Origin: Clostridia bacterium
GTDB taxonomy: Bacteria; Bacillota; Clostridia; Oscillospirales; Acutalibacteraceae
NCBI GenBank assembly: GCA_017623315.1
Contig: JAGAPJ010000042.1
Span: 1 to 49,642 of the forward strand
Length of the DNA: 49,642 nucleotides
Direction: 5' to 3'
Shown here: positions 1 to 49,642 of the stretch, one piece after another
How positions within the stretch are numbered: the first letter of the stretch is position 1
Layout of the letters: each line of letters starts with the position of its first letter
Program-made: the position numbers and the translations under genes
The notes under the pieces: generated by a model
Databases searched by the model: none
What the model was told of the DNA's origin: nothing
Seen by the model: the letters and a program-made list of their open reading frames with translations, nothing else

Positions 1-612
1 ACTTATGTTGATATTGATACCTTCCAATTTGAAGAAGGTACAACTGCAACGGCTTACACGCCGCATATTGAAGATTTGGCGGCGGTAAAGGTATATAAAA
101 GCGGCAAGAATTTATTAGATATAAACAGTTATACGATTATAGGCAACCCGACATATAAAATTGAGGGTGATTCGCTAAAAGCTACTTGCACGTGGGGTGA
201 TTGTATTGGTTATACAATAACTAATTTAACGCCTTTTGCTATTTATAGATTTTCTTACAAGGCTAATAATGCTACGTCAGGATTAATTTATTATCTCGAT
301 GCAAAAGGGGCTTTGAACGTTCATTATAGCGCGTCAATTACACTACAAGCCGATGCGACGGGTTCTATTACTGTTTATTTTAGAAATTCGTTAGCGTCTA
401 ATCGCGAGTATGATATTTGCGATATACAATTAGAAATTGGGGATACTCAAACTAAATACGAGCCTTATGAAGAATTTGTTGAGGTTGGTGCCAAATTTGA
501 AAGTACACCAAGCGTTGTTACCCTTATACCCGACACTTCAGGTGTTGTTTTAGATTGTCAGTATTGTCGGGATATTGATAAATATATTGACAATTTTCTT
601 AATTCCAAATAA
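1..612 (+). CDS. Phage tail-type structural protein, 3' part
   Basis: The reading frame is open from the left edge, so the gene starts outside the window; internal TTG and other alternative starts are unlikely to be real. About 203 residues are visible. Two copies of a motif of the form FQFEEGTTATAYTPH and IQLEIGDTQTKYEPY, about 120 residues apart, each close a beta-rich module. This is the pattern seen in carbohydrate-binding-like modules of phage tail and baseplate proteins of Firmicutes. The C-terminus (CRDIDKYIDNFLNSK) resembles the short helical tail ends of such proteins. The gene ends just before a terminator and no other phage gene follows, so this is the edge of a prophage or a remnant. 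The family call is from motif recognition; the exact tail component cannot be named. Confidence 0.6.
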   Translation, partial: TYVDIDTFQFEEGTTATAYTPHIEDLAAVKVYKSGKNLLDINSYTIIGNPTYKIEGDSLKATCTWGDCIGYTITNLTPFAIYRFSYKANNATSGLIYYLDAKGALNVHYSASITLQADATGSITVYFRNSLASNREYDICDIQLEIGDTQTKYEPYEEFVEVGAKFESTPSVVTLIPDTSGVVLDCQYCRDIDKYIDNFLNSK

Positions 613-623
613 TTATTTAACTC

Positions 624-663
624 GAAGAAGCGTTGAACTGAAAATGTTCGATGCTTCTTTTCA
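624..663 (+). terminator. Rho-independent terminator after the tail-type gene
   Basis: A 15-bp stem (624-638 with 646-660, three G-U pairs, 7-nt loop) is followed by a short T run. It separates the phage-type gene from the polysaccharide locus. Confidence 0.7.
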
Positions 664-712
664 AATACGTCAAACCATTGACCTTCGATAAATTCATAGT
701 TGGCTTTATATG

Positions 713-741
713 TTGACACTGGGTATAAAATATGATAATAT
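713..741 (+). promoter_or_regulatory. Sigma-A type promoter of the polysaccharide locus
   Basis: TTGACA at 713-718 and TAATAT at 736-741 are separated by 17 bp. The predicted transcription start near 748 lies downstream of the first possible start codon (710) of the sugar transferase, which argues for the TTG start at 782. Confidence 0.65.
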
Positions 742-781
742 AAATATAATTATGTTTATAGGAAAATTTGGGGTGTGGGGT

Positions 782-1399
782 TTGTATAATAAATTTTTTA
801 AACGGTGCATAGATATTTTGCTTTCATTAATTGGCTTAACTTTTCTTTGGCCGTTGTTTCTAATAATTATTGTTGCAATTAAAATTGATGACCCGGGCCC
901 TGCTTTTTTTAAACAAAAAAGAGTTGGCATTAATAAAAGTTATTTTAACCTTTACAAATTTCGAAGTATGAAGGTTAATACTCCTGACGTGCCAACGCAT
1001 TTACTTGAAAATCCCGAACAGTACATAAGCAAGGTTGGGGCGTTTTTGCGTAAGACAAGCCTGGATGAGCTTCCGCAAATGTGGAATATTTTAAAGAGTG
1101 ATATGAGTATTATCGGTCCGCGTCCCGCACTTTGGAATCAGGATGATTTAATTGCTGAACGCGATAAATACGGTGCTAATGACGTTCGTCCCGGTCTTAC
1201 GGGTTGGGCGCAAATTAACGGTAGAGATGAGCTTGAAATTCCTGTTAAAGCCATGCTTGACGGTGAATATGTTGAAAAACTTAGTTTCCGTTTTGATGTT
1301 AAGTGTTTTTTAGGTACTATAAAATCTGTGCTTAAATCTGATGGTGTTGTTGAAGGCGGCACGGGAAGATCTAAAAAAGAAGAGGAAGCATATAAATGA
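782..1399 (+). CDS. Undecaprenyl-phosphate sugar-phosphate transferase (priming enzyme)
   Basis: This is a bacterial sugar transferase of the PglC/WcaJ-core type (about 205 residues). It moves a sugar 1-phosphate from a UDP-sugar to undecaprenyl phosphate at the inner face of the membrane and so starts repeat-unit synthesis. Visible features are the N-terminal membrane-inserting hydrophobic helix (residues about 10-35, broken by a proline), the KRVG and KFRSM segments, the catalytic Asp-Glu pair in SLDELPQ, the IGPRPAL segment and LTGWAQI. I chose TTG at 782 because it gives the family's usual N-terminus (YNKFFKR after the start) and lies downstream of the predicted transcription start. An upstream ATG at 710 is in frame but falls inside the promoter. 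The stop overlaps the next start (ATGA). The sugar is not certain; the L-FucNAc genes in the same locus make a UDP-linked HexNAc a candidate. Confidence 0.88.
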   Translation: MYNKFFKRCIDILLSLIGLTFLWPLFLIIIVAIKIDDPGPAFFKQKRVGINKSYFNLYKFRSMKVNTPDVPTHLLENPEQYISKVGAFLRKTSLDELPQMWNILKSDMSIIGPRPALWNQDDLIAERDKYGANDVRPGLTGWAQINGRDELEIPVKAMLDGEYVEKLSFRFDVKCFLGTIKSVLKSDGVVEGGTGRSKKEEEAYK

Positions 1400-2604
1400 A
1401 AATTCTTTACATAACAGCGGAGGGTTTTGATACCCCTAACCCGAATAATCAAATGGCAGAGGTTATGATAAATGATTTCCTTGATAATGGTTATTCGGTG
1501 CATTTAATACAAAGCCGCCGCAAAAAAATAAACAGTGATATACCTTGTTCACTAATTGGGCGTGAAAACTTCACCTGTGATACGGTTGAGCGTAAGGTAG
1601 TTGATAAAACCAACTTCATTAAGCGGTATTTAAACGATGTGCATTATGCCTTTTTATCAATGAAATGTTGGAAACGGGTCAAAGATGCGGACGTAATTTA
1701 TTTGCAGTCTAACCCAACAATTATTTTTCCAATGTTACTTTTAAAGCTTTTTAAACGATTGCCGATTGTTTATTCAATTTATGACATTTTTCCGGGACAC
1801 GCTTATGATATTGGCGTAATTACTAACAAATTAATTTATGAAGTTTTGCGAATTATACAAAAGCCGTGCTACAAAATGGCGACCGCAATTACAGTTTTAT
1901 CTGATGATATGAAAACAAAGGTTGTTGAACAGGGAGCCATGGCCGAAAGTGTTTATGTTGTTCCCGCATGGTTTGACGTTAAAACTGCTAAGGAAATTCC
2001 CTATGAGGAAAACCGTTTTATGCAAAAATACGGTCTTAAAAATGATAGATTCTACGTTCAGTTTGCCGGCACTATAGGATATGTTTTTAATTACAATACG
2101 GTTATTGAACTTGCTAAAAGGCTTCGTGGAGAAAAGGATATTTCTATACAGATTGTTGGCGACGGTAATGTCAAACAAGAATTTGTTCGCGAAGCTGAAA
2201 GCTTAGGACTTGATAATATTGATTTTTATCCTTTGCAGCCTGTTGAATTAGTGCCGGATGTTTACAGCGCGTGTAATGTATGCATAATTCCGTTAAAGAA
2301 GGGTGTTATAGGTAATGGAACTCCTAGTAAAGCACCAATACTTATGGCTTGTAAACGTGTTATTGTAAATTCTGTTGAAATTGATTCAAATTATGCGCAA
2401 ATGTTTTTAGAAAACAAAATGGGTGTTGCGGTCGATATTTTTGATTATGATAAGCTTGCAACTGAAATTATTCGGTTAAAAAACTCTCCGAAAGAAGTGG
2501 CTGAAATGGCTTTGCGTGCTTATGAATTTGGAAAAAATAACTATTCAAGCACTAAAAGTACGAAAAAGCTTATGGAAATATTTGAAAAATTGGGAAGAAA
2601 TTAA
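1396..2604 (+). CDS. Glycosyltransferase family 4 (WbuB-like)
   Basis: A two-domain GT-B enzyme of 402 residues. The N-terminal domain starts with MKILYITAEGF and contains YSIYDIFPG. The C-terminal nucleotide-sugar domain contains FAGTIGYVFN, IVGDG and GTPSKAPILMACKRVIV, the last corresponding to the glycosyltransferase 4 donor-binding PSK-x-x-E segment with the glutamate not obvious. This organisation is typical of WbuB/WcaI-like transferases that add a sugar to lipid-linked intermediates on the cytoplasmic side. The start overlaps the previous stop by 4 bp and the stop shares a base with the next start, so translation is coupled. Acceptor and donor cannot be read from sequence. Confidence 0.85.
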   Translation: MKILYITAEGFDTPNPNNQMAEVMINDFLDNGYSVHLIQSRRKKINSDIPCSLIGRENFTCDTVERKVVDKTNFIKRYLNDVHYAFLSMKCWKRVKDADVIYLQSNPTIIFPMLLLKLFKRLPIVYSIYDIFPGHAYDIGVITNKLIYEVLRIIQKPCYKMATAITVLSDDMKTKVVEQGAMAESVYVVPAWFDVKTAKEIPYEENRFMQKYGLKNDRFYVQFAGTIGYVFNYNTVIELAKRLRGEKDISIQIVGDGNVKQEFVREAESLGLDNIDFYPLQPVELVPDVYSACNVCIIPLKKGVIGNGTPSKAPILMACKRVIVNSVEIDSNYAQMFLENKMGVAVDIFDYDKLATEIIRLKNSPKEVAEMALRAYEFGKNNYSSTKSTKKLMEIFEKLGRN

Positions 2605-3689
2605 TGAAAATACTTATATTCGGTTTCACTAAAGTTAAATTTATGCCTTATGCTAATTTTTACCTTGAAAACATTGGCACCCCAAAAAACGATATTCATT
2701 TGCTTTATTGGAATAGAGATTTAAAGCAGGAGGACTTATCGGCTTATGAGGGTATAACTTTTCATGAGTTTGGGTGTTATCAAGAGGATGACGTTTCAAA
2801 GCTTTCAAAAATAAGCAGTTTTTTAAAATACCGTACTTTTGCTAAAAAGGTTATAAAACAAGGTGATTACGACCTTTTAATAGGGCTTCATTCCTTGCCT
2901 GCGGTTTTGATTTATGACGTAATTAAAAAGAAGTTTAAAAATAAATTTATTTTTGATTATCGTGATTCGACCTATGAAGGCTTTGCACCCTTTAAAAAGC
3001 TTGTGGGCGGACTTGTTAAGACTTCAAGTGCAACCTTTGTTAGCAGTAACGGCTTTAGGCGTTTTTTACCTGAAAGTGAAAAAGCAAAAATTTACACTTC
3101 ACACAATTTACTTACTGATTCACTTTCACATAGGGACGAAAAAAGGCTTAATGGAACCAAAAGTGATAAAATAAGAATAGCGTTTTGGGGCTTTATTCGC
3201 CACGAAGAGGTTAACCGCGAAATTATTAATAAAATTGCAAAAGATGACAGGTTTGAATTACATTATTACGGCCGTGAGCAGCAGGTTGCACTTAATTTAA
3301 AGCAATATGCAAAGGAAATTGACGCAAAAAACGTTTTCTTTCACGGTGAATATAAACCCGAGGATAGATATGAATTTGTTCGTAATACCGATTTAATTCA
3401 TAATCTTTATTATGATAGCAATATGATGTTAGCGATGGGTAATAAGTATTATGACGGTGCTGTATTCAGAATACCGCAGCTATGTATGACGGGTTCGTTT
3501 ATGGGCGAATGCGCCGAAAAAGCAGGAATAGGGTTTCAATGCTCGCCTTATTCAGAGTCATTTATACGTGACGTATATAATTATTTTACAAATTTAGACG
3601 CTGAAATATTTGATAACAACTGCGATAATGAGTTGTCGCACATTTTGGAAGAATATAACTCGTCAAAAGAGGTTTTAAAGAATGTTTGA
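2604..3689 (+). CDS. Glycosyltransferase-like capsular polysaccharide protein
   Basis: 361 residues with a GT-B-like layout: an N-terminal MKILIFGFTK strand, a central KIRIAFWGFIR strand starting the second domain, FHGEYKPEDRYEF, and NKYYDGAVFRIPQL in the position of the NK-x-Y-E donor site of family 4 enzymes. It lacks the clean EX7E motif, so it is a divergent member. It lies between an obvious glycosyltransferase and a Wzy-like polymerase, overlapping both, which supports a role in repeat-unit assembly. The exact family is uncertain. Confidence 0.7.
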   Translation: MKILIFGFTKVKFMPYANFYLENIGTPKNDIHLLYWNRDLKQEDLSAYEGITFHEFGCYQEDDVSKLSKISSFLKYRTFAKKVIKQGDYDLLIGLHSLPAVLIYDVIKKKFKNKFIFDYRDSTYEGFAPFKKLVGGLVKTSSATFVSSNGFRRFLPESEKAKIYTSHNLLTDSLSHRDEKRLNGTKSDKIRIAFWGFIRHEEVNREIINKIAKDDRFELHYYGREQQVALNLKQYAKEIDAKNVFFHGEYKPEDRYEFVRNTDLIHNLYYDSNMMLAMGNKYYDGAVFRIPQLCMTGSFMGECAEKAGIGFQCSPYSESFIRDVYNYFTNLDAEIFDNNCDNELSHILEEYNSSKEVLKNV

Positions 3690-4890
3690 AAATGTAAAAC
3701 AAAGCAAGAAGCCCAGTATATTACTTTATCTGCTTGTTTTTGCCGTCATTGTGGTGGATTCGGGCTTTTATGCAATTAATATTTTAAGCGGTACAACCCG
3801 TTTTGCTATTAGTTTAATAGTAGTGCTTACAACTTTTTTTATCAGTTATAAAAAGAAAATTGACATACGTCGGTTCTTGTGCTGTTGTTTTTTGGGCGTT
3901 TATTTTATTATACATATGATAGCGTCAAATAATATTGCACAAAATTTTACAGTTGTGTTTTTTCTATTTTTAGCTTATATTTTTTCTTTAAATATTGAGC
4001 AAAAGCAGTTTATAAAGTATTTTTCGGATATAATGCTTTTTTTGGCGGTTTTTTCTTTAGCCACACATATAATTTCTATTGCTTTTCCGGCAGCGGTTGA
4101 ATTACTTCCAACTGTTGTGAGAGATGGCGGCAGTTCGGGATATCATAATGCGATTTTTTCTGTTATTAACAGTTCGTACTCAGTGAGACGTAATTTCGGT
4201 ATATTTTGGGAGCCTGGTGCGTTTTCAATATATCTTAATTTAGCGTTATTATTTGAGCTTTTCTTTAATAAGCCCAACATTAAAAAAATAGTGATTTTTT
4301 CAATTGCTATAATTACAACGCTTTCAACCTTGGGTGTTGTAAGTATGGCTTTGCTATATATTGCATCACTTTTTAAAAGCTCAAGCAAAGCAAATAAAAA
4401 AACTAAAATTATCGTTACGCTTTTACTTGTATGCGGTATTATTTATTTCCTATTTTTTGATGCTTCCTTCATTGAGGAAGTATTTGGAAAACTGGAATCT
4501 ATTGGTTCGAATACCAAATTTGAAACAACAGCAGTTAGATTAGATGCAATTAAATATCCGGGACGAGAATTTCTTTCTTCACCGATTTGGGGAATAGGGT
4601 TTGAAAAATTCCTTAAGGTTCAAACGGATTACTGCCGAGATATGGCGACTTTTACTTTTATTAACTGGTTATGTATATACGGTGTTATAGGCGGTATTAT
4701 ACCAATTTTAGGAACAATTAGATTTTTTGTTAAATTTGGGGACAACATCATTACCAAAATAATACTATTTGGTCTTTCGTTGTTTATTTTTTCGACCGAA
4801 AATTTTGTTCAAATAATGTTTATTTATATTTTGGTTTTCTATGGCTTGCAAAGGAAAGAATATGAAGAATCATCTATTTATAGTAACTGA
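3682..4890 (+). CDS. Wzy-like O-antigen/polysaccharide polymerase
   Basis: A 402-residue integral membrane protein with about ten hydrophobic segments and one large polar loop (roughly residues 130-180, around RDGGSSGYHNAIF and RRNFGIFWEPGAFS). The motif FGIFWEPGAFS is common in polymerases of the O-antigen ligase/polymerase family, which join lipid-linked repeat units at the outer face of the membrane. It is the only polymerase candidate in the locus and fits with the Wzx flippase at 11038. It overlaps the preceding gene by 8 bp. Wzy proteins share little sequence, so the call rests on topology, motif and context. Confidence 0.78.
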   Translation: MFENVKQSKKPSILLYLLVFAVIVVDSGFYAINILSGTTRFAISLIVVLTTFFISYKKKIDIRRFLCCCFLGVYFIIHMIASNNIAQNFTVVFFLFLAYIFSLNIEQKQFIKYFSDIMLFLAVFSLATHIISIAFPAAVELLPTVVRDGGSSGYHNAIFSVINSSYSVRRNFGIFWEPGAFSIYLNLALLFELFFNKPNIKKIVIFSIAIITTLSTLGVVSMALLYIASLFKSSSKANKKTKIIVTLLLVCGIIYFLFFDASFIEEVFGKLESIGSNTKFETTAVRLDAIKYPGREFLSSPIWGIGFEKFLKVQTDYCRDMATFTFINWLCIYGVIGGIIPILGTIRFFVKFGDNIITKIILFGLSLFIFSTENFVQIMFIYILVFYGLQRKEYEESSIYSN

Positions 4891-6100
4891 AAGTAAATCC
4901 GCTAACGGCATTTGCTGTAAGGCGGTAATGCAAGCACTTATTTCAAACGGTGATAAGTGCTACTGTATAATCAATAATGAATATGACAATTTCCCAAAAG
5001 CTGATGGTGTGGAATATACAACTGTTAAGCCAAGGTTGGTTTACAGGTTGTTTTCCAAGGCGGAAAAGCTGGGCGGAATAAATAAAAAAATTACAATTTT
5101 GGTTGCACAAATACTTAATAAGCTAACGCTTTTTTTAAGTATTCCTACCTGGCCGCTTATTTCTTATGGGTATTCATTGCGAATTTATAGGGCGGCTCAC
5201 AGAATTTGCAAAGAACAAAAAATTGATTTTATAATACCTGTCTATACACAAATAGACACACTAATTGCCGCAAATAAAATAAAGAAAAAATTTCCCGAAG
5301 TTAAAATGGTTCCCTATTTTTTGGATTCTTTTTCAGGAGGGTATGGCCCAAAGATTTTTTCAAAGGAATGGACCGTTAAGCGAGGTATTAAGTGGGAGGA
5401 CAAGCTTTTACCCCAAGCGGAAAAAATTGTAATAATGAAATCAAGCGAAGAACACTATAAAAAGTTTGCTGTAAACAAATCTTATTTTAATAAAATGGTG
5501 TTTTTAGACTTGCCGCTTTATGCCAAAATGAAAACTAACGGCACTAAATGTGATTTGCTGCCAAAGGATAAAATAAATCTTTTGTATATAGGCACTATTC
5601 CTATGCATATAAGAAACCCTGAATATTTTTTGAGGGTGTTTAATTCGGTTAAAAATGATAACATACAGCTAAACATAGTGGGCAATTGTACCGACATGGC
5701 ATTTTTGATAGAATGGCAAAACAAGGACTCACGAATTAAGGTTATGCCGTTTGTAGACCATTCAACAGCCATTTCGTTAATGCAAAATGCGGATTTTTTG
5801 GTTAATTTTGGAAACAACAATTCACATATGACCCCATGCAAAATTTTTGAATATATGTCTATTGGCAAACCGATTATTTCAACATCGCCCATAAAAAATG
5901 AGCCAAGCTCAATTTATTTGGAAAAATATCCGCGAAGTTTGATTATTAGGGACTATGAGGGGGATATTTCTCATGATGCGGTTAAACTTTCTGAATTTAT
6001 TGATAAAGGCTTTGAATGTGATGAAAATATGTATTCTGAACTTGAACAAATATATTATCTTAATACCCCGAATGCCTTTGCAGAGGTGTTGAATAATTAG
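4862..6100 (+). CDS. Glycosyltransferase family 4
   Basis: 412 residues. The ATG at 4862 is preferred over the in-frame one at 4841 because an AAAGGAAAG ribosome-binding site sits just upstream and the protein then opens with the usual short strand (KNHLFIVTES). The C-terminal domain shows INLLYIGTIP, LNIVGNCTD, and TPCKIFEYMSIGKPII, the donor-binding segment of family 4 enzymes including the second glutamate. The gene begins inside the last 29 bp of the polymerase gene. It probably adds one sugar of the repeat unit in the cytoplasm; donor and acceptor are unknown. Confidence 0.85.
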   Translation: MKNHLFIVTESKSANGICCKAVMQALISNGDKCYCIINNEYDNFPKADGVEYTTVKPRLVYRLFSKAEKLGGINKKITILVAQILNKLTLFLSIPTWPLISYGYSLRIYRAAHRICKEQKIDFIIPVYTQIDTLIAANKIKKKFPEVKMVPYFLDSFSGGYGPKIFSKEWTVKRGIKWEDKLLPQAEKIVIMKSSEEHYKKFAVNKSYFNKMVFLDLPLYAKMKTNGTKCDLLPKDKINLLYIGTIPMHIRNPEYFLRVFNSVKNDNIQLNIVGNCTDMAFLIEWQNKDSRIKVMPFVDHSTAISLMQNADFLVNFGNNNSHMTPCKIFEYMSIGKPIISTSPIKNEPSSIYLEKYPRSLIIRDYEGDISHDAVKLSEFIDKGFECDENMYSELEQIYYLNTPNAFAEVLNN

Positions 6101-6118
6101 TTTAAAGGAGTTAATGCA

Positions 6119-7321
6119 GTGAACATACTAATGATAAATTCCTGCAATTTCGGAAGTACAGGTAACATAATGCTTCAAGTTGCCGAAAAGGCAAGGGAAA
6201 AGGGTTATATTGTGTATACCGCTTGTCCTGATTGCCGCGATAACCGCAAAAAAAGTGTAGAAAATCAAATTTTAATTGGTAACCGTTTTACACGCAATTT
6301 GCATTTGCTTTTGGCAAAGGTTACAGGGCTTAACGGTTGTTTTTCATATTTTTCAACCCTTAATTTTTTGCGAAGGGTTAAGAAAATTTCGCCTGACATT
6401 ATACATCTTCATAACCTACATAATGGGTATATAAATTTACCGTTATTGTTTAAATTTATAAAAAAGCATAACATTCGCACTGTGTGGACGCTTCACGACT
6501 GCTGGGCGTTTACTGGTCATTGCCCGCATTTTACTAATGCCAAGTGTGACAAGTGGAAAAGCGGGTGTTATGGTTGCCCAATTTATAAGGAATACCCCGC
6601 AAGCCTTTTTGATAATTCGAAATATATGTACAGCCTTAAAAAGAAGTGGTTTACAGGTGTTAGTGATTTAACAATTGTTACCCCTTCACAATGGCTTGGC
6701 GATTTGGTAAAGCAGTCGTTTTTGGGAGAATATCCTGTAAAGGTTATAAACAACGGTATTGATTTATCGGTATTTAGGCCCACCGACAGTGATTTTAGAA
6801 AGAAGTATAATTGCGAGGATAAATTTTTAGTTTTGGGTGTGGCGTCTCCTTGGAGTGAACGCAAAGGAATAGATGTTTTCATTGAACTTTCAAAGCAGCT
6901 TGACAGTAAATATCAAATTGTTTTGGTGGGAACGGATGATAATATCGATAAACAACTGCCCCAAAATATAATTTCAATACACCGCACACACAACCAAGCC
7001 GAGCTTGCCGAAATTTATTCGGCGTGCGATTTGTTCGTTAATCCTACAAGGGAAGAAAATTACCCAACCGTTAATATGGAGTCAATTGCCTGCGGCACCC
7101 CTGTATTAACCTTTAATACGGGCGGTAGCGGCGAAATACCTGACAACACCTGTGGTATTGTTGTAAGTGAAAATACAGTAGAGGCTGTTTTAGAAAAAAT
7201 TACTGAAATTTTTGATAGTCGCCCATTTATTAAGGCTGACTGCCTTAAACGTGCGCAAAGCTTTGCAGCAGAAGAAAAATATGCTGAATATATAAAATTG
7301 TATAGGAAGAACTTATGTTGA
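6119..7321 (+). CDS. Glycosyltransferase family 4 (WcaC-like)
   Basis: 400 residues, GTG start 8 bp after an AAAGGAG site. The N-terminal domain has a Gly-rich opening (NFGSTGNIM), HLHNLHNGYINL and the cysteine-rich TLHDCWAFTGHCPHF...CPIYKEYP block typical of WcaC-like transferases. The C-terminal domain has GVASPWSERKG and the EX7E motif in PTREENYPTVNMESIACG. It acts in the cytoplasm on the growing lipid-linked unit. The gene overlaps the following pyruvyl transferase by 7 bp, suggesting coupled expression. Confidence 0.9.
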   Translation: MNILMINSCNFGSTGNIMLQVAEKAREKGYIVYTACPDCRDNRKKSVENQILIGNRFTRNLHLLLAKVTGLNGCFSYFSTLNFLRRVKKISPDIIHLHNLHNGYINLPLLFKFIKKHNIRTVWTLHDCWAFTGHCPHFTNAKCDKWKSGCYGCPIYKEYPASLFDNSKYMYSLKKKWFTGVSDLTIVTPSQWLGDLVKQSFLGEYPVKVINNGIDLSVFRPTDSDFRKKYNCEDKFLVLGVASPWSERKGIDVFIELSKQLDSKYQIVLVGTDDNIDKQLPQNIISIHRTHNQAELAEIYSACDLFVNPTREENYPTVNMESIACGTPVLTFNTGGSGEIPDNTCGIVVSENTVEAVLEKITEIFDSRPFIKADCLKRAQSFAAEEKYAEYIKLYRKNLC

Positions 7322-8412
7322 AAAGATTTATTTTATCTACCCCTTTAGTAAGGGAATTTGTAATGTTTTTTTGGAAAATTTATAAGGATTTAATATTATA
7401 TTCGAAGACTAAAAAGAATTTGAAAAGTGTAATAAACGTATCAAATAAGATTTTTTACTTAGGAGTCCCTGCACATACAAATTTGGGTGATTTGGCACAG
7501 GGTGTATGTATTCGCAGGTGGCTTAAAAAACATTATCCACAAAAAATAGTTGTTGAAATTGAAACTAATGCGTTGGTTAATACGCATTTTTCGTCATTAA
7601 AGCTTCTGAAAAAGTCATTTTTGCCATCTGATATTATAGTTTTTCAAAGTGGATACACAACAACCGATTTGGGCGGTTATGCCGATGAAATGCATCGTGC
7701 TGTTATGGAACTTTTACCCAATGCTAAAATGCTTATGCTACCGCAAACTATATTTTTTGAGAACCCTCAAAATCGCAAGAGAACAGCTGAATGTTATAAT
7801 AAAATGAAGAATATGTTGTTTTTGGCTAGGGATAATATTTCATACGAAATGGCAAGGGAAATGTTTCCTGATATTTTAGTTATGCCTTATCCGGATATTG
7901 TTACCACACTTATAGGTCAAAAAAAATATGAGAATGACCGTGATGGAATTATGTTTTGTTGCCGTAATGATGGTGAAAAGTTTTATTCTGATGCCGAAAT
8001 AGATGCTTTAATGGCAAAGTGTAGAAGTTTTTGCTCGGTAAGCAAAACTGACACTACTAAGATAGGCAAAACGGCCGATATTGTTAAAAACGCCAAATCT
8101 TATATTGAAAATGAAATTGAAGAATATTCAAAGTATAAATTGATAATTACAGACCGTTATCATGGCACAATTTTATCTTTAGTTGCTGGTACACCCGTTA
8201 TTATTATTAAAACAACTGACCATAAGGTTACAACCGGTGCGGATTGGTTTAAGGGTGTATATGACAGTCACGTTTATTTGGCAAACGATTTAAATGATGC
8301 GTATGAAAAAGCGGCTCAAGTTTTAAATCAAAACATTGATTATAGCTTGGAACCGTTTTTTGAACGTGAATATTATGATAAATTACCCTCAATTTTTGAA
8401 AGGATGAATTAA
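7315..8412 (+). CDS. Polysaccharide pyruvyl transferase family protein
   Basis: 365 residues. The motif LGVPAHTNLGDLAQGVCIRR near residue 50 and DRYHGTILSLVAGTPVIII near residue 285 are the two signatures of the polysaccharide pyruvyl transferase family (CsaB/EpsO/WcaK type). These enzymes transfer pyruvate from phosphoenolpyruvate to a sugar to form a ketal, which gives the polymer a negative charge. The VVFQSGYTTTDLGGY stretch fits the same fold. The neighbours support pyruvylation of a repeat-unit sugar. The target sugar is unknown. Confidence 0.87.
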   Translation: MLKRFILSTPLVREFVMFFWKIYKDLILYSKTKKNLKSVINVSNKIFYLGVPAHTNLGDLAQGVCIRRWLKKHYPQKIVVEIETNALVNTHFSSLKLLKKSFLPSDIIVFQSGYTTTDLGGYADEMHRAVMELLPNAKMLMLPQTIFFENPQNRKRTAECYNKMKNMLFLARDNISYEMAREMFPDILVMPYPDIVTTLIGQKKYENDRDGIMFCCRNDGEKFYSDAEIDALMAKCRSFCSVSKTDTTKIGKTADIVKNAKSYIENEIEEYSKYKLIITDRYHGTILSLVAGTPVIIIKTTDHKVTTGADWFKGVYDSHVYLANDLNDAYEKAAQVLNQNIDYSLEPFFEREYYDKLPSIFERMN

Positions 8413-8416
8413 AAGT

Positions 8417-10180
8417 ATGTACTCCAACTATAGAAGTGTACAAATCCTTATAAGTTTATTAAAGGAATATCAAATTCAAGATATAATTTTATCACCTGGT
8501 GGCAGTGATATTCCGTTAATACACTCAATTGAAACAGATAGCTATTTCAATTGCTATTCAGTTGTTGATGAGAGAAGTGCTGCATATTATGCGATGGGTA
8601 TGGCGCAGGTAAAAAATCGTGCGGTTGCGTGTGTTTGTACATCGGGTTCTGCCGTTTGCAATTATCTTCCAGGTATAACAGAGGCCTTTTATCAAAATGT
8701 TCCGGTTCTTGCAATTACTGCCGATAAAAATCCTTATTATCAGGGGCAACTTGAAATACAAAAAATAGATCAAACCAATGTGTTTAATGGTGTTATAAAA
8801 AAATCCGTGGATTTGCCGATCGGAAATTCTGAGGATGACGAATGGCTGTGTAATCGTTTAGTTAATGAAGCTATGTTGGCTCTGACACATCATGGCAAGG
8901 GACCGGCACATATCAACATTCCAATTGTGGGCGACTATAACAATTATGACTGCGAAAAGCTTCCGGTAGAACGCAAAATATCAATCAATTCACTCGCGGA
9001 TGGAAATACAATGTGGAAGACTATGGCTGAAAGGCTGATTATGGCTAAACGTGTTTTGGTTGTGGTCGGACAAAATGTAGTTTTTACCCGTCAAGATATT
9101 GCTAATATGAATTTGTTTTTTGAAAAAATTAATTGTGTTTATGGAATTGAACACTTATCTAATTTGGTTTGTAACGGCACGGTCAACACCTATTTAATTA
9201 CGGAAATGGTAGGCACTAATGCCATGAAACGTTTAATGCCTAATATTGTGATATCTCTAGGTAATAATCTTTCCGCATATAATTTAAAACCAGTTTTACG
9301 ATCAAATTATAAAAACCTCGAAAATTGGTTGGTTAGCGAAGGCGGACAGGTTAGAGATGCATATAAATGTTTAAACGAAATATTTGAATGTTCGGCATCA
9401 ACTTTTTTTGAAAAAATTGTTGAAAATCTTTCTGAGGCGCAAGAAACAACACATGAATATTTGGCACTGTGGAAAAATGAACTTTCAAAAATTAAGGATA
9501 AGGAATATGAGTTTTCTAATTTTTATGTTGCGCAAAAGTTGGCAAAAGTTATTCCCGAAAATTCTGTTTTGCATACGGCCATACTTAATAGCACAAGAAT
9601 AATGCAGTTTTTTGATTTATCAAAAGGTGTGCAAACATATTCCAATGTTGGAACGTTGGGTATAGATGGTTGTTTTTCAACCTTTGCGGGTTCGGCAGCT
9701 GCAACTGATGAATTGGCATTTCTGCTCATAGGCGATTTGAGCTTTTTCTATGATATGAATGCCGCCGGCCTTCGCAGTATATCCTCTAATGTAAGAATTG
9801 TGCTTTTGAATAACGGCGGTGGTTCGGAATTTCATTTCTTTATGGGAAGAGAAAAAATACCGACAATTGATTCTTATATATGCGCTGAGCACGGCAAAAC
9901 TGCTGAAGGCTGGATAAGGTCGCTAGGTTATGATTATTATTCGGCAACCAATAAGGTTGAGCTTGATGCAATAATAGAAAAATTTGGCCAAAAATCAGAC
10001 AAGCCCATGTTTTTAGAGGTTTTCACCGAAATGGAACATGATGCCGATTTAACTCGCGAGTATTATAAAGAAAATAAAGAAGTTACAACTCAAAGTGGTA
10101 TAAAAAAAGCAATAAAATCAATTGTTCCTGACAAACAAATTAAAAAGGCCAAACGCATTATTGATATTATTAAATCATAG
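8417..10180 (+). CDS. MenD-like thiamine diphosphate-dependent enzyme
   Basis: 587 residues with the three-domain layout of ThDP enzymes and closest resemblance to MenD. The N-terminal part has the catalytic glutamate in VVDERSAAYYAMG (E52), CTSGSAVCNYLPG and VLAITADKNP. The C-terminal ThDP/metal motif runs from GDLSFFYDMNA (G439-D440) to LLNNGGG (N465-N466). Canonical MenD has SPGSR near residue 30, where the arginine helps bind 2-oxoglutarate; here the segment is SPGGSD, so that arginine is missing. No other menaquinone gene is nearby; the gene sits between a pyruvyl transferase and an SDR reductase inside the polysaccharide locus. I infer that it carboligates a 2-oxo acid-derived group onto a sugar or lipid-linked intermediate, as the ThDP enzyme YerE does in yersiniose synthesis. 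The substrate is not established. Confidence 0.82.
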   Translation: MYSNYRSVQILISLLKEYQIQDIILSPGGSDIPLIHSIETDSYFNCYSVVDERSAAYYAMGMAQVKNRAVACVCTSGSAVCNYLPGITEAFYQNVPVLAITADKNPYYQGQLEIQKIDQTNVFNGVIKKSVDLPIGNSEDDEWLCNRLVNEAMLALTHHGKGPAHINIPIVGDYNNYDCEKLPVERKISINSLADGNTMWKTMAERLIMAKRVLVVVGQNVVFTRQDIANMNLFFEKINCVYGIEHLSNLVCNGTVNTYLITEMVGTNAMKRLMPNIVISLGNNLSAYNLKPVLRSNYKNLENWLVSEGGQVRDAYKCLNEIFECSASTFFEKIVENLSEAQETTHEYLALWKNELSKIKDKEYEFSNFYVAQKLAKVIPENSVLHTAILNSTRIMQFFDLSKGVQTYSNVGTLGIDGCFSTFAGSAAATDELAFLLIGDLSFFYDMNAAGLRSISSNVRIVLLNNGGGSEFHFFMGREKIPTIDSYICAEHGKTAEGWIRSLGYDYYSATNKVELDAIIEKFGQKSDKPMFLEVFTEMEHDADLTREYYKENKEVTTQSGIKKAIKSIVPDKQIKKAKRIIDIIKS

Positions 10181-10197
10181 TGATAAGGTGATTTCGA

Positions 10198-11019
10198 GTG
10201 ATTCGTTTAATAAAAAAAATAATTAGGAAATATTTTACCGTACAAAAAATTACACCGATAAAGACACCTGTTTACGAGGGGAGCTTACTTTCAGATAAGA
10301 CGGCGCTTATAGTAGGCGGTAGCGGGGGAATAGGCTCTGCTATGGCGGAAAGGTTTGTTGCTAATGGCTGCAAAGTTGTAATTACAGGCACAAACGAAGA
10401 AAAGCTTAGAACTTTATGTGAAAAAATCGGTCCAAAATGCAAATATATTATTATTGATTTAAAATCGCCTGAAACATTTGACGAAAAGCTTAAAGAGGCG
10501 ATTGAATGTTATGACAAGATTGACATTTTAGTGAATAGTGCTGGTGTACATTGTAAAGATATTTTTGGGAATGTTTCTATTTCGGAATGGGATAATGTTA
10601 TGAATATTAATCTCAAAGGTGTTTATTTCATGACACAAACCGTTGCAAATTATATGGTAGATAATGGGATAAAAGGACATATTTTAAATGTTAGTTCTGC
10701 TTCGTGTGCAAAACCGGGGTGGACGCCTTATGAAATTTCAAAAAGTGCACTCAAATCAATGACTTGTGGTTTCGCACACAAATTAATCCCATACGGAATA
10801 GTTGTGAATAGCATTGCACCCGGTCCTGTAGCTACAGAAATGTTGGGCCGTGGCGCTGGTGACAATTTAAAATGGGAAGGTAATCCAACAGGGCGAATGG
10901 CTACTGCCGAAGAAATTGCAAATCTTGCTGTTACTATGGTAAGCGATTTGGGCGATTTGATCGTTGGCGATACTTATTTTATCTCTGGCGGTTCGGGCAC
11001 TATATGTTTAGATAAATAG
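10198..11019 (+). CDS. Short-chain dehydrogenase/reductase (SDR)
   Basis: 273 residues, GTG start. About 30 residues precede the Rossmann core, which begins with ALIVGGSGGIGSAMAERF (a variant of TGxxxGIG). NSAG, the catalytic serine in LNVSSASC and the YxxxK motif in YEISK are all present, so it should be an active NAD(P)(H)-dependent oxidoreductase. It starts 17 bp after the MenD-like gene, suggesting that the two act in sequence: the ThDP enzyme would form a ketone and the SDR would reduce it. FabG is an alternative by similarity, but the context and the N-terminal extension argue against a fatty acid role. Confidence 0.85.
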   Translation: MIRLIKKIIRKYFTVQKITPIKTPVYEGSLLSDKTALIVGGSGGIGSAMAERFVANGCKVVITGTNEEKLRTLCEKIGPKCKYIIIDLKSPETFDEKLKEAIECYDKIDILVNSAGVHCKDIFGNVSISEWDNVMNINLKGVYFMTQTVANYMVDNGIKGHILNVSSASCAKPGWTPYEISKSALKSMTCGFAHKLIPYGIVVNSIAPGPVATEMLGRGAGDNLKWEGNPTGRMATAEEIANLAVTMVSDLGDLIVGDTYFISGGSGTICLDK

Positions 11020-11037
11020 AAAAAAGGGAAGGTTTTA

Positions 11038-12558
11038 ATGGGAGCATCTCGCAGCAAAAATGTATTTTTAAATGTTGCTTTTGGATACATTGCGCAATTG
11101 GGAATATTACTATTGTCCTTTATTGGCAGAAGAATCTTTGTTGAATTTTTGTCAGCGGATTATCTCGGCATCAATGGACTTTATAGCAATATTCTTTCGG
11201 TTTTGGCATTGGCTGAATTGGGACTCGGCAATGTGACTCAGTTTTTTCTTTATAAGCCGGTGGCCGAAAATGACTATGCAAAAGTGACATCATTATTTAA
11301 ATATTTTCAAAAATTGTATGTTGGAATTGCCGGCGCTGTTTTGGTTATAGGCATTGCGGTAATACCATTTTTGAAACATATTGTAAACAGTGATTTAAAA
11401 CAAAACGAATTAATAATATATTACATTTTGTTTTTGCTCAATTCTGTAATAACCTATTTTTCTGCACCGCATATTGCGTTATTGGCCGCGAATCAGGATA
11501 ATAGATTACATAAAATAATAACGCTGGTTACAAATTTTGTTTTGCAGTTTGCTCATATTGTGGTTTTGTGTGTTTGGCATAATTATGTTTTGTATGTTTG
11601 CGCCATATTATTGGGTACAGTTTGTAATGTTATTTTATTAAATATAATTTGTTTGAAAAGATATCCATATATTCGCAGTAAGGGTGAATCCGTCAACATT
11701 GATAAACGTGGAATATTGGCAAATGTAAAATCAACCTTTTTTTATAAGGTTGGTGCAGTTATTGTTAACAATACCACTAATATTTTGATATCGGTTTTAA
11801 TTAGTACAGCAATGGTTGGTATTTATTCAAATTATTTTATGGTAGTAAGTGGTGTACAGGGTTTTATTACGATAATTACCACTTCTCTTATTAGTGGAAT
11901 AGGAAATTTGAGCGCACAAGGTAATAGAGAACGGATGTATTCGGTTTTTAATACATTACTTTTGTTTTATAATTATATTGCGACAGTTGGTGGTATCGGG
12001 TTTTTCTTGGTTTTTAACGATTTTATTTCGTTTTGGCTTGGTGAGGGCTATACTTTTGAAAGCAATGCTGTTTTTGCCATAGCTTTCGCCTTCTATTTAA
12101 CCAATGCAATTAGTCCTATTTGGATGTATCGAGAGGCAAATGGGCTTTTTAACAAGGTTAAATATTTGATGCTTACGGTAGCGGTTTGTAACATTGTGTT
12201 TGCTGTTGTGTTGGAAAAATTCTTCGGAATATTCGGCGTTTTATTGGCACCAAGCCTTGCCAGATTGGTTACACAGGTTTGGTATGAACCACAAATTTTG
12301 TTTAAATCAGTATTCGGTATATCACAAAAGAAATATTGGCGCTCGGCAATAAGATACTTTGTTTTAACGGTTATATCTTTTCTTTTGTGTTATTTTGCAA
12401 CAATGTATTTATCAACAGGAATAGACTTTATGGTTCTTAAAGCGATAATCATAGTGTTGATATGCACTTTTGTTTATGCATTTTTGAATATTGGAACACC
12501 TCAGTTTAAGGAAATTAAAAACTTATTGTCTTTAATAAATAAAAGGCGAAAAGCTTAA
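11038..12558 (+). CDS. Wzx-like polysaccharide flippase
   Basis: 506 residues with 12 or more predicted transmembrane helices spread over the whole length and short polar loops. The N-terminus (KNVFLNVAFGYIAQLGILLLSF followed by RRIFVEFLSADYLGINGLY, both within the first 50 residues) is characteristic of Firmicutes Wzx/MATE-like exporters that flip lipid-linked repeat units across the membrane. It partners functionally with the Wzy-like protein at 3682. It lies 18 bp after the SDR gene and 11 bp before capE. Confidence 0.88.
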   Translation: MGASRSKNVFLNVAFGYIAQLGILLLSFIGRRIFVEFLSADYLGINGLYSNILSVLALAELGLGNVTQFFLYKPVAENDYAKVTSLFKYFQKLYVGIAGAVLVIGIAVIPFLKHIVNSDLKQNELIIYYILFLLNSVITYFSAPHIALLAANQDNRLHKIITLVTNFVLQFAHIVVLCVWHNYVLYVCAILLGTVCNVILLNIICLKRYPYIRSKGESVNIDKRGILANVKSTFFYKVGAVIVNNTTNILISVLISTAMVGIYSNYFMVVSGVQGFITIITTSLISGIGNLSAQGNRERMYSVFNTLLLFYNYIATVGGIGFFLVFNDFISFWLGEGYTFESNAVFAIAFAFYLTNAISPIWMYREANGLFNKVKYLMLTVAVCNIVFAVVLEKFFGIFGVLLAPSLARLVTQVWYEPQILFKSVFGISQKKYWRSAIRYFVLTVISFLLCYFATMYLSTGIDFMVLKAIIIVLICTFVYAFLNIGTPQFKEIKNLLSLINKRRKA

Positions 12559-12569
12559 GGAGAATAATT

Positions 12570-13616
12570 ATGTCACTTTTCAAAAACAAAACTTTATTAA
12601 TCACAGGTGGTACAGGCAGCTTTGGTAATGCCGTACTTAATCGCTTTTTAGCAACCGATATCGGCGAAATTCGTGTTTTTTCAAGAGATGAAAAAAAGCA
12701 GGATGATATGCGTCACGAATTTCAGGCAAAAATGCCTGAGGTGGCTGAAAAAATTAAATTTTATATTGGCGACGTAAGGGATTTACAGTCGGTTAAAAAT
12801 GCAATGCACGGGGTGGATTATATCTTCCACGCTGCTGCTTTAAAGCAGGTGCCTTCTTGCGAATTTTTCCCTGTTGAAGCAGTTAAAACTAATGTGTTAG
12901 GTACGGAAAACGTGCTAACCGCCGCAATTGAAGCAGGGGTTAAAAACATTGTTTGCCTTTCTACCGACAAGGCGGCTTACCCCGTTAATGCAATGGGTAC
13001 CTCTAAAGCTATGATGGAAAAGGTTATTGTTGCAAAATCACGCACAATATCCCCCGACAAAGCAAAAATTTGCTGTACCCGTTACGGCAACGTTATGTGC
13101 AGTCGTGGCAGTGTAATTCCTCTATGGATTGAACAAATTAAAGCGGGTAACCCCATCACCATTACCGAGCCTTCAATGACACGCTTTATTATGTCGCTTG
13201 ATGAAGCGGTAGACCTTGTGCTCTTCGCTTTTGAAAACGGTGTAAGCGGTGACATTTTAGTGCAAAAAGCACCCGCCTGCACAATTGAAACCTTGGCAAA
13301 GGCTGTAACAGGTTTATTTAACCCCGATACTGAAATTAAGGTTATCGGTATTCGCCATGGTGAAAAAATGTACGAAACTCTTCTTACTAACGAAGAATGT
13401 GCAAACGCCATTGACCTTGGTGACTTTTATCGTGTACCTGCCGATACACGCGGTCTTAATTATGATAAATATTTTAAAGACGGCGATAAGGATAGAAACC
13501 CCCTTACCGAATTTAATTCAAACAATACCGAGCTTTTAAATGTTGAAGAAGTTAAAGAAAAATTATTATCACTTCAATATATCCGTGATGAATTAGCCGC
13601 TTGGGAGAACAAATAA
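12570..13616 (+). CDS. capE: UDP-GlcNAc 4,6-dehydratase/5-epimerase (CapE/FnlA type)
   Basis: 348 residues, an extended SDR enzyme that starts the UDP-L-FucNAc pathway from UDP-GlcNAc. It has the NAD-binding GGTGSFG, the SRDEKKQDDMRHEF segment, HAAALKQVPSCEFFP, and LSTDKAAYPVNAMGTSK, where methionine replaces the tyrosine of the usual YxxxK, as is typical for the CapE/FlaA1-like group. The length matches CapE (about 342-345). It is followed at once by capF and, one gene later, by capG, the same set as in Staphylococcus aureus type 5 capsule and E. coli fnl loci. Good AAGGAG ribosome-binding site. Confidence 0.92.
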   Translation: MSLFKNKTLLITGGTGSFGNAVLNRFLATDIGEIRVFSRDEKKQDDMRHEFQAKMPEVAEKIKFYIGDVRDLQSVKNAMHGVDYIFHAAALKQVPSCEFFPVEAVKTNVLGTENVLTAAIEAGVKNIVCLSTDKAAYPVNAMGTSKAMMEKVIVAKSRTISPDKAKICCTRYGNVMCSRGSVIPLWIEQIKAGNPITITEPSMTRFIMSLDEAVDLVLFAFENGVSGDILVQKAPACTIETLAKAVTGLFNPDTEIKVIGIRHGEKMYETLLTNEECANAIDLGDFYRVPADTRGLNYDKYFKDGDKDRNPLTEFNSNNTELLNVEEVKEKLLSLQYIRDELAAWENK

Positions 13617-13617
13617 A

Positions 13618-14811
13618 ATGAAAATTTTAATTACGGGTGCAAACGGTTTTGTGGGTAAAAATCTTACCGAAGCGTTAAAAAATATTCGCGACGGTAAGGA
13701 CAAAACCCGCAATTTAACAATTAGTGAAATTTATTGTTATGATATTGATACCGATGTGTCGGTGTTAGAAACTGCTTGCCAAAATGCCGATTTTGTATTA
13801 AATATGGCAGGGGTTAACCGTCCTAAAAACAATGATGAATTTTTAGCGGGTAATTTCGGCTTCGCCGACACCTTACTTAATACGCTTAAAAAGTATAATA
13901 ATACCTGCCCTGTAATGCTGGCTTCGTCAGTTCAAGCAACCCTTATTGGCCGTTACGACAGTGATTACGGTCGCAGTAAAAAGGCAGGGGAGGATTTGTT
14001 CTTCAGCTATGCCGAAAATACAGGCGCAAAGGTGCTTGTATACCGTTTCCCAAACCTTTTTGGCAAGTGGTGTAGACCCAACTATAATAGCGCTGTGGCG
14101 ACGTTTTGCAATAATATAGCAAACGATTTGGAAATCACCGTTAACGACCCGTCGGTGCAGTTGGAACTATTGTATATTGACGACCTTATTACCGAAATGC
14201 TTGATGCATTAGAGGGTAAAGAGCATCACTGCGAATTTGACGGCATAAACACTGTTTTGACTGAAAATGGCAAATTCTGTGCAGCGCCCATAAGTCACAA
14301 GGTTACATTGGGTGAAATTGTGGATTTACTTTACACCTTTAAAAAGCAACCCGAAAGTCTTATAATGCCGGAAATCCCGAATAACAGCTTTGCTAAAAAG
14401 CTTTATTCGACTTATCTTTCGTATTTGCCAAAAGAAAATGCAAGCTTTCCTCTTAAAATGAACGTTGATGCGAGGGGAAGCTTTACAGAGCTTATAAAAA
14501 GTGAAAAATGCGGACAGGTTTCAGTTAATATTTCAAAACCCGGTATCACGAAGGGTCAGCATTGGCACAACACTAAGTGGGAATTTTTTATTGTTGTTTC
14601 GGGTAGGGGGCTTATTCAGCAACGCAAAATCGGCACAGATGAGGTGTTGGAATTTTTTGTGAGCGGTGACAAGATTGAAGCAGTGCATATGCTGCCGGGT
14701 TATACCCACAACATTATTAATTTAAGTGAAAATGAAGATTTGGTAACTGTTATGTGGGCAAATGAAAGCTTTGACCCGAAAAAACCGGATACATTTTTTG
14801 AGGAAGTATAG
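13618..14811 (+). CDS. capF: UDP-L-FucNAc pathway reductase (CapF/FnlB type)
   Basis: 397 residues in two parts: an N-terminal Rossmann reductase (GANGFVGKNL; DYGRSKKAGEDLFF with the YxxxK pattern) and a C-terminal cupin (about residues 270-395, with QHWHNTKWEFFIVVSG and the HMLPGYTHNI metal-site strand). This fusion is diagnostic of CapF, which reduces the 4-keto-hexose intermediate to UDP-N-acetyl-L-pneumosamine (the talose-configured precursor). It starts one base after the capE stop. The cupin metal ligands (His, His, Glu, His) all appear present. Confidence 0.93.
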   Translation: MKILITGANGFVGKNLTEALKNIRDGKDKTRNLTISEIYCYDIDTDVSVLETACQNADFVLNMAGVNRPKNNDEFLAGNFGFADTLLNTLKKYNNTCPVMLASSVQATLIGRYDSDYGRSKKAGEDLFFSYAENTGAKVLVYRFPNLFGKWCRPNYNSAVATFCNNIANDLEITVNDPSVQLELLYIDDLITEMLDALEGKEHHCEFDGINTVLTENGKFCAAPISHKVTLGEIVDLLYTFKKQPESLIMPEIPNNSFAKKLYSTYLSYLPKENASFPLKMNVDARGSFTELIKSEKCGQVSVNISKPGITKGQHWHNTKWEFFIVVSGRGLIQQRKIGTDEVLEFFVSGDKIEAVHMLPGYTHNIINLSENEDLVTVMWANESFDPKKPDTFFEEV

Positions 14812-14815
14812 TGAT

Positions 14816-16036
14816 ATGAGTTTAAACGCTTTGAAAAAGGAAGATGCTGTTCTTTTAAATGCGTTATCGGTAAGTCTTTTTGGCAATAAATGTAAGTTTG
14901 ATGCCGAAACCGACTGGCAAGCCGTATTTAATGAAAGCCGTATGCAAGCAGTTTGTGCGCTTGCTTTCGACGGACTTCGTGATTTTAAGGAACTACCTAA
15001 GGATATTGCAATTTTGTGGATTAAGTATGCAAGCTTGCAAATAAGCGGAAGTATTATGGTTACTCGCAACCACGGCCGACTGGACACCTTTTTAAATGAA
15101 AATAATATTCCGTATTGCATTTTAAAGGGTGCGGCCACGGCTTATTATTATCCTGACCCGTCTTTACGCGCAATGGGTGACGTTGACTTTTTAGTGCCAC
15201 CTGAATTGTTTGATGAGGCAACGGCCAAACTTTTGGCTGACGGATATGAAACCAGCGAGGATAACCATCCTTGCCATAAGGTGTTTAAAAAGGATAAAGT
15301 TCATTTAGAAATGCACTTTGAACCGGCAGGTATGCCCGACGGCGAAAATCGCAAGCTTGTTGAAAAATACTTTGCCGATATTTTTGAAAAAAGCACAATA
15401 GGTGTGGTTGACGGTATAAAGTTTAATAACCCAAGCGAGCTTCACCATGCATTAATATTGTTGCTTCACACTTATCATCATCTTTTGTCCGAGGGTGTTG
15501 GTCTTCGTCATTTTTGCGACTGGGCAGTATTTGTTAATAATTTTACAAATGAAGAATTTGAAGAAATCTTCAAAGCACCTTTACAGGAAATTGGACTTTG
15601 GCGTTTTGCTCAAATATTAAGCCTTACCGCCAACGAATATATTGGTCTTCCCTATAAAGAATGGATGGGAAGCACCGAAAAAGAGGTTACAAACGGTCTA
15701 ATTTGTGACATTCTAAACGGTGGAAACTTTGGTCGTAAGGATATTGAACGCCGTCAGCAAGGTGATATGATTTCAAACCGTGGCAAAGACGGTGTTTCAA
15801 AATCGGGCTTTTGGCAACTGGTTAAAAATAAAAACAAATCGGCTGCACAAAATTTTGGTTTGTTTAAAAAGGTGAAGATTTTATATCCCTTTGGGTTTGT
15901 TTTTATGGGTATAAGATATGCTTTTATGGTGGTATTTGGTAAAAGAAAAGCAGTTAATATTAAAAACGCAACCGAAAAAGCCCAAAACCGAAGAAAACTT
16001 TATGAGCAGTTTAAACTGTTTGAAAAAGGAGAATAA
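14816..16036 (+). CDS. Nucleotidyltransferase-fold family protein (PF14907 type)
   Basis: 406 residues. The segment CILKGAATAYYYPDPSLRAMGDVDFLV (about residues 100-128) contains the G-x-x-x-x-D-x-D pattern of the nucleotidyltransferase superfamily and matches the uncharacterised nucleotidyltransferase family found in polysaccharide loci. ATG at 14816 is chosen over an upstream in-frame codon because a GAGGAAG site precedes it and the longer form would overlap capF by 50 bp. The C-terminal third carries a hydrophobic stretch (LYPFGFVFMGIRYAFMVVFG) that may contact the membrane. Its position inside the FucNAc cassette is unusual, as those three genes are normally contiguous. The function is unknown; it may act on a nucleotide sugar or modify a lipid-linked intermediate. 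Confidence 0.75.
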   Translation: MSLNALKKEDAVLLNALSVSLFGNKCKFDAETDWQAVFNESRMQAVCALAFDGLRDFKELPKDIAILWIKYASLQISGSIMVTRNHGRLDTFLNENNIPYCILKGAATAYYYPDPSLRAMGDVDFLVPPELFDEATAKLLADGYETSEDNHPCHKVFKKDKVHLEMHFEPAGMPDGENRKLVEKYFADIFEKSTIGVVDGIKFNNPSELHHALILLLHTYHHLLSEGVGLRHFCDWAVFVNNFTNEEFEEIFKAPLQEIGLWRFAQILSLTANEYIGLPYKEWMGSTEKEVTNGLICDILNGGNFGRKDIERRQQGDMISNRGKDGVSKSGFWQLVKNKNKSAAQNFGLFKKVKILYPFGFVFMGIRYAFMVVFGKRKAVNIKNATEKAQNRRKLYEQFKLFEKGE

Positions 16037-16038
16037 AA

Positions 16039-17181
16039 ATGGCTAAATTAAAGCTTATGACAATTGTTGGCACCCGCCCCGAAATTATAAGACTTGCCGC
16101 AGTTATTAAAAAAAGTGATAAATATTTCGACCAAATTCTTGTGCATACGGGTCAAAATTATGACTATACCTTAAATCAGGTGTTTTTTGAAGATTTGGGT
16201 CTTCGTGCGCCCGATTTTTACCTTAACGCCGTTGGTAAGGATTTAGGCGAAACTATTGGCAACATTATTGCTAAATCCTATGAGCTTATGGTAAATGAAA
16301 AGCCCGACGCTTTGCTTATTTTGGGTGACACTAATTCCTGTCTTTCGGCAATTGCGGCAAAACGTTTGCATATCCCCATTTTCCATATGGAAGCGGGTAA
16401 CAGATGTAAGGACGAATGCCTGCCTGAAGAAACCAACAGAAGAATTGTTGATATTATAAGCGACGTTAATTTGGCTTATAGCGAACACGCGCGAAAATAT
16501 TTGCACGAATGTGGTCTTCCCAAGGAACGAGTATACGTAACAGGCTCGCCCATGGCGGAGGTGCTTCGTGAAAATTTAGAAAGCATTAAGGCTTCAACCA
16601 TTCACGAAAAGTTGGGACTTCAGAAAGGTAAATATATGCTTTTATCGGCCCATCGTGAAGAAAATATCGACACCGAAAAGAACTTCGTTTCACTTTTTAG
16701 CGCTATTAATAAGTTGGCCGAAAAGTATGATATGCCGATTTTATATTCTTGTCATCCACGTTCACGCAAGCGCTTAGAACAAACAGGCTTTAAGCTTGAC
16801 AGTCGTGTAATTATGCACGAGCCTTTGGGCTTCCACGATTATAATTGCTTGCAAATGAATGCTTTTGCGGTTGTGTCGGACAGCGGCACCTTGCCTGAAG
16901 AAAGCAGTTTCTTCACAAGTATTGGCTCACCAATTGCGGCTGTTTGTATTCGCACCTCTACCGAACGTCCCGAAGCGCTTGATAAGGCTTGCTTTGTGCT
17001 TGCAGGTATTGATGAAAACAGTCTTTTGCAGGCAGTTGAGTTGGCGGTAGAAATGAACAAAAATGGGGACAATGGTATTCCCGTGCCCGACTATGTTGAA
17101 GAAAACGTTTCAACCAAGGTTGTAAAGCTTATTCAAAGCTATACAGGCGTTGTTAATAAAATGGTTTGGCGCAAATTTTAA
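16039..17181 (+). CDS. capG: UDP-N-acetylglucosamine 2-epimerase family (CapG/FnlC type)
   Basis: 380 residues of the non-hydrolysing UDP-GlcNAc 2-epimerase family: VGTRPEIIRLA at the N-terminus, HTGQNYDY, ILGDTNSCLSAI, HMEAGNRCKDECLPEETNRR, LSAHREENID, CHPRSRKR, and SDSGTLPEESSFF. In this locus it fits CapG, which epimerises UDP-L-PneNAc to UDP-L-FucNAc, better than WecB/MnaA, because capE and capF are present. It is the last gene of the locus and is followed within 7 bp by a bidirectional terminator. Confidence 0.92.
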   Translation: MAKLKLMTIVGTRPEIIRLAAVIKKSDKYFDQILVHTGQNYDYTLNQVFFEDLGLRAPDFYLNAVGKDLGETIGNIIAKSYELMVNEKPDALLILGDTNSCLSAIAAKRLHIPIFHMEAGNRCKDECLPEETNRRIVDIISDVNLAYSEHARKYLHECGLPKERVYVTGSPMAEVLRENLESIKASTIHEKLGLQKGKYMLLSAHREENIDTEKNFVSLFSAINKLAEKYDMPILYSCHPRSRKRLEQTGFKLDSRVIMHEPLGFHDYNCLQMNAFAVVSDSGTLPEESSFFTSIGSPIAAVCIRTSTERPEALDKACFVLAGIDENSLLQAVELAVEMNKNGDNGIPVPDYVEENVSTKVVKLIQSYTGVVNKMVWRKF

Positions 17182-17187
17182 AAATTA

Positions 17188-17217
17188 AAGAGGCGGTATA
17201 AAACCGCCTCTTATTTT
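17188..17217. terminator. Bidirectional terminator between capG and the SpoIID-like gene
   Basis: A perfect 10-bp GC-rich stem (17188-17197 with 17203-17212) has a 5-nt loop, with A residues on one side and T residues on the other. It ends the polysaccharide operon and the convergent minus-strand gene, whose stop codon lies inside it. Confidence 0.85.
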
Positions 17218-18158
17218 ATTTCCTCAATTTTACAGCCTTGGTAGTAATGGCATAAAATTTCACTAAAATCGGCACCCTGCTGTGCCATATAATTTGCGCC
17301 GTTTTGACTCATTCCAACCCCGTGTCCATAACCGTATACCGTAAACTGAAAAGCGTCATTTTCATATTTTACCTCAAAGCAAGCCGACTGCAAATCAAGC
17401 TTTTTTCTAATTTCACTACCCTTAATTTCATTACCGCAAACCGTAAGTGCTTTTACTGTGCCTGCGTCGGTTTTTACTATATTTTTAAAATAATCAGCAA
17501 TGTTGTCCGAAAGGGTTAGCTCTGAAAAAACGCTTTTGAATTCGGCAAGTGTTACCGTTTTATTGGAAATATAATTTGGCGAAAGCTTGTCGCCAATGCT
17601 TGAAACCGATGTTAAATACGGCCGACTACCGCCCCAAACGTTTTGGCAGTCCTCGGTTTTGCCAAAGGATATTGCATGGTAAACCGAAAGGGCAATTTCA
17701 CCGTTATATGTAAGGGCAAGGTTTTTGGTATCATTTACTGCTGTTTTAATTTTTTCAATATATTCGTCGGCGTTTTCGCCCCATTTCTCACGGGCGGCAG
17801 CTTCGGTTATAAAGGCTTGGTCTTGTGTAAAGTCGTTGGTTATGTCATAGCCCTTATCACTGTTTGTAACACGTCGATGAAGTGCAAAGGTGTGGGCGGC
17901 AACAGCCTGCGCCTTTAAGGCTTCAATTTCGTAAAGGGCGGGCATTTCGGCGGCAACCACACCGAAAATGTAATCATCATATAAAATTTCGCTTATTTCA
18001 TTAGTTTCGGTATTTAAAATTTTAAAGCTTTTTGCGGGGGTTACGGCTTCAATCTTTACGGTTTCTTCCGTGGGTATAGACGGTTGTCCCAACACCGTTA
18101 AGGGCAAAATCAATAAAAAGGTTATAATTACCACCGAAAAACCAAAAACTTTCTTCAT
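17211..18158 (-). CDS. spoIID: SpoIID/LytB domain protein
   Basis: 315 residues with an N-terminal membrane anchor or signal peptide (residues about 5-25). The SpoIID core shows DDYIFGVVAAEMPALYEIEA, holding the catalytic glutamate in AEMP, then LKAQAVAAHTFAL, VWGGSRPYL and, near the C-terminus, GYGHGVGMSQNGANYMAQQG. SpoIID is a peptidoglycan lytic transglycosylase that works with SpoIIP during engulfment; LytB-type relatives modulate autolysins. The length and full motif set favour SpoIID, which makes the organism a likely spore former. The start at 18158 has an AAAGGATGG ribosome-binding site. It is monocistronic and divergent from the membrane protein gene. Confidence 0.88.
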   Translation of the reverse strand: MKKVFGFSVVIITFLLILPLTVLGQPSIPTEETVKIEAVTPAKSFKILNTETNEISEILYDDYIFGVVAAEMPALYEIEALKAQAVAAHTFALHRRVTNSDKGYDITNDFTQDQAFITEAAAREKWGENADEYIEKIKTAVNDTKNLALTYNGEIALSVYHAISFGKTEDCQNVWGGSRPYLTSVSSIGDKLSPNYISNKTVTLAEFKSVFSELTLSDNIADYFKNIVKTDAGTVKALTVCGNEIKGSEIRKKLDLQSACFEVKYENDAFQFTVYGYGHGVGMSQNGANYMAQQGADFSEILCHYYQGCKIEEIK

Positions 18159-18183
18159 TTTAAATCCATCCTTTTAAATAAAG

Positions 18184-18212
18184 TTGACATTTTTGTAAAC
18201 GCATATTATTAT
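18184..18212 (+). promoter_or_regulatory. Sigma-A type promoter overlapped by one arm of an inverted repeat
   Basis: TTGACA at 18184-18189 and TATTAT at 18207-18212 have a 17-bp spacer. One arm (18196-18207) of a perfect 12-bp inverted repeat lies inside the spacer and touches the -10 box; the other arm is at 18250-18261. The arrangement suggests a repressor operator for the membrane protein gene at 18296. Confidence 0.6.
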
Positions 18213-18295
18213 TAAATATAACTTATATATTAATTATTACATTTAATTATATGCGTTTACGCTTATTATAATTACTTTGGGAGCATTTTTAAATT

Positions 18296-19066
18296 ATGAA
18301 ACAAAATAGAAGCACACCAATGATAGCAATTTTAGTTGTTACTGCCTTTTTAATAAGGTTGATACAAATTTTTTGTGCTATTGACTTTAAAACAGGCTTT
18401 TATAAGACCGAATTTAACGCTTTGGGTATAGGTTTAACTATTCTTGCAGTTGTTTTTTGCAGCGGTGCGGCGCTTTTGGCGCGCAACACCACAGATATTG
18501 AAGAAAGCGGCTGGATTATAAGCAGGTCAACGGCTATTTTTTCGGGTGTGTTGTCTATATCACTATTTTACGAACTTTTTGCCGAAAGGTTTGTAGTTCA
18601 GGGTGCTGTGTGGCAAGTAATTTTAATGAAGCTTATCGGCTTTGCGGCGGCGGGCTATTTTACGGTCTTTGCTTTGTCACGTACACTAAATTTTAAAATG
18701 CCTGAAATTTTGCACACAATTCCCGCATTTTATATGATAATCAGAATTATTTGTTCCTTTATAAATATTTCATCCCTTTCCTTAATTGCTGAAAACGTTT
18801 TTCTTTTGGCATCATATTGCTGTGCACTTTTGTTTTTTGTAAGCTATGCGGCATATTACTGTGCAGATTTGCAGGAAATCCGTTCTCTTTACACAAGGTC
18901 GGTTTTAGCTTTTGCCTTTTGCTTTACAACCTCACTTTCAAATATAATTGCAAACATAGTGGGTGGTTATACACATATTTCGCTTTATTCACAGGTTGTT
19001 TTAATGGCTTTGTCATTGTTTGTTTTCGGCTTTATTTATGAAAAATTTTTCAAGGCAGAAGAATAA
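18296..19066 (+). CDS. Multi-pass membrane protein of unknown function
   Basis: 256 residues with about seven hydrophobic helices and almost no soluble domain. The N-terminus is short and basic (KQNRSTP). The C-terminal helix contains a VVLMALSLFVFGFIYEKFF run and ends in a short acidic tail. I recognise no family motif. It starts 12 bp after a GGGAG site, stands alone as a transcription unit, and is closed by a strong terminator. The promoter with its inverted repeat suggests regulated expression. Confidence 0.7.
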   Translation: MKQNRSTPMIAILVVTAFLIRLIQIFCAIDFKTGFYKTEFNALGIGLTILAVVFCSGAALLARNTTDIEESGWIISRSTAIFSGVLSISLFYELFAERFVVQGAVWQVILMKLIGFAAAGYFTVFALSRTLNFKMPEILHTIPAFYMIIRIICSFINISSLSLIAENVFLLASYCCALLFFVSYAAYYCADLQEIRSLYTRSVLAFAFCFTTSLSNIIANIVGGYTHISLYSQVVLMALSLFVFGFIYEKFFKAEE

Positions 19067-19068
19067 TT

Positions 19069-19108
19069 AAAGAAAGAGTATATTCCGTGTTGGATATACT
19101 CTTTCTTT
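19069..19108. terminator. Bidirectional terminator
   Basis: A perfect 15-bp inverted repeat (19069-19083 with 19094-19108) has a 10-nt loop, with an A/T-rich outer stem. It serves the membrane protein gene on the + strand and the small-gene operon on the - strand. Confidence 0.85.
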
Positions 19109-19358
19109 AAAGTAGAATATAGAGAAGTGCGAAAAGCAGGCGTTTGTCGGCTTTTTCGTTTAAAAGCAAAAGTAATAAGCCTAACACAAGGGTTAAATCT
19201 CCGTCGGCTTTAAGGCGGTTTAAAATGGGAATATCAAGTCCCAAAGGCAAATTGTTTTGCGGTTTTGGTGGCGTTGGTGGTTGTGGCGGTGCGTTTTGCT
19301 GCATTTTTAAAATTTCATCAATAGCCCGCTGTTTTTGGTTGTTAAAGGCTTCATTCAT
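19107..19358 (-). CDS. Small conserved-type protein with a leucine-rich hydrophobic C-terminus
   Basis: 83 residues. The N-terminal third is helical and charged, followed by a proline-rich linker (APPQPPTPPKPQ) and a C-terminal part with two hydrophobic stretches (TLVLGLLLLLL and RLLFALLYILL) around NEKADK. Its ATG overlaps the stop of the preceding gene (ATGA), so translation is coupled. It is the last gene of a three-gene operon. The hydrophobic ends suggest membrane association; no function can be assigned. Confidence 0.72.
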   Translation of the reverse strand: MNEAFNNQKQRAIDEILKMQQNAPPQPPTPPKPQNNLPLGLDIPILNRLKADGDLTLVLGLLLLLLNEKADKRLLFALLYILL

Positions 19359-19699
19359 AAAAGCTTACCTAAAATACCGCTTTCTTTAATAAGCGGTAAT
19401 AAATCTAGCAGCCGTAAAATTTTAATAGCCGTGTCCACTTTTTCACGCTTTGCTTCACTTAAATGTGGCTTTAATGCCGTAAGCAATGCGGCGCGCGGGT
19501 CATCGTTGTGGCTTTGAAGACGGGAAACCAGACCCATTATTTGCGAAATTTCACCAATGTCAGCAAGTCCGCTAAAATCGGGCTTTTGCGGTTCGGGCTG
19601 TGGTTTTTCGTTTAAAATGCTTTCGGCCATTTCACGCACACGGTTCATACTTTCGGGGTCTGAGAGTATTTCCGAAAGCTTTGAGCTTAAATCATCCAT
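19355..19699 (-). CDS. Small helical protein of unknown function
   Basis: 114 residues. The ATG at 19699 (MDDLSSKL) is preferred to an in-frame GTG at 19708 because a GGTGGTAAG site lies before it and it overlaps the previous stop by only a few bases. Features: an N-terminal amphipathic helix (LSEILSDPESMNRVREMAE), a proline-rich linker and a conserved-looking C-terminal segment (ALLTALKPHLSEAKREKVD followed by TAIKILRLLDLLPLIKE). I recall similar hypothetical proteins in other Clostridia but no characterised member. Confidence 0.72.
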   Translation of the reverse strand: MDDLSSKLSEILSDPESMNRVREMAESILNEKPQPEPQKPDFSGLADIGEISQIMGLVSRLQSHNDDPRAALLTALKPHLSEAKREKVDTAIKILRLLDLLPLIKESGILGKLL

Positions 19700-19925
19700 T
19701 CTTACCACCGAAAAGCTTTAAAAGCGCCTGTGCCTGTGGGCTTTTTAAAATATCGCTCATTGCCTGCTTGTCGGACATAATATTTAACAGCTTTTGCTTG
19801 TCTTCGTTTGAAAGACTGTTTACAAGGCTGTCGGTGTTGCCTGTTTTAACAGCGTTTTCTACCGCTTTTTTATCAATTTTTCCGTTATTTTTTAAAAGGT
19901 TATTAAAATCTTTGTTTTGATTCAA
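19692..19925 (-). CDS. Small acidic/helical protein of unknown function
   Basis: About 77 residues. I place the start at the TTG at 19925, because a GGGAGATG site lies 6-8 bp before it; the ATG at 19940 has no ribosome-binding site upstream. The protein is hydrophilic and ends in DILKSPQAQALLKLFGGKNG. It heads the three-gene operon and is divergent from the phosphodiesterase gene. No function is known to me. Confidence 0.68.
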   Translation of the reverse strand: MNQNKDFNNLLKNNGKIDKKAVENAVKTGNTDSLVNSLSNEDKQKLLNIMSDKQAMSDILKSPQAQALLKLFGGKNG

Positions 19926-19985
19926 AAAATCATCTCCCATAATATATTTATGTTAAATTTTATTTTTTAGAATAGGGGTGTAGTC

Positions 19986-20459
19986 TTGCGTATTTTAGTT
20001 ATTTCGGATTCACACAAACGCGGTGATATAATTGAAAAAATTTTATATGCACAGCCGACCGCCAGTCACGTCTTTTTCCTTGGCGACATTGCAAGTGATA
20101 TTGAGGATTACACCTACATTTTCCCTGAAAAGCAGTTCCATATTTTGTCAGGAAATTGCGATTATTTTTCTAATTTACCCTCAAGCAGTATGGAAAATGT
20201 TGGCGGTAAAAGAATTTTTTACACCCACGGGCACACCTTGGGGGTGAAATCATCGACCGAGCATTTATTAAAAACTGCAAAGGCTAATGGGTGCGATATT
20301 GCACTTTTCGGTCATACACACATACCTTTAACATTATATGAAGACGAGGTATGGCTTGTGAATCCAGGCTCTTGCGGTCATCCGCGCGGCACCAAAGCCA
20401 CCTACGCGGTAATTGATATTGAAAATAACGGCGTTATGCCGATAATTATTGAGGTTTAA
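19986..20459 (+). CDS. YfcE/MJ0936-type metallophosphodiesterase
   Basis: 157 residues with the complete calcineurin-like metal site: SDSHKRGD, FLGDIASD, LSGNCDY (the GN-x-D motif), THGH, and FGHTHIP followed by NPGSCGHPRG, the typical end of the YfcE/YsnB family. These proteins hydrolyse phosphodiesters in vitro, with Mn-dependence; their physiological substrate is generally unclear. The start is TTG at 19986 after an AGGGGTG site. queH begins immediately after the stop. Confidence 0.88.
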   Translation: MRILVISDSHKRGDIIEKILYAQPTASHVFFLGDIASDIEDYTYIFPEKQFHILSGNCDYFSNLPSSSMENVGGKRIFYTHGHTLGVKSSTEHLLKTAKANGCDIALFGHTHIPLTLYEDEVWLVNPGSCGHPRGTKATYAVIDIENNGVMPIIIEV

Positions 20460-20460
20460 T

Positions 20461-21021
20461 ATGAAGGTTTTATTACACACCTGTTGCGCCCCTTGTTCAC
20501 TTTCCTGTATTGGTCCTTTGCAAAGCGAGGGCTTTAATATTGATTTGTTTTGGTTTAACCCAAACATTCACCCCTTTACCGAATATAAGTCCCGCCGCGA
20601 CTGTCTTTTAAGCTATGCCGAGGAAATTGGACTTACGGTAAGGGTTAAAGAAAATTACGGTCTTCGTGAATTTGTAAAAGCGGTTGCTGACGATATTGAT
20701 AATCGCTGCAAATACTGTTATTATATCCGTATGTATGAAACCGCAAAATTTGCGAGTGATAACGGATACGATGCCTTTACCACCACATTGCTTTGCAGTC
20801 TTTACCAAGACCATGACGATATAAAAGCCACGGGGGAAAAGCTCTCGGAAGAATTTGGGATCAAGTTTTTATACCGCGATTTTCGCCCGAATTTCAGGGA
20901 ATGCAACAACCTTGCGCGTGAAAAGGGCTTTTATATGCAAAAATATTGTGGTTGTATTTTTTCTGAAGAGGACCGTTACCAAAAGCAAATACTAAAAGAT
21001 AAAGAACGCTTGACAAATTAA
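20461..21021 (+). CDS. queH: Epoxyqueuosine reductase QueH
   Basis: 186 residues. QueH performs the last step of queuosine synthesis, reducing epoxyqueuosine in tRNA, in organisms that lack QueG. Diagnostic features are the N-terminal HTCCAPCSLSC, WFNPNIHPFTEY, RCKYCYYIRM, and YMQKYCGCIFSEEDRY. The paired cysteines are known in this family to bind an iron-sulfur cluster and a second metal. ATG at 20461 is chosen over the longer in-frame form because GAGGT lies at the right distance. The stop codon lies inside the promoter of the following thiT transcript. Confidence 0.93.
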   Translation: MKVLLHTCCAPCSLSCIGPLQSEGFNIDLFWFNPNIHPFTEYKSRRDCLLSYAEEIGLTVRVKENYGLREFVKAVADDIDNRCKYCYYIRMYETAKFASDNGYDAFTTTLLCSLYQDHDDIKATGEKLSEEFGIKFLYRDFRPNFRECNNLAREKGFYMQKYCGCIFSEEDRYQKQILKDKERLTN

Positions 21022-21038
21022 ACGACAAGTAGTATAAT
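21010..21038 (+). promoter_or_regulatory. Consensus sigma-A promoter of the thiT transcript
   Basis: TTGACA (21010-21015), 17 bp, TATAAT (21033-21038): a perfect consensus. Transcription should begin near 21045, a few bases before the riboswitch. The -35 box lies inside the queH coding sequence. Confidence 0.88.
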
Positions 21039-21048
21039 TTGTTTGCAA

Positions 21049-21152
21049 TTAGGGAGCTGGATGAAACTCCGGCTGAGAGGATGCCCGTTATTTTTTAATA
21101 ACTATGGCTTCGACCGATTACCTGATGCCGATAATGCGGCCGTAGGGAAATA
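21049..21152 (+). ncRNA. TPP riboswitch (THI element)
   Basis: The conserved TPP aptamer elements are present in order: GGGAGC near 21052, GCTGAGAGGATGCCC near 21074, GACCGATTACCTGATG near 21112, GATAATGC near 21129 and CGTAGGGAAA near 21141. Binding of thiamine diphosphate should favour the downstream terminator and turn off thiT. The hairpin between CTGAGA and GACC is slightly long and AT-rich. Confidence 0.95.
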
Positions 21153-21165
21153 CAACACGTGTATT

Positions 21166-21198
21166 GCCGCAGGTTAAATTGCCTGCGGCTTTTTGTTT
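21166..21198 (+). terminator. Riboswitch-controlled terminator
   Basis: An 8-bp GC stem (21166-21173 with 21182-21189) is followed by a T-rich run. This is the expression platform of the TPP riboswitch. Confidence 0.88.
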
Positions 21199-21317
21199 TG
21201 GCCAAAACAGAATGAAACGTCTAAAAACCTCTTGTAAAAAATAAGTTTTTAGAATGTTTCATAAAAAACTTGTATTTCGGAACTGATTGCACAAAATGAA
21301 ATCAAGGAGAAATTAAA

Positions 21318-21875
21318 ATGAAAGAAAACGTAAAAAAACCAATTTACAAACTGTGTGAATCAGCGCTGTTTATAGCTTTAGCAACGGCACTTTGCGCCAT
21401 TGAAATTCAAATCGGCGTTTTTGGTGGCTCTATTGACTTTGTAATGATTCCGCTTTTCATCATTGCTTTCCGTCATGGTGTGGCATACGGTGTTGGCAGT
21501 GGTTTAGTATTCGGACTGATTAAATGCTTAATCGGTGGAGGTATCGGCTGGGGACTTCCCTCAATTTTGCTTGACTATGTTTTAGCATACGGTGTAGTTG
21601 GTCTTGCCGGTATTTTTAAAAGAAAAAATTGGGCAATTGAAGTTTCTACCTTTATCGGTTGTATTGCACGTTTTGCAATACACTTTATAAGCGGTGTTAC
21701 AATTTATCTTATTACTGTGCCCACCGAAGTTGAATCCATTGGCGTCACCTTTGCAAACCCTGTAATTTATTCAATTGTTTATAACGCAATTTATATGTTG
21801 CCTAATACTGTAATTGCAGTTGTGGTTATGGCACTTTTAAGATACCCACTTAAAAAGCTTAATCAAAAGTTTTAG
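21318..21875 (+). CDS. thiT: Energy-coupled thiamine transporter substrate-binding subunit ThiT
   Basis: 185 residues, about six transmembrane helices. The segment GGSIDFVMIPLFIIAFRHG, then a glycine-rich helix and LLDYVLAYGVVGLAG match ThiT, the S component that binds thiamine with high affinity and uses a shared ECF ATPase/EcfT module encoded elsewhere. Placement directly behind a TPP riboswitch strongly supports the substrate. AAGGAG precedes the ATG. The gene is monocistronic. Confidence 0.92.
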   Translation: MKENVKKPIYKLCESALFIALATALCAIEIQIGVFGGSIDFVMIPLFIIAFRHGVAYGVGSGLVFGLIKCLIGGGIGWGLPSILLDYVLAYGVVGLAGIFKRKNWAIEVSTFIGCIARFAIHFISGVTIYLITVPTEVESIGVTFANPVIYSIVYNAIYMLPNTVIAVVVMALLRYPLKKLNQKF

Positions 21876-21889
21876 GGCTTTATCCTATG

Positions 21890-21932
21890 AATAAAATAAA
21901 AGCAATCTTTTAAAGGTTGGCTTTTATTTATT
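21890..21932. terminator. AT-rich bidirectional terminator after thiT
   Basis: A long imperfect stem (21890-21908 with 21914-21932) has A-rich and T-rich outer arms. It lies between the convergent thiT and cyclophilin genes and contains the end of the latter. Confidence 0.65.
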
Positions 21933-22527
21933 CTGTAAGCATTTCTATTCTTTCAATTACAGGTTGCTTGTCACTTGAAAGCATACCGTTAGGGTCGTCG
22001 TTTTTAACACTTTTCATAATGTTGTCAATTACGTCCATTCCCTCTATGACTTTACCAAATGCGGCATAGTCGCCGTCAAGACGAGTTTCATCGCTGACCA
22101 TTATGAAAAATTGGCAAGAAGCGCTGTTTTTGTTTCGGGCACGCGCCATTGAAAGCACACCACGCTTGTGTGAAAGGTTATTTTCCCAACCGTTGTTTTT
22201 AAATTCGCCGTAAATTTTGGTATAACTGTTGCCTGTGCCGTCACCCTTGGGGTCGCCTCCCTGAAGAATATAGCCATCAATAGCGCGGTGAAAGGTAAGG
22301 CCGTTATAAAAACCCCTTTTTATAAGATTTACAAAATTTGCAACGGTTACAGGGGCAATATCGCCATAAAGTTCAATTTTTATTTCACCATAATCTTTTA
22401 CGGTCATTAAAGCGGTATGTGTGCCGTAAAGCTTTGCATCCTTTTCATAGGTGGTGTTATTCTGGCAACCGCAAACGGCGGTCAAAACCAATAGGGTAAG
22501 GGCTATTATTAATGATTTAATTTTCAT
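21928..22527 (-). CDS. Cyclophilin-type peptidyl-prolyl isomerase lipoprotein
   Basis: 199 residues. An N-terminal signal peptide ends in LTAVCGCQ, where a cysteine near residue 21 is the likely lipidation site, so the protein is probably anchored on the outside of the membrane. The cyclophilin domain follows: FVNLIKRGFYNGLTFHRAID, LQGGDPKGDGTG, SMARARNKNSASCQFFIM and LDGDYAAFGKV. The catalytic His-Arg of FHR and the QFF core are intact. It likely helps fold secreted or wall proteins. It begins within the last 11 bp of the carboxypeptidase gene, forming a two-gene operon. Confidence 0.9.
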   Translation of the reverse strand: MKIKSLIIALTLLVLTAVCGCQNNTTYEKDAKLYGTHTALMTVKDYGEIKIELYGDIAPVTVANFVNLIKRGFYNGLTFHRAIDGYILQGGDPKGDGTGNSYTKIYGEFKNNGWENNLSHKRGVLSMARARNKNSASCQFFIMVSDETRLDGDYAAFGKVIEGMDVIDNIMKSVKNDDPNGMLSSDKQPVIERIEMLTE

Positions 22528-23872
22528 TGTTTTTAAAGTCCTTTTCTTTATAGGGTATATACTTCATTTTCTTGCGCTTGCGTGGCCAGTTAAGCTTAAT
22601 CATAACAAGAATAAAGCCAACTACAACCAAGCCTATAATAAGGTAAACCGCCTTCATATATTCACTTGTAAAAATTCCTTTAACAAGTTCCCAAAACTGT
22701 AAAAGTCCGCTAACCTTTACGTCGTCATTTGCAATTAAATCAACCTTGCCAATAACCTTTTCGGCATACATAACGTCAGCATAGCCAAGCACGTCGCCCT
22801 TTTTAATTGGTGCGGTAGCGGTTTTGTTTTTAAAGTGGGTTTTAATAACTATGGTCGAATCGTCTGCTTCGTTTGGTAAGACCGAAATAAATGGCTTTTT
22901 AAAATAAAGGGGTAAAAAGTCGGTTTCAAGCGACATTTCAACCGGAATTTCGCAAACAGGCTCGTTCGATTTTGCAATTTCTTTAAAAGAAAAATTGTTA
23001 AACGCCCACTTGTATAATTCACGACTTTCGGTAAATTCATAACGTTTTATGTTGGGGTTGTTGGGGCATTTAAGCAAAATGCACATGTAATTATAGGTTT
23101 TGCCACGAGTTTCTTTTGTGGCTGTGCTAACCAAACAACGTCCCGCAGCGTTTGTAAAGCCTGTTTTAAAGCCGGTGGCATATTGGTAAAAATAATTTGT
23201 TGAACGGTCAAGCAAAAAGTTAGTGGTGGAAAGGGTTTTAGTTGTACCCTTTGTGGTTACAATTTTATAACGCGATTTTGAAGTGATTTCATTAATAACG
23301 TCGTACTGTTTAGCGTAAACGCAAAGCTTATAGGTGTCGCGCGCAGTGGTGTAGGTTTCCTCCTCATGAAGACCAACAGGGTTACTGTAGTGGGTGCCGT
23401 TAAGTCCAAGTTCCTGCGCTTTGTCATTCATCATATCAACAAAACCCTCTAAGCTACCGCCGTAAACGTCAGCCGCAAGGTATGCACAGTCACCGAATGA
23501 GGATAAAAGCACCATATATAAAAGGTCAAGCTGAGTGAATTCCTCACCTTCGTTCATAAGGGATACGGCAAGTCCTGTGCCAAGGGTTTTATCAAGTGCG
23601 GCTTTTGTAAGTGTAACCTTACCTTCGGGATTCCAAATATCGCTTTCAACCATTATGATGGCGGTCATAATTTTGGTGATAGAGGCGGGATACATTTTTT
23701 GGTCGGCATTCTTTTCCCAAAGCACTTCACCTGTGTCAAGTGATACAAGCATACCCGCCTGTGCGGTAATTTCAAAGCTTGTAACCTCGTAGGCAGAGGC
23801 TGAAATGGGCACAAAAACCGACGCAATTATTAAAAAACATATAAAAAATATGGAAAAAACCTTTTTAGGCAT
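22517..23872 (-). CDS. D-alanyl-D-alanine carboxypeptidase (peptidase S11, DacA/DacF type)
   Basis: 451 residues: a signal peptide (about 1-27), the transpeptidase-like S11 domain, a PBP5-type C-terminal beta domain (about 300-385) and a C-terminal transmembrane helix (about 405-427) followed by a basic tail. The active-site motifs are S64-x-x-K67 (PASITK) and K236-T-G (FKTGFTN). The third motif, normally SxN, reads S125-F-G127 here. The enzyme trims the terminal D-alanine from peptidoglycan stem peptides at the outer membrane face. The C-terminal anchor is a true helix rather than the usual amphipathic one. The start is ATG at 23872, with a minus-strand promoter upstream. Confidence 0.9.
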   Translation of the reverse strand: MPKKVFSIFFICFLIIASVFVPISASAYEVTSFEITAQAGMLVSLDTGEVLWEKNADQKMYPASITKIMTAIIMVESDIWNPEGKVTLTKAALDKTLGTGLAVSLMNEGEEFTQLDLLYMVLLSSFGDCAYLAADVYGGSLEGFVDMMNDKAQELGLNGTHYSNPVGLHEEETYTTARDTYKLCVYAKQYDVINEITSKSRYKIVTTKGTTKTLSTTNFLLDRSTNYFYQYATGFKTGFTNAAGRCLVSTATKETRGKTYNYMCILLKCPNNPNIKRYEFTESRELYKWAFNNFSFKEIAKSNEPVCEIPVEMSLETDFLPLYFKKPFISVLPNEADDSTIVIKTHFKNKTATAPIKKGDVLGYADVMYAEKVIGKVDLIANDDVKVSGLLQFWELVKGIFTSEYMKAVYLIIGLVVVGFILVMIKLNWPRKRKKMKYIPYKEKDFKNNEN

Positions 23873-23911
23873 AGAAATTTACCTCGCTATGTAGTATAAT
23901 GTTGTGTAACA

Positions 23912-23939
23912 ATTATAGTATACCAATAAATATTGTAAA
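23912..23939 (-). promoter_or_regulatory. Sigma-A type promoter of the carboxypeptidase operon
   Basis: On the minus strand TTTACA (23934-23939), a 16-bp spacer and TATAAT (23912-23917). Confidence 0.65.
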
Positions 23940-23975
23940 AATAAAGAGTTATTTTTAAAAAAGAGGTGATACGGT

Positions 23976-24686
23976 GTGGTTTACGTAACTGGTGATATGC
24001 ACGGCGAGCTTGAACGCCTATACGACAAGAATTTTCGCAAGCTAAAAAGCGGTGATATACTTTTGGTGTGCGGTGATTTTGGGTACATATTTTCGGGTGA
24101 TAAAACCGAGCGTGAGGTTATTGATTACCTTGCAAACCGTCGTTTTGTAACAGCTTTTATTGACGGCACGCACGATAATTTGGAACGTATTAATCGTTCC
24201 CGTGTGACCTATTGGCACGGCGGTATGGTACACCGTATTAAAGGCAATTTAATTCATTTAATGCGTGGGCAGGTTTTTAATTTGGAGGGTAACACATTTT
24301 TTACCTTTGGCGGTGGCGAAAGCACCGACCGTGAAATGCGACGCGAACATGGTATGTGGTGGAGCGATGAGGAGCCTACCGCTTTAGAGATGGCGCAGGG
24401 CGCTAAAGCTTTGGACGAAATTGGCTGTAAGGTGGATTATTTCATTACTCACGAGCCACCCTCGTTAGTTAAAAGCGCAATGCTTTTGCGCCATGGCGAT
24501 ACCGACCGAGTAAATAAGCTTAACGGCTATTTTCAGGAAATCGGTGCTGCGTGTGAATTCAGGCATTGGTATTTTGGCTCACTGCACGAGGACAGGGCAA
24601 TAACACCTCATCACACCTGTGTTTTTAGGAATATGATTGCTATTCCCAAAGGTGATAAAAACACCGAAAATACTGACAATACTTGA
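23976..24686 (+). CDS. Calcineurin-like metallophosphoesterase
   Basis: 236 residues. Metal-site motifs: TGDMHG at the N-terminus, CGDFGYIF, DGTHDNLERI (in place of GNHE), and ITHEPPS. The end of the domain reads WYFGSLHED, where many relatives have a second histidine. This is a family of phosphoesterases widespread in gut Clostridia, distinct from the YfcE-type at 19986. The substrate is unknown. The start is GTG at 23976 with GAGGTGAT upstream. It is a single gene divergent from the carboxypeptidase. Confidence 0.82.
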   Translation: MVYVTGDMHGELERLYDKNFRKLKSGDILLVCGDFGYIFSGDKTEREVIDYLANRRFVTAFIDGTHDNLERINRSRVTYWHGGMVHRIKGNLIHLMRGQVFNLEGNTFFTFGGGESTDREMRREHGMWWSDEEPTALEMAQGAKALDEIGCKVDYFITHEPPSLVKSAMLLRHGDTDRVNKLNGYFQEIGAACEFRHWYFGSLHEDRAITPHHTCVFRNMIAIPKGDKNTENTDNT

Positions 24687-24701
24687 CAAGTGTGATATAA
24701 T
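24673..24701 (+). promoter_or_regulatory. Sigma-A type promoter of the PASTA protein gene
   Basis: CTGACA (24673-24678), 17 bp, TATAAT (24696-24701). A second TTGACA copy at 24683 has the wrong spacing. The boxes overlap the end of the phosphoesterase gene. Confidence 0.65.
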
Positions 24702-24742
24702 AATATGAGTTAAGTAAATTTTATTTTATTTGGAGGTTGTTT

Positions 24743-26395
24743 ATGATAAGCACCGACAGACTTTGTATGGGCTGTATGAACGATAACGGTGGCGAGCAAA
24801 TTTGCCCCATTTGCGGTTTTGACGCTAAGGCTAAAAACCCTAAAAATACAGTTCCGCTTAAAACTATGATTAACGACCGTTTTGTTGTCGGCAGGGTGCT
24901 TTCTGCTAACGGTGAAGGCATCGATTATATCGGTTGGGATACCGCGAATGACGCAATTGTTCAAATTCGTGAATATTTTCCCGCTGGTGTTGCGAAGCGC
25001 AATCCCGACAAAACCGTTTCAATGCTTAAGGGTAAGGAATATACCTTTAATGAAGGTCTTTTAGAATTTTTAGAAATTAATAAAACCATAAAATCAAGCG
25101 ACCTTCCGTCCTTAATACCTGTAATAGACGTTTTTGAAGAAAACGGCACTGCATTTGCAATTATGCAAAATATTCAGGGCGTTACCTTAGGCGAATTTTT
25201 ATCCCGCAACGGTGGTACTTTAAAGTGGGAGCAGGCACGTGCTTTGTTCTTGCCCCTTATTGATACGATTAAAGGTATGCACGACCTTGGTATTATTCAC
25301 AAGGGTATTTCTACCGATACTGTTATAGTTGGTCGCGACGGTAAGCTTCGCCTTACAGGTTATTCCATCAATAAGCTTCGTTATGAAAATGAAGAAGTGC
25401 AGTTTGAAGTGCTTGACGGCTTTGCAGCGGTTGAACAGTATAAAACCGAAGAGGAATTCCAGTTCGGTCCCCATACCGACGTTTATGGTTTTTGCGCCAC
25501 CCTTTTCAATGTGCTTATAGGTAACCTTCCTGCAAAGGCTACTGCACGCCTTGAAAACGATTCAATGTCAATTCCTTCAAAATTTGCTGAAGAATTACCC
25601 CGTCAGGTGCTTATTTCATTAGCAAATGCTTTACAAGTTAAGCCACAGGACCGCACACACGATATGGAAGCCCTTAAAAACCAATTGGTTTACGGTGAAA
25701 TTCCTACTGCCGTTGTTGATGTGGCAGATAAAAAGGGCAACGCTAAGGAAAAGAAGAATAAATCGGGTAGCGGCAAAGTTGTTCTAGTTACTGCTATTGT
25801 TACGGTTATTTTCATTTTACTTTTAGCAATTATTTTAATCTTCACCGTTTTCCGTGATAGCATTTTCGGTAACGGAAATAACAATTCTCAGCCTTCTACA
25901 CCTTCAAGCAGCTCACCTGTTATTGATAATTCAAGTGAAGAAAGCTATCCCGACGACGTCGAAAAGCTTTATATTGTACCTAATTTGGTTGGTTCGTATT
26001 ATTCCGAAATTTTAGAGGTTGAGGAAAATGAAAACTTTGTTTTTGTTATAAAGGGTAAGGAATATTCTTCACATCCGCGCGGTACAATTTGCAGTCAGTC
26101 GGTTGCAAAGAATAGCGAGGTTGCAAAGGATACTGAAATTGAAATTGTCATAAGTCTTGGCCGTAAGGAATTTAAAATGCCTAATGTATTAAACAAAACC
26201 GATATAGAAGCAAAGCTTGAACTTTTAAAGGCAGGCTTCCTTTATGAAAATATTGAGGTTTTGGAAAAATACGACGAGGATTATGCTCCCGGTCAAATTA
26301 TTGAACAATACCCTGCTGCAGGTGATACAGTTAATGCCGAAATCGGTATAAAAATTTATATAAATACCTACGAGGGTGACGAATATTATTATTAA
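24743..26395 (+). CDS. Zinc-ribbon/kinase-fold/PASTA membrane protein, predicted pseudokinase
   Basis: 550 residues. The order is a zinc ribbon (C8-x2-C11 and C21-x2-C24), a Ser/Thr kinase fold (about 35-320), a transmembrane helix (about 343-369), then an extracellular part with two PASTA domains (about 405-545). The ATG at 24743 has TGGAGG 6 bp upstream. The kinase fold is recognisable (DYIGWDTAND, QIREYFP, LGIIH, GPHTDVYGFCATLF), but key residues are replaced. The catalytic HRD is H186-K-G188, DFG is T205-G-Y207, the ATP-binding lysine is R76, and the Gly-rich loop is altered. So phosphotransfer is unlikely. PASTA domains bind muropeptides or lipid II, so it probably senses cell wall state and signals by interaction. 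Its own promoter lies upstream; rimP follows under a separate promoter. Confidence 0.88.
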   Translation: MISTDRLCMGCMNDNGGEQICPICGFDAKAKNPKNTVPLKTMINDRFVVGRVLSANGEGIDYIGWDTANDAIVQIREYFPAGVAKRNPDKTVSMLKGKEYTFNEGLLEFLEINKTIKSSDLPSLIPVIDVFEENGTAFAIMQNIQGVTLGEFLSRNGGTLKWEQARALFLPLIDTIKGMHDLGIIHKGISTDTVIVGRDGKLRLTGYSINKLRYENEEVQFEVLDGFAAVEQYKTEEEFQFGPHTDVYGFCATLFNVLIGNLPAKATARLENDSMSIPSKFAEELPRQVLISLANALQVKPQDRTHDMEALKNQLVYGEIPTAVVDVADKKGNAKEKKNKSGSGKVVLVTAIVTVIFILLLAIILIFTVFRDSIFGNGNNNSQPSTPSSSSPVIDNSSEESYPDDVEKLYIVPNLVGSYYSEILEVEENENFVFVIKGKEYSSHPRGTICSQSVAKNSEVAKDTEIEIVISLGRKEFKMPNVLNKTDIEAKLELLKAGFLYENIEVLEKYDEDYAPGQIIEQYPAAGDTVNAEIGIKIYINTYEGDEYYY

Positions 26396-26406
26396 TAAAA
26401 TAATAC

Positions 26407-26435
26407 TTGATTTTATATAAGTTTTGTGTTATAAT
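26407..26435 (+). promoter_or_regulatory. Promoter of the rimP-nusA-infB operon
   Basis: TTGATT (26407-26412), 17-bp spacer, TATAAT (26430-26435). The predicted transcript starts near 26442 and runs into a terminator-like hairpin before rimP. Confidence 0.75.
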
Positions 26436-26456
26436 CCATTTTGTAATAATTCTAGG

Positions 26457-26492
26457 AAAGGTGAGTGGCTAACAGCCGCTCACTTTTGTTTT
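26457..26492 (+). terminator. Leader terminator (attenuator) before rimP
   Basis: A 9-bp core stem (26461-26469 with 26475-26483, one G-U pair), extendable by A-T pairs, has a 5-nt loop and is followed by TTTTGTTTT. It lies between the operon promoter and the rimP ribosome-binding site. In Bacillus subtilis NusA represses its own operon by terminating transcription in the leader; this hairpin is in the right place for the same control. Confidence 0.75.
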
Positions 26493-26508
26493 GCAAGGAG
26501 ATGAATTT

Positions 26509-26961
26509 ATGGCAAATGCTGCTGAACGTGTTTATGATCTAATTAAAGACACAGTTGAGACACAGGGCGTTACCCTTTGGGATGTTCGATTTTTGAAAGA
26601 GGGCGCTTCTTGGTATTTAAGGGTGTTTATCGACAAAGAGGGCGGCATCAATATTGATGACTGCACCAACGTTTCCCACGCTATCGACCCCATTATCGAC
26701 GAAGCCGACCCTATTGATAAGTCCTATTATCTTGAGGTATGCTCCTGCGGTATCGACCGCGAGCTTACAAGGCCCGCACACTTTGAGGCAATGAGGGGTG
26801 CGCTTATTAAGGTTAAGCTTTACAAAGCGGTTGACGGTGTTAAGGAATTTATCGGAACACTTACCGACTTTAATGATAAGGTTATTTTAGACGTTGATGG
26901 TAAGTCCTACGAATTTGCGCTAAAGGAGATTTCTAAGGCAAACGTACATTATTGTGATTAA
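26509..26961 (+). CDS. rimP: Ribosome maturation factor RimP
   Basis: 150 residues, the usual family size. The N-terminal alpha-beta domain contains RVFIDKEGGINIDDCTNVSH and the linking segment YYLEVCSCGIDRELTRPAHF (the LEVSSPGxxRPL-like motif, here with CSCGIDREL). The SH3-like C-terminal domain follows. RimP helps assemble the 30S subunit. ATG at 26509 has AAGGAG at 26495-26500. The atypical SCG in place of SPG is a minor oddity. Confidence 0.92.
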   Translation: MANAAERVYDLIKDTVETQGVTLWDVRFLKEGASWYLRVFIDKEGGINIDDCTNVSHAIDPIIDEADPIDKSYYLEVCSCGIDRELTRPAHFEAMRGALIKVKLYKAVDGVKEFIGTLTDFNDKVILDVDGKSYEFALKEISKANVHYCD

Positions 26962-26996
26962 AAACTTAAAATATTTTAATGGAGGAATTTGGAAAA

Positions 26997-28082
26997 ATGG
27001 CAAGAGCAAAAAAGGTTAAAAAAGACGAAGTAAATTATGCTGAATTTTTTGAAGCATTAAAGCTTATGGAAGAAGAAAGAGGCATCCCCAAGGAATTTAT
27101 AGCCGAAAAAATTGCAGACGCTATTGTAGTTGCTGCCCGTAAGGATTTTGGCGGTAATGAAATTGTTACCTGCAAAATTGATGTTGAAAAGGAAATTTTT
27201 GTTGTTACCGCACGTAAAACAGTTGTTGACGAGGTAATGGACCCCTATACCGAAATTTCTAAAGAAGATGCTGCATTAATCGACACAAATTCAATTGAAA
27301 ACGGCTTTGTTGACATTAAGCTTGATCCCAGAAAATTTGGTCGTGTTGTTGCACAAAATTCAAAGAACAATTTCCGTCAGGGTGTAAGAGAGGCTGAACG
27401 TGGTCACACCTTGGCTGAATTCCAAAGCCACACACGTGAGCTTTTAACAGCAGTTGTTCAAAAAATCGACCCCAAGACAGGCAATGCGATTTTAACAATC
27501 GGTCACTCTGACGCAACACTTCCCAAGGCTGAACAGGTGCCTGATGAAGTTCTCAAAGAAGGCGACCATATTAAAGTTTACATTGTTGACGTTAAAGAAA
27601 CCGAACGCGGCGCTCGTGTAATGCTTTCACGTACACATCCCGGTCTTGTAAAACGCCTTTTTGAAACTGAAGTACCTGAAATTTTTGACGGCACTATTGA
27701 AATTAAGTCGGTTTCACGTCAGGCAGGTTCACGTACTAAGATTGCGGTTTACTCAGCTAATCCCGAAATTGACCCCATCGGTGCTTGTATCGGTCCCAGA
27801 GGTGAGCGTGTAAACAAAATTGTTGAAGAATTAGCAGGCGAAAAAATTGATATTGTTAAATACAGTGAAGACCCCGTCGCTTTCGTTTCTGAAGCATTGT
27901 CACCCGCTAAGGTAACTTCGGTTGAAATCTTGTCTGAAGAGCCTAAGGCTTGTAAGGTTAAGGTGCCCGATGCACAGTTATCACTTGCAATTGGTAACAA
28001 GGGTCAAAACGTACGCCTTGCCGCCAAGCTTACGGGCTGGAAGATAGATATCCACCCTGAAAGCGGCTATTATGGCGAATAA
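26997..28082 (+). CDS. nusA: Transcription termination/antitermination factor NusA
   Basis: 361 residues: an N-terminal RNA polymerase-binding domain (about 10-125), an S1 domain (about 135-200) and two KH domains (about 200-350) with GACIGPRGERVNKIVEEL and LAIGNKGQNVRLAAKLTGW. It ends soon after KH2 and lacks the C-terminal acidic repeats of E. coli NusA, as expected for Firmicutes. ATG at 26997 is preferred because GGAGG lies 10 bp upstream. NusA enhances pausing and hairpin-dependent termination and could act on its own leader. Confidence 0.96.
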   Translation: MARAKKVKKDEVNYAEFFEALKLMEEERGIPKEFIAEKIADAIVVAARKDFGGNEIVTCKIDVEKEIFVVTARKTVVDEVMDPYTEISKEDAALIDTNSIENGFVDIKLDPRKFGRVVAQNSKNNFRQGVREAERGHTLAEFQSHTRELLTAVVQKIDPKTGNAILTIGHSDATLPKAEQVPDEVLKEGDHIKVYIVDVKETERGARVMLSRTHPGLVKRLFETEVPEIFDGTIEIKSVSRQAGSRTKIAVYSANPEIDPIGACIGPRGERVNKIVEELAGEKIDIVKYSEDPVAFVSEALSPAKVTSVEILSEEPKACKVKVPDAQLSLAIGNKGQNVRLAAKLTGWKIDIHPESGYYGE

Positions 28083-28108
28083 TTTAAATTTTAGAAGGAA
28101 CTTTTATT

Positions 28109-28378
28109 ATGAGTGTAAAAAAAATACCTATGCGTATGTGCACAGGCTGTCACGAAATGAAGCCGAAAAAGGAGCTTATACGTGTTGTTAAAACCCCCGA
28201 AGGTGAAATTAAGCTTGATTTTACGGGTAAGCTTAACGGCAGGGGCGCTTACATCTGCAACAGCGTTGAATGTCTTTTAAAAGCACAAAAGCAAAAATCA
28301 CTTTCACGCGCGTTTGGTTGCCCTATAAGTGATGAAATTTACGAACAGCTTAAAGGAGCAATCGAAAAAGGTGAATAA
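28109..28378 (+). CDS. ylxR: YlxR (RnpM) family RNA-binding protein
   Basis: 89 residues. The family signature is clear: PMRMCTGCHEMKPKKELIRVV, then GRGAYICNSVECLLKA, with the four cysteines at the expected places. YlxR/RnpM is a small nucleic-acid-binding protein; in B. subtilis it has been reported to modulate RNase P. It lies between nusA and ylxQ as in most Firmicutes. Its stop overlaps the start of ylxQ. Confidence 0.93.
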   Translation: MSVKKIPMRMCTGCHEMKPKKELIRVVKTPEGEIKLDFTGKLNGRGAYICNSVECLLKAQKQKSLSRAFGCPISDEIYEQLKGAIEKGE

Positions 28379-28682
28379 TAAAATATTAACCCTTTTGGGC
28401 TTTGCCGCAAAAGCGGGTAAGCTTTCGTTTGGAATGGATATGGCGTGTACCTCAATAAAGGCGGGTAAAAGCTTTTTGGTGGTTTGCGCAAACGACGTGT
28501 CTGACAAAAGCAAAAAGGAAATAGGCTTTCACGCGCTTAAAAAAGAAGTTCCGTTAATCGTTTTAACCGATAATAATATTGAAGCCGTAGGTAAGGCGGT
28601 CGGCCGAAAATGCGGTATTCTTTCGGTAAATGACAAATCATTTGCCGAAGCAATTAAAGGAGGATATGCTAATGACCAATAA
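28371..28682 (+). CDS. ylxQ: YlxQ, L7Ae-family ribosomal protein homologue
   Basis: 103 residues, an L7Ae/L30e/S12e-Gadd45 fold that binds kink-turn RNA. The GTG at 28371 gives [20 protein letters not shown] after the start, the normal N-terminus. It overlaps the ylxR stop, and AAAGGAG is 12 bp upstream. [20 protein letters not shown] and PLIVLTDNN fit the family. Its 3' end overlaps infB by 11 bp. Confidence 0.9.
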
Positions 28683-31245
28683 ATATAAAGTCAGTGACCT
28701 TGCTAAAGACCTTGGTATGAGTTCTAAGGAGGTTGCGGTTATTGCTACTGAGGTTTCAGGCAGCGAAAAGAAATCAAGCACAACCCTTAACGAAGAAGAA
28801 ATAGGTCGTTTTTTCAATAAACTTACTAAAGATAATGCTGTAAAGGATTTTACTGCTTACTTTGCAACAGGTGCCGAAGCGCGCGAAAAGGCTAAAAAAG
28901 CCCGTGAAGAAGAAAAGAATAAAAAGCTTTTAGAGCAAATGGCAATTCTTGAGCAGTTAAAGGCTGCCGCTGCCGCACAGGATGCTGCAAAGGCACCAAA
29001 GGAAGCACCTAAGGCCGAGCCTAAAAAGGAAGAACCCAAGAAAGTTGAAACTAAAAAGCCTGAAGTGAAGAAAGAAGAGCCTAAGAAAGCTGAACCCAAG
29101 AATGAAGAACCTAAAAAGGTTGAGGCTAAGAAGATTGAACCCAAAAAGCCCGAGCCTAAGAAAGCGGAAGCTCCAAAGGCTGAGCCCAAAAAGGAACATA
29201 AGCCTTCCGACCCACAGCCATTCGTTTCCAAGAAAAAGGATAAGGTGGCAGGTGATACACCTAACCGTGGCCCTGCTGAAATCCGTCGTATCGATACCCG
29301 TACTTCAAATGTAAATATCGATAAATATAATGAAAAATATGAAACAATTGCACCTGCAAACTCTATGCAGGACAATTATTCGCGCAAGCAAAAAATCAAG
29401 CAAAAGTCTAAGGATTATAAGCGTCCCCAAGGCGCTAAGCGTGAAACCGAAGCAGATAAAATGCGCAGAATGCAGCTTGAACGCATTAAGAAAACTCCCA
29501 TTACAGTTACTGTTGGGGACGAAATTACTGTGGGCGAGCTTGCTGCCGCTATGAAGAAAACCGCTGCCGAGGTTATTAAAGAGCTTCTTAAGCTCGGTAT
29601 GATGGCTACCGTTAATCAGGTAATCGACTATGATACTGCTGAAATTGTTGTTACCGAAATGGGTGCTAAAATTCAAAAGGCGGTTGTTGTTACCATTGAA
29701 GAAAAAATTATGGACGACACTGAAGATACCGCTGAAAATCTCAAACCTCGTAGTCCAGTTGTTGTTGTTATGGGTCACGTTGACCACGGTAAAACTTCAC
29801 TTCTTGACGCCATTCGCGACACTGCGGTCACCTCTACCGAAGCCGGCGGTATTACACAGCACATCGGTGCTTACCGCGTAAACTGCAACGGTGAGGATAT
29901 CACCTTCCTTGACACCCCCGGTCACGCAGCCTTTACCGCAATGCGTCAGCGCGGCGCAATGGCTACCGATATTGCAGTGCTTGTTGTAGCTGCTGACGAT
30001 GGTATTATGCCACAAACAATTGAAGCGATTAACCACGCTAAAGCCGCAAAGGTTCAGGTGATTGTTGCAATTAATAAAATGGATAAGCCCGAAGCCAATC
30101 CCGACCGCATTATGCAACAGCTTACTGAACACGAGCTTGTTCCTGAAGAGTGGGGCGGCGATATTATTTGTGTTCCTGTTTCGGCTAAAACACACATGGG
30201 TATAGATAACCTTTTGGAAAATATCCTTTTAGTTGCTGAAATGCAAGAACTTAAAGCAAACCCTGACCGTCGTGCAAAGGGTATAGTTATTGAAGCCCGT
30301 CTCGATAAGGGCCGCGGTCCCGTTGCTTCACTTCTTGTTCAAAACGGTACGCTTAAAACAGGTGACATCATTGTTGCGGGTACAGCGGTTGGCCGTGTTC
30401 GTGTAATGACAAATGAAAACGGTATCGAGCTTAAAACAGCAGGTCCTTCTGTTCCTGTTGAAATTACAGGTCTTGCCGAAACACCTAACGCAGGTGACGT
30501 TTTCGATGCCGTTTCTGATGAACGTCTTGCGCGCCAGCTTGTTGAACAAAGAAAGCAAAAGGCTAAAGACGAGCTTAACAACGCTAAACAAAAGGTTACA
30601 CTTGATAACTTATTTGATAATCTTTCAGCAGGTGACCTTAAGGAGCTTAACATTATTGTTAAGGCCGACGTTCAGGGCTCGGTTGAAGCTGTACGCGAAA
30701 GCCTTGTTAAGCTTTCAAATGACGAAGTCAAGGTATGCGTAATTCACGGCGGTGTTGGTGCCGTTAACGAATCTGACGTTACCTTGGCACAGGCTTCAGG
30801 CGCTATTATCGTTGGCTTTAACGTTCGTCCCGATGCTGTTGCAAAGGAAACTGCCGAACGTGAAGGCGTTGATATGCGTATGTACCGCATTATTTATGAT
30901 TGTATTGAAGAAATTGAAGCCGCTATGAAGGGTATGCTGGCACCTAAGTTCCGTGAAAATATTATCGGTACTGCCGAGGTTAGAAGCGTTTATAAAATCT
31001 CTAATGTTGGTACAATTGCGGGTTGCTATATTACACATGGCAAGGTTGCACGCTCTGCACAGCTTCGCCTTGTTCGTGACGGTATTGTAATTTGTGAAGA
31101 TAAGATTGATTCTCTCCGTCGCTTTAAGGATGACGTTAAGGAAGTTGCACAAGGCTATGAATGCGGTATCGGTCTTGAAAAGTTTTCCGATATCAAGGAA
31201 GGCGATATTTTTGAAGCCTTTATTATGGAGGAGTATAGAGATTAA
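28672..31245 (+). CDS. infB: Translation initiation factor IF-2
   Basis: 857 residues. The order is an N-terminal IF2_N helix bundle ([18 protein letters not shown]), a long Lys/Glu/Pro-rich linker (about residues 105-185) made of degenerate EPKK-type repeats, a second IF2_N (about 275-330), then the G domain with GHVDHGKT (about 367-374), DTPGH and NKMD. Domains II, III and the C-terminal fMet-tRNA-binding domain follow. ATG at 28672 has AAAGGAGG 8 bp upstream. IF-2 places initiator tRNA on the 30S subunit and promotes subunit joining. It shares its last base with the rbfA start. Confidence 0.97.
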
Positions 31246-31604
31246 TGGCAGGATTTAAAATTAACCGTATAACATCTGATATAAGGGTTTGCCTGTCTGA
31301 ATTATTGCGTGAGGTTAAGGATCCCCGTGTTAGCAAGCTTTTAAGCATTGTAAAGGTTGACGTTACCGGGGACCTATCCTACGCTACCGTTTACGTAAGT
31401 GCTATTGAGGGTTACGAAGCAACCGTAGCTTCGGTTAAAGCCCTTAAAGGTGCGGCAGGCTATTTAAGACGTGAAATGGGCGCAAGGCTTAAGCTTCGCA
31501 AGGTTCCTGAGCTTCGCTTTATAGCAGATGATTCTATTGTCCACAGCGCGCATATTTCCCAAATTATTGAATCTTTTAAAGAGGAAAGTAATGATGAAGA
31601 ATAA
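31245..31604 (+). CDS. rbfA: Ribosome-binding factor A
   Basis: 119 residues with a KH-type fold: INRITSDIRVCLSELLREVKDPRVSK at the N-terminus (given here in part), DLSYATVYVSAIEG, and LRREMGARLKLRKVPELRF. RbfA binds 16S rRNA during late 30S maturation. It starts on the last base of the infB stop codon and overlaps nrnA by 14 bp. Confidence 0.95.
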   Translation: MAGFKINRITSDIRVCLSELLREVKDPRVSKLLSIVKVDVTGDLSYATVYVSAIEGYEATVASVKALKGAAGYLRREMGARLKLRKVPELRFIADDSIVHSAHISQIIESFKEESNDEE

Positions 31605-32598
31605 AGACAATACCTCCTGCCGTGAGCTTACCTTAAAGCAAACGGCAAGGTATTTAAAAAAGCACGATAATTATATAATATTGACACACGCTTCCCCCGA
31701 CGGTGACACCTTAGGGTCGGCTTATGCACTTTATTACGGCTTAAACGAAATTGGTAAAACTGCTTGCGTTTTGTGTCCTGACGTTATTCATAAAAAATAC
31801 GACTTTTTTGTGCGCCCAACTAACCACGTTCAACGTGAGGGTGCTACTATAATTGCGGTTGATATTGCTGACAAAAAGCTTTTGGGCCCATTGGTACAGG
31901 AATTTGGTGATATTGTTGATTTATGTATCGACCACCATATAACCAACAGCCATTTTGCTAAAAATTTGTATCTTGATACAAATGCGGCGGCTACTGCTGA
32001 AAGTATTTACGAGCTTTTAACCGTTATGCGTGTTAATATTAACGATGTTACAGCACGCGCAATTTATGCGGGTATCGCCACCGACACGGGTTGCTTTAAA
32101 TATTCAAATGTTACGGCTAAAACCCACATAATTGCTGCAATGCTTTACGATTATAATATTAACACGGGTGAAATTAATCGTTTAATGTTTGACACCAAGT
32201 CAAAAAATCTTTTGGATATGGAACGTCGTGTTTTAGAGGGCGCCGAATACCACTTTAACGATAGGTGCATAATTTTAAGCGTTACAAGCGAAATGCAGAA
32301 AATTACGGGCTGTTACGGCTCGGATTTGGAGGGTATAGCCCTTATTTCCCGAAGCGTAGAAGGTACTGATATTGGTATTACCGTTAAGCAGCTCGACGAA
32401 AATTCCTTTAAGGTTTCTTTCCGCACATTTGAAAAGCTTAATGCGGCTGAAATTGCAAAGCAGTTTGGTGGCGGCGGTCATAGGTCGGCTGCGGCTGCGG
32501 TTATAAACGGCAGCTTAAGTGAGGTTAAGGAACAAATATTAGAGGTTGTCGGCAAATATATGGAGGACTGTAATGCAGGGACTTCTGTTAATAAATAA
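31591..32598 (+). CDS. nrnA: DHH-family phosphoesterase, nanoRNase/pAp phosphatase NrnA type
   Basis: 335 residues. DHH domain motifs are THASPDGDTLGSA, IAVDIADK and LCIDHHITN. The C-terminal DHHA1 domain has FGGGGHRSAAAA. NrnA degrades 2-5 nt RNA fragments and pAp. ATG at 31591 (or 31594) follows GAGGAAAG; a longer in-frame form would run deep into rbfA. Its position between rbfA and truB is the usual one in Firmicutes. It overlaps truB by 26 bp. Confidence 0.92.
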   Translation: MMKNKDNTSCRELTLKQTARYLKKHDNYIILTHASPDGDTLGSAYALYYGLNEIGKTACVLCPDVIHKKYDFFVRPTNHVQREGATIIAVDIADKKLLGPLVQEFGDIVDLCIDHHITNSHFAKNLYLDTNAAATAESIYELLTVMRVNINDVTARAIYAGIATDTGCFKYSNVTAKTHIIAAMLYDYNINTGEINRLMFDTKSKNLLDMERRVLEGAEYHFNDRCIILSVTSEMQKITGCYGSDLEGIALISRSVEGTDIGITVKQLDENSFKVSFRTFEKLNAAEIAKQFGGGGHRSAAAAVINGSLSEVKEQILEVVGKYMEDCNAGTSVNK

Positions 32599-33472
32599 GC
32601 CAAAAGGCATAACCTCGTTTTCGGCTGTGTCGGCGGTAAAACGCGCGGCGAGTGAGAAAAGGGTGGGGCATACAGGGACTTTAGACCCAATGGCAACAGG
32701 TGTTTTACCTGTGTTTTTGGGACGAGCCACCTCGCTTTGTTCATTGGTTTTGGCGGCTGATAAAAAATATATTGCCGAAATTAAGCTTGGTGTTACGACC
32801 GACACCTGTGACATTACAGGTTCGGTTTTAAAAGAACGTGAGGTTAACGTTACCAAAAGTGATGTTGATAATATCCTTGAAAAATTCAAGGGTAAAATAA
32901 GTCAAATCCCCCCAATGTACAGTGCACTTAAAAAAGATGGTGTACGTCTTTACGATTTGGCGCGTCAAGGCAAAACGGTGGAAATTGAGCCGCGCGAAAT
33001 CGAGGTGTTTGATTTATCGGTTACAAAACCGCTTGATGAAAATAACTGTTTTTCGGTTAATTGCCACGTTTCTAAAGGGACGTATATACGTTCCTTAGCG
33101 CGTGATATCGGTGAAGCCTTAGGCTGCGGTGCAACCTTAACCGAGCTACAGCGTGTGGAAACTGCAGGATTTGACATTTCTCAGTGTGTTGATTTGGAAA
33201 GCCTTAACGAAGACAGCATTCCAAAGTTTTTATTAAGTGAAGAAATTGCGGTTAAGCATCTGCGGGCGTTAAGCGTTACCAAAAACCAAGCAACCCGTTT
33301 TTGCAACGGCGGTCAGCTTTCGTTTGAGCGCCTTAATATCGAAAATTTCGGCGAAAACGAGCTTTTTAGAATTAAATATAAAAACCGATTTTTAGGTATT
33401 GGCATTGCTGATTGTGAAAAAAAGCAGGTTGCCATAAAATGTATAATAAATTATCCCGAGGTGAGTGAGTAA
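32573..33472 (+). CDS. truB: tRNA pseudouridine(55) synthase TruB
   Basis: 299 residues. It has NKPKGITSF, VGHTGTLDPMATGVLPV with the catalytic aspartate, QIPPMYSALKKDGVRLYDLA, SKGTYIRSLARDIGE and a C-terminal PUA-like part. It makes pseudouridine 55 in the T loop of tRNAs. ATG at 32573 is preceded by TGGAGGA. The stop shares a base with the ribF start. Confidence 0.96.
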   Translation: MQGLLLINKPKGITSFSAVSAVKRAASEKRVGHTGTLDPMATGVLPVFLGRATSLCSLVLAADKKYIAEIKLGVTTDTCDITGSVLKEREVNVTKSDVDNILEKFKGKISQIPPMYSALKKDGVRLYDLARQGKTVEIEPREIEVFDLSVTKPLDENNCFSVNCHVSKGTYIRSLARDIGEALGCGATLTELQRVETAGFDISQCVDLESLNEDSIPKFLLSEEIAVKHLRALSVTKNQATRFCNGGQLSFERLNIENFGENELFRIKYKNRFLGIGIADCEKKQVAIKCIINYPEVSE

Positions 33473-34308
33473 TGAAAACTGCAATAGCGCTAGGCACTTT
33501 TGATGGGCTTCATACTGCTCACCGACAGGTTTTATCCTTGCCCGACGGCTATAAAAAGGTGGCTGTAACATTTAAAAAACCGCCCAAAATGGTAATTTTG
33601 GGTCAAAATGAACTGCTTTTAACCGAAGACCAAAAATATGAATATTTAAAAGAATTTGGCATTGATGAGGTTATAACCCTTGACTTTTCAAAGGTTAGGA
33701 ACGATACCCCCGAAAGCTTTTTTAAGTATTTAAAAGATGAACTGGGTGCTGATTTTATTGCTTGCGGGTTTAATTACCGCTTTGGTAAAAATGGTGCAGG
33801 CGATACTGCCTTATTAAGTGAATTTTGCAAAGAAAGCCAAGTTGAATTAAGGGTTTCAAATTCGTTTTTATTACCCGACGGCACACCGCTTTCATCCTCT
33901 TATATCCGTTCGCTTTTAAAAGGCGGACAGGTTACGCAAGCAAATAGGTTTTTATTTAAGCCGTTTTGTTTTACAGCACCTGTGCAAAAGGGCGACCAAA
34001 GGGGCAGGACAATCGGATTCCCCACAATAAACCAAAAATACCCTGCTGATTTAGTAAAGCTTCGCTTTGGCGTTTATAAAACCAGGGTTTTGGTGGACGG
34101 CAAAAGCTATGAAGCAATTACCGATATTGGTATTCGTCCCACGTATGAAACCGACTTTGTTATAAGTGAAACATTTATTAAAGACTTTTCGGGTGATTTG
34201 TACGGTAAGGAAATTACTGTTATTCCAGTTGAATTTTTAAGGGATGAAAAGAAATTTTCTAATATTAAAGAGCTTAAAAAACAAATTGAATTAGATTTGA
34301 TAAATTAA
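33472..34308 (+). CDS. ribF: Bifunctional riboflavin kinase/FAD synthetase RibF
   Basis: 278 residues, somewhat shorter than the usual 300-320. The N-terminal FAD synthetase domain has GTFDGLHTAHRQVL (HxAH instead of the more common HxGH), ACGFNYRFGKNG and LSSSYIRSLL. The C-terminal riboflavin kinase domain has GRTIGFPTIN, GVYKTRVLVDG and DFSGDLYGKEI. It converts riboflavin to FMN and FAD. It is the last gene of the rimP operon and is followed by a strong terminator. Confidence 0.94.
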   Translation: MKTAIALGTFDGLHTAHRQVLSLPDGYKKVAVTFKKPPKMVILGQNELLLTEDQKYEYLKEFGIDEVITLDFSKVRNDTPESFFKYLKDELGADFIACGFNYRFGKNGAGDTALLSEFCKESQVELRVSNSFLLPDGTPLSSSYIRSLLKGGQVTQANRFLFKPFCFTAPVQKGDQRGRTIGFPTINQKYPADLVKLRFGVYKTRVLVDGKSYEAITDIGIRPTYETDFVISETFIKDFSGDLYGKEITVIPVEFLRDEKKFSNIKELKKQIELDLIN

Positions 34309-34343
34309 AACAGCAACACAATTTGTGTTGCTGTTTTAATTTA
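34301..34343. terminator. Bidirectional terminator after ribF
   Basis: A perfect 20-bp inverted repeat (34301-34320 with 34324-34343) with a 3-nt loop and A/T-rich outer arms. It closes the rimP-ribF operon and the convergent phosphatase-hemW-pduL operon. Confidence 0.88.
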
Positions 34344-34347
34344 TCAC

Positions 34348-34950
34348 CTAAATAATTCCTACAACCTCAACAACACCTGTTTTGTGGTAGAGGGAAGGGG
34401 TTACGAGTAAGCTATATCCCTGACCGCTGTCGGCGCTCCATTCAACAGGCTTTGCCTGTGGTACGCCGCAAGCGGCAAGCAGCATCATAATTGCGCCACC
34501 GTGCATAATAACCGCACTGTGTTCAATATCATTTTCTATCATATCAATAACAATTTGCTGAAGACCTACACAAAGGCGCTTTACAAAATCGCTGTTGCTT
34601 TCACCGTTTGGGGTGGGTATTTTACCCGCAACCCATTGGGCGAAGTTGGGGTCAAGCTCTAATTCCTGGGCGGTCTTGCCTTCAAAATCGCCAAAGTCAT
34701 ATTCCTTTAAATTATCAACAGGGTAAATTGGCATATTTGGGTATAAAACTGCTGCCGACTGCTTTGCACGAAGCATCGGGCTTGAATATAGGCGCTGAAT
34801 TTCGGGGTATTCAATTTCACGACGCATTTCTATTAGCTCGTTCATACCTTCGGGGGAAAGGGGCATATCGGTTTTACAGCCGATATAAAGACCAAGCTTA
34901 TTGGCGTCGGTTGCGCCGTGGCGTATAAGGTGAATTTTAAGGGTTCTCAT
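34348..34950 (-). CDS. Histidine phosphatase family protein (phosphoglycerate mutase-like)
   Basis: 200 residues. The phosphohistidine motif LIRHGATDANK opens the protein. YSSPMLRAKQSA, LKEYDFGDFEGK and VIMHGGAIMMLL give the remaining active-site residues. The pattern resembles CobC/PhoE-type broad phosphatases rather than true phosphoglycerate mutase. It lies 3 bp after hemW in the same operon. The substrate is unknown. Confidence 0.87.
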   Translation of the reverse strand: MRTLKIHLIRHGATDANKLGLYIGCKTDMPLSPEGMNELIEMRREIEYPEIQRLYSSPMLRAKQSAAVLYPNMPIYPVDNLKEYDFGDFEGKTAQELELDPNFAQWVAGKIPTPNGESNSDFVKRLCVGLQQIVIDMIENDIEHSAVIMHGGAIMMLLAACGVPQAKPVEWSADSGQGYSLLVTPSLYHKTGVVEVVGII

Positions 34951-34953
34951 TAT

Positions 34954-36048
34954 CTAAAATTCCTCCAAAATTTCGGAAATTATAGTGTTTGAAAGTAACA
35001 TTCCGTCATTAGTTAGTGAAAAATTGTTGTTTTCTAAAATAGCTAATTTGTTTTTGGCAAAAAGCTCACACTTTTTAAGTGCATTTTGTGGTAAAATATC
35101 GGTTTTAATACCGTCCTTAAGCCGAAGGGTAAGCATAATTTGTTCTGATAAATCTCCGCCGTCACCATCAGCGATGGGTGAGTTGCCCTTTATAAATGCC
35201 TTTAAATCACGTGGGTAATAAAAGCGTTTGCCTTCAAAAAACGAATGTGCCGACGGGCCAAGCCCTAAATATTCCTTGCACTTCCAATATTTTAAATTAT
35301 GGCGGCTTGCGGTGTTACCTTTGCAAAAATTTGAAATTTCATAATGGCAAAAGCCTTTGTTTTCCAAATATTCGCACATAAACAAATATTGGTCACTTAC
35401 CTTGTCATCATCGGGCAAATTAAGTGTTTCTCTTTGTTTATAAAACTTAGTTTTTTCCTCAATTTTTAAAATATAAGCCGAAATATGCTCGGGGTTTAAT
35501 TTTATAAGAAAATCAAGCGAATTTTTAAGACTTTTACAGCTACTGTCGGGAAGCCCCAGCATTAAATCAAGCGAAATATTGTTAAACCCTAATTTTCTTG
35601 CAATTTTTACAGCATTTTCGGTGTCGGCTTTGGTATGGCGGCGACCGAGAACCGAAAGTTCAGTATCATCACCGCTTTGCGCACCTATAGAAATGCGGTT
35701 TACACCTGCTTTTTTGGCATTGCTAAGAATTTCATAAATATTATCGGCAGGGTTTACTTCAAGGGTGATTTCGGCATCGGTTGTAACGCTGAAATTTTCA
35801 TAAACAGCACTAAGTAGCGTCACTAGATGGTAGTTTAAAAGGGAAGGTGTACCGCCACCAAGGTAAATAGTATCAATGGGACGGTTTATTTTGCCGCCCC
35901 ATTGTTTTATTTCTCTTATAAGTGCAGTTAAATAACTGTCGATAAGCTCCTCATTTGTAAAAGCAGAATAAAAATCGCAATAAGCACATTTGCCGTTACA
36001 AAAGGGAATATGTAGGTATAAACCCAAGGGTATCCCTAAATTAGTCAA
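34954..36048 (-). CDS. hemW: Radical SAM heme chaperone HemW (coproporphyrinogen oxidase-like)
   Basis: About 364 residues. The radical SAM cluster motif CNGKCAYCDFY (CX3CX2C) follows LYLHIPF. GGGTPSLL, EVNPAD, RISIGAQSGDD and SLDLMLGLP also match HemW. HemW inserts heme into respiratory enzymes and is not the oxygen-independent coproporphyrinogen oxidase it is often annotated as. The start is uncertain: TTG at 36048 has GGGTGA upstream and overlaps the pduL stop by 8 bp, TTG at 36027 is also possible, and an ATG at 36075 would overlap pduL more. Confidence 0.92.
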   Translation of the reverse strand: MTNLGIPLGLYLHIPFCNGKCAYCDFYSAFTNEELIDSYLTALIREIKQWGGKINRPIDTIYLGGGTPSLLNYHLVTLLSAVYENFSVTTDAEITLEVNPADNIYEILSNAKKAGVNRISIGAQSGDDTELSVLGRRHTKADTENAVKIARKLGFNNISLDLMLGLPDSSCKSLKNSLDFLIKLNPEHISAYILKIEEKTKFYKQRETLNLPDDDKVSDQYLFMCEYLENKGFCHYEISNFCKGNTASRHNLKYWKCKEYLGLGPSAHSFFEGKRFYYPRDLKAFIKGNSPIADGDGGDLSEQIMLTLRLKDGIKTDILPQNALKKCELFAKNKLAILENNNFSLTNDGMLLSNTIISEILEEF

Positions 36049-36613
36049 GAATTTCACCCATTTGGTTAGGGCCAACTAATGCAGCGTTTGCTTCGTCGGT
36101 GTCAATGTGCATTGCAAGTGCGTAAGAAGGACTAACGCGTGCAACAACATCGCCGAAAACAAGTGAACGGCCGTTGGTGTCAACCTTAACTGATACGATT
36201 TGCTTGTCGCTAATACCGTATTTTTCAGCATCGGCAGGGGTCATATGTATATGACGCTTTGCAGCGATAACACCCTGTGTGAGTTCTACCTCGCCCTTAG
36301 GACCAACAATTTTGCCAGCGCCGCTGCCTGCAACGTCGCCCGATTCACGAATGGGAGCAGTAACGCCGATAGCACGTGCATCGGTTAAAGAAAGCTCAAC
36401 CTGAGTGTCGGGACGAACAGGACCAAGGATAGATGCCTTTAATGAAGATTTAGCACCAACAATGGTAACCTTTTCTTCGCAAGCAAACTGGCCGGGCTGT
36501 GAAAGGTCTTTCTTGGGGGTAAGCTGATAGCCTTCACCGAAAAGAATTTCTAAATCCTTTTGTGAAACGTGAACGTGACGAGCTGAAATTTCAACTAATA
36601 CTTCTTTTGCCAT
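36041..36613 (-). CDS. pduL: Phosphate propanoyltransferase PduL
   Basis: 190 residues. It is PduL-type phosphotransacylase with both zinc-binding His blocks (SARHVHVSQ near the N-terminus and AAKRHIHMTP in the middle) and the PVRPDTQVELSLTDAR segment. It interconverts acyl-CoA and acyl phosphate. There is no microcompartment shell gene here and no long N-terminal encapsulation peptide, so it likely serves as a cytoplasmic phosphotransacetylase in fermentation. AAGGAG precedes the ATG. It heads a minus-strand operon with hemW. Confidence 0.93.
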   Translation of the reverse strand: MAKEVLVEISARHVHVSQKDLEILFGEGYQLTPKKDLSQPGQFACEEKVTIVGAKSSLKASILGPVRPDTQVELSLTDARAIGVTAPIRESGDVAGSGAGKIVGPKGEVELTQGVIAAKRHIHMTPADAEKYGISDKQIVSVKVDTNGRSLVFGDVVARVSPSYALAMHIDTDEANAALVGPNQMGEILD

Positions 36614-36648
36614 TTTTAAAAACTCCTTAAAGATATTTCTTTGTCTTT

Positions 36649-36676
36649 ATTTTAACATATTTTTAATATAATTCAA
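36649..36676 (-). promoter_or_regulatory. Sigma-A type promoter of the pduL operon
   Basis: On the minus strand TTGAAT (36671-36676), 16 bp, TAAAAT (36649-36654). Confidence 0.6.
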
Positions 36677-36714
36677 GGGGGTTATGGGAAATTTTTAAAT
36701 TGGGGTTTATAGGG

Positions 36715-36865
36715 CCGAAGACCCATCGATATAAATCCCTTTCGGGATTTTCGATATGTCACAAATGACTCGATATGGTTTTGCGGAACAAGAAGGGATT
36801 TATATCATATCGATTTTGCTATAAAGCAAAAATATCGAATTGCGTAGCAATATATCGACATAAAT
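36715..36865. repeat. Palindromic intergenic repeat with CGATAT units
   Basis: The stretch is built of nested inverted repeats. ATATAAATCCCTT at the left pairs with AAGGGATTTATAT about 60 bp on. A small AATCCC/GGGATT hairpin lies inside. TCGATAT-type units recur and border TTGC-GTA-GCAA and TTTTGC/GCAAAA hairpins. No ORF of coding quality is present. It is one of two repeat elements in the 660-bp gap between pduL and pyrH. Confidence 0.7.
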
Positions 36866-36891
36866 AATTTATAATGCGTAATTCTTAATTA

Positions 36892-37130
36892 TGGTAAAAT
36901 CTTTGCCTCCATCTGATGAGGTTAGCGTAGCGAGCGACGCGGTAGTGAATAACAGTCCGGTGGACTGTTAGAGCCGCGGAGGGACCGAGCACCGCAGTGC
37001 GGGAGGTGGATTTTTGCGAAGCAAAAAGACGGAGGGAGAGAATAAAAAAATCGTTATTTAAAAGGTTTCTCTCTCCCTCAGTCACTCATGCCTCGTGACG
37101 CTCCCTCGTCAGAGGGAGCCGAAGATATAA
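36892..37130. repeat. MITE-like palindromic element
   Basis: Starts near TTGCCTCCATCTGATGAGG and ends with GCTCCCTC-GTCA-GAGGGAGC. Inside are AACAGTCC-GGT-GGACTGTT, TTTTGC-GAA-GCAAAA, and a GAGGGAGAGA/TCTCTCCCTC pair flanking an AT-rich core. I recognise the same sequence style as a dispersed element in gut Clostridia genomes. A short ORF across it has no coding character and is not called. Confidence 0.75.
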
Positions 37131-37210
37131 CAATTTAACCGAGCGACAAACTATAATTTAAAGGCAAAAACAATTTTTCCTGTTTGTGAATTTTTTAAGA
37201 ATATGTGTAA

Positions 37211-37245
37211 TTGTAATTGACATTATTTCGCTTATAATGTAAAAT
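37211..37245 (+). promoter_or_regulatory. Overlapping promoters of the pyrH-polC operon
   Basis: Two overlapping sigma-A type promoters: TTGTAA (37211) with TATAAT (37233), 16-bp spacer; and TTGACA (37217) with TAAAAT (37240), 17-bp spacer. Confidence 0.7.
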
Positions 37246-37280
37246 GTTAATAATAATATAATAAAGTTAGGGTGTTTAAA

Positions 37281-37985
37281 ATGAAACCTGTTTATAAGCG
37301 TGTGCTTTTAAAGCTTAGCGGCGAAGTTCTTGCCGGTGACAAGGGTGTAGGAATTGATTTTGATAAGGTGCTTGAGGTTTGCGAAAAGGTAAAGACCTGT
37401 GTTGATATGGGTGTTCAGGTTGCTATCGTTGTTGGCGGCGGCAACTTCTGGCGTGGTCGTTCAAGTGGTAAGATGGACCGTACACGTGCCGACCATATGG
37501 GTATGCTTGCAACCTCAATTAATGCTTTGGCATTAGCCGATGCACTTGAACAGTTGGGTGTTAATGCTCGCGTTCAAACCGCTATTGAAATGCGTCAGGT
37601 GGCTGAGCCTTATATCAGAAACAAGGCGGTTCGCCATTTGGAAAAGGGCAGGGTAGTTATTTTCGGCTGCGGTACAGGTAACCCCTTCTTCTCGACCGAT
37701 ACAGGTGCGGCACTTCGTGCGGCTGAAATTTGCGCTGATGTAATATTTAAAGCAACCAATGTTGACGGTGTTTACGACAGCGACCCCAAGAAGAACCCAG
37801 ACGCCAAAAAGTACGATACACTTACACATTTGGAAGTGCTTCAAAAAGAATTGCACGTTATGGATGCTACTGCCGCTTCACTTTGTATGGATAACGACAT
37901 TAAGATTTTAGTTTTCAATTTAGACAACCCACAAAATATTGTTTCGGCTATGGTTGGCGAAACCATCGGTACAATTGTTAAATAA
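37281..37985 (+). CDS. pyrH: UMP kinase
   Basis: 234 residues of the amino acid kinase fold. It has [41 protein letters not shown] and [13 protein letters not shown]. It phosphorylates UMP to UDP, feeding both RNA synthesis and the UDP-sugars used by the polysaccharide locus. ATG at 37281 gives the normal N-terminus. It heads the pyrH-frr-uppS-cdsA-dxr-rseP-ispG-polC cluster, an order widely kept in Firmicutes. Confidence 0.96.
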
Positions 37986-38003
37986 ACTTTAAGGAGAGTA
38001 TTT

Positions 38004-38558
38004 ATGAACGAGCTTATTAAGAATACCGAAGAAAAAATGATTAAAACCCTTGGCGTTTTGGAAAGAGAATATAAATCTATTCGCGCAGGCCGTGCAAACG
38101 TTGCAGTGCTTGACAGAATTACCGTTGACTATTACGGCTGTCCCACACCTATTCAGCAAATGGCTGCCGTTTCAGTTCCCGAACCCCGCATTTTAATGAT
38201 TCAGCCTTGGGATGCTACTACCTTAAAGTCTATCGAAAAGGCAATTTTAACCTCCGATATTGGCATCAACCCTCAAAATGACGGTCGTGTTATTCGTCTT
38301 GCTTTTCCACCTCTCACCGAGGAGCGCAGAAGGGATATTTGTAAGGACGTTAAAAAGATTGCTGAAGAAACTAAGGTTGCTATCCGTAACACCCGCCGTG
38401 ACGCTTTAGAAAAATTAAAGGCACTTAAAAAAGGCAACAGCATTACCGAAGACGATGAAGCAAACGGCGAAAAGAAGATTCAAAATCTTACCGACAAATA
38501 CTGTAAAGAAATTGACGTAATGGCTGCCGATAAGGAAAAAGAAATTTTAGAAATCTAA
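38004..38558 (+). CDS. frr: Ribosome recycling factor
   Basis: 184 residues, the normal length. SIRAGRANVAVLDRI, QPWDATTLKSIEKAI and RRDICKDVKKIAEE are typical. It splits post-termination ribosomes together with EF-G. It lies 18 bp after pyrH with an AAGGAG site. Confidence 0.96.
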   Translation: MNELIKNTEEKMIKTLGVLEREYKSIRAGRANVAVLDRITVDYYGCPTPIQQMAAVSVPEPRILMIQPWDATTLKSIEKAILTSDIGINPQNDGRVIRLAFPPLTEERRRDICKDVKKIAEETKVAIRNTRRDALEKLKALKKGNSITEDDEANGEKKIQNLTDKYCKEIDVMAADKEKEILEI

Positions 38559-38582
38559 TTTAGCAAAATCATTTAAACTTAA

Positions 38583-38614
38583 AGCAGCGGTCTCTATATT
38601 GGGGCCGCTGTTTA
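38583..38614 (+). terminator. Weak hairpin between frr and uppS
   Basis: A stem formed by CAGCGGTC and GGCCGCTG with a 13-nt loop is followed by only three T residues. It could cause partial termination or protect the upstream message. Confidence 0.4.
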
Positions 38615-38638
38615 ACACGGCAAAAGGAAGTGACTGTT

Positions 38639-39337
38639 ATGGCTAATGAAAACCGTATTTTACCACAGCATATTGCAATTATTATGGACGGTAACGGCCG
38701 TTGGGCAAAAAACCGTGGACTCCCTCGCAGTGCAGGGCATATTGCAGGGGCAAAGACCTTTAAAAGCATTGCGCGATATTGCAACAAAATTGGGTTAAAA
38801 TATTTAACGGTTTATGCTTTTTCCACTGAAAATTGGAAGCGTCCCGAGGACGAGGTAAACGGCATTATGAATTTGCTTCGTGATTATTTAAAGGACGCTG
38901 AAAACTTTAAGGACGAAAATATCCGTGTGCGTTTTATAGGCGACCGTACTCCTTTGGCTGACGATATTAAAGCGCTTATGGCAAAAAACGAAGAGGATTC
39001 GAAAAATGCCACAGGGCTTACACTTTACATTGCCATTAACTACGGCGGACGCGACGAAATTGTAAAAGCGGTGAAAAAAATTGTTAATAGTGGTGTTAAA
39101 GCCGATGATATTAACGAAAAATTAATTTCCGACAGTCTTTATACCTATGACTGCCCCGACCCCGATTTTATTATTCGCCCAAGCGGCGAATACCGCCTTT
39201 CAAACTATCTTATTTGGCAGTCAGCTTATTCGGAATTTTGGTATTCCGACATTTTATGGCCCGACTTTAAGGAAAAGGATTTAGAAAAAGCAATTGACGA
39301 CTTTAGTAATCGCAACCGTCGTTTTGGAGGAATTTAA
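38639..39337 (+). CDS. uppS: Isoprenyl transferase, undecaprenyl diphosphate synthase
   Basis: 232 residues of the cis-prenyltransferase family. It has IAIIMDGNGRWAKNRGLPR with the catalytic Asp-Gly-Asn-Gly-Arg-Trp, YLTVYAFSTENWKRP, NYGGRDEIV and IIRPSGEYRLSNYLIWQ. It makes the C55 carrier precursor for peptidoglycan and for the surface polysaccharide. ATG at 38639 is preferred to an in-frame GTG at 38630 that overlaps the ribosome-binding site. Confidence 0.95.
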   Translation: MANENRILPQHIAIIMDGNGRWAKNRGLPRSAGHIAGAKTFKSIARYCNKIGLKYLTVYAFSTENWKRPEDEVNGIMNLLRDYLKDAENFKDENIRVRFIGDRTPLADDIKALMAKNEEDSKNATGLTLYIAINYGGRDEIVKAVKKIVNSGVKADDINEKLISDSLYTYDCPDPDFIIRPSGEYRLSNYLIWQSAYSEFWYSDILWPDFKEKDLEKAIDDFSNRNRRFGGI

Positions 39338-39338
39338 A

Positions 39339-40196
39339 ATGAAAACACGTATTATATCGGGTGTTATACTTATAAGCGTAATTGCAGGCATTTTGGCTTT
39401 GGGCTATCTTGTAAACCCGTTTTTTATGACAGCTTTTCTTGCAGTTATAGCGGCTATTGCTACTTGGGAATTGCTTCACAACGTTGCAAAAATTGACAGT
39501 AAAGCAATTATAGGGGTTGCAATGGGTTATACAGCGATAGCGGTGTTTAACTTTGCGCTTGAAGGCTTTCAAATAGGCGAGTTTTTAATTACCACCTATC
39601 ATATTACCGTGGTTTACGTTTTAATTGCGGTTTTCTTAACCCTTAAAAAGCACGACAAACTAGACCTTGGCGGCATTTTGTCACTTTGCGTTATGCCCTT
39701 TATTATGGCATATGCTTTTGGCTCGCTTGAAAAAATTGCAAACTACGGCGCAAAGTACGAGCTTGAAATTGGTGGTATTTCGGCTTTAACGGGAATATAT
39801 TATTTATTAATGATGCTTGTTTTTTCGGCAGGCTGCGACACAGGCGCTTACTTTGTTGGTGTTACCATTGGTAAGCACAAGCTTTGCCCCGAAATTTCAC
39901 CCAAAAAGACGGTTGAAGGCGCTATTGGTGGTATTATAACAAGCGTTATTTTGGCTCTTGTTTTTAACTTTGCTTTCGGTATGACCGAAAAGCTTATCCC
40001 CACACTTATTTTTACCGTTCCGCTTTGCATTGTGGGCATGTGCGGCGATTTGTTTGCATCTACCATCAAGCGCTCGGTAGGTCTTAAGGATTACGGCAAT
40101 TTAATTCCCGGTCACGGCGGTATACTTGACCGTTTTGATTCAATTTTAATGATTTCACCCATTTATTTAATTCTTATTTCGCTTGGGGTGTTATAA
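39339..40196 (+). CDS. cdsA: Phosphatidate cytidylyltransferase
   Basis: 285 residues, about eight transmembrane helices. The C-terminal family signature SxxKRxxxxKD-x5-GHGGxxDRxD is present as STIKRSVGLKDYGNLIPGHG followed by GILDRFDS. It makes CDP-diacylglycerol, the branch point for phospholipids. It starts 1 bp after uppS with TTGGAGG upstream, and its stop overlaps the dxr start. Confidence 0.95.
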   Translation: MKTRIISGVILISVIAGILALGYLVNPFFMTAFLAVIAAIATWELLHNVAKIDSKAIIGVAMGYTAIAVFNFALEGFQIGEFLITTYHITVVYVLIAVFLTLKKHDKLDLGGILSLCVMPFIMAYAFGSLEKIANYGAKYELEIGGISALTGIYYLLMMLVFSAGCDTGAYFVGVTIGKHKLCPEISPKKTVEGAIGGIITSVILALVFNFAFGMTEKLIPTLIFTVPLCIVGMCGDLFASTIKRSVGLKDYGNLIPGHGGILDRFDSILMISPIYLILISLGVL

Positions 40197-41332
40197 TGAA
40201 AAGCTTAGTTATTCTTGGCTCAACAGGGTCAATTGGTACTCAGGCGCTTGAGGTTTGCCGTAGTAACGGCTATAAGGTTGTGGCTTTGGCTGCAGGAAGT
40301 AACGTTGAAGTTTTAGAAGCGCAAGCCCGTGAATTTAAGGTAAAAGCCGTTGCCGTTTTTAATGAAGAAAAGGCAAACGAATTAAAAATAAAACTTTCTG
40401 ATACCGATATTAAGGTGCTTTCAGGTGTTAAGGGTGTGTGCGAGGTTGCCGAAATGGAAGCCGATATTGCTCTTAACTCAATTGTTGGTATTGCAGGGCT
40501 TCGCCCAACCCTCGCCGCAATCGAAAGCGGTAAGGATATTGCCCTTGCCAATAAAGAAACCTTGGTTACGGGTGGCGATATTGTAAACCGTAAGGCACGT
40601 GAAAAGGGTGTTAAAATTTTACCTGTTGACAGTGAACATTCGGCAATTTTTCAGTCACTTCAGGGCGCGCCAAAGGGCAGCCTTAAAAAGATTTTACTTA
40701 CCGCATCGGGCGGTCCGTTTTTTGGCAAAACCCGTAGTGATTTAGAAAACGTTACCGTTAGGGAAGCACTTGCGCACCCGAATTGGTCGATGGGTGCAAA
40801 AATCACCATTGACTCAGCTACACTTATGAATAAGGGGCTTGAGGTTATTGAAGCGGTGCATCTTTTCGGTGTTTCTGCAAACGATATTGAGGTACTTGTT
40901 CATCGCCAAAGTATTTTACATTCAGCGGTTGAGCTATCGGACGGTGCGGTTATAGGGCAACTCGGCACACCCGATATGAGATTACCCATTCAGTACGCAT
41001 TAACCTATCCCGAACGTAGCAATTATGCTTTTGAAAAATTAAGTCTTGCCGATATTGGCACGCTTACCTTTCAAAAGCCCGATACCGACACCTTCCGCTG
41101 TTTACCGCTTTGTATTTCGGCTATTAACGAGGGCGGTCTTCGCCCAACTGCCGTTAACGGAGCTAACGAAGAAGCGGTTAGGCTTTTCTTAGAAGGTAAA
41201 ATTAATTTTTTACAAATTGCTGAATTGGTTGAAAAAGCCGCTTGTTCTGCCCCCAATAAAAAAGACTTTAATTTAGAGGATATTCTTTATACCGACAAGG
41301 CCGCACGACAGGCGGTTTTAAATAACATTTAA
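40196..41332 (+). CDS. dxr: 1-deoxy-D-xylulose 5-phosphate reductoisomerase
   Basis: 378 residues. It has LGSTGSIGTQALEV (NADPH site), ANKETLVTGG, PVDSEHSAIFQSL, SGGPF and HPNWSMGAKITIDSATLMNK, all features of Dxr. It makes MEP, the committed step of the non-mevalonate isoprenoid route. IspG of the same route is two genes downstream. Confidence 0.97.
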   Translation: MKSLVILGSTGSIGTQALEVCRSNGYKVVALAAGSNVEVLEAQAREFKVKAVAVFNEEKANELKIKLSDTDIKVLSGVKGVCEVAEMEADIALNSIVGIAGLRPTLAAIESGKDIALANKETLVTGGDIVNRKAREKGVKILPVDSEHSAIFQSLQGAPKGSLKKILLTASGGPFFGKTRSDLENVTVREALAHPNWSMGAKITIDSATLMNKGLEVIEAVHLFGVSANDIEVLVHRQSILHSAVELSDGAVIGQLGTPDMRLPIQYALTYPERSNYAFEKLSLADIGTLTFQKPDTDTFRCLPLCISAINEGGLRPTAVNGANEEAVRLFLEGKINFLQIAELVEKAACSAPNKKDFNLEDILYTDKAARQAVLNNI

Positions 41333-41338
41333 TTTAAG

Positions 41339-42394
41339 GTGATTACAATTACTATTTCAGAAATTTGGGGTGCGTTTTGGCCCTATCTTACCGCAGTTTT
41401 ACTTTTTTTAATTTTAATAGTTATACACGAATTCGGTCATTTTATTGCCGCAAAGCTTTTGGGTGTAAAGGTAAACGAATTTGCCGTTGGCTTCGGTCCG
41501 CGGCTTTTCGGTTTTAAAGGCAAGGAAACCAAATATTCCTTTAACCTTGTGCCACTTGGTGGTTATTGCGCAATGGAAGGTGAAGATGAAGAAAGCGGTG
41601 ACAGCCGCGCATTTTGTAATAAATCAGCTTGGCGACGCTTTTTAATTGTTATAATGGGTGCAACCTTTAACCTTATTTTTGGTCTTATTTTAGTTGCAAT
41701 AATTTTGGCACCACAGTCGGCATTTGTTTCAACCACCATTGCCGAATTCAGTGAAAATGCCGTAACTCAGCAAAGCGGCTTAAAGGTTGACGATAAAATT
41801 ATCGAAATTGAAGGGCGTAAAATCTTTGGTGTTTACGATATGAACTATGCTTTTACTAACGTAGAGGACGGCAAGCTTGATATGGTGGTGCTTCGTGACG
41901 GCAAAAAGGTCGAGCTAAAGGACGTTAAATTTGAAACTGAGGAAGAACAGGGTATAACCTATTTAAAGTGGGATTTTAAGGTTTACGGCATCAAAAAAAC
42001 TGTGTGGAATTATATTAAAGAAACCTTTAATACTACAATTTCTTATTGTTTGATAATTTGGCGCAGTCTTTTGGATATGTTAGCAGGTAAATACGGCATA
42101 AGCGCAATATCGGGTCCTGTGGGTGTTACGGTTGCTATTGCTGATGCGGCAAAGCAAAGCCTTTTGAATTTACTTCCTATGATGGCGCTTATAACGGTAA
42201 ACCTTGGTATATTTAACCTTTTACCAGTACCTGCACTTGACGGCGGCCGTTTGGTATTTATTTTATTTGAAATGATATTTCGCAAAAAAGTGCCCGAAAA
42301 ATATGAGGCTGTGGTACACACGGTTGGCTTTGTTGTCTTAATTGCCTTTATGGTGCTTGTCGCCGCAAAGGATATTTGGGGACTTATTTTTTAA
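41339..42394 (+). CDS. rseP: RIP metalloprotease RseP/RasP
   Basis: 351 residues. Zinc site HEFGH in the first membrane helix, a PDZ domain (about 120-200) and the third motif NLLPVPALDGGRLVF near the C-terminus. It cuts membrane-embedded substrates such as anti-sigma factors and signal-peptide remnants. The start is unclear: GTG at 41339 overlaps the only Shine-Dalgarno sequence (AAGGTG), while an ATT at 41348 lies 6 bp after it. Residues before the first helix are few either way. Confidence 0.94.
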   Translation: MITITISEIWGAFWPYLTAVLLFLILIVIHEFGHFIAAKLLGVKVNEFAVGFGPRLFGFKGKETKYSFNLVPLGGYCAMEGEDEESGDSRAFCNKSAWRRFLIVIMGATFNLIFGLILVAIILAPQSAFVSTTIAEFSENAVTQQSGLKVDDKIIEIEGRKIFGVYDMNYAFTNVEDGKLDMVVLRDGKKVELKDVKFETEEEQGITYLKWDFKVYGIKKTVWNYIKETFNTTISYCLIIWRSLLDMLAGKYGISAISGPVGVTVAIADAAKQSLLNLLPMMALITVNLGIFNLLPVPALDGGRLVFILFEMIFRKKVPEKYEAVVHTVGFVVLIAFMVLVAAKDIWGLIF

Positions 42395-42407
42395 ATAAGG
42401 TGATATG

Positions 42408-43466
42408 ATGTTATATACAAATGATATTACTAAAAAAATAGCAGTTGGCGATATGTTTATAGGTGGCGGCGCGGCTGTCAGTGTACAGTCAATGCTTTGT
42501 GCCGAGGCTCACGATATTGAAGGTAACGTTGCGCAAGCACTTCGTTTAGAGGCGGCAGGCTGTGACATCGTGCGTGTCACCGTGCCTGATATGGAAGCCA
42601 TAAAAACGGTTGAAGCACTTAAAAACGCTATTAAAATACCCTTGGTGGCAGACATTCATTTTGATTACCGCTTGGCAATTGAAAGCGTTGCCGCAGGGGT
42701 TGATAAGGTGCGTATTAACCCCGGTAATATTGGGGGCGACGAAAAGGTTAAGGCTGTTGCCGACGCTTGCAAAAAAGCAGGTGTGCCAATTAGAATTGGT
42801 GTAAATTCAGGCTCGCTTGAAAAGGAAATTCTGGCTAAATATGGCGGTGTAACCCCTGAAGCTATGGTTGAAAGCGGACTTTATCATATATCGCTTTTAG
42901 AAAAATTTGATTTTGATGATATTGTACTTTCGCTCAAGTCTTCCGACACCTTTAAAATGTATAAGGCTTATGAATTAGCGGCAGAAAAATGCCGTTACCC
43001 CTTGCACCTTGGCGTTACCGAGGCGGGTACCGAAAATATGGGTGTAATTAAATCAGCCGCGGGTATTGGCGGACTTTTACTTCGCGGTATCGGTAATACT
43101 ATTCGCATTTCCTTGACTGATGACCCCGTAAAAGAGGTTGAGGCGGGTATTAAGCTTTTAAAAGCGATAGGACTAAGAAATGACGGAATTAAGTTTGTTT
43201 CTTGCCCCACCTGCGGCAGAACACAAATTGACTTAATAAAAATTGCGGCTGAAGCCGAAAAGCGCCTTGCAAACGTAAATAAAAACATAACCGTTGCAAT
43301 TATGGGTTGTATTGTAAACGGCCCTGGCGAAGCGTCGGCAGCGGATATCGGCATTGCAGGCGGTAAGGGCTGTGGTGTATTATTTAAAAAGGGCGAAATT
43401 ATAGCTTCTAAATTGCCTGAAGATAAATTGTTAGATGCATTAATAGAAGAAATTGAAAAAATGTAA
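42408..43466 (+). CDS. ispG: 4-hydroxy-3-methylbut-2-enyl diphosphate synthase (flavodoxin)
   Basis: 352 residues. It has VQSMLCAEAHD, CDIVRVTVPD, PLVADIHFDYRLA, KVRINPGNIG, and the iron-sulfur cysteines in CPTCGRTQ and MGCIVNGPGEA. It performs the penultimate step of the MEP pathway. Two ATG codons (42405 and 42408) are possible; the second is better spaced from AAGGTG. Confidence 0.96.
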   Translation: MLYTNDITKKIAVGDMFIGGGAAVSVQSMLCAEAHDIEGNVAQALRLEAAGCDIVRVTVPDMEAIKTVEALKNAIKIPLVADIHFDYRLAIESVAAGVDKVRINPGNIGGDEKVKAVADACKKAGVPIRIGVNSGSLEKEILAKYGGVTPEAMVESGLYHISLLEKFDFDDIVLSLKSSDTFKMYKAYELAAEKCRYPLHLGVTEAGTENMGVIKSAAGIGGLLLRGIGNTIRISLTDDPVKEVEAGIKLLKAIGLRNDGIKFVSCPTCGRTQIDLIKIAAEAEKRLANVNKNITVAIMGCIVNGPGEASAADIGIAGGKGCGVLFKKGEIIASKLPEDKLLDALIEEIEKM

Positions 43467-43481
43467 ACGGAGTTGAAAAAA

Positions 43482-46400
43482 TTGGCTACCCCATTGTTTT
43501 GCGAAATATTCGGTGATTTTTTAAGCGCAGATTTACGCGAAAAGGTAAACGGCGCAATTCTTAAAAAATGTAATTTAGATACCGAAAACCGCACCCTTTT
43601 GGCAGGGCTTTATTGTGATACATATATTTCGCACGGTGTGTTAGCCGAACTTACAAATTCCATTGAAGCACTTTTAAAGCTTGAAAAGTGTAGTATTACT
43701 GCCGAATTTTCACCCTCAGCCTTTGGTATAAGTGTGTGTGAGGATTTGGTGAACGAAATCCGTCAGCACAACGCCCTTTTAAACGGTTATTTTAACGGGG
43801 CAGAATATGCTTTAGACGGTGATACCCTTACAATTAATTTAAAGCACGGCGGTTATAAAAAAATTGTTGCAACCAAGTTTGAAGAACAGTTTATCCGCCT
43901 TGTAAACGACCGCTTTGGCAGGGAATGTGTGCTTTGCTTTGACGGTCAGCTTGACGACGTTAAAATTGAAATGCCCGAGGTTACCTATCAACCGCCTCAG
44001 CCTAAAGCTGAAAAGAAGGTAGAGGAAAAACCGCAAATTAAGTTTGAAGAGCGACGTGAAAAGCCCGAAAACGGCGTAGTTTACCTTGATAACCCACAAC
44101 TGTTTTACGGCAGAAGAATTGACAATAACGTAAAACCGATGATTGATATTACACCTGATGAGGTCTTTGTTTCATGTTGGGGTGAGGTGTTTGGTTATGA
44201 AACACGCAAAATCAACACCAAACGTGGCGAGGCAGTTATTGTTAATTTCTCTGTTTCGGACTATACAAACTCAATTAGCGCATCACTTTTTATGGACCCC
44301 AAGAAAATGGGGGATATTTCAAACCTTAAAAACGGAAATTTTGTTTTAATTAACGGTAATTACGAATTCGACAATTATAAAAAAGAACATATTATAAAGC
44401 CCACCGCAATTGCACTTTTACAGCCCTATTTTGAGATGGACGAATATGAGGGCGAAAAGCGAATTGAGCTTCATTGCCACACCAATATGTCGGACAAGGA
44501 CGCTGTTTGCCCCGCCGAAGACCTTATTAATCAGGCTTATAAGTGGGGCCACAAGGCAATTGCCATTACAGACCACGGTGTTGTACAGGCTTATCCTGCG
44601 GCTGCAGGTGCGGTTAAGGGTATCCGCAAAAAAGGCGGCGACTTTAAGGTTATTTACGGTGTTGAAGGTTATTTTGTTGATGACATCAACAATGATATTA
44701 CAAACCTTGCCCCCAAGCAAATTAAGCGTTACCACCAAATTATTTTGGTTAAAAATGCAGTTGGTCTTAAAAACCTTTATAAGCTTGTTTCCGATGCACA
44801 TATTAATAACTTTAAGGGTAGACCCTTAACTTTGCGCAGTAAGCTAGACGAATTGCGCGAGGGCTTAATTGTCGGCTCGGCCTGTGAGGCGGGCGAGCTT
44901 TTCCAAGCGGTATTCCGTGGCGAGCCACATGAGGAACTTTTGCGAATTGCAAGCTATTACGATTATCTTGAAATTCAGCCCCTTGGCAATAACGACTTTA
45001 TGGTTAGAAAATCGACCGAGCCTGACGAAAAGAACAAAAAGGGCGAGGTTATTCCTAATCCGTACCGTCACGTGACAAGTGTGGAAATGCTTAAGGCGTA
45101 TAACCGCAAAATTGTTGAAATTGCGGACGAGCTAGGAAAACCCGTTGTTGCAACGGGTGACGTGCACTTCCTAAGAAAAAGTGATGAAATTATCCGTAAA
45201 ATTTTACTTGCGGGTCAAAATTATGACGACTTTGACCATCAAGCACCCCTATATCTTAAAACCACACAGGAAATGCTTGACGATTTCAGCTATTTTGGCG
45301 ACCGTGCAAAAGAGTTTGTTATTGATAATCCTGCAAAAATTGCCGATATGATAAGCGGTGATATTATCCCTGTACCTGAAGAAAGTCATCCACCTGTTAT
45401 TGAAGGGTCGGATGATATGCTTCGTGACATTTGTTGGGCTAACGCCCGTAAAAAATACGGCGAAAACGTGCCTGAGGTTGTGTCAAAGCGTCTTGAAAAA
45501 GAGCTCAATGCAATTATTTCTAACGGCTTCTCTATAATGTATATTTCGGCGCAAAAGCTCGTGGCGTTCAGCGAAGAAAACGGCTATCTTGTTGGCTCGC
45601 GTGGTTCGGTTGGCTCATCCTTTGTTGCTACAATGGCGGGTATATCCGAGGTTAATCCCTTGCCGCCCCACTATGTTTGTCCCGAATGTCAGTACAGCGA
45701 ATTTTTCTTAAAGGGCGAGGTAGGCTCGGGTTTTGACCTTCCTGAAAAGAAATGCCCTCACTGTGATAAAATGCTGGTTCGTGACGGCCACGACATACCA
45801 TTTGAAACCTTCTTGGGCTTTAAGGGTGACAAGGTGCCTGATATCGACCTAAACTTTTCGGACGAATTCCAAACCGAAGTACAGCGTTATACCGAAGAGC
45901 TTTTTGGTAGCGAAAACGTGTTTAAAGCGGGTACAATTTCGACCATTGCTGAAAAAACCGCCTTTGGTTTTGCTCGCGCGTATGCTGAAAAGAAGGGTAT
46001 AACACTTTCTAATGCCGAGCTTGACCGTTTGGCAAAGAAGCTTGAAAAAAGCAAAATTAAGGCGACGACAGGTCAGCACCCCGCGGGCATGATTGTTGTG
46101 CCAAGAAACGAAACAATTTACGACTTTTGCCCCATTCAGCATCCCGCAAATAAGCCTGAATCGGGTGTTACTACCACACACTTTGACTTTCATTCAATTC
46201 ACGATACAATTTTAAAGCTTGACGAGCTAGGACATGTTGTTCCTACTACATATAAATATTTAGAGGAATACACAGGCATTTCGGTAAGCGATATTTCAAT
46301 GAGTGATCCGAAGGTTTACAGTCTTTTCACCTCAACCGAGGCACTTGGCGTTACACCGGAGGATATTGAATCTGAAACAGGTACTTACTGTATACCAGAA

Positions 46401-47288
46401 TTTGGTACAGCCTTTGTTCGTGGCATGCTTGTAGACTGTAAACCCAAAAACTTTGCCGACCTATTACAAATTTCGGGTCTTTCGCACGGTACGGGCGTTT
46501 ACCTTGGCAATGCTAAGGATTTAATTGACAACGGCACCTGCACCATATCGGAGGTTATTGGTACCCGTGACAATATTATGGTGTACTTAATCCATCAGGG
46601 TATGGAGGAAGGCCGTGCGTTTAAGATAACCGAAACGGTACGTAAGGGCCTTGTTTCAAAGGGCAAGGTGCCCAAAGAGGTTTGGGACGAAATGGCTGAG
46701 GATATGCGTAAGGTCAACGTGCCTGAATGGTATATCGATTCCTGCCATAAAATCGAGTATATGTTCCCTAAAGCACACGCGGCGGCTTACGTTATTGGTG
46801 CTCTCAGGCTTGCGTGGTATAAGGTTTACCGCCCGCTTGAATTTTACTGCGCCTATTTTACTGCACGTCCCGAAGATGTAGACGTGCCCATACTTATGGG
46901 CGGCAAGGAAGCGGTACGTCGTTACCTTCGTGATATTAAGGCAAAAGGTAAGGACGCAACCCAAAAGGAATTGGACGTATACGAAAATATGCTTATATTT
47001 AATGAGTTTTTTTCACGCGGACTTGAAATTTTACCGATTGATATTAATAAATCCCATGCTATGAAATATCTACCCGAGGACGGTAAAATGCGTTTGCCCT
47101 TTGGTGCGCTTTCGGGTGTCGGCGAAAAGGCGGCTTATTCAATTTACGAAGCGGCACAGGCAGGAAACTATGTTTCAAAGGAAGATTTCCAGCTTGAAGC
47201 AGGTGTTTCGAAAACTATTATTCAAAACCTTAGTGACCTTGGTGCTTTCAGTGATTTACCTGAAACCAATCAAATGTCCATGTTTTAA
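43482..47288 (+). CDS. polC: PolC-type DNA polymerase III alpha subunit lacking the exonuclease insertion
   Basis: 1268 residues, shorter than the usual 1430-1460. Order: N-terminal PolC domain (about 1-180), OB fold (about 225-315), PHP domain (about 325-640), palm/fingers and C-terminal region. PHP metal residues look intact (HCHTNMSDKDAV at H331, ITDHGVVQ, YGVEGYF at E395, TGDVHFL). The zinc site CPEC/CPHC (C733 to about C764) and the catalytic PDIDLNFS (D787, D789) are present. In typical PolC the DEDD proofreading domain (motif FDxETTG) is inserted in PHP after the YGVE strand. Here only 22 residues separate E395 from H418 (YHQIILVKNAVGLKNLY), so that domain is absent, and there is no frameshift. 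TTG at 43482 is the start, with ACGGAG 9 bp upstream. Confidence 0.95.
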   Translation: MATPLFCEIFGDFLSADLREKVNGAILKKCNLDTENRTLLAGLYCDTYISHGVLAELTNSIEALLKLEKCSITAEFSPSAFGISVCEDLVNEIRQHNALLNGYFNGAEYALDGDTLTINLKHGGYKKIVATKFEEQFIRLVNDRFGRECVLCFDGQLDDVKIEMPEVTYQPPQPKAEKKVEEKPQIKFEERREKPENGVVYLDNPQLFYGRRIDNNVKPMIDITPDEVFVSCWGEVFGYETRKINTKRGEAVIVNFSVSDYTNSISASLFMDPKKMGDISNLKNGNFVLINGNYEFDNYKKEHIIKPTAIALLQPYFEMDEYEGEKRIELHCHTNMSDKDAVCPAEDLINQAYKWGHKAIAITDHGVVQAYPAAAGAVKGIRKKGGDFKVIYGVEGYFVDDINNDITNLAPKQIKRYHQIILVKNAVGLKNLYKLVSDAHINNFKGRPLTLRSKLDELREGLIVGSACEAGELFQAVFRGEPHEELLRIASYYDYLEIQPLGNNDFMVRKSTEPDEKNKKGEVIPNPYRHVTSVEMLKAYNRKIVEIADELGKPVVATGDVHFLRKSDEIIRKILLAGQNYDDFDHQAPLYLKTTQEMLDDFSYFGDRAKEFVIDNPAKIADMISGDIIPVPEESHPPVIEGSDDMLRDICWANARKKYGENVPEVVSKRLEKELNAIISNGFSIMYISAQKLVAFSEENGYLVGSRGSVGSSFVATMAGISEVNPLPPHYVCPECQYSEFFLKGEVGSGFDLPEKKCPHCDKMLVRDGHDIPFETFLGFKGDKVPDIDLNFSDEFQTEVQRYTEELFGSENVFKAGTISTIAEKTAFGFARAYAEKKGITLSNAELDRLAKKLEKSKIKATTGQHPAGMIVVPRNETIYDFCPIQHPANKPESGVTTTHFDFHSIHDTILKLDELGHVVPTTYKYLEEYTGISVSDISMSDPKVYSLFTSTEALGVTPEDIESETGTYCIPEFGTAFVRGMLVDCKPKNFADLLQISGLSHGTGVYLGNAKDLIDNGTCTISEVIGTRDNIMVYLIHQGMEEGRAFKITETVRKGLVSKGKVPKEVWDEMAEDMRKVNVPEWYIDSCHKIEYMFPKAHAAAYVIGALRLAWYKVYRPLEFYCAYFTARPEDVDVPILMGGKEAVRRYLRDIKAKGKDATQKELDVYENMLIFNEFFSRGLEILPIDINKSHAMKYLPEDGKMRLPFGALSGVGEKAAYSIYEAAQAGNYVSKEDFQLEAGVSKTIIQNLSDLGAFSDLPETNQMSMF

Positions 47289-47290
47289 TC

Positions 47291-47330
47291 AAAAAACAAG
47301 CCAAATTTAACGTTTTGGCTTGTTTTTTTA
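47291..47330 (+). terminator. Terminator after polC
   Basis: A perfect 15-bp stem (47291-47305 with 47314-47328), 8-nt loop, then a T run. It closes the pyrH-polC operon. Confidence 0.9.
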
Positions 47331-47370
47331 TCATATTTTTAGTAAATCTTGCAAAAATATTAAAAAAAGG

Positions 47371-47399
47371 TTGCAATTTTGTAACCTTTTTGTTATAAT
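47371..47399 (+). promoter_or_regulatory. Promoter of the M23 peptidase gene, within an inverted repeat
   Basis: TTGCAA (47371-47376), 17-bp spacer, TATAAT (47394-47399). A perfect 12-bp inverted repeat, CAATTTTGTAAC at 47374-47385 and GTTACAAAATTG at 47413-47424, covers the -35/spacer and the start of the transcript and could bind a regulator. Confidence 0.65.
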
Positions 47400-47452
47400 A
47401 ACCCTTGTAGTTGTTACAAAATTGTAATTTTTATGGAAAGGCGCTGAATTTT

Positions 47453-48676
47453 ATTTTTAACGAACTTTGCGAAAAAATGTTAAATAAAACGCAAAATTTA
47501 ATAAAGTATAACAAAGTGCTTACAAAAGTTATTTCACTCCTTTTAGTTATTGTTTTAAGCTTTATTGTAACCTTTGTTTCTTGTGGTATTACCCTTGGTT
47601 TAAAGGTTGTTTACAACGGTGAAACAATTGGTGTGGTTAAAAGCCATAAAACCTTTGACAAGGCTGTTGCTTATATTGAAAACAACACCCAGCACTTAAA
47701 GGTTGGCACCTCTATTGACAAGGCTTCCTTTGGTTTAACCCTTACCTTAGCGGACAAGTTCCTTAACAAAACCCAGTTGGCTGAAAAAATTGCCGAAAAT
47801 ACCGACGAAATTGCAACCGCTAATATTTTATATGTAAACGATAAGCCAATCGCTTATACCGACATTAAAAACGTTGAAGAATTAATTGAAAAGTCACGCT
47901 GTCGTTATTATATTGACGGTGCTGAAAATAATGCTGAATTTATTGATACTATTCGTCTTGAAAAGGTTTTTGCTTATGCAAAGCGTGTTGATGGCGATAA
48001 AGCAGTAAAGGAAATTATTAATAACCTTAATGTTAAAACCGTTTCAAAGGTTTCTTTTGAAGCTCCCATTGCGTTTTCTACTAAAACCGTTAATACCTCT
48101 GCACAGTATATTGGTTATTCTAAAATTACAACCCCGGGTAAACAGGGTCTTGCATCTAAAACTGAGTTGGTTGAAACCGTAAACGGTAACGAAAGCTCAC
48201 GAGAGGTGCTTAAAAACGAGGTTTTAGTTCAGCCTGTTACACAGGTTGTTTTAAAGGGTACTGCTATTAATATGGCAACTGCAACCGAAAAGGCTCAGGC
48301 ACAGTCGGCAGGTCTTATTTTACCCCTTAATACCTATGTTTATATTTCGGCATATTGGGGTGACGGCCGTAATCACAAGGCAATTGACTTTGCAGGCAAA
48401 CGTGGCACACCAATTTTTGCTGCACAAGGCGGTGTTGTTACTTGCGCAGGTTACCGCGGTAACTACGGTTATCTTGTTGAAATCGATCATGGAAACGGCT
48501 TAAGAACACGTTATGCTCACTGCAATGCCCTTTGCGTGAAGGTTGGTCAAACTGTAAAGCAGGGTCAGCAAATTGCAACAATGGGTAATACTGGCCGTTC
48601 CACAGGTGACCATTTGCACTTTGAAGTACTTAAAAACAACGTACAGGTAAACCCTGCACCCTATATTTTTAAATAA
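47453..48676 (+). CDS. Membrane-anchored M23 metallopeptidase with G5 domain
   Basis: About 400-410 residues: an N-terminal transmembrane helix, an extracellular region of repeated alpha-beta character, a G5 domain (around NEVLVQPVTQVVLKGTA) and a C-terminal M23 (LytM-type) domain. The M23 zinc site is visible as HKAIDFAG (H and D) and HLHFEV, with YGYLVEIDHGNGLRTRYAHC between. It should cut peptide cross-links of peptidoglycan outside the cell; G5 domains bind wall polymers. The start is uncertain: GGAAAGG at 47435-47441 points to an ATT at 47453, while the first in-frame ATG (47477) has no ribosome-binding site. The longest in-frame form starts with TTG at 47411. Confidence 0.88.
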   Translation: MFNELCEKMLNKTQNLIKYNKVLTKVISLLLVIVLSFIVTFVSCGITLGLKVVYNGETIGVVKSHKTFDKAVAYIENNTQHLKVGTSIDKASFGLTLTLADKFLNKTQLAEKIAENTDEIATANILYVNDKPIAYTDIKNVEELIEKSRCRYYIDGAENNAEFIDTIRLEKVFAYAKRVDGDKAVKEIINNLNVKTVSKVSFEAPIAFSTKTVNTSAQYIGYSKITTPGKQGLASKTELVETVNGNESSREVLKNEVLVQPVTQVVLKGTAINMATATEKAQAQSAGLILPLNTYVYISAYWGDGRNHKAIDFAGKRGTPIFAAQGGVVTCAGYRGNYGYLVEIDHGNGLRTRYAHCNALCVKVGQTVKQGQQIATMGNTGRSTGDHLHFEVLKNNVQVNPAPYIFK

Positions 48677-48691
48677 TTTAAAACATACGCG

Positions 48692-48728
48692 AAGCGCGGT
48701 AGAACGTAAAGTTCTACCGCGCTTTTGT
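48692..48728 (+). terminator. Terminator after the M23 peptidase gene
   Basis: A perfect 14-bp GC-rich stem (48692-48705 with 48711-48724), 5-nt loop, then TTGTTT. Confidence 0.88.
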
Positions 48729-48757
48729 TTGCTATTAATTATGGGTAACCTCTAATT

Positions 48758-48934
48758 TCAAAAGCTAATAAGCTTATTAACGTATTCGTGCATTTCCTGT
48801 TTAGACTGAATAGAATGTGTACCGTTTATAATTTCTTTCTTTTTTTCTTCATTTAGCAGCGCAAATTTTCGCATCGCTTCGGGATTTTGAGCCAAAGCCA
48901 TAGAAAAACCTATGGGAATTTCATCATTTTTCAT
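48758..48934 (-). CDS. Small conserved-type protein, 58 residues
   Basis: Translation begins MKNDEIPIGFSMALAQNP and ends EMHEYVNKLISF. A good GGAGGA site lies 6 bp upstream of the ATG. The order of a short N-terminal segment (IPIGF), a helix with NPEAM-KF, and a THSIQSKQEMHEYV helix is one I recognise from small hypothetical proteins of many Clostridia; none has a known function to me. It has no signal or membrane helix, so it is likely cytoplasmic. It is divergent from the 44-residue ORF at 49061. Confidence 0.75.
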   Translation of the reverse strand: MKNDEIPIGFSMALAQNPEAMRKFALLNEEKKKEIINGTHSIQSKQEMHEYVNKLISF

Positions 48935-49060
48935 TGTTTTTCCTCCGCATAATTTTATTATTAATATTATGGCCTGTACTTAGCAGCTTAACCAACACAT
49001 TAACAATTTGAATGAAACTATACGTGCGGACCAATACTATTTTCGAAAGGAGTAATTACT

Positions 49061-49195
49061 ATGAATGACGATAAAAAAATTAAACAACCACCCGAAATTA
49101 AAGAGGATAAAAAACGCATAAAGCCCGGCGAAATAATAGGTAAAATCGAGGTTAACGATACCCGTGAACGTCGTGACGGTCCCGGCGGAAATTAA
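49061..49195 (+). CDS. Very small charged protein ending in GPGGN
   Basis: 44 residues, with an AAAGGAG site 7-8 bp before the ATG and a terminator directly after the stop, so it is probably a real one-gene unit. The N-terminal half is Lys/Asp/Glu-rich, then PGEIIGKIEVNDT, then ERRDGPGGN at the end. It has no hydrophobic segment. The C-terminal double glycine could be a cleavage or modification site, but no modifying enzyme is visible nearby. The function is unknown. Confidence 0.65.
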   Translation: MNDDKKIKQPPEIKEDKKRIKPGEIIGKIEVNDTRERRDGPGGN

Positions 49196-49200
49196 AAAGA

Positions 49201-49237
49201 AGCCCGTGTTTCTTTTGTGGAAAACACGGGCTTTGTC
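49201..49237 (+). terminator. Terminator after the 44-residue gene
   Basis: An 11-bp perfect stem, AGCCCGTGTTT (49201-49211) with AAACACGGGCT (49222-49232), followed by TTGTCT. Confidence 0.85.
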
Positions 49238-49254
49238 TATGGGTTATAAAAAAG

Positions 49255-49455
49255 ATATTTCGAGCAGTCTTGCGTATGGATTCAAACTCTCACAGTTTTT
49301 GGTGAAATCGCTCGCTTACGCTCACGGTGAAATAATTCGCGTCGTGAATTGTGAAATTTAATGCTAACGCATCAAGTGAAATTAAATCCACCCACTCGCC
49401 GTCGAAGCGAATTTCACAGTGCGAAGCAATATATCACCCGTTCCGACAGGAGCGG
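49255..49455. repeat. Palindromic intergenic repeat with GTGAAAT units
   Basis: A run of short palindromes separated by GTGAAAT/ATTTCAC or ATATC spacers: CGCTCGCTTACGCTCACGG, AATTCGCGTCGTGAATT, ATGCTAACGCAT, GCGAATTTCAC and CCGTTCCGACAGGAGCGG. The tail TGCGAAGCAATATATC resembles the end of the repeat near 36840-36855, suggesting one family. ORFs crossing it have no coding character. Confidence 0.65.
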
Positions 49456-49462
49456 ATATCAT

Positions 49463-49507
49463 TGTAAAAAGCCTAATTTGTTAGGTAAACAAATTAGGCT
49501 TTTTACA
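49463..49507. terminator. Strong symmetric terminator next to the tRNA fragment
   Basis: A perfect 20-bp inverted repeat (49463-49482 with 49488-49507), 5-nt loop, ending in an A run on one side and a T run on the other. On the minus strand it lies immediately downstream of the tRNA-Pro 3' end and is the natural terminator of that gene. Confidence 0.88.
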
Positions 49508-49552
49508 TGGTCGAGGCGACAGGATTCGAACCTGCGGCCTCTGCGTCCCGAA
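49508..49552 (-). tRNA. tRNA-Pro (CGG), 3' half only; likely att core
   Basis: Read on the minus strand: anticodon loop TTCGGGA (anticodon CGG), 3' strand of the anticodon stem CGCAG, variable loop, T arm with TTCGAAT, acceptor strand CGCCTCG, discriminator A, and encoded CCA. The 5' anticodon strand should read CTGCG, but the bases at 49553-49557 do not pair, and no D arm or 5' acceptor follows within the window. So the gene is broken exactly at the anticodon loop. This is the common crossover point of tyrosine integrases. Confidence 0.8.
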
Positions 49553-49601
49553 CAGCAAGATATAGTTGTTATTTAGTCATTTATACTACATATAGTGGTT
49601 T

Positions 49602-49642
49602 TTATTCCGAAAAACCATCGTCTTTGAGCATCTTGTCTCCAA
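49602..49642 (-). CDS. 3' end of a gene entering from the right edge, possibly an integrase
   Basis: On the minus strand an open frame ends GDKMLKDDGFSE and stops at 49602-49604. Only about 13 codons are visible. A tyrosine integrase gene ending about 50 bp from the att core is the usual arrangement, and the helical charged C-terminus would fit, but other frames are not excluded. Confidence 0.25.
   Translation of the reverse strand, partial: GDKMLKDDGFSE

Follow-up and report, generated by a model that had tools for sequence, protein, structure and literature searches.

A clostridial PolC without its DEDD exonuclease domain: recurrent absence of the domain and a candidate proofreading role for PHP

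The window, by which we mean the whole 49,642-nucleotide stretch of DNA analysed here, comes from a gut bacterium of the Acutalibacteraceae (Clostridia, Oscillospirales) and carries a polC gene on its forward strand. The features mapped in and around this gene are given below, with residue numbers referring to a 1271-residue PolC; subtracting 3 gives the 1268-residue numbering, in which E398 and H421 are E395 and H418.

43467..43472, + strand: acggag, a probable ribosome-binding site read directly from the sequence, nine bases ahead of TTG 43482
43482..47288, + strand: polC, an open frame of 1268 aa from TTG 43482, matching NCBIfam PolC-type equivalogs above cut-off
44085..44438, + strand: OB domain region, residues 205-322, matched in the model by OB folds and by PolC structures 3f2b and 9qpc
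44454..44666, + strand: first part of the PHP domain, residues 328-398, with ligands H334, H336, D343, H368 and E398 (Pfam PHP 332-494 and aligned metal positions)
44667..44732, + strand: 22-residue linker replacing a DEDD exonuclease domain of about 200 residues (alignments of PolC rows)
44733..45272, + strand: second part of the PHP domain, residues 421-600, with ligands H421, C471, D563 and H565 (Pfam, aligned positions and model)
45159..45161, + strand: D563, the eighth of nine PHP ligands (alignment to 3f2b and 9qpc)
45417..46040, + strand: polymerase domain (Pfam DNA_pol3_alpha, 649-856)
45840-45848, + strand: aspartates D790 and D792 of PDIDLNFS (aligned catalytic positions)
46269..46712, + strand: polymerase finger domain (Pfam DNA_pol3_finger, 933-1080)
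47019..47264, + strand: helix-hairpin-helix motif (Pfam HHH_6, 1183-1264)
47271..47285, + strand: QMSMF, a C-terminal clamp-binding-like pentapeptide (sequence)

The frame is open throughout, as the initial annotation had described it, and ends at 47288; the length of 1268 residues given there is obtained with TTG 43482. The ORF list starts the gene at TTG 43473, which yields 1271 residues; either codon may be the start, TTG 43482 appearing the better spaced from acggag. The protein exceeds the cut-offs of two PolC-type equivalogs, scoring 1380.2 bits against 873 for NF001688 and 1256.1 bits against 1043.45 for TIGR01405. Pfam recognises PHP, DNA_pol3_alpha, finger and HHH_6 regions, and the domain order is of the PolC type, with OB ahead of PHP, the polymerase core after it and the helix-hairpin-helix last. 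Most full-length PolC relatives likewise have Q-x-S/T-x-F-like C-terminal ends, and we take ends of the QMSMF kind to be putative clamp-binding motifs. Upstream of polC lie matches to amino-acid kinase, RRF, prenyltransferase, cytidylyltransferase, DXP reductoisomerase, M50 peptidase and GcpE, and the gene behind it matches M23 peptidase; we presume this to be the usual polC neighbourhood.

What is absent from this PolC is the DEDD exonuclease domain. The PHP ligands E398 (44664-44666) and H421 (44733-44735) are separated by 22 residues, a Pfam search of the protein gave no RNase_T match, and a search of it for an FDxETTG-like motif found none. Because of these three observations we would file the protein as an exonuclease-less variant and not as a canonical exonuclease-bearing PolC. 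The initial annotation had claimed the missing domain, the 22-residue join and the lack of the motif elsewhere in the protein, and on all three it was right. In the alignment of 136 PolC rows, the spacing of the two ligands is sharply bimodal: it spans 10-33 residues in 84 rows and 197-224 in the remaining 52, with no intermediate lengths, and an FDxETTG-like motif occurs in 0/84 of the former versus 50/52 of the latter. Such a split lies well beyond what chance or a noisy alignment would give. The alignment was made after the removal of eight rows, namely three duplicates (L022, L024 and L028) and five fragments (L068, L070, L071, L019 and L029); other partial rows were retained, and the identical rows L005 and L038 were each counted. 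In an AlphaFold model of residues 205-640 (mean pLDDT 92.4), the PHP fold is complete and runs through the junction. The model is confident including the linker, with pLDDT 91-97 in ten-residue blocks, and matches both PolC and DnaE structures.

Two of the odd sequences met in this sampling deserve a description of their own. Fragment L070 (G025 contig 2, 64500-67500) is a PolC-like frame of 703 aa, additional to the exonuclease-bearing PolC of the same genome; it deviates at PHP and catalytic positions of the alignment, and the row is possibly misaligned. Fragment L071 is an exonuclease-bearing chimeric piece in G011. At the end of contig 29 of that genome (L151:1837-3675), a phage terminase large subunit is in frame with a PolC-like exonuclease and PHP segment, probably a chimeric assembly, though the frame stays open.

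The window genome is a draft of 141 contigs, 87% complete, and its copy of dnaE, truncated by the end of a contig, shifts frame, so one might suspect that an assembly or sequencing error deleted about 570 bp of polC. Against this stands the fact that the domain is missing from all 17 junction-spanning PolC rows of the window genus (15 PolC rows, that of the window genome included, plus two from a later order sample). It is likewise missing from six named MAG records that are 75-92% identical and were counted as close kin by this identity, not by genus label. Linkers in all these sequences measure 22 or 24 residues and follow a common pattern. The rows are not all independent, the named record L038 being identical to genus row L005, and genus genomes G002 and G005 gave only unusable PolC pieces. 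Taken together, the shared absence refutes the artefact that the initial annotation had allowed for (removal of about 540 bp), and we consider an error of this kind practically negligible as an explanation.

The initial annotation had also treated a PolC without an exonuclease as unusual, which it is not. Timinskas et al. (NAR 2013, PMC3919608) reported that 6% of PolCs lack the domain, all but one of them in Clostridia and Negativicutes, and their table gives 16% for bacteria possessing both PolC and DnaE1, the bacteria in which these variants occur. The variants described there have the same architecture, with no Exo insertion in PHP. Thus, the kind is already known and the window genus is a further member of it. 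The genus goes unnamed in the passages of that paper on which we draw; our analysis contributes the position of the absence on trees and a comparison with stand-alone DnaQ-like proteins.

Within the order, the exonuclease-less form is present in family f2 (14/14 sampled genomes, sequences fetched), in f24 and in f19/g30, the sister genera g43 and g78 of the latter carrying the domain. Two further genomes of the window's own family f1, G155 and G215, are exonuclease-less too. By alignment shape, 21/131 PolC-bearing genomes of a class sample look exonuclease-less, the window's and G036 included, and fetched sequence confirmed 13 further ones. In a phylum sample of 61 genomes, PolC was matched in 46, at least 28 of which are exonuclease-less (27 fetched plus the window's own); G404 in this sample is exonuclease-less by alignment shape only. 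PolC itself was matched in 181/197 genomes of the order, one match being a stop-broken fragment. In family f10 of this order, 14/15 sampled genomes gave no PolC match at E <= 1e-40 and G109 holds the stop-broken fragment; this family seems to have lost PolC and to be left with DnaE. Two genomes of the window genus, G013 (95% complete) and G003 (72%), have a DnaE match and no PolC match, owing to either incompleteness or PolC loss.

A carefully built tree of 27 rows makes the exonuclease-bearing G165 the sister of the window genus (support 100/98), amid other exonuclease-bearing members of the family. Since this sister PolC and further family members have the domain, its absence from the window genus is most simply read as a derived loss. 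A single loss uniting the window genus, G155, G215 and f19/g30 as one clade was rejected (AU test, p = 2e-6). One clade made up of the exonuclease-less members of f1 alone was tolerated by the topology test (p = 0.124), so the window genus (g1) may have lost the domain in common with G155/G215. On a tree of 79 PolC cores the trait must change 10 times, six of the changes being forced by well-supported branches, and on a tree of 103 PolC rows 15 times, ten of the changes being forced; both are quick, unrooted searches with SH-aLRT support only. As the trees are unrooted, the changes deep in the phylum may be gains or losses.

If the domain was lost, its function might have been taken over by a separate DEDDh-type exonuclease proofreading in trans. 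We searched for a dedicated DnaQ in the window genus by RNase_T scan and DnaQ profile and found none. Nine of the ten genus genomes scanned have a single RNase_T match each, the frames measuring 297-343 aa, and the tenth, G011, has in addition a chimeric contig-end piece. A six-sequence DnaQ profile run over 14 genus genomes picked up the same proteins in eight, as well as the G011 piece and, where a contig of G009 ends, a 97-aa fragment; in five it found nothing. The RNase_T protein of the window genome (about 300 aa) is closest to KapD, yet reaches 52.9 bits against a KapD equivalog cut-off of 169. Similar weak matches occur in 8/9 exonuclease-bearing members of the window family (six in frames of 304-322 aa and two in frames of about 585 aa), and the four of these proteins placed in a tree all group with the KapD-like protein of the genus. 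Because exonuclease-bearing kin carry such relatives, the KapD-like protein is no new acquisition.

The situation differs in two other exonuclease-less clades. Non-PolC RNase_T proteins scoring 95-130 bits are present in 10/11 exonuclease-less genomes scanned in f2 and in 3/3 of f19/g30; the f19/g30 type was absent from all four exonuclease-bearing sisters of f19/g30. Nine of the f2 proteins form one clade and the three from f19/g30 another, with the protein of G166 (f2) grouping apart from the f2 clade. Two tested proteins of these types pass the TIGR00573 dnaq cut-off (98.6 and 94.0 versus 71.5 bits). Gene fission, in which the PolC exonuclease would have been relocated to a gene of its own, is unsupported in both clades: in a tree that is quick and of modest deep support, these stand-alone proteins fall apart from the PolC exonuclease of their order or family. 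Across all samples, 23/71 exonuclease-less genomes scanned have no RNase_T match (in the 71, G225, G227 and G325 are classed as exonuclease-less by alignment shape). The DnaQ profile, run on 12 of these 23, gave none in nine and weak matches in three: G347 at E 9e-6 in a 1623-aa frame, and G216 and G250 at E about 0.008. Small strong RNase_T proteins, defined by thresholds of 90 bits and 350 aa that were set after the tables were seen, occur in 26/71 exonuclease-less versus 8/35 exonuclease-bearing genomes (p = 0.19), which is no significant enrichment and gives no support to general compensation by a stand-alone DnaQ. Thus, proofreading in trans, by the KapD-like protein in the genus or by small DnaQs in the other clades, finds support in f2 and f19/g30, but with a weak KapD-like match shared by exonuclease-bearing kin and no enrichment overall, we regard it as rather unlikely. 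An unrecognised proofreader is possible too, the window genome being 87% complete and our search being limited to RNase_T and DnaQ folds.

Another candidate is the PHP domain, which in some DnaE polymerases acts as a zinc-dependent 3'-5' exonuclease. The initial annotation had suggested that this PolC relies either on PHP or on a separate DnaQ; the second option is not supported in the genus, and the first is the better-supported candidate. All nine PHP ligands are intact in the window PolC, as had been claimed, judging by the aligned metal positions and the PHP fold of the model. They are intact in 84/84 exonuclease-less rows, and also in 48/52 exonuclease-bearing ones (three others are cut short and one has N at the eighth position), so ligand intactness does not track exonuclease loss. 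An Asp at the eighth ligand is similarly uninformative (84/84 versus 51/52, p = 0.38). The window PolC differs from the canonical exonuclease-bearing PolCs of known structure, 3f2b (Geobacillus kaustophilus) and 9qpc, in having no exonuclease and in having D563 where these two have N; the exonuclease missing from structure 3f2b itself we take to be a matter of construct design. Timinskas et al. describe 3f2b as also lacking the exonuclease (PMC3919608). In M. tuberculosis DnaE1, D226N abolishes exonuclease activity (PMC5636811), and from ligand order D563 would match this catalytic Asp226. According to the same paper (PMC5636811), the PolC exonuclease occupies a PHP loop for which Taq has 18 residues and E. 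coli nine.

The polC gene is under purifying selection, and within the window genus dN/dS of the PHP domain is about equal to that of the polymerase core. Many dS values are high, and we therefore used ratios alone: PHP/core dN/dS is alike with and without the exonuclease domain, with medians of 0.99 (162 pairs) and 0.97 (38 pairs). Amino-acid distance ratios vary by clade with no consistent pattern. Neither measure shows a stronger PHP constraint in exonuclease-less lineages. Considering the domain's absence from every sampled PolC of the genus that spans the junction, its presence in the sister lineage, the intact PHP fold and ligands and the purifying selection, the best explanation is that the zinc PHP domain proofreads for the exonuclease-less PolC, and by analogy with DnaE polymerases we hold this to be somewhat more probable than its negation. 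The PHP domain would receive the frayed primer end in the manner of mycobacterial DnaE1. The cells' own DnaE1, with a PHP site that is intact in relatives, would check the DNA it synthesises itself, and the remaining errors would fall to MutS-dependent mismatch repair.

DnaE frames of 1146-1167 aa with all nine PHP ligands are present in 8/8 genus relatives fetched, and it is on their intact PHP site that we class them provisionally as DnaE1 and not DnaE3. The DnaE gene of the window genome (L168, G000 contig 2) lies at a contig end in two frames, of 537 and 562 aa, where relatives have about 1150 aa; this split is likely a draft error. A MutS-type (PF00488) frame of about 870-910 aa was found in 28/28 genomes tested. 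PolC might need no proofreader at all, either with DnaE1 carrying out bulk replication and PolC specialised, or with mismatch repair taking the errors. The former was raised by Timinskas et al. for bacteria with PolC and DnaE1 (PMC3919608), and it would suit the f10 genomes that do without a PolC match. On the other hand, the PolC core and PHP domain are strongly conserved, the clamp-like end is retained and nearly all genomes of the order have kept a PolC match, and we consider a PolC free of any proofreader quite unlikely.

With PHP as the favoured proofreader, the wider pattern can be read as follows: in a broad part of the phylum, the DEDD exonuclease may have been repeatedly discarded from PolC, so that both replicases would be back on the zinc PHP domain alone, many lineages being without a DnaQ and a few having recruited unrelated DnaQs. 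This reading leans on the widest tree, where roughly 10 changes are forced; we offer it tentatively, at a little under an even chance. Set beside a 2026 survey (PMC12926913), as far as its text bears on the point, outright absence of the PolC exonuclease domain is another route, which qualifies a remark made there. M. tuberculosis DnaE1 differs from the window protein in being of the DnaE type, with OB behind the core and a measured exonuclease activity, whereas the window PolC is known from sequence and model. Our literature search for an experimentally characterised exonuclease-less PolC recognised none.

What is added here to the known kind is its frequency, its recurrence and the bookkeeping of DnaQ proteins. 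A 2025 study of ibezapolstat restricted itself to sequences that carry the RNaseT insertion in PHP (PMC11963600), and surveys that require the exonuclease insertion overlook part of the PolC family. Among bacterial replicases, PolC is customarily cited as the one whose proofreader is built in; exonuclease-less lineages with an intact PHP domain, some of them with no RNase_T match, constitute a natural test of whether PolC can be proofread by PHP alone.
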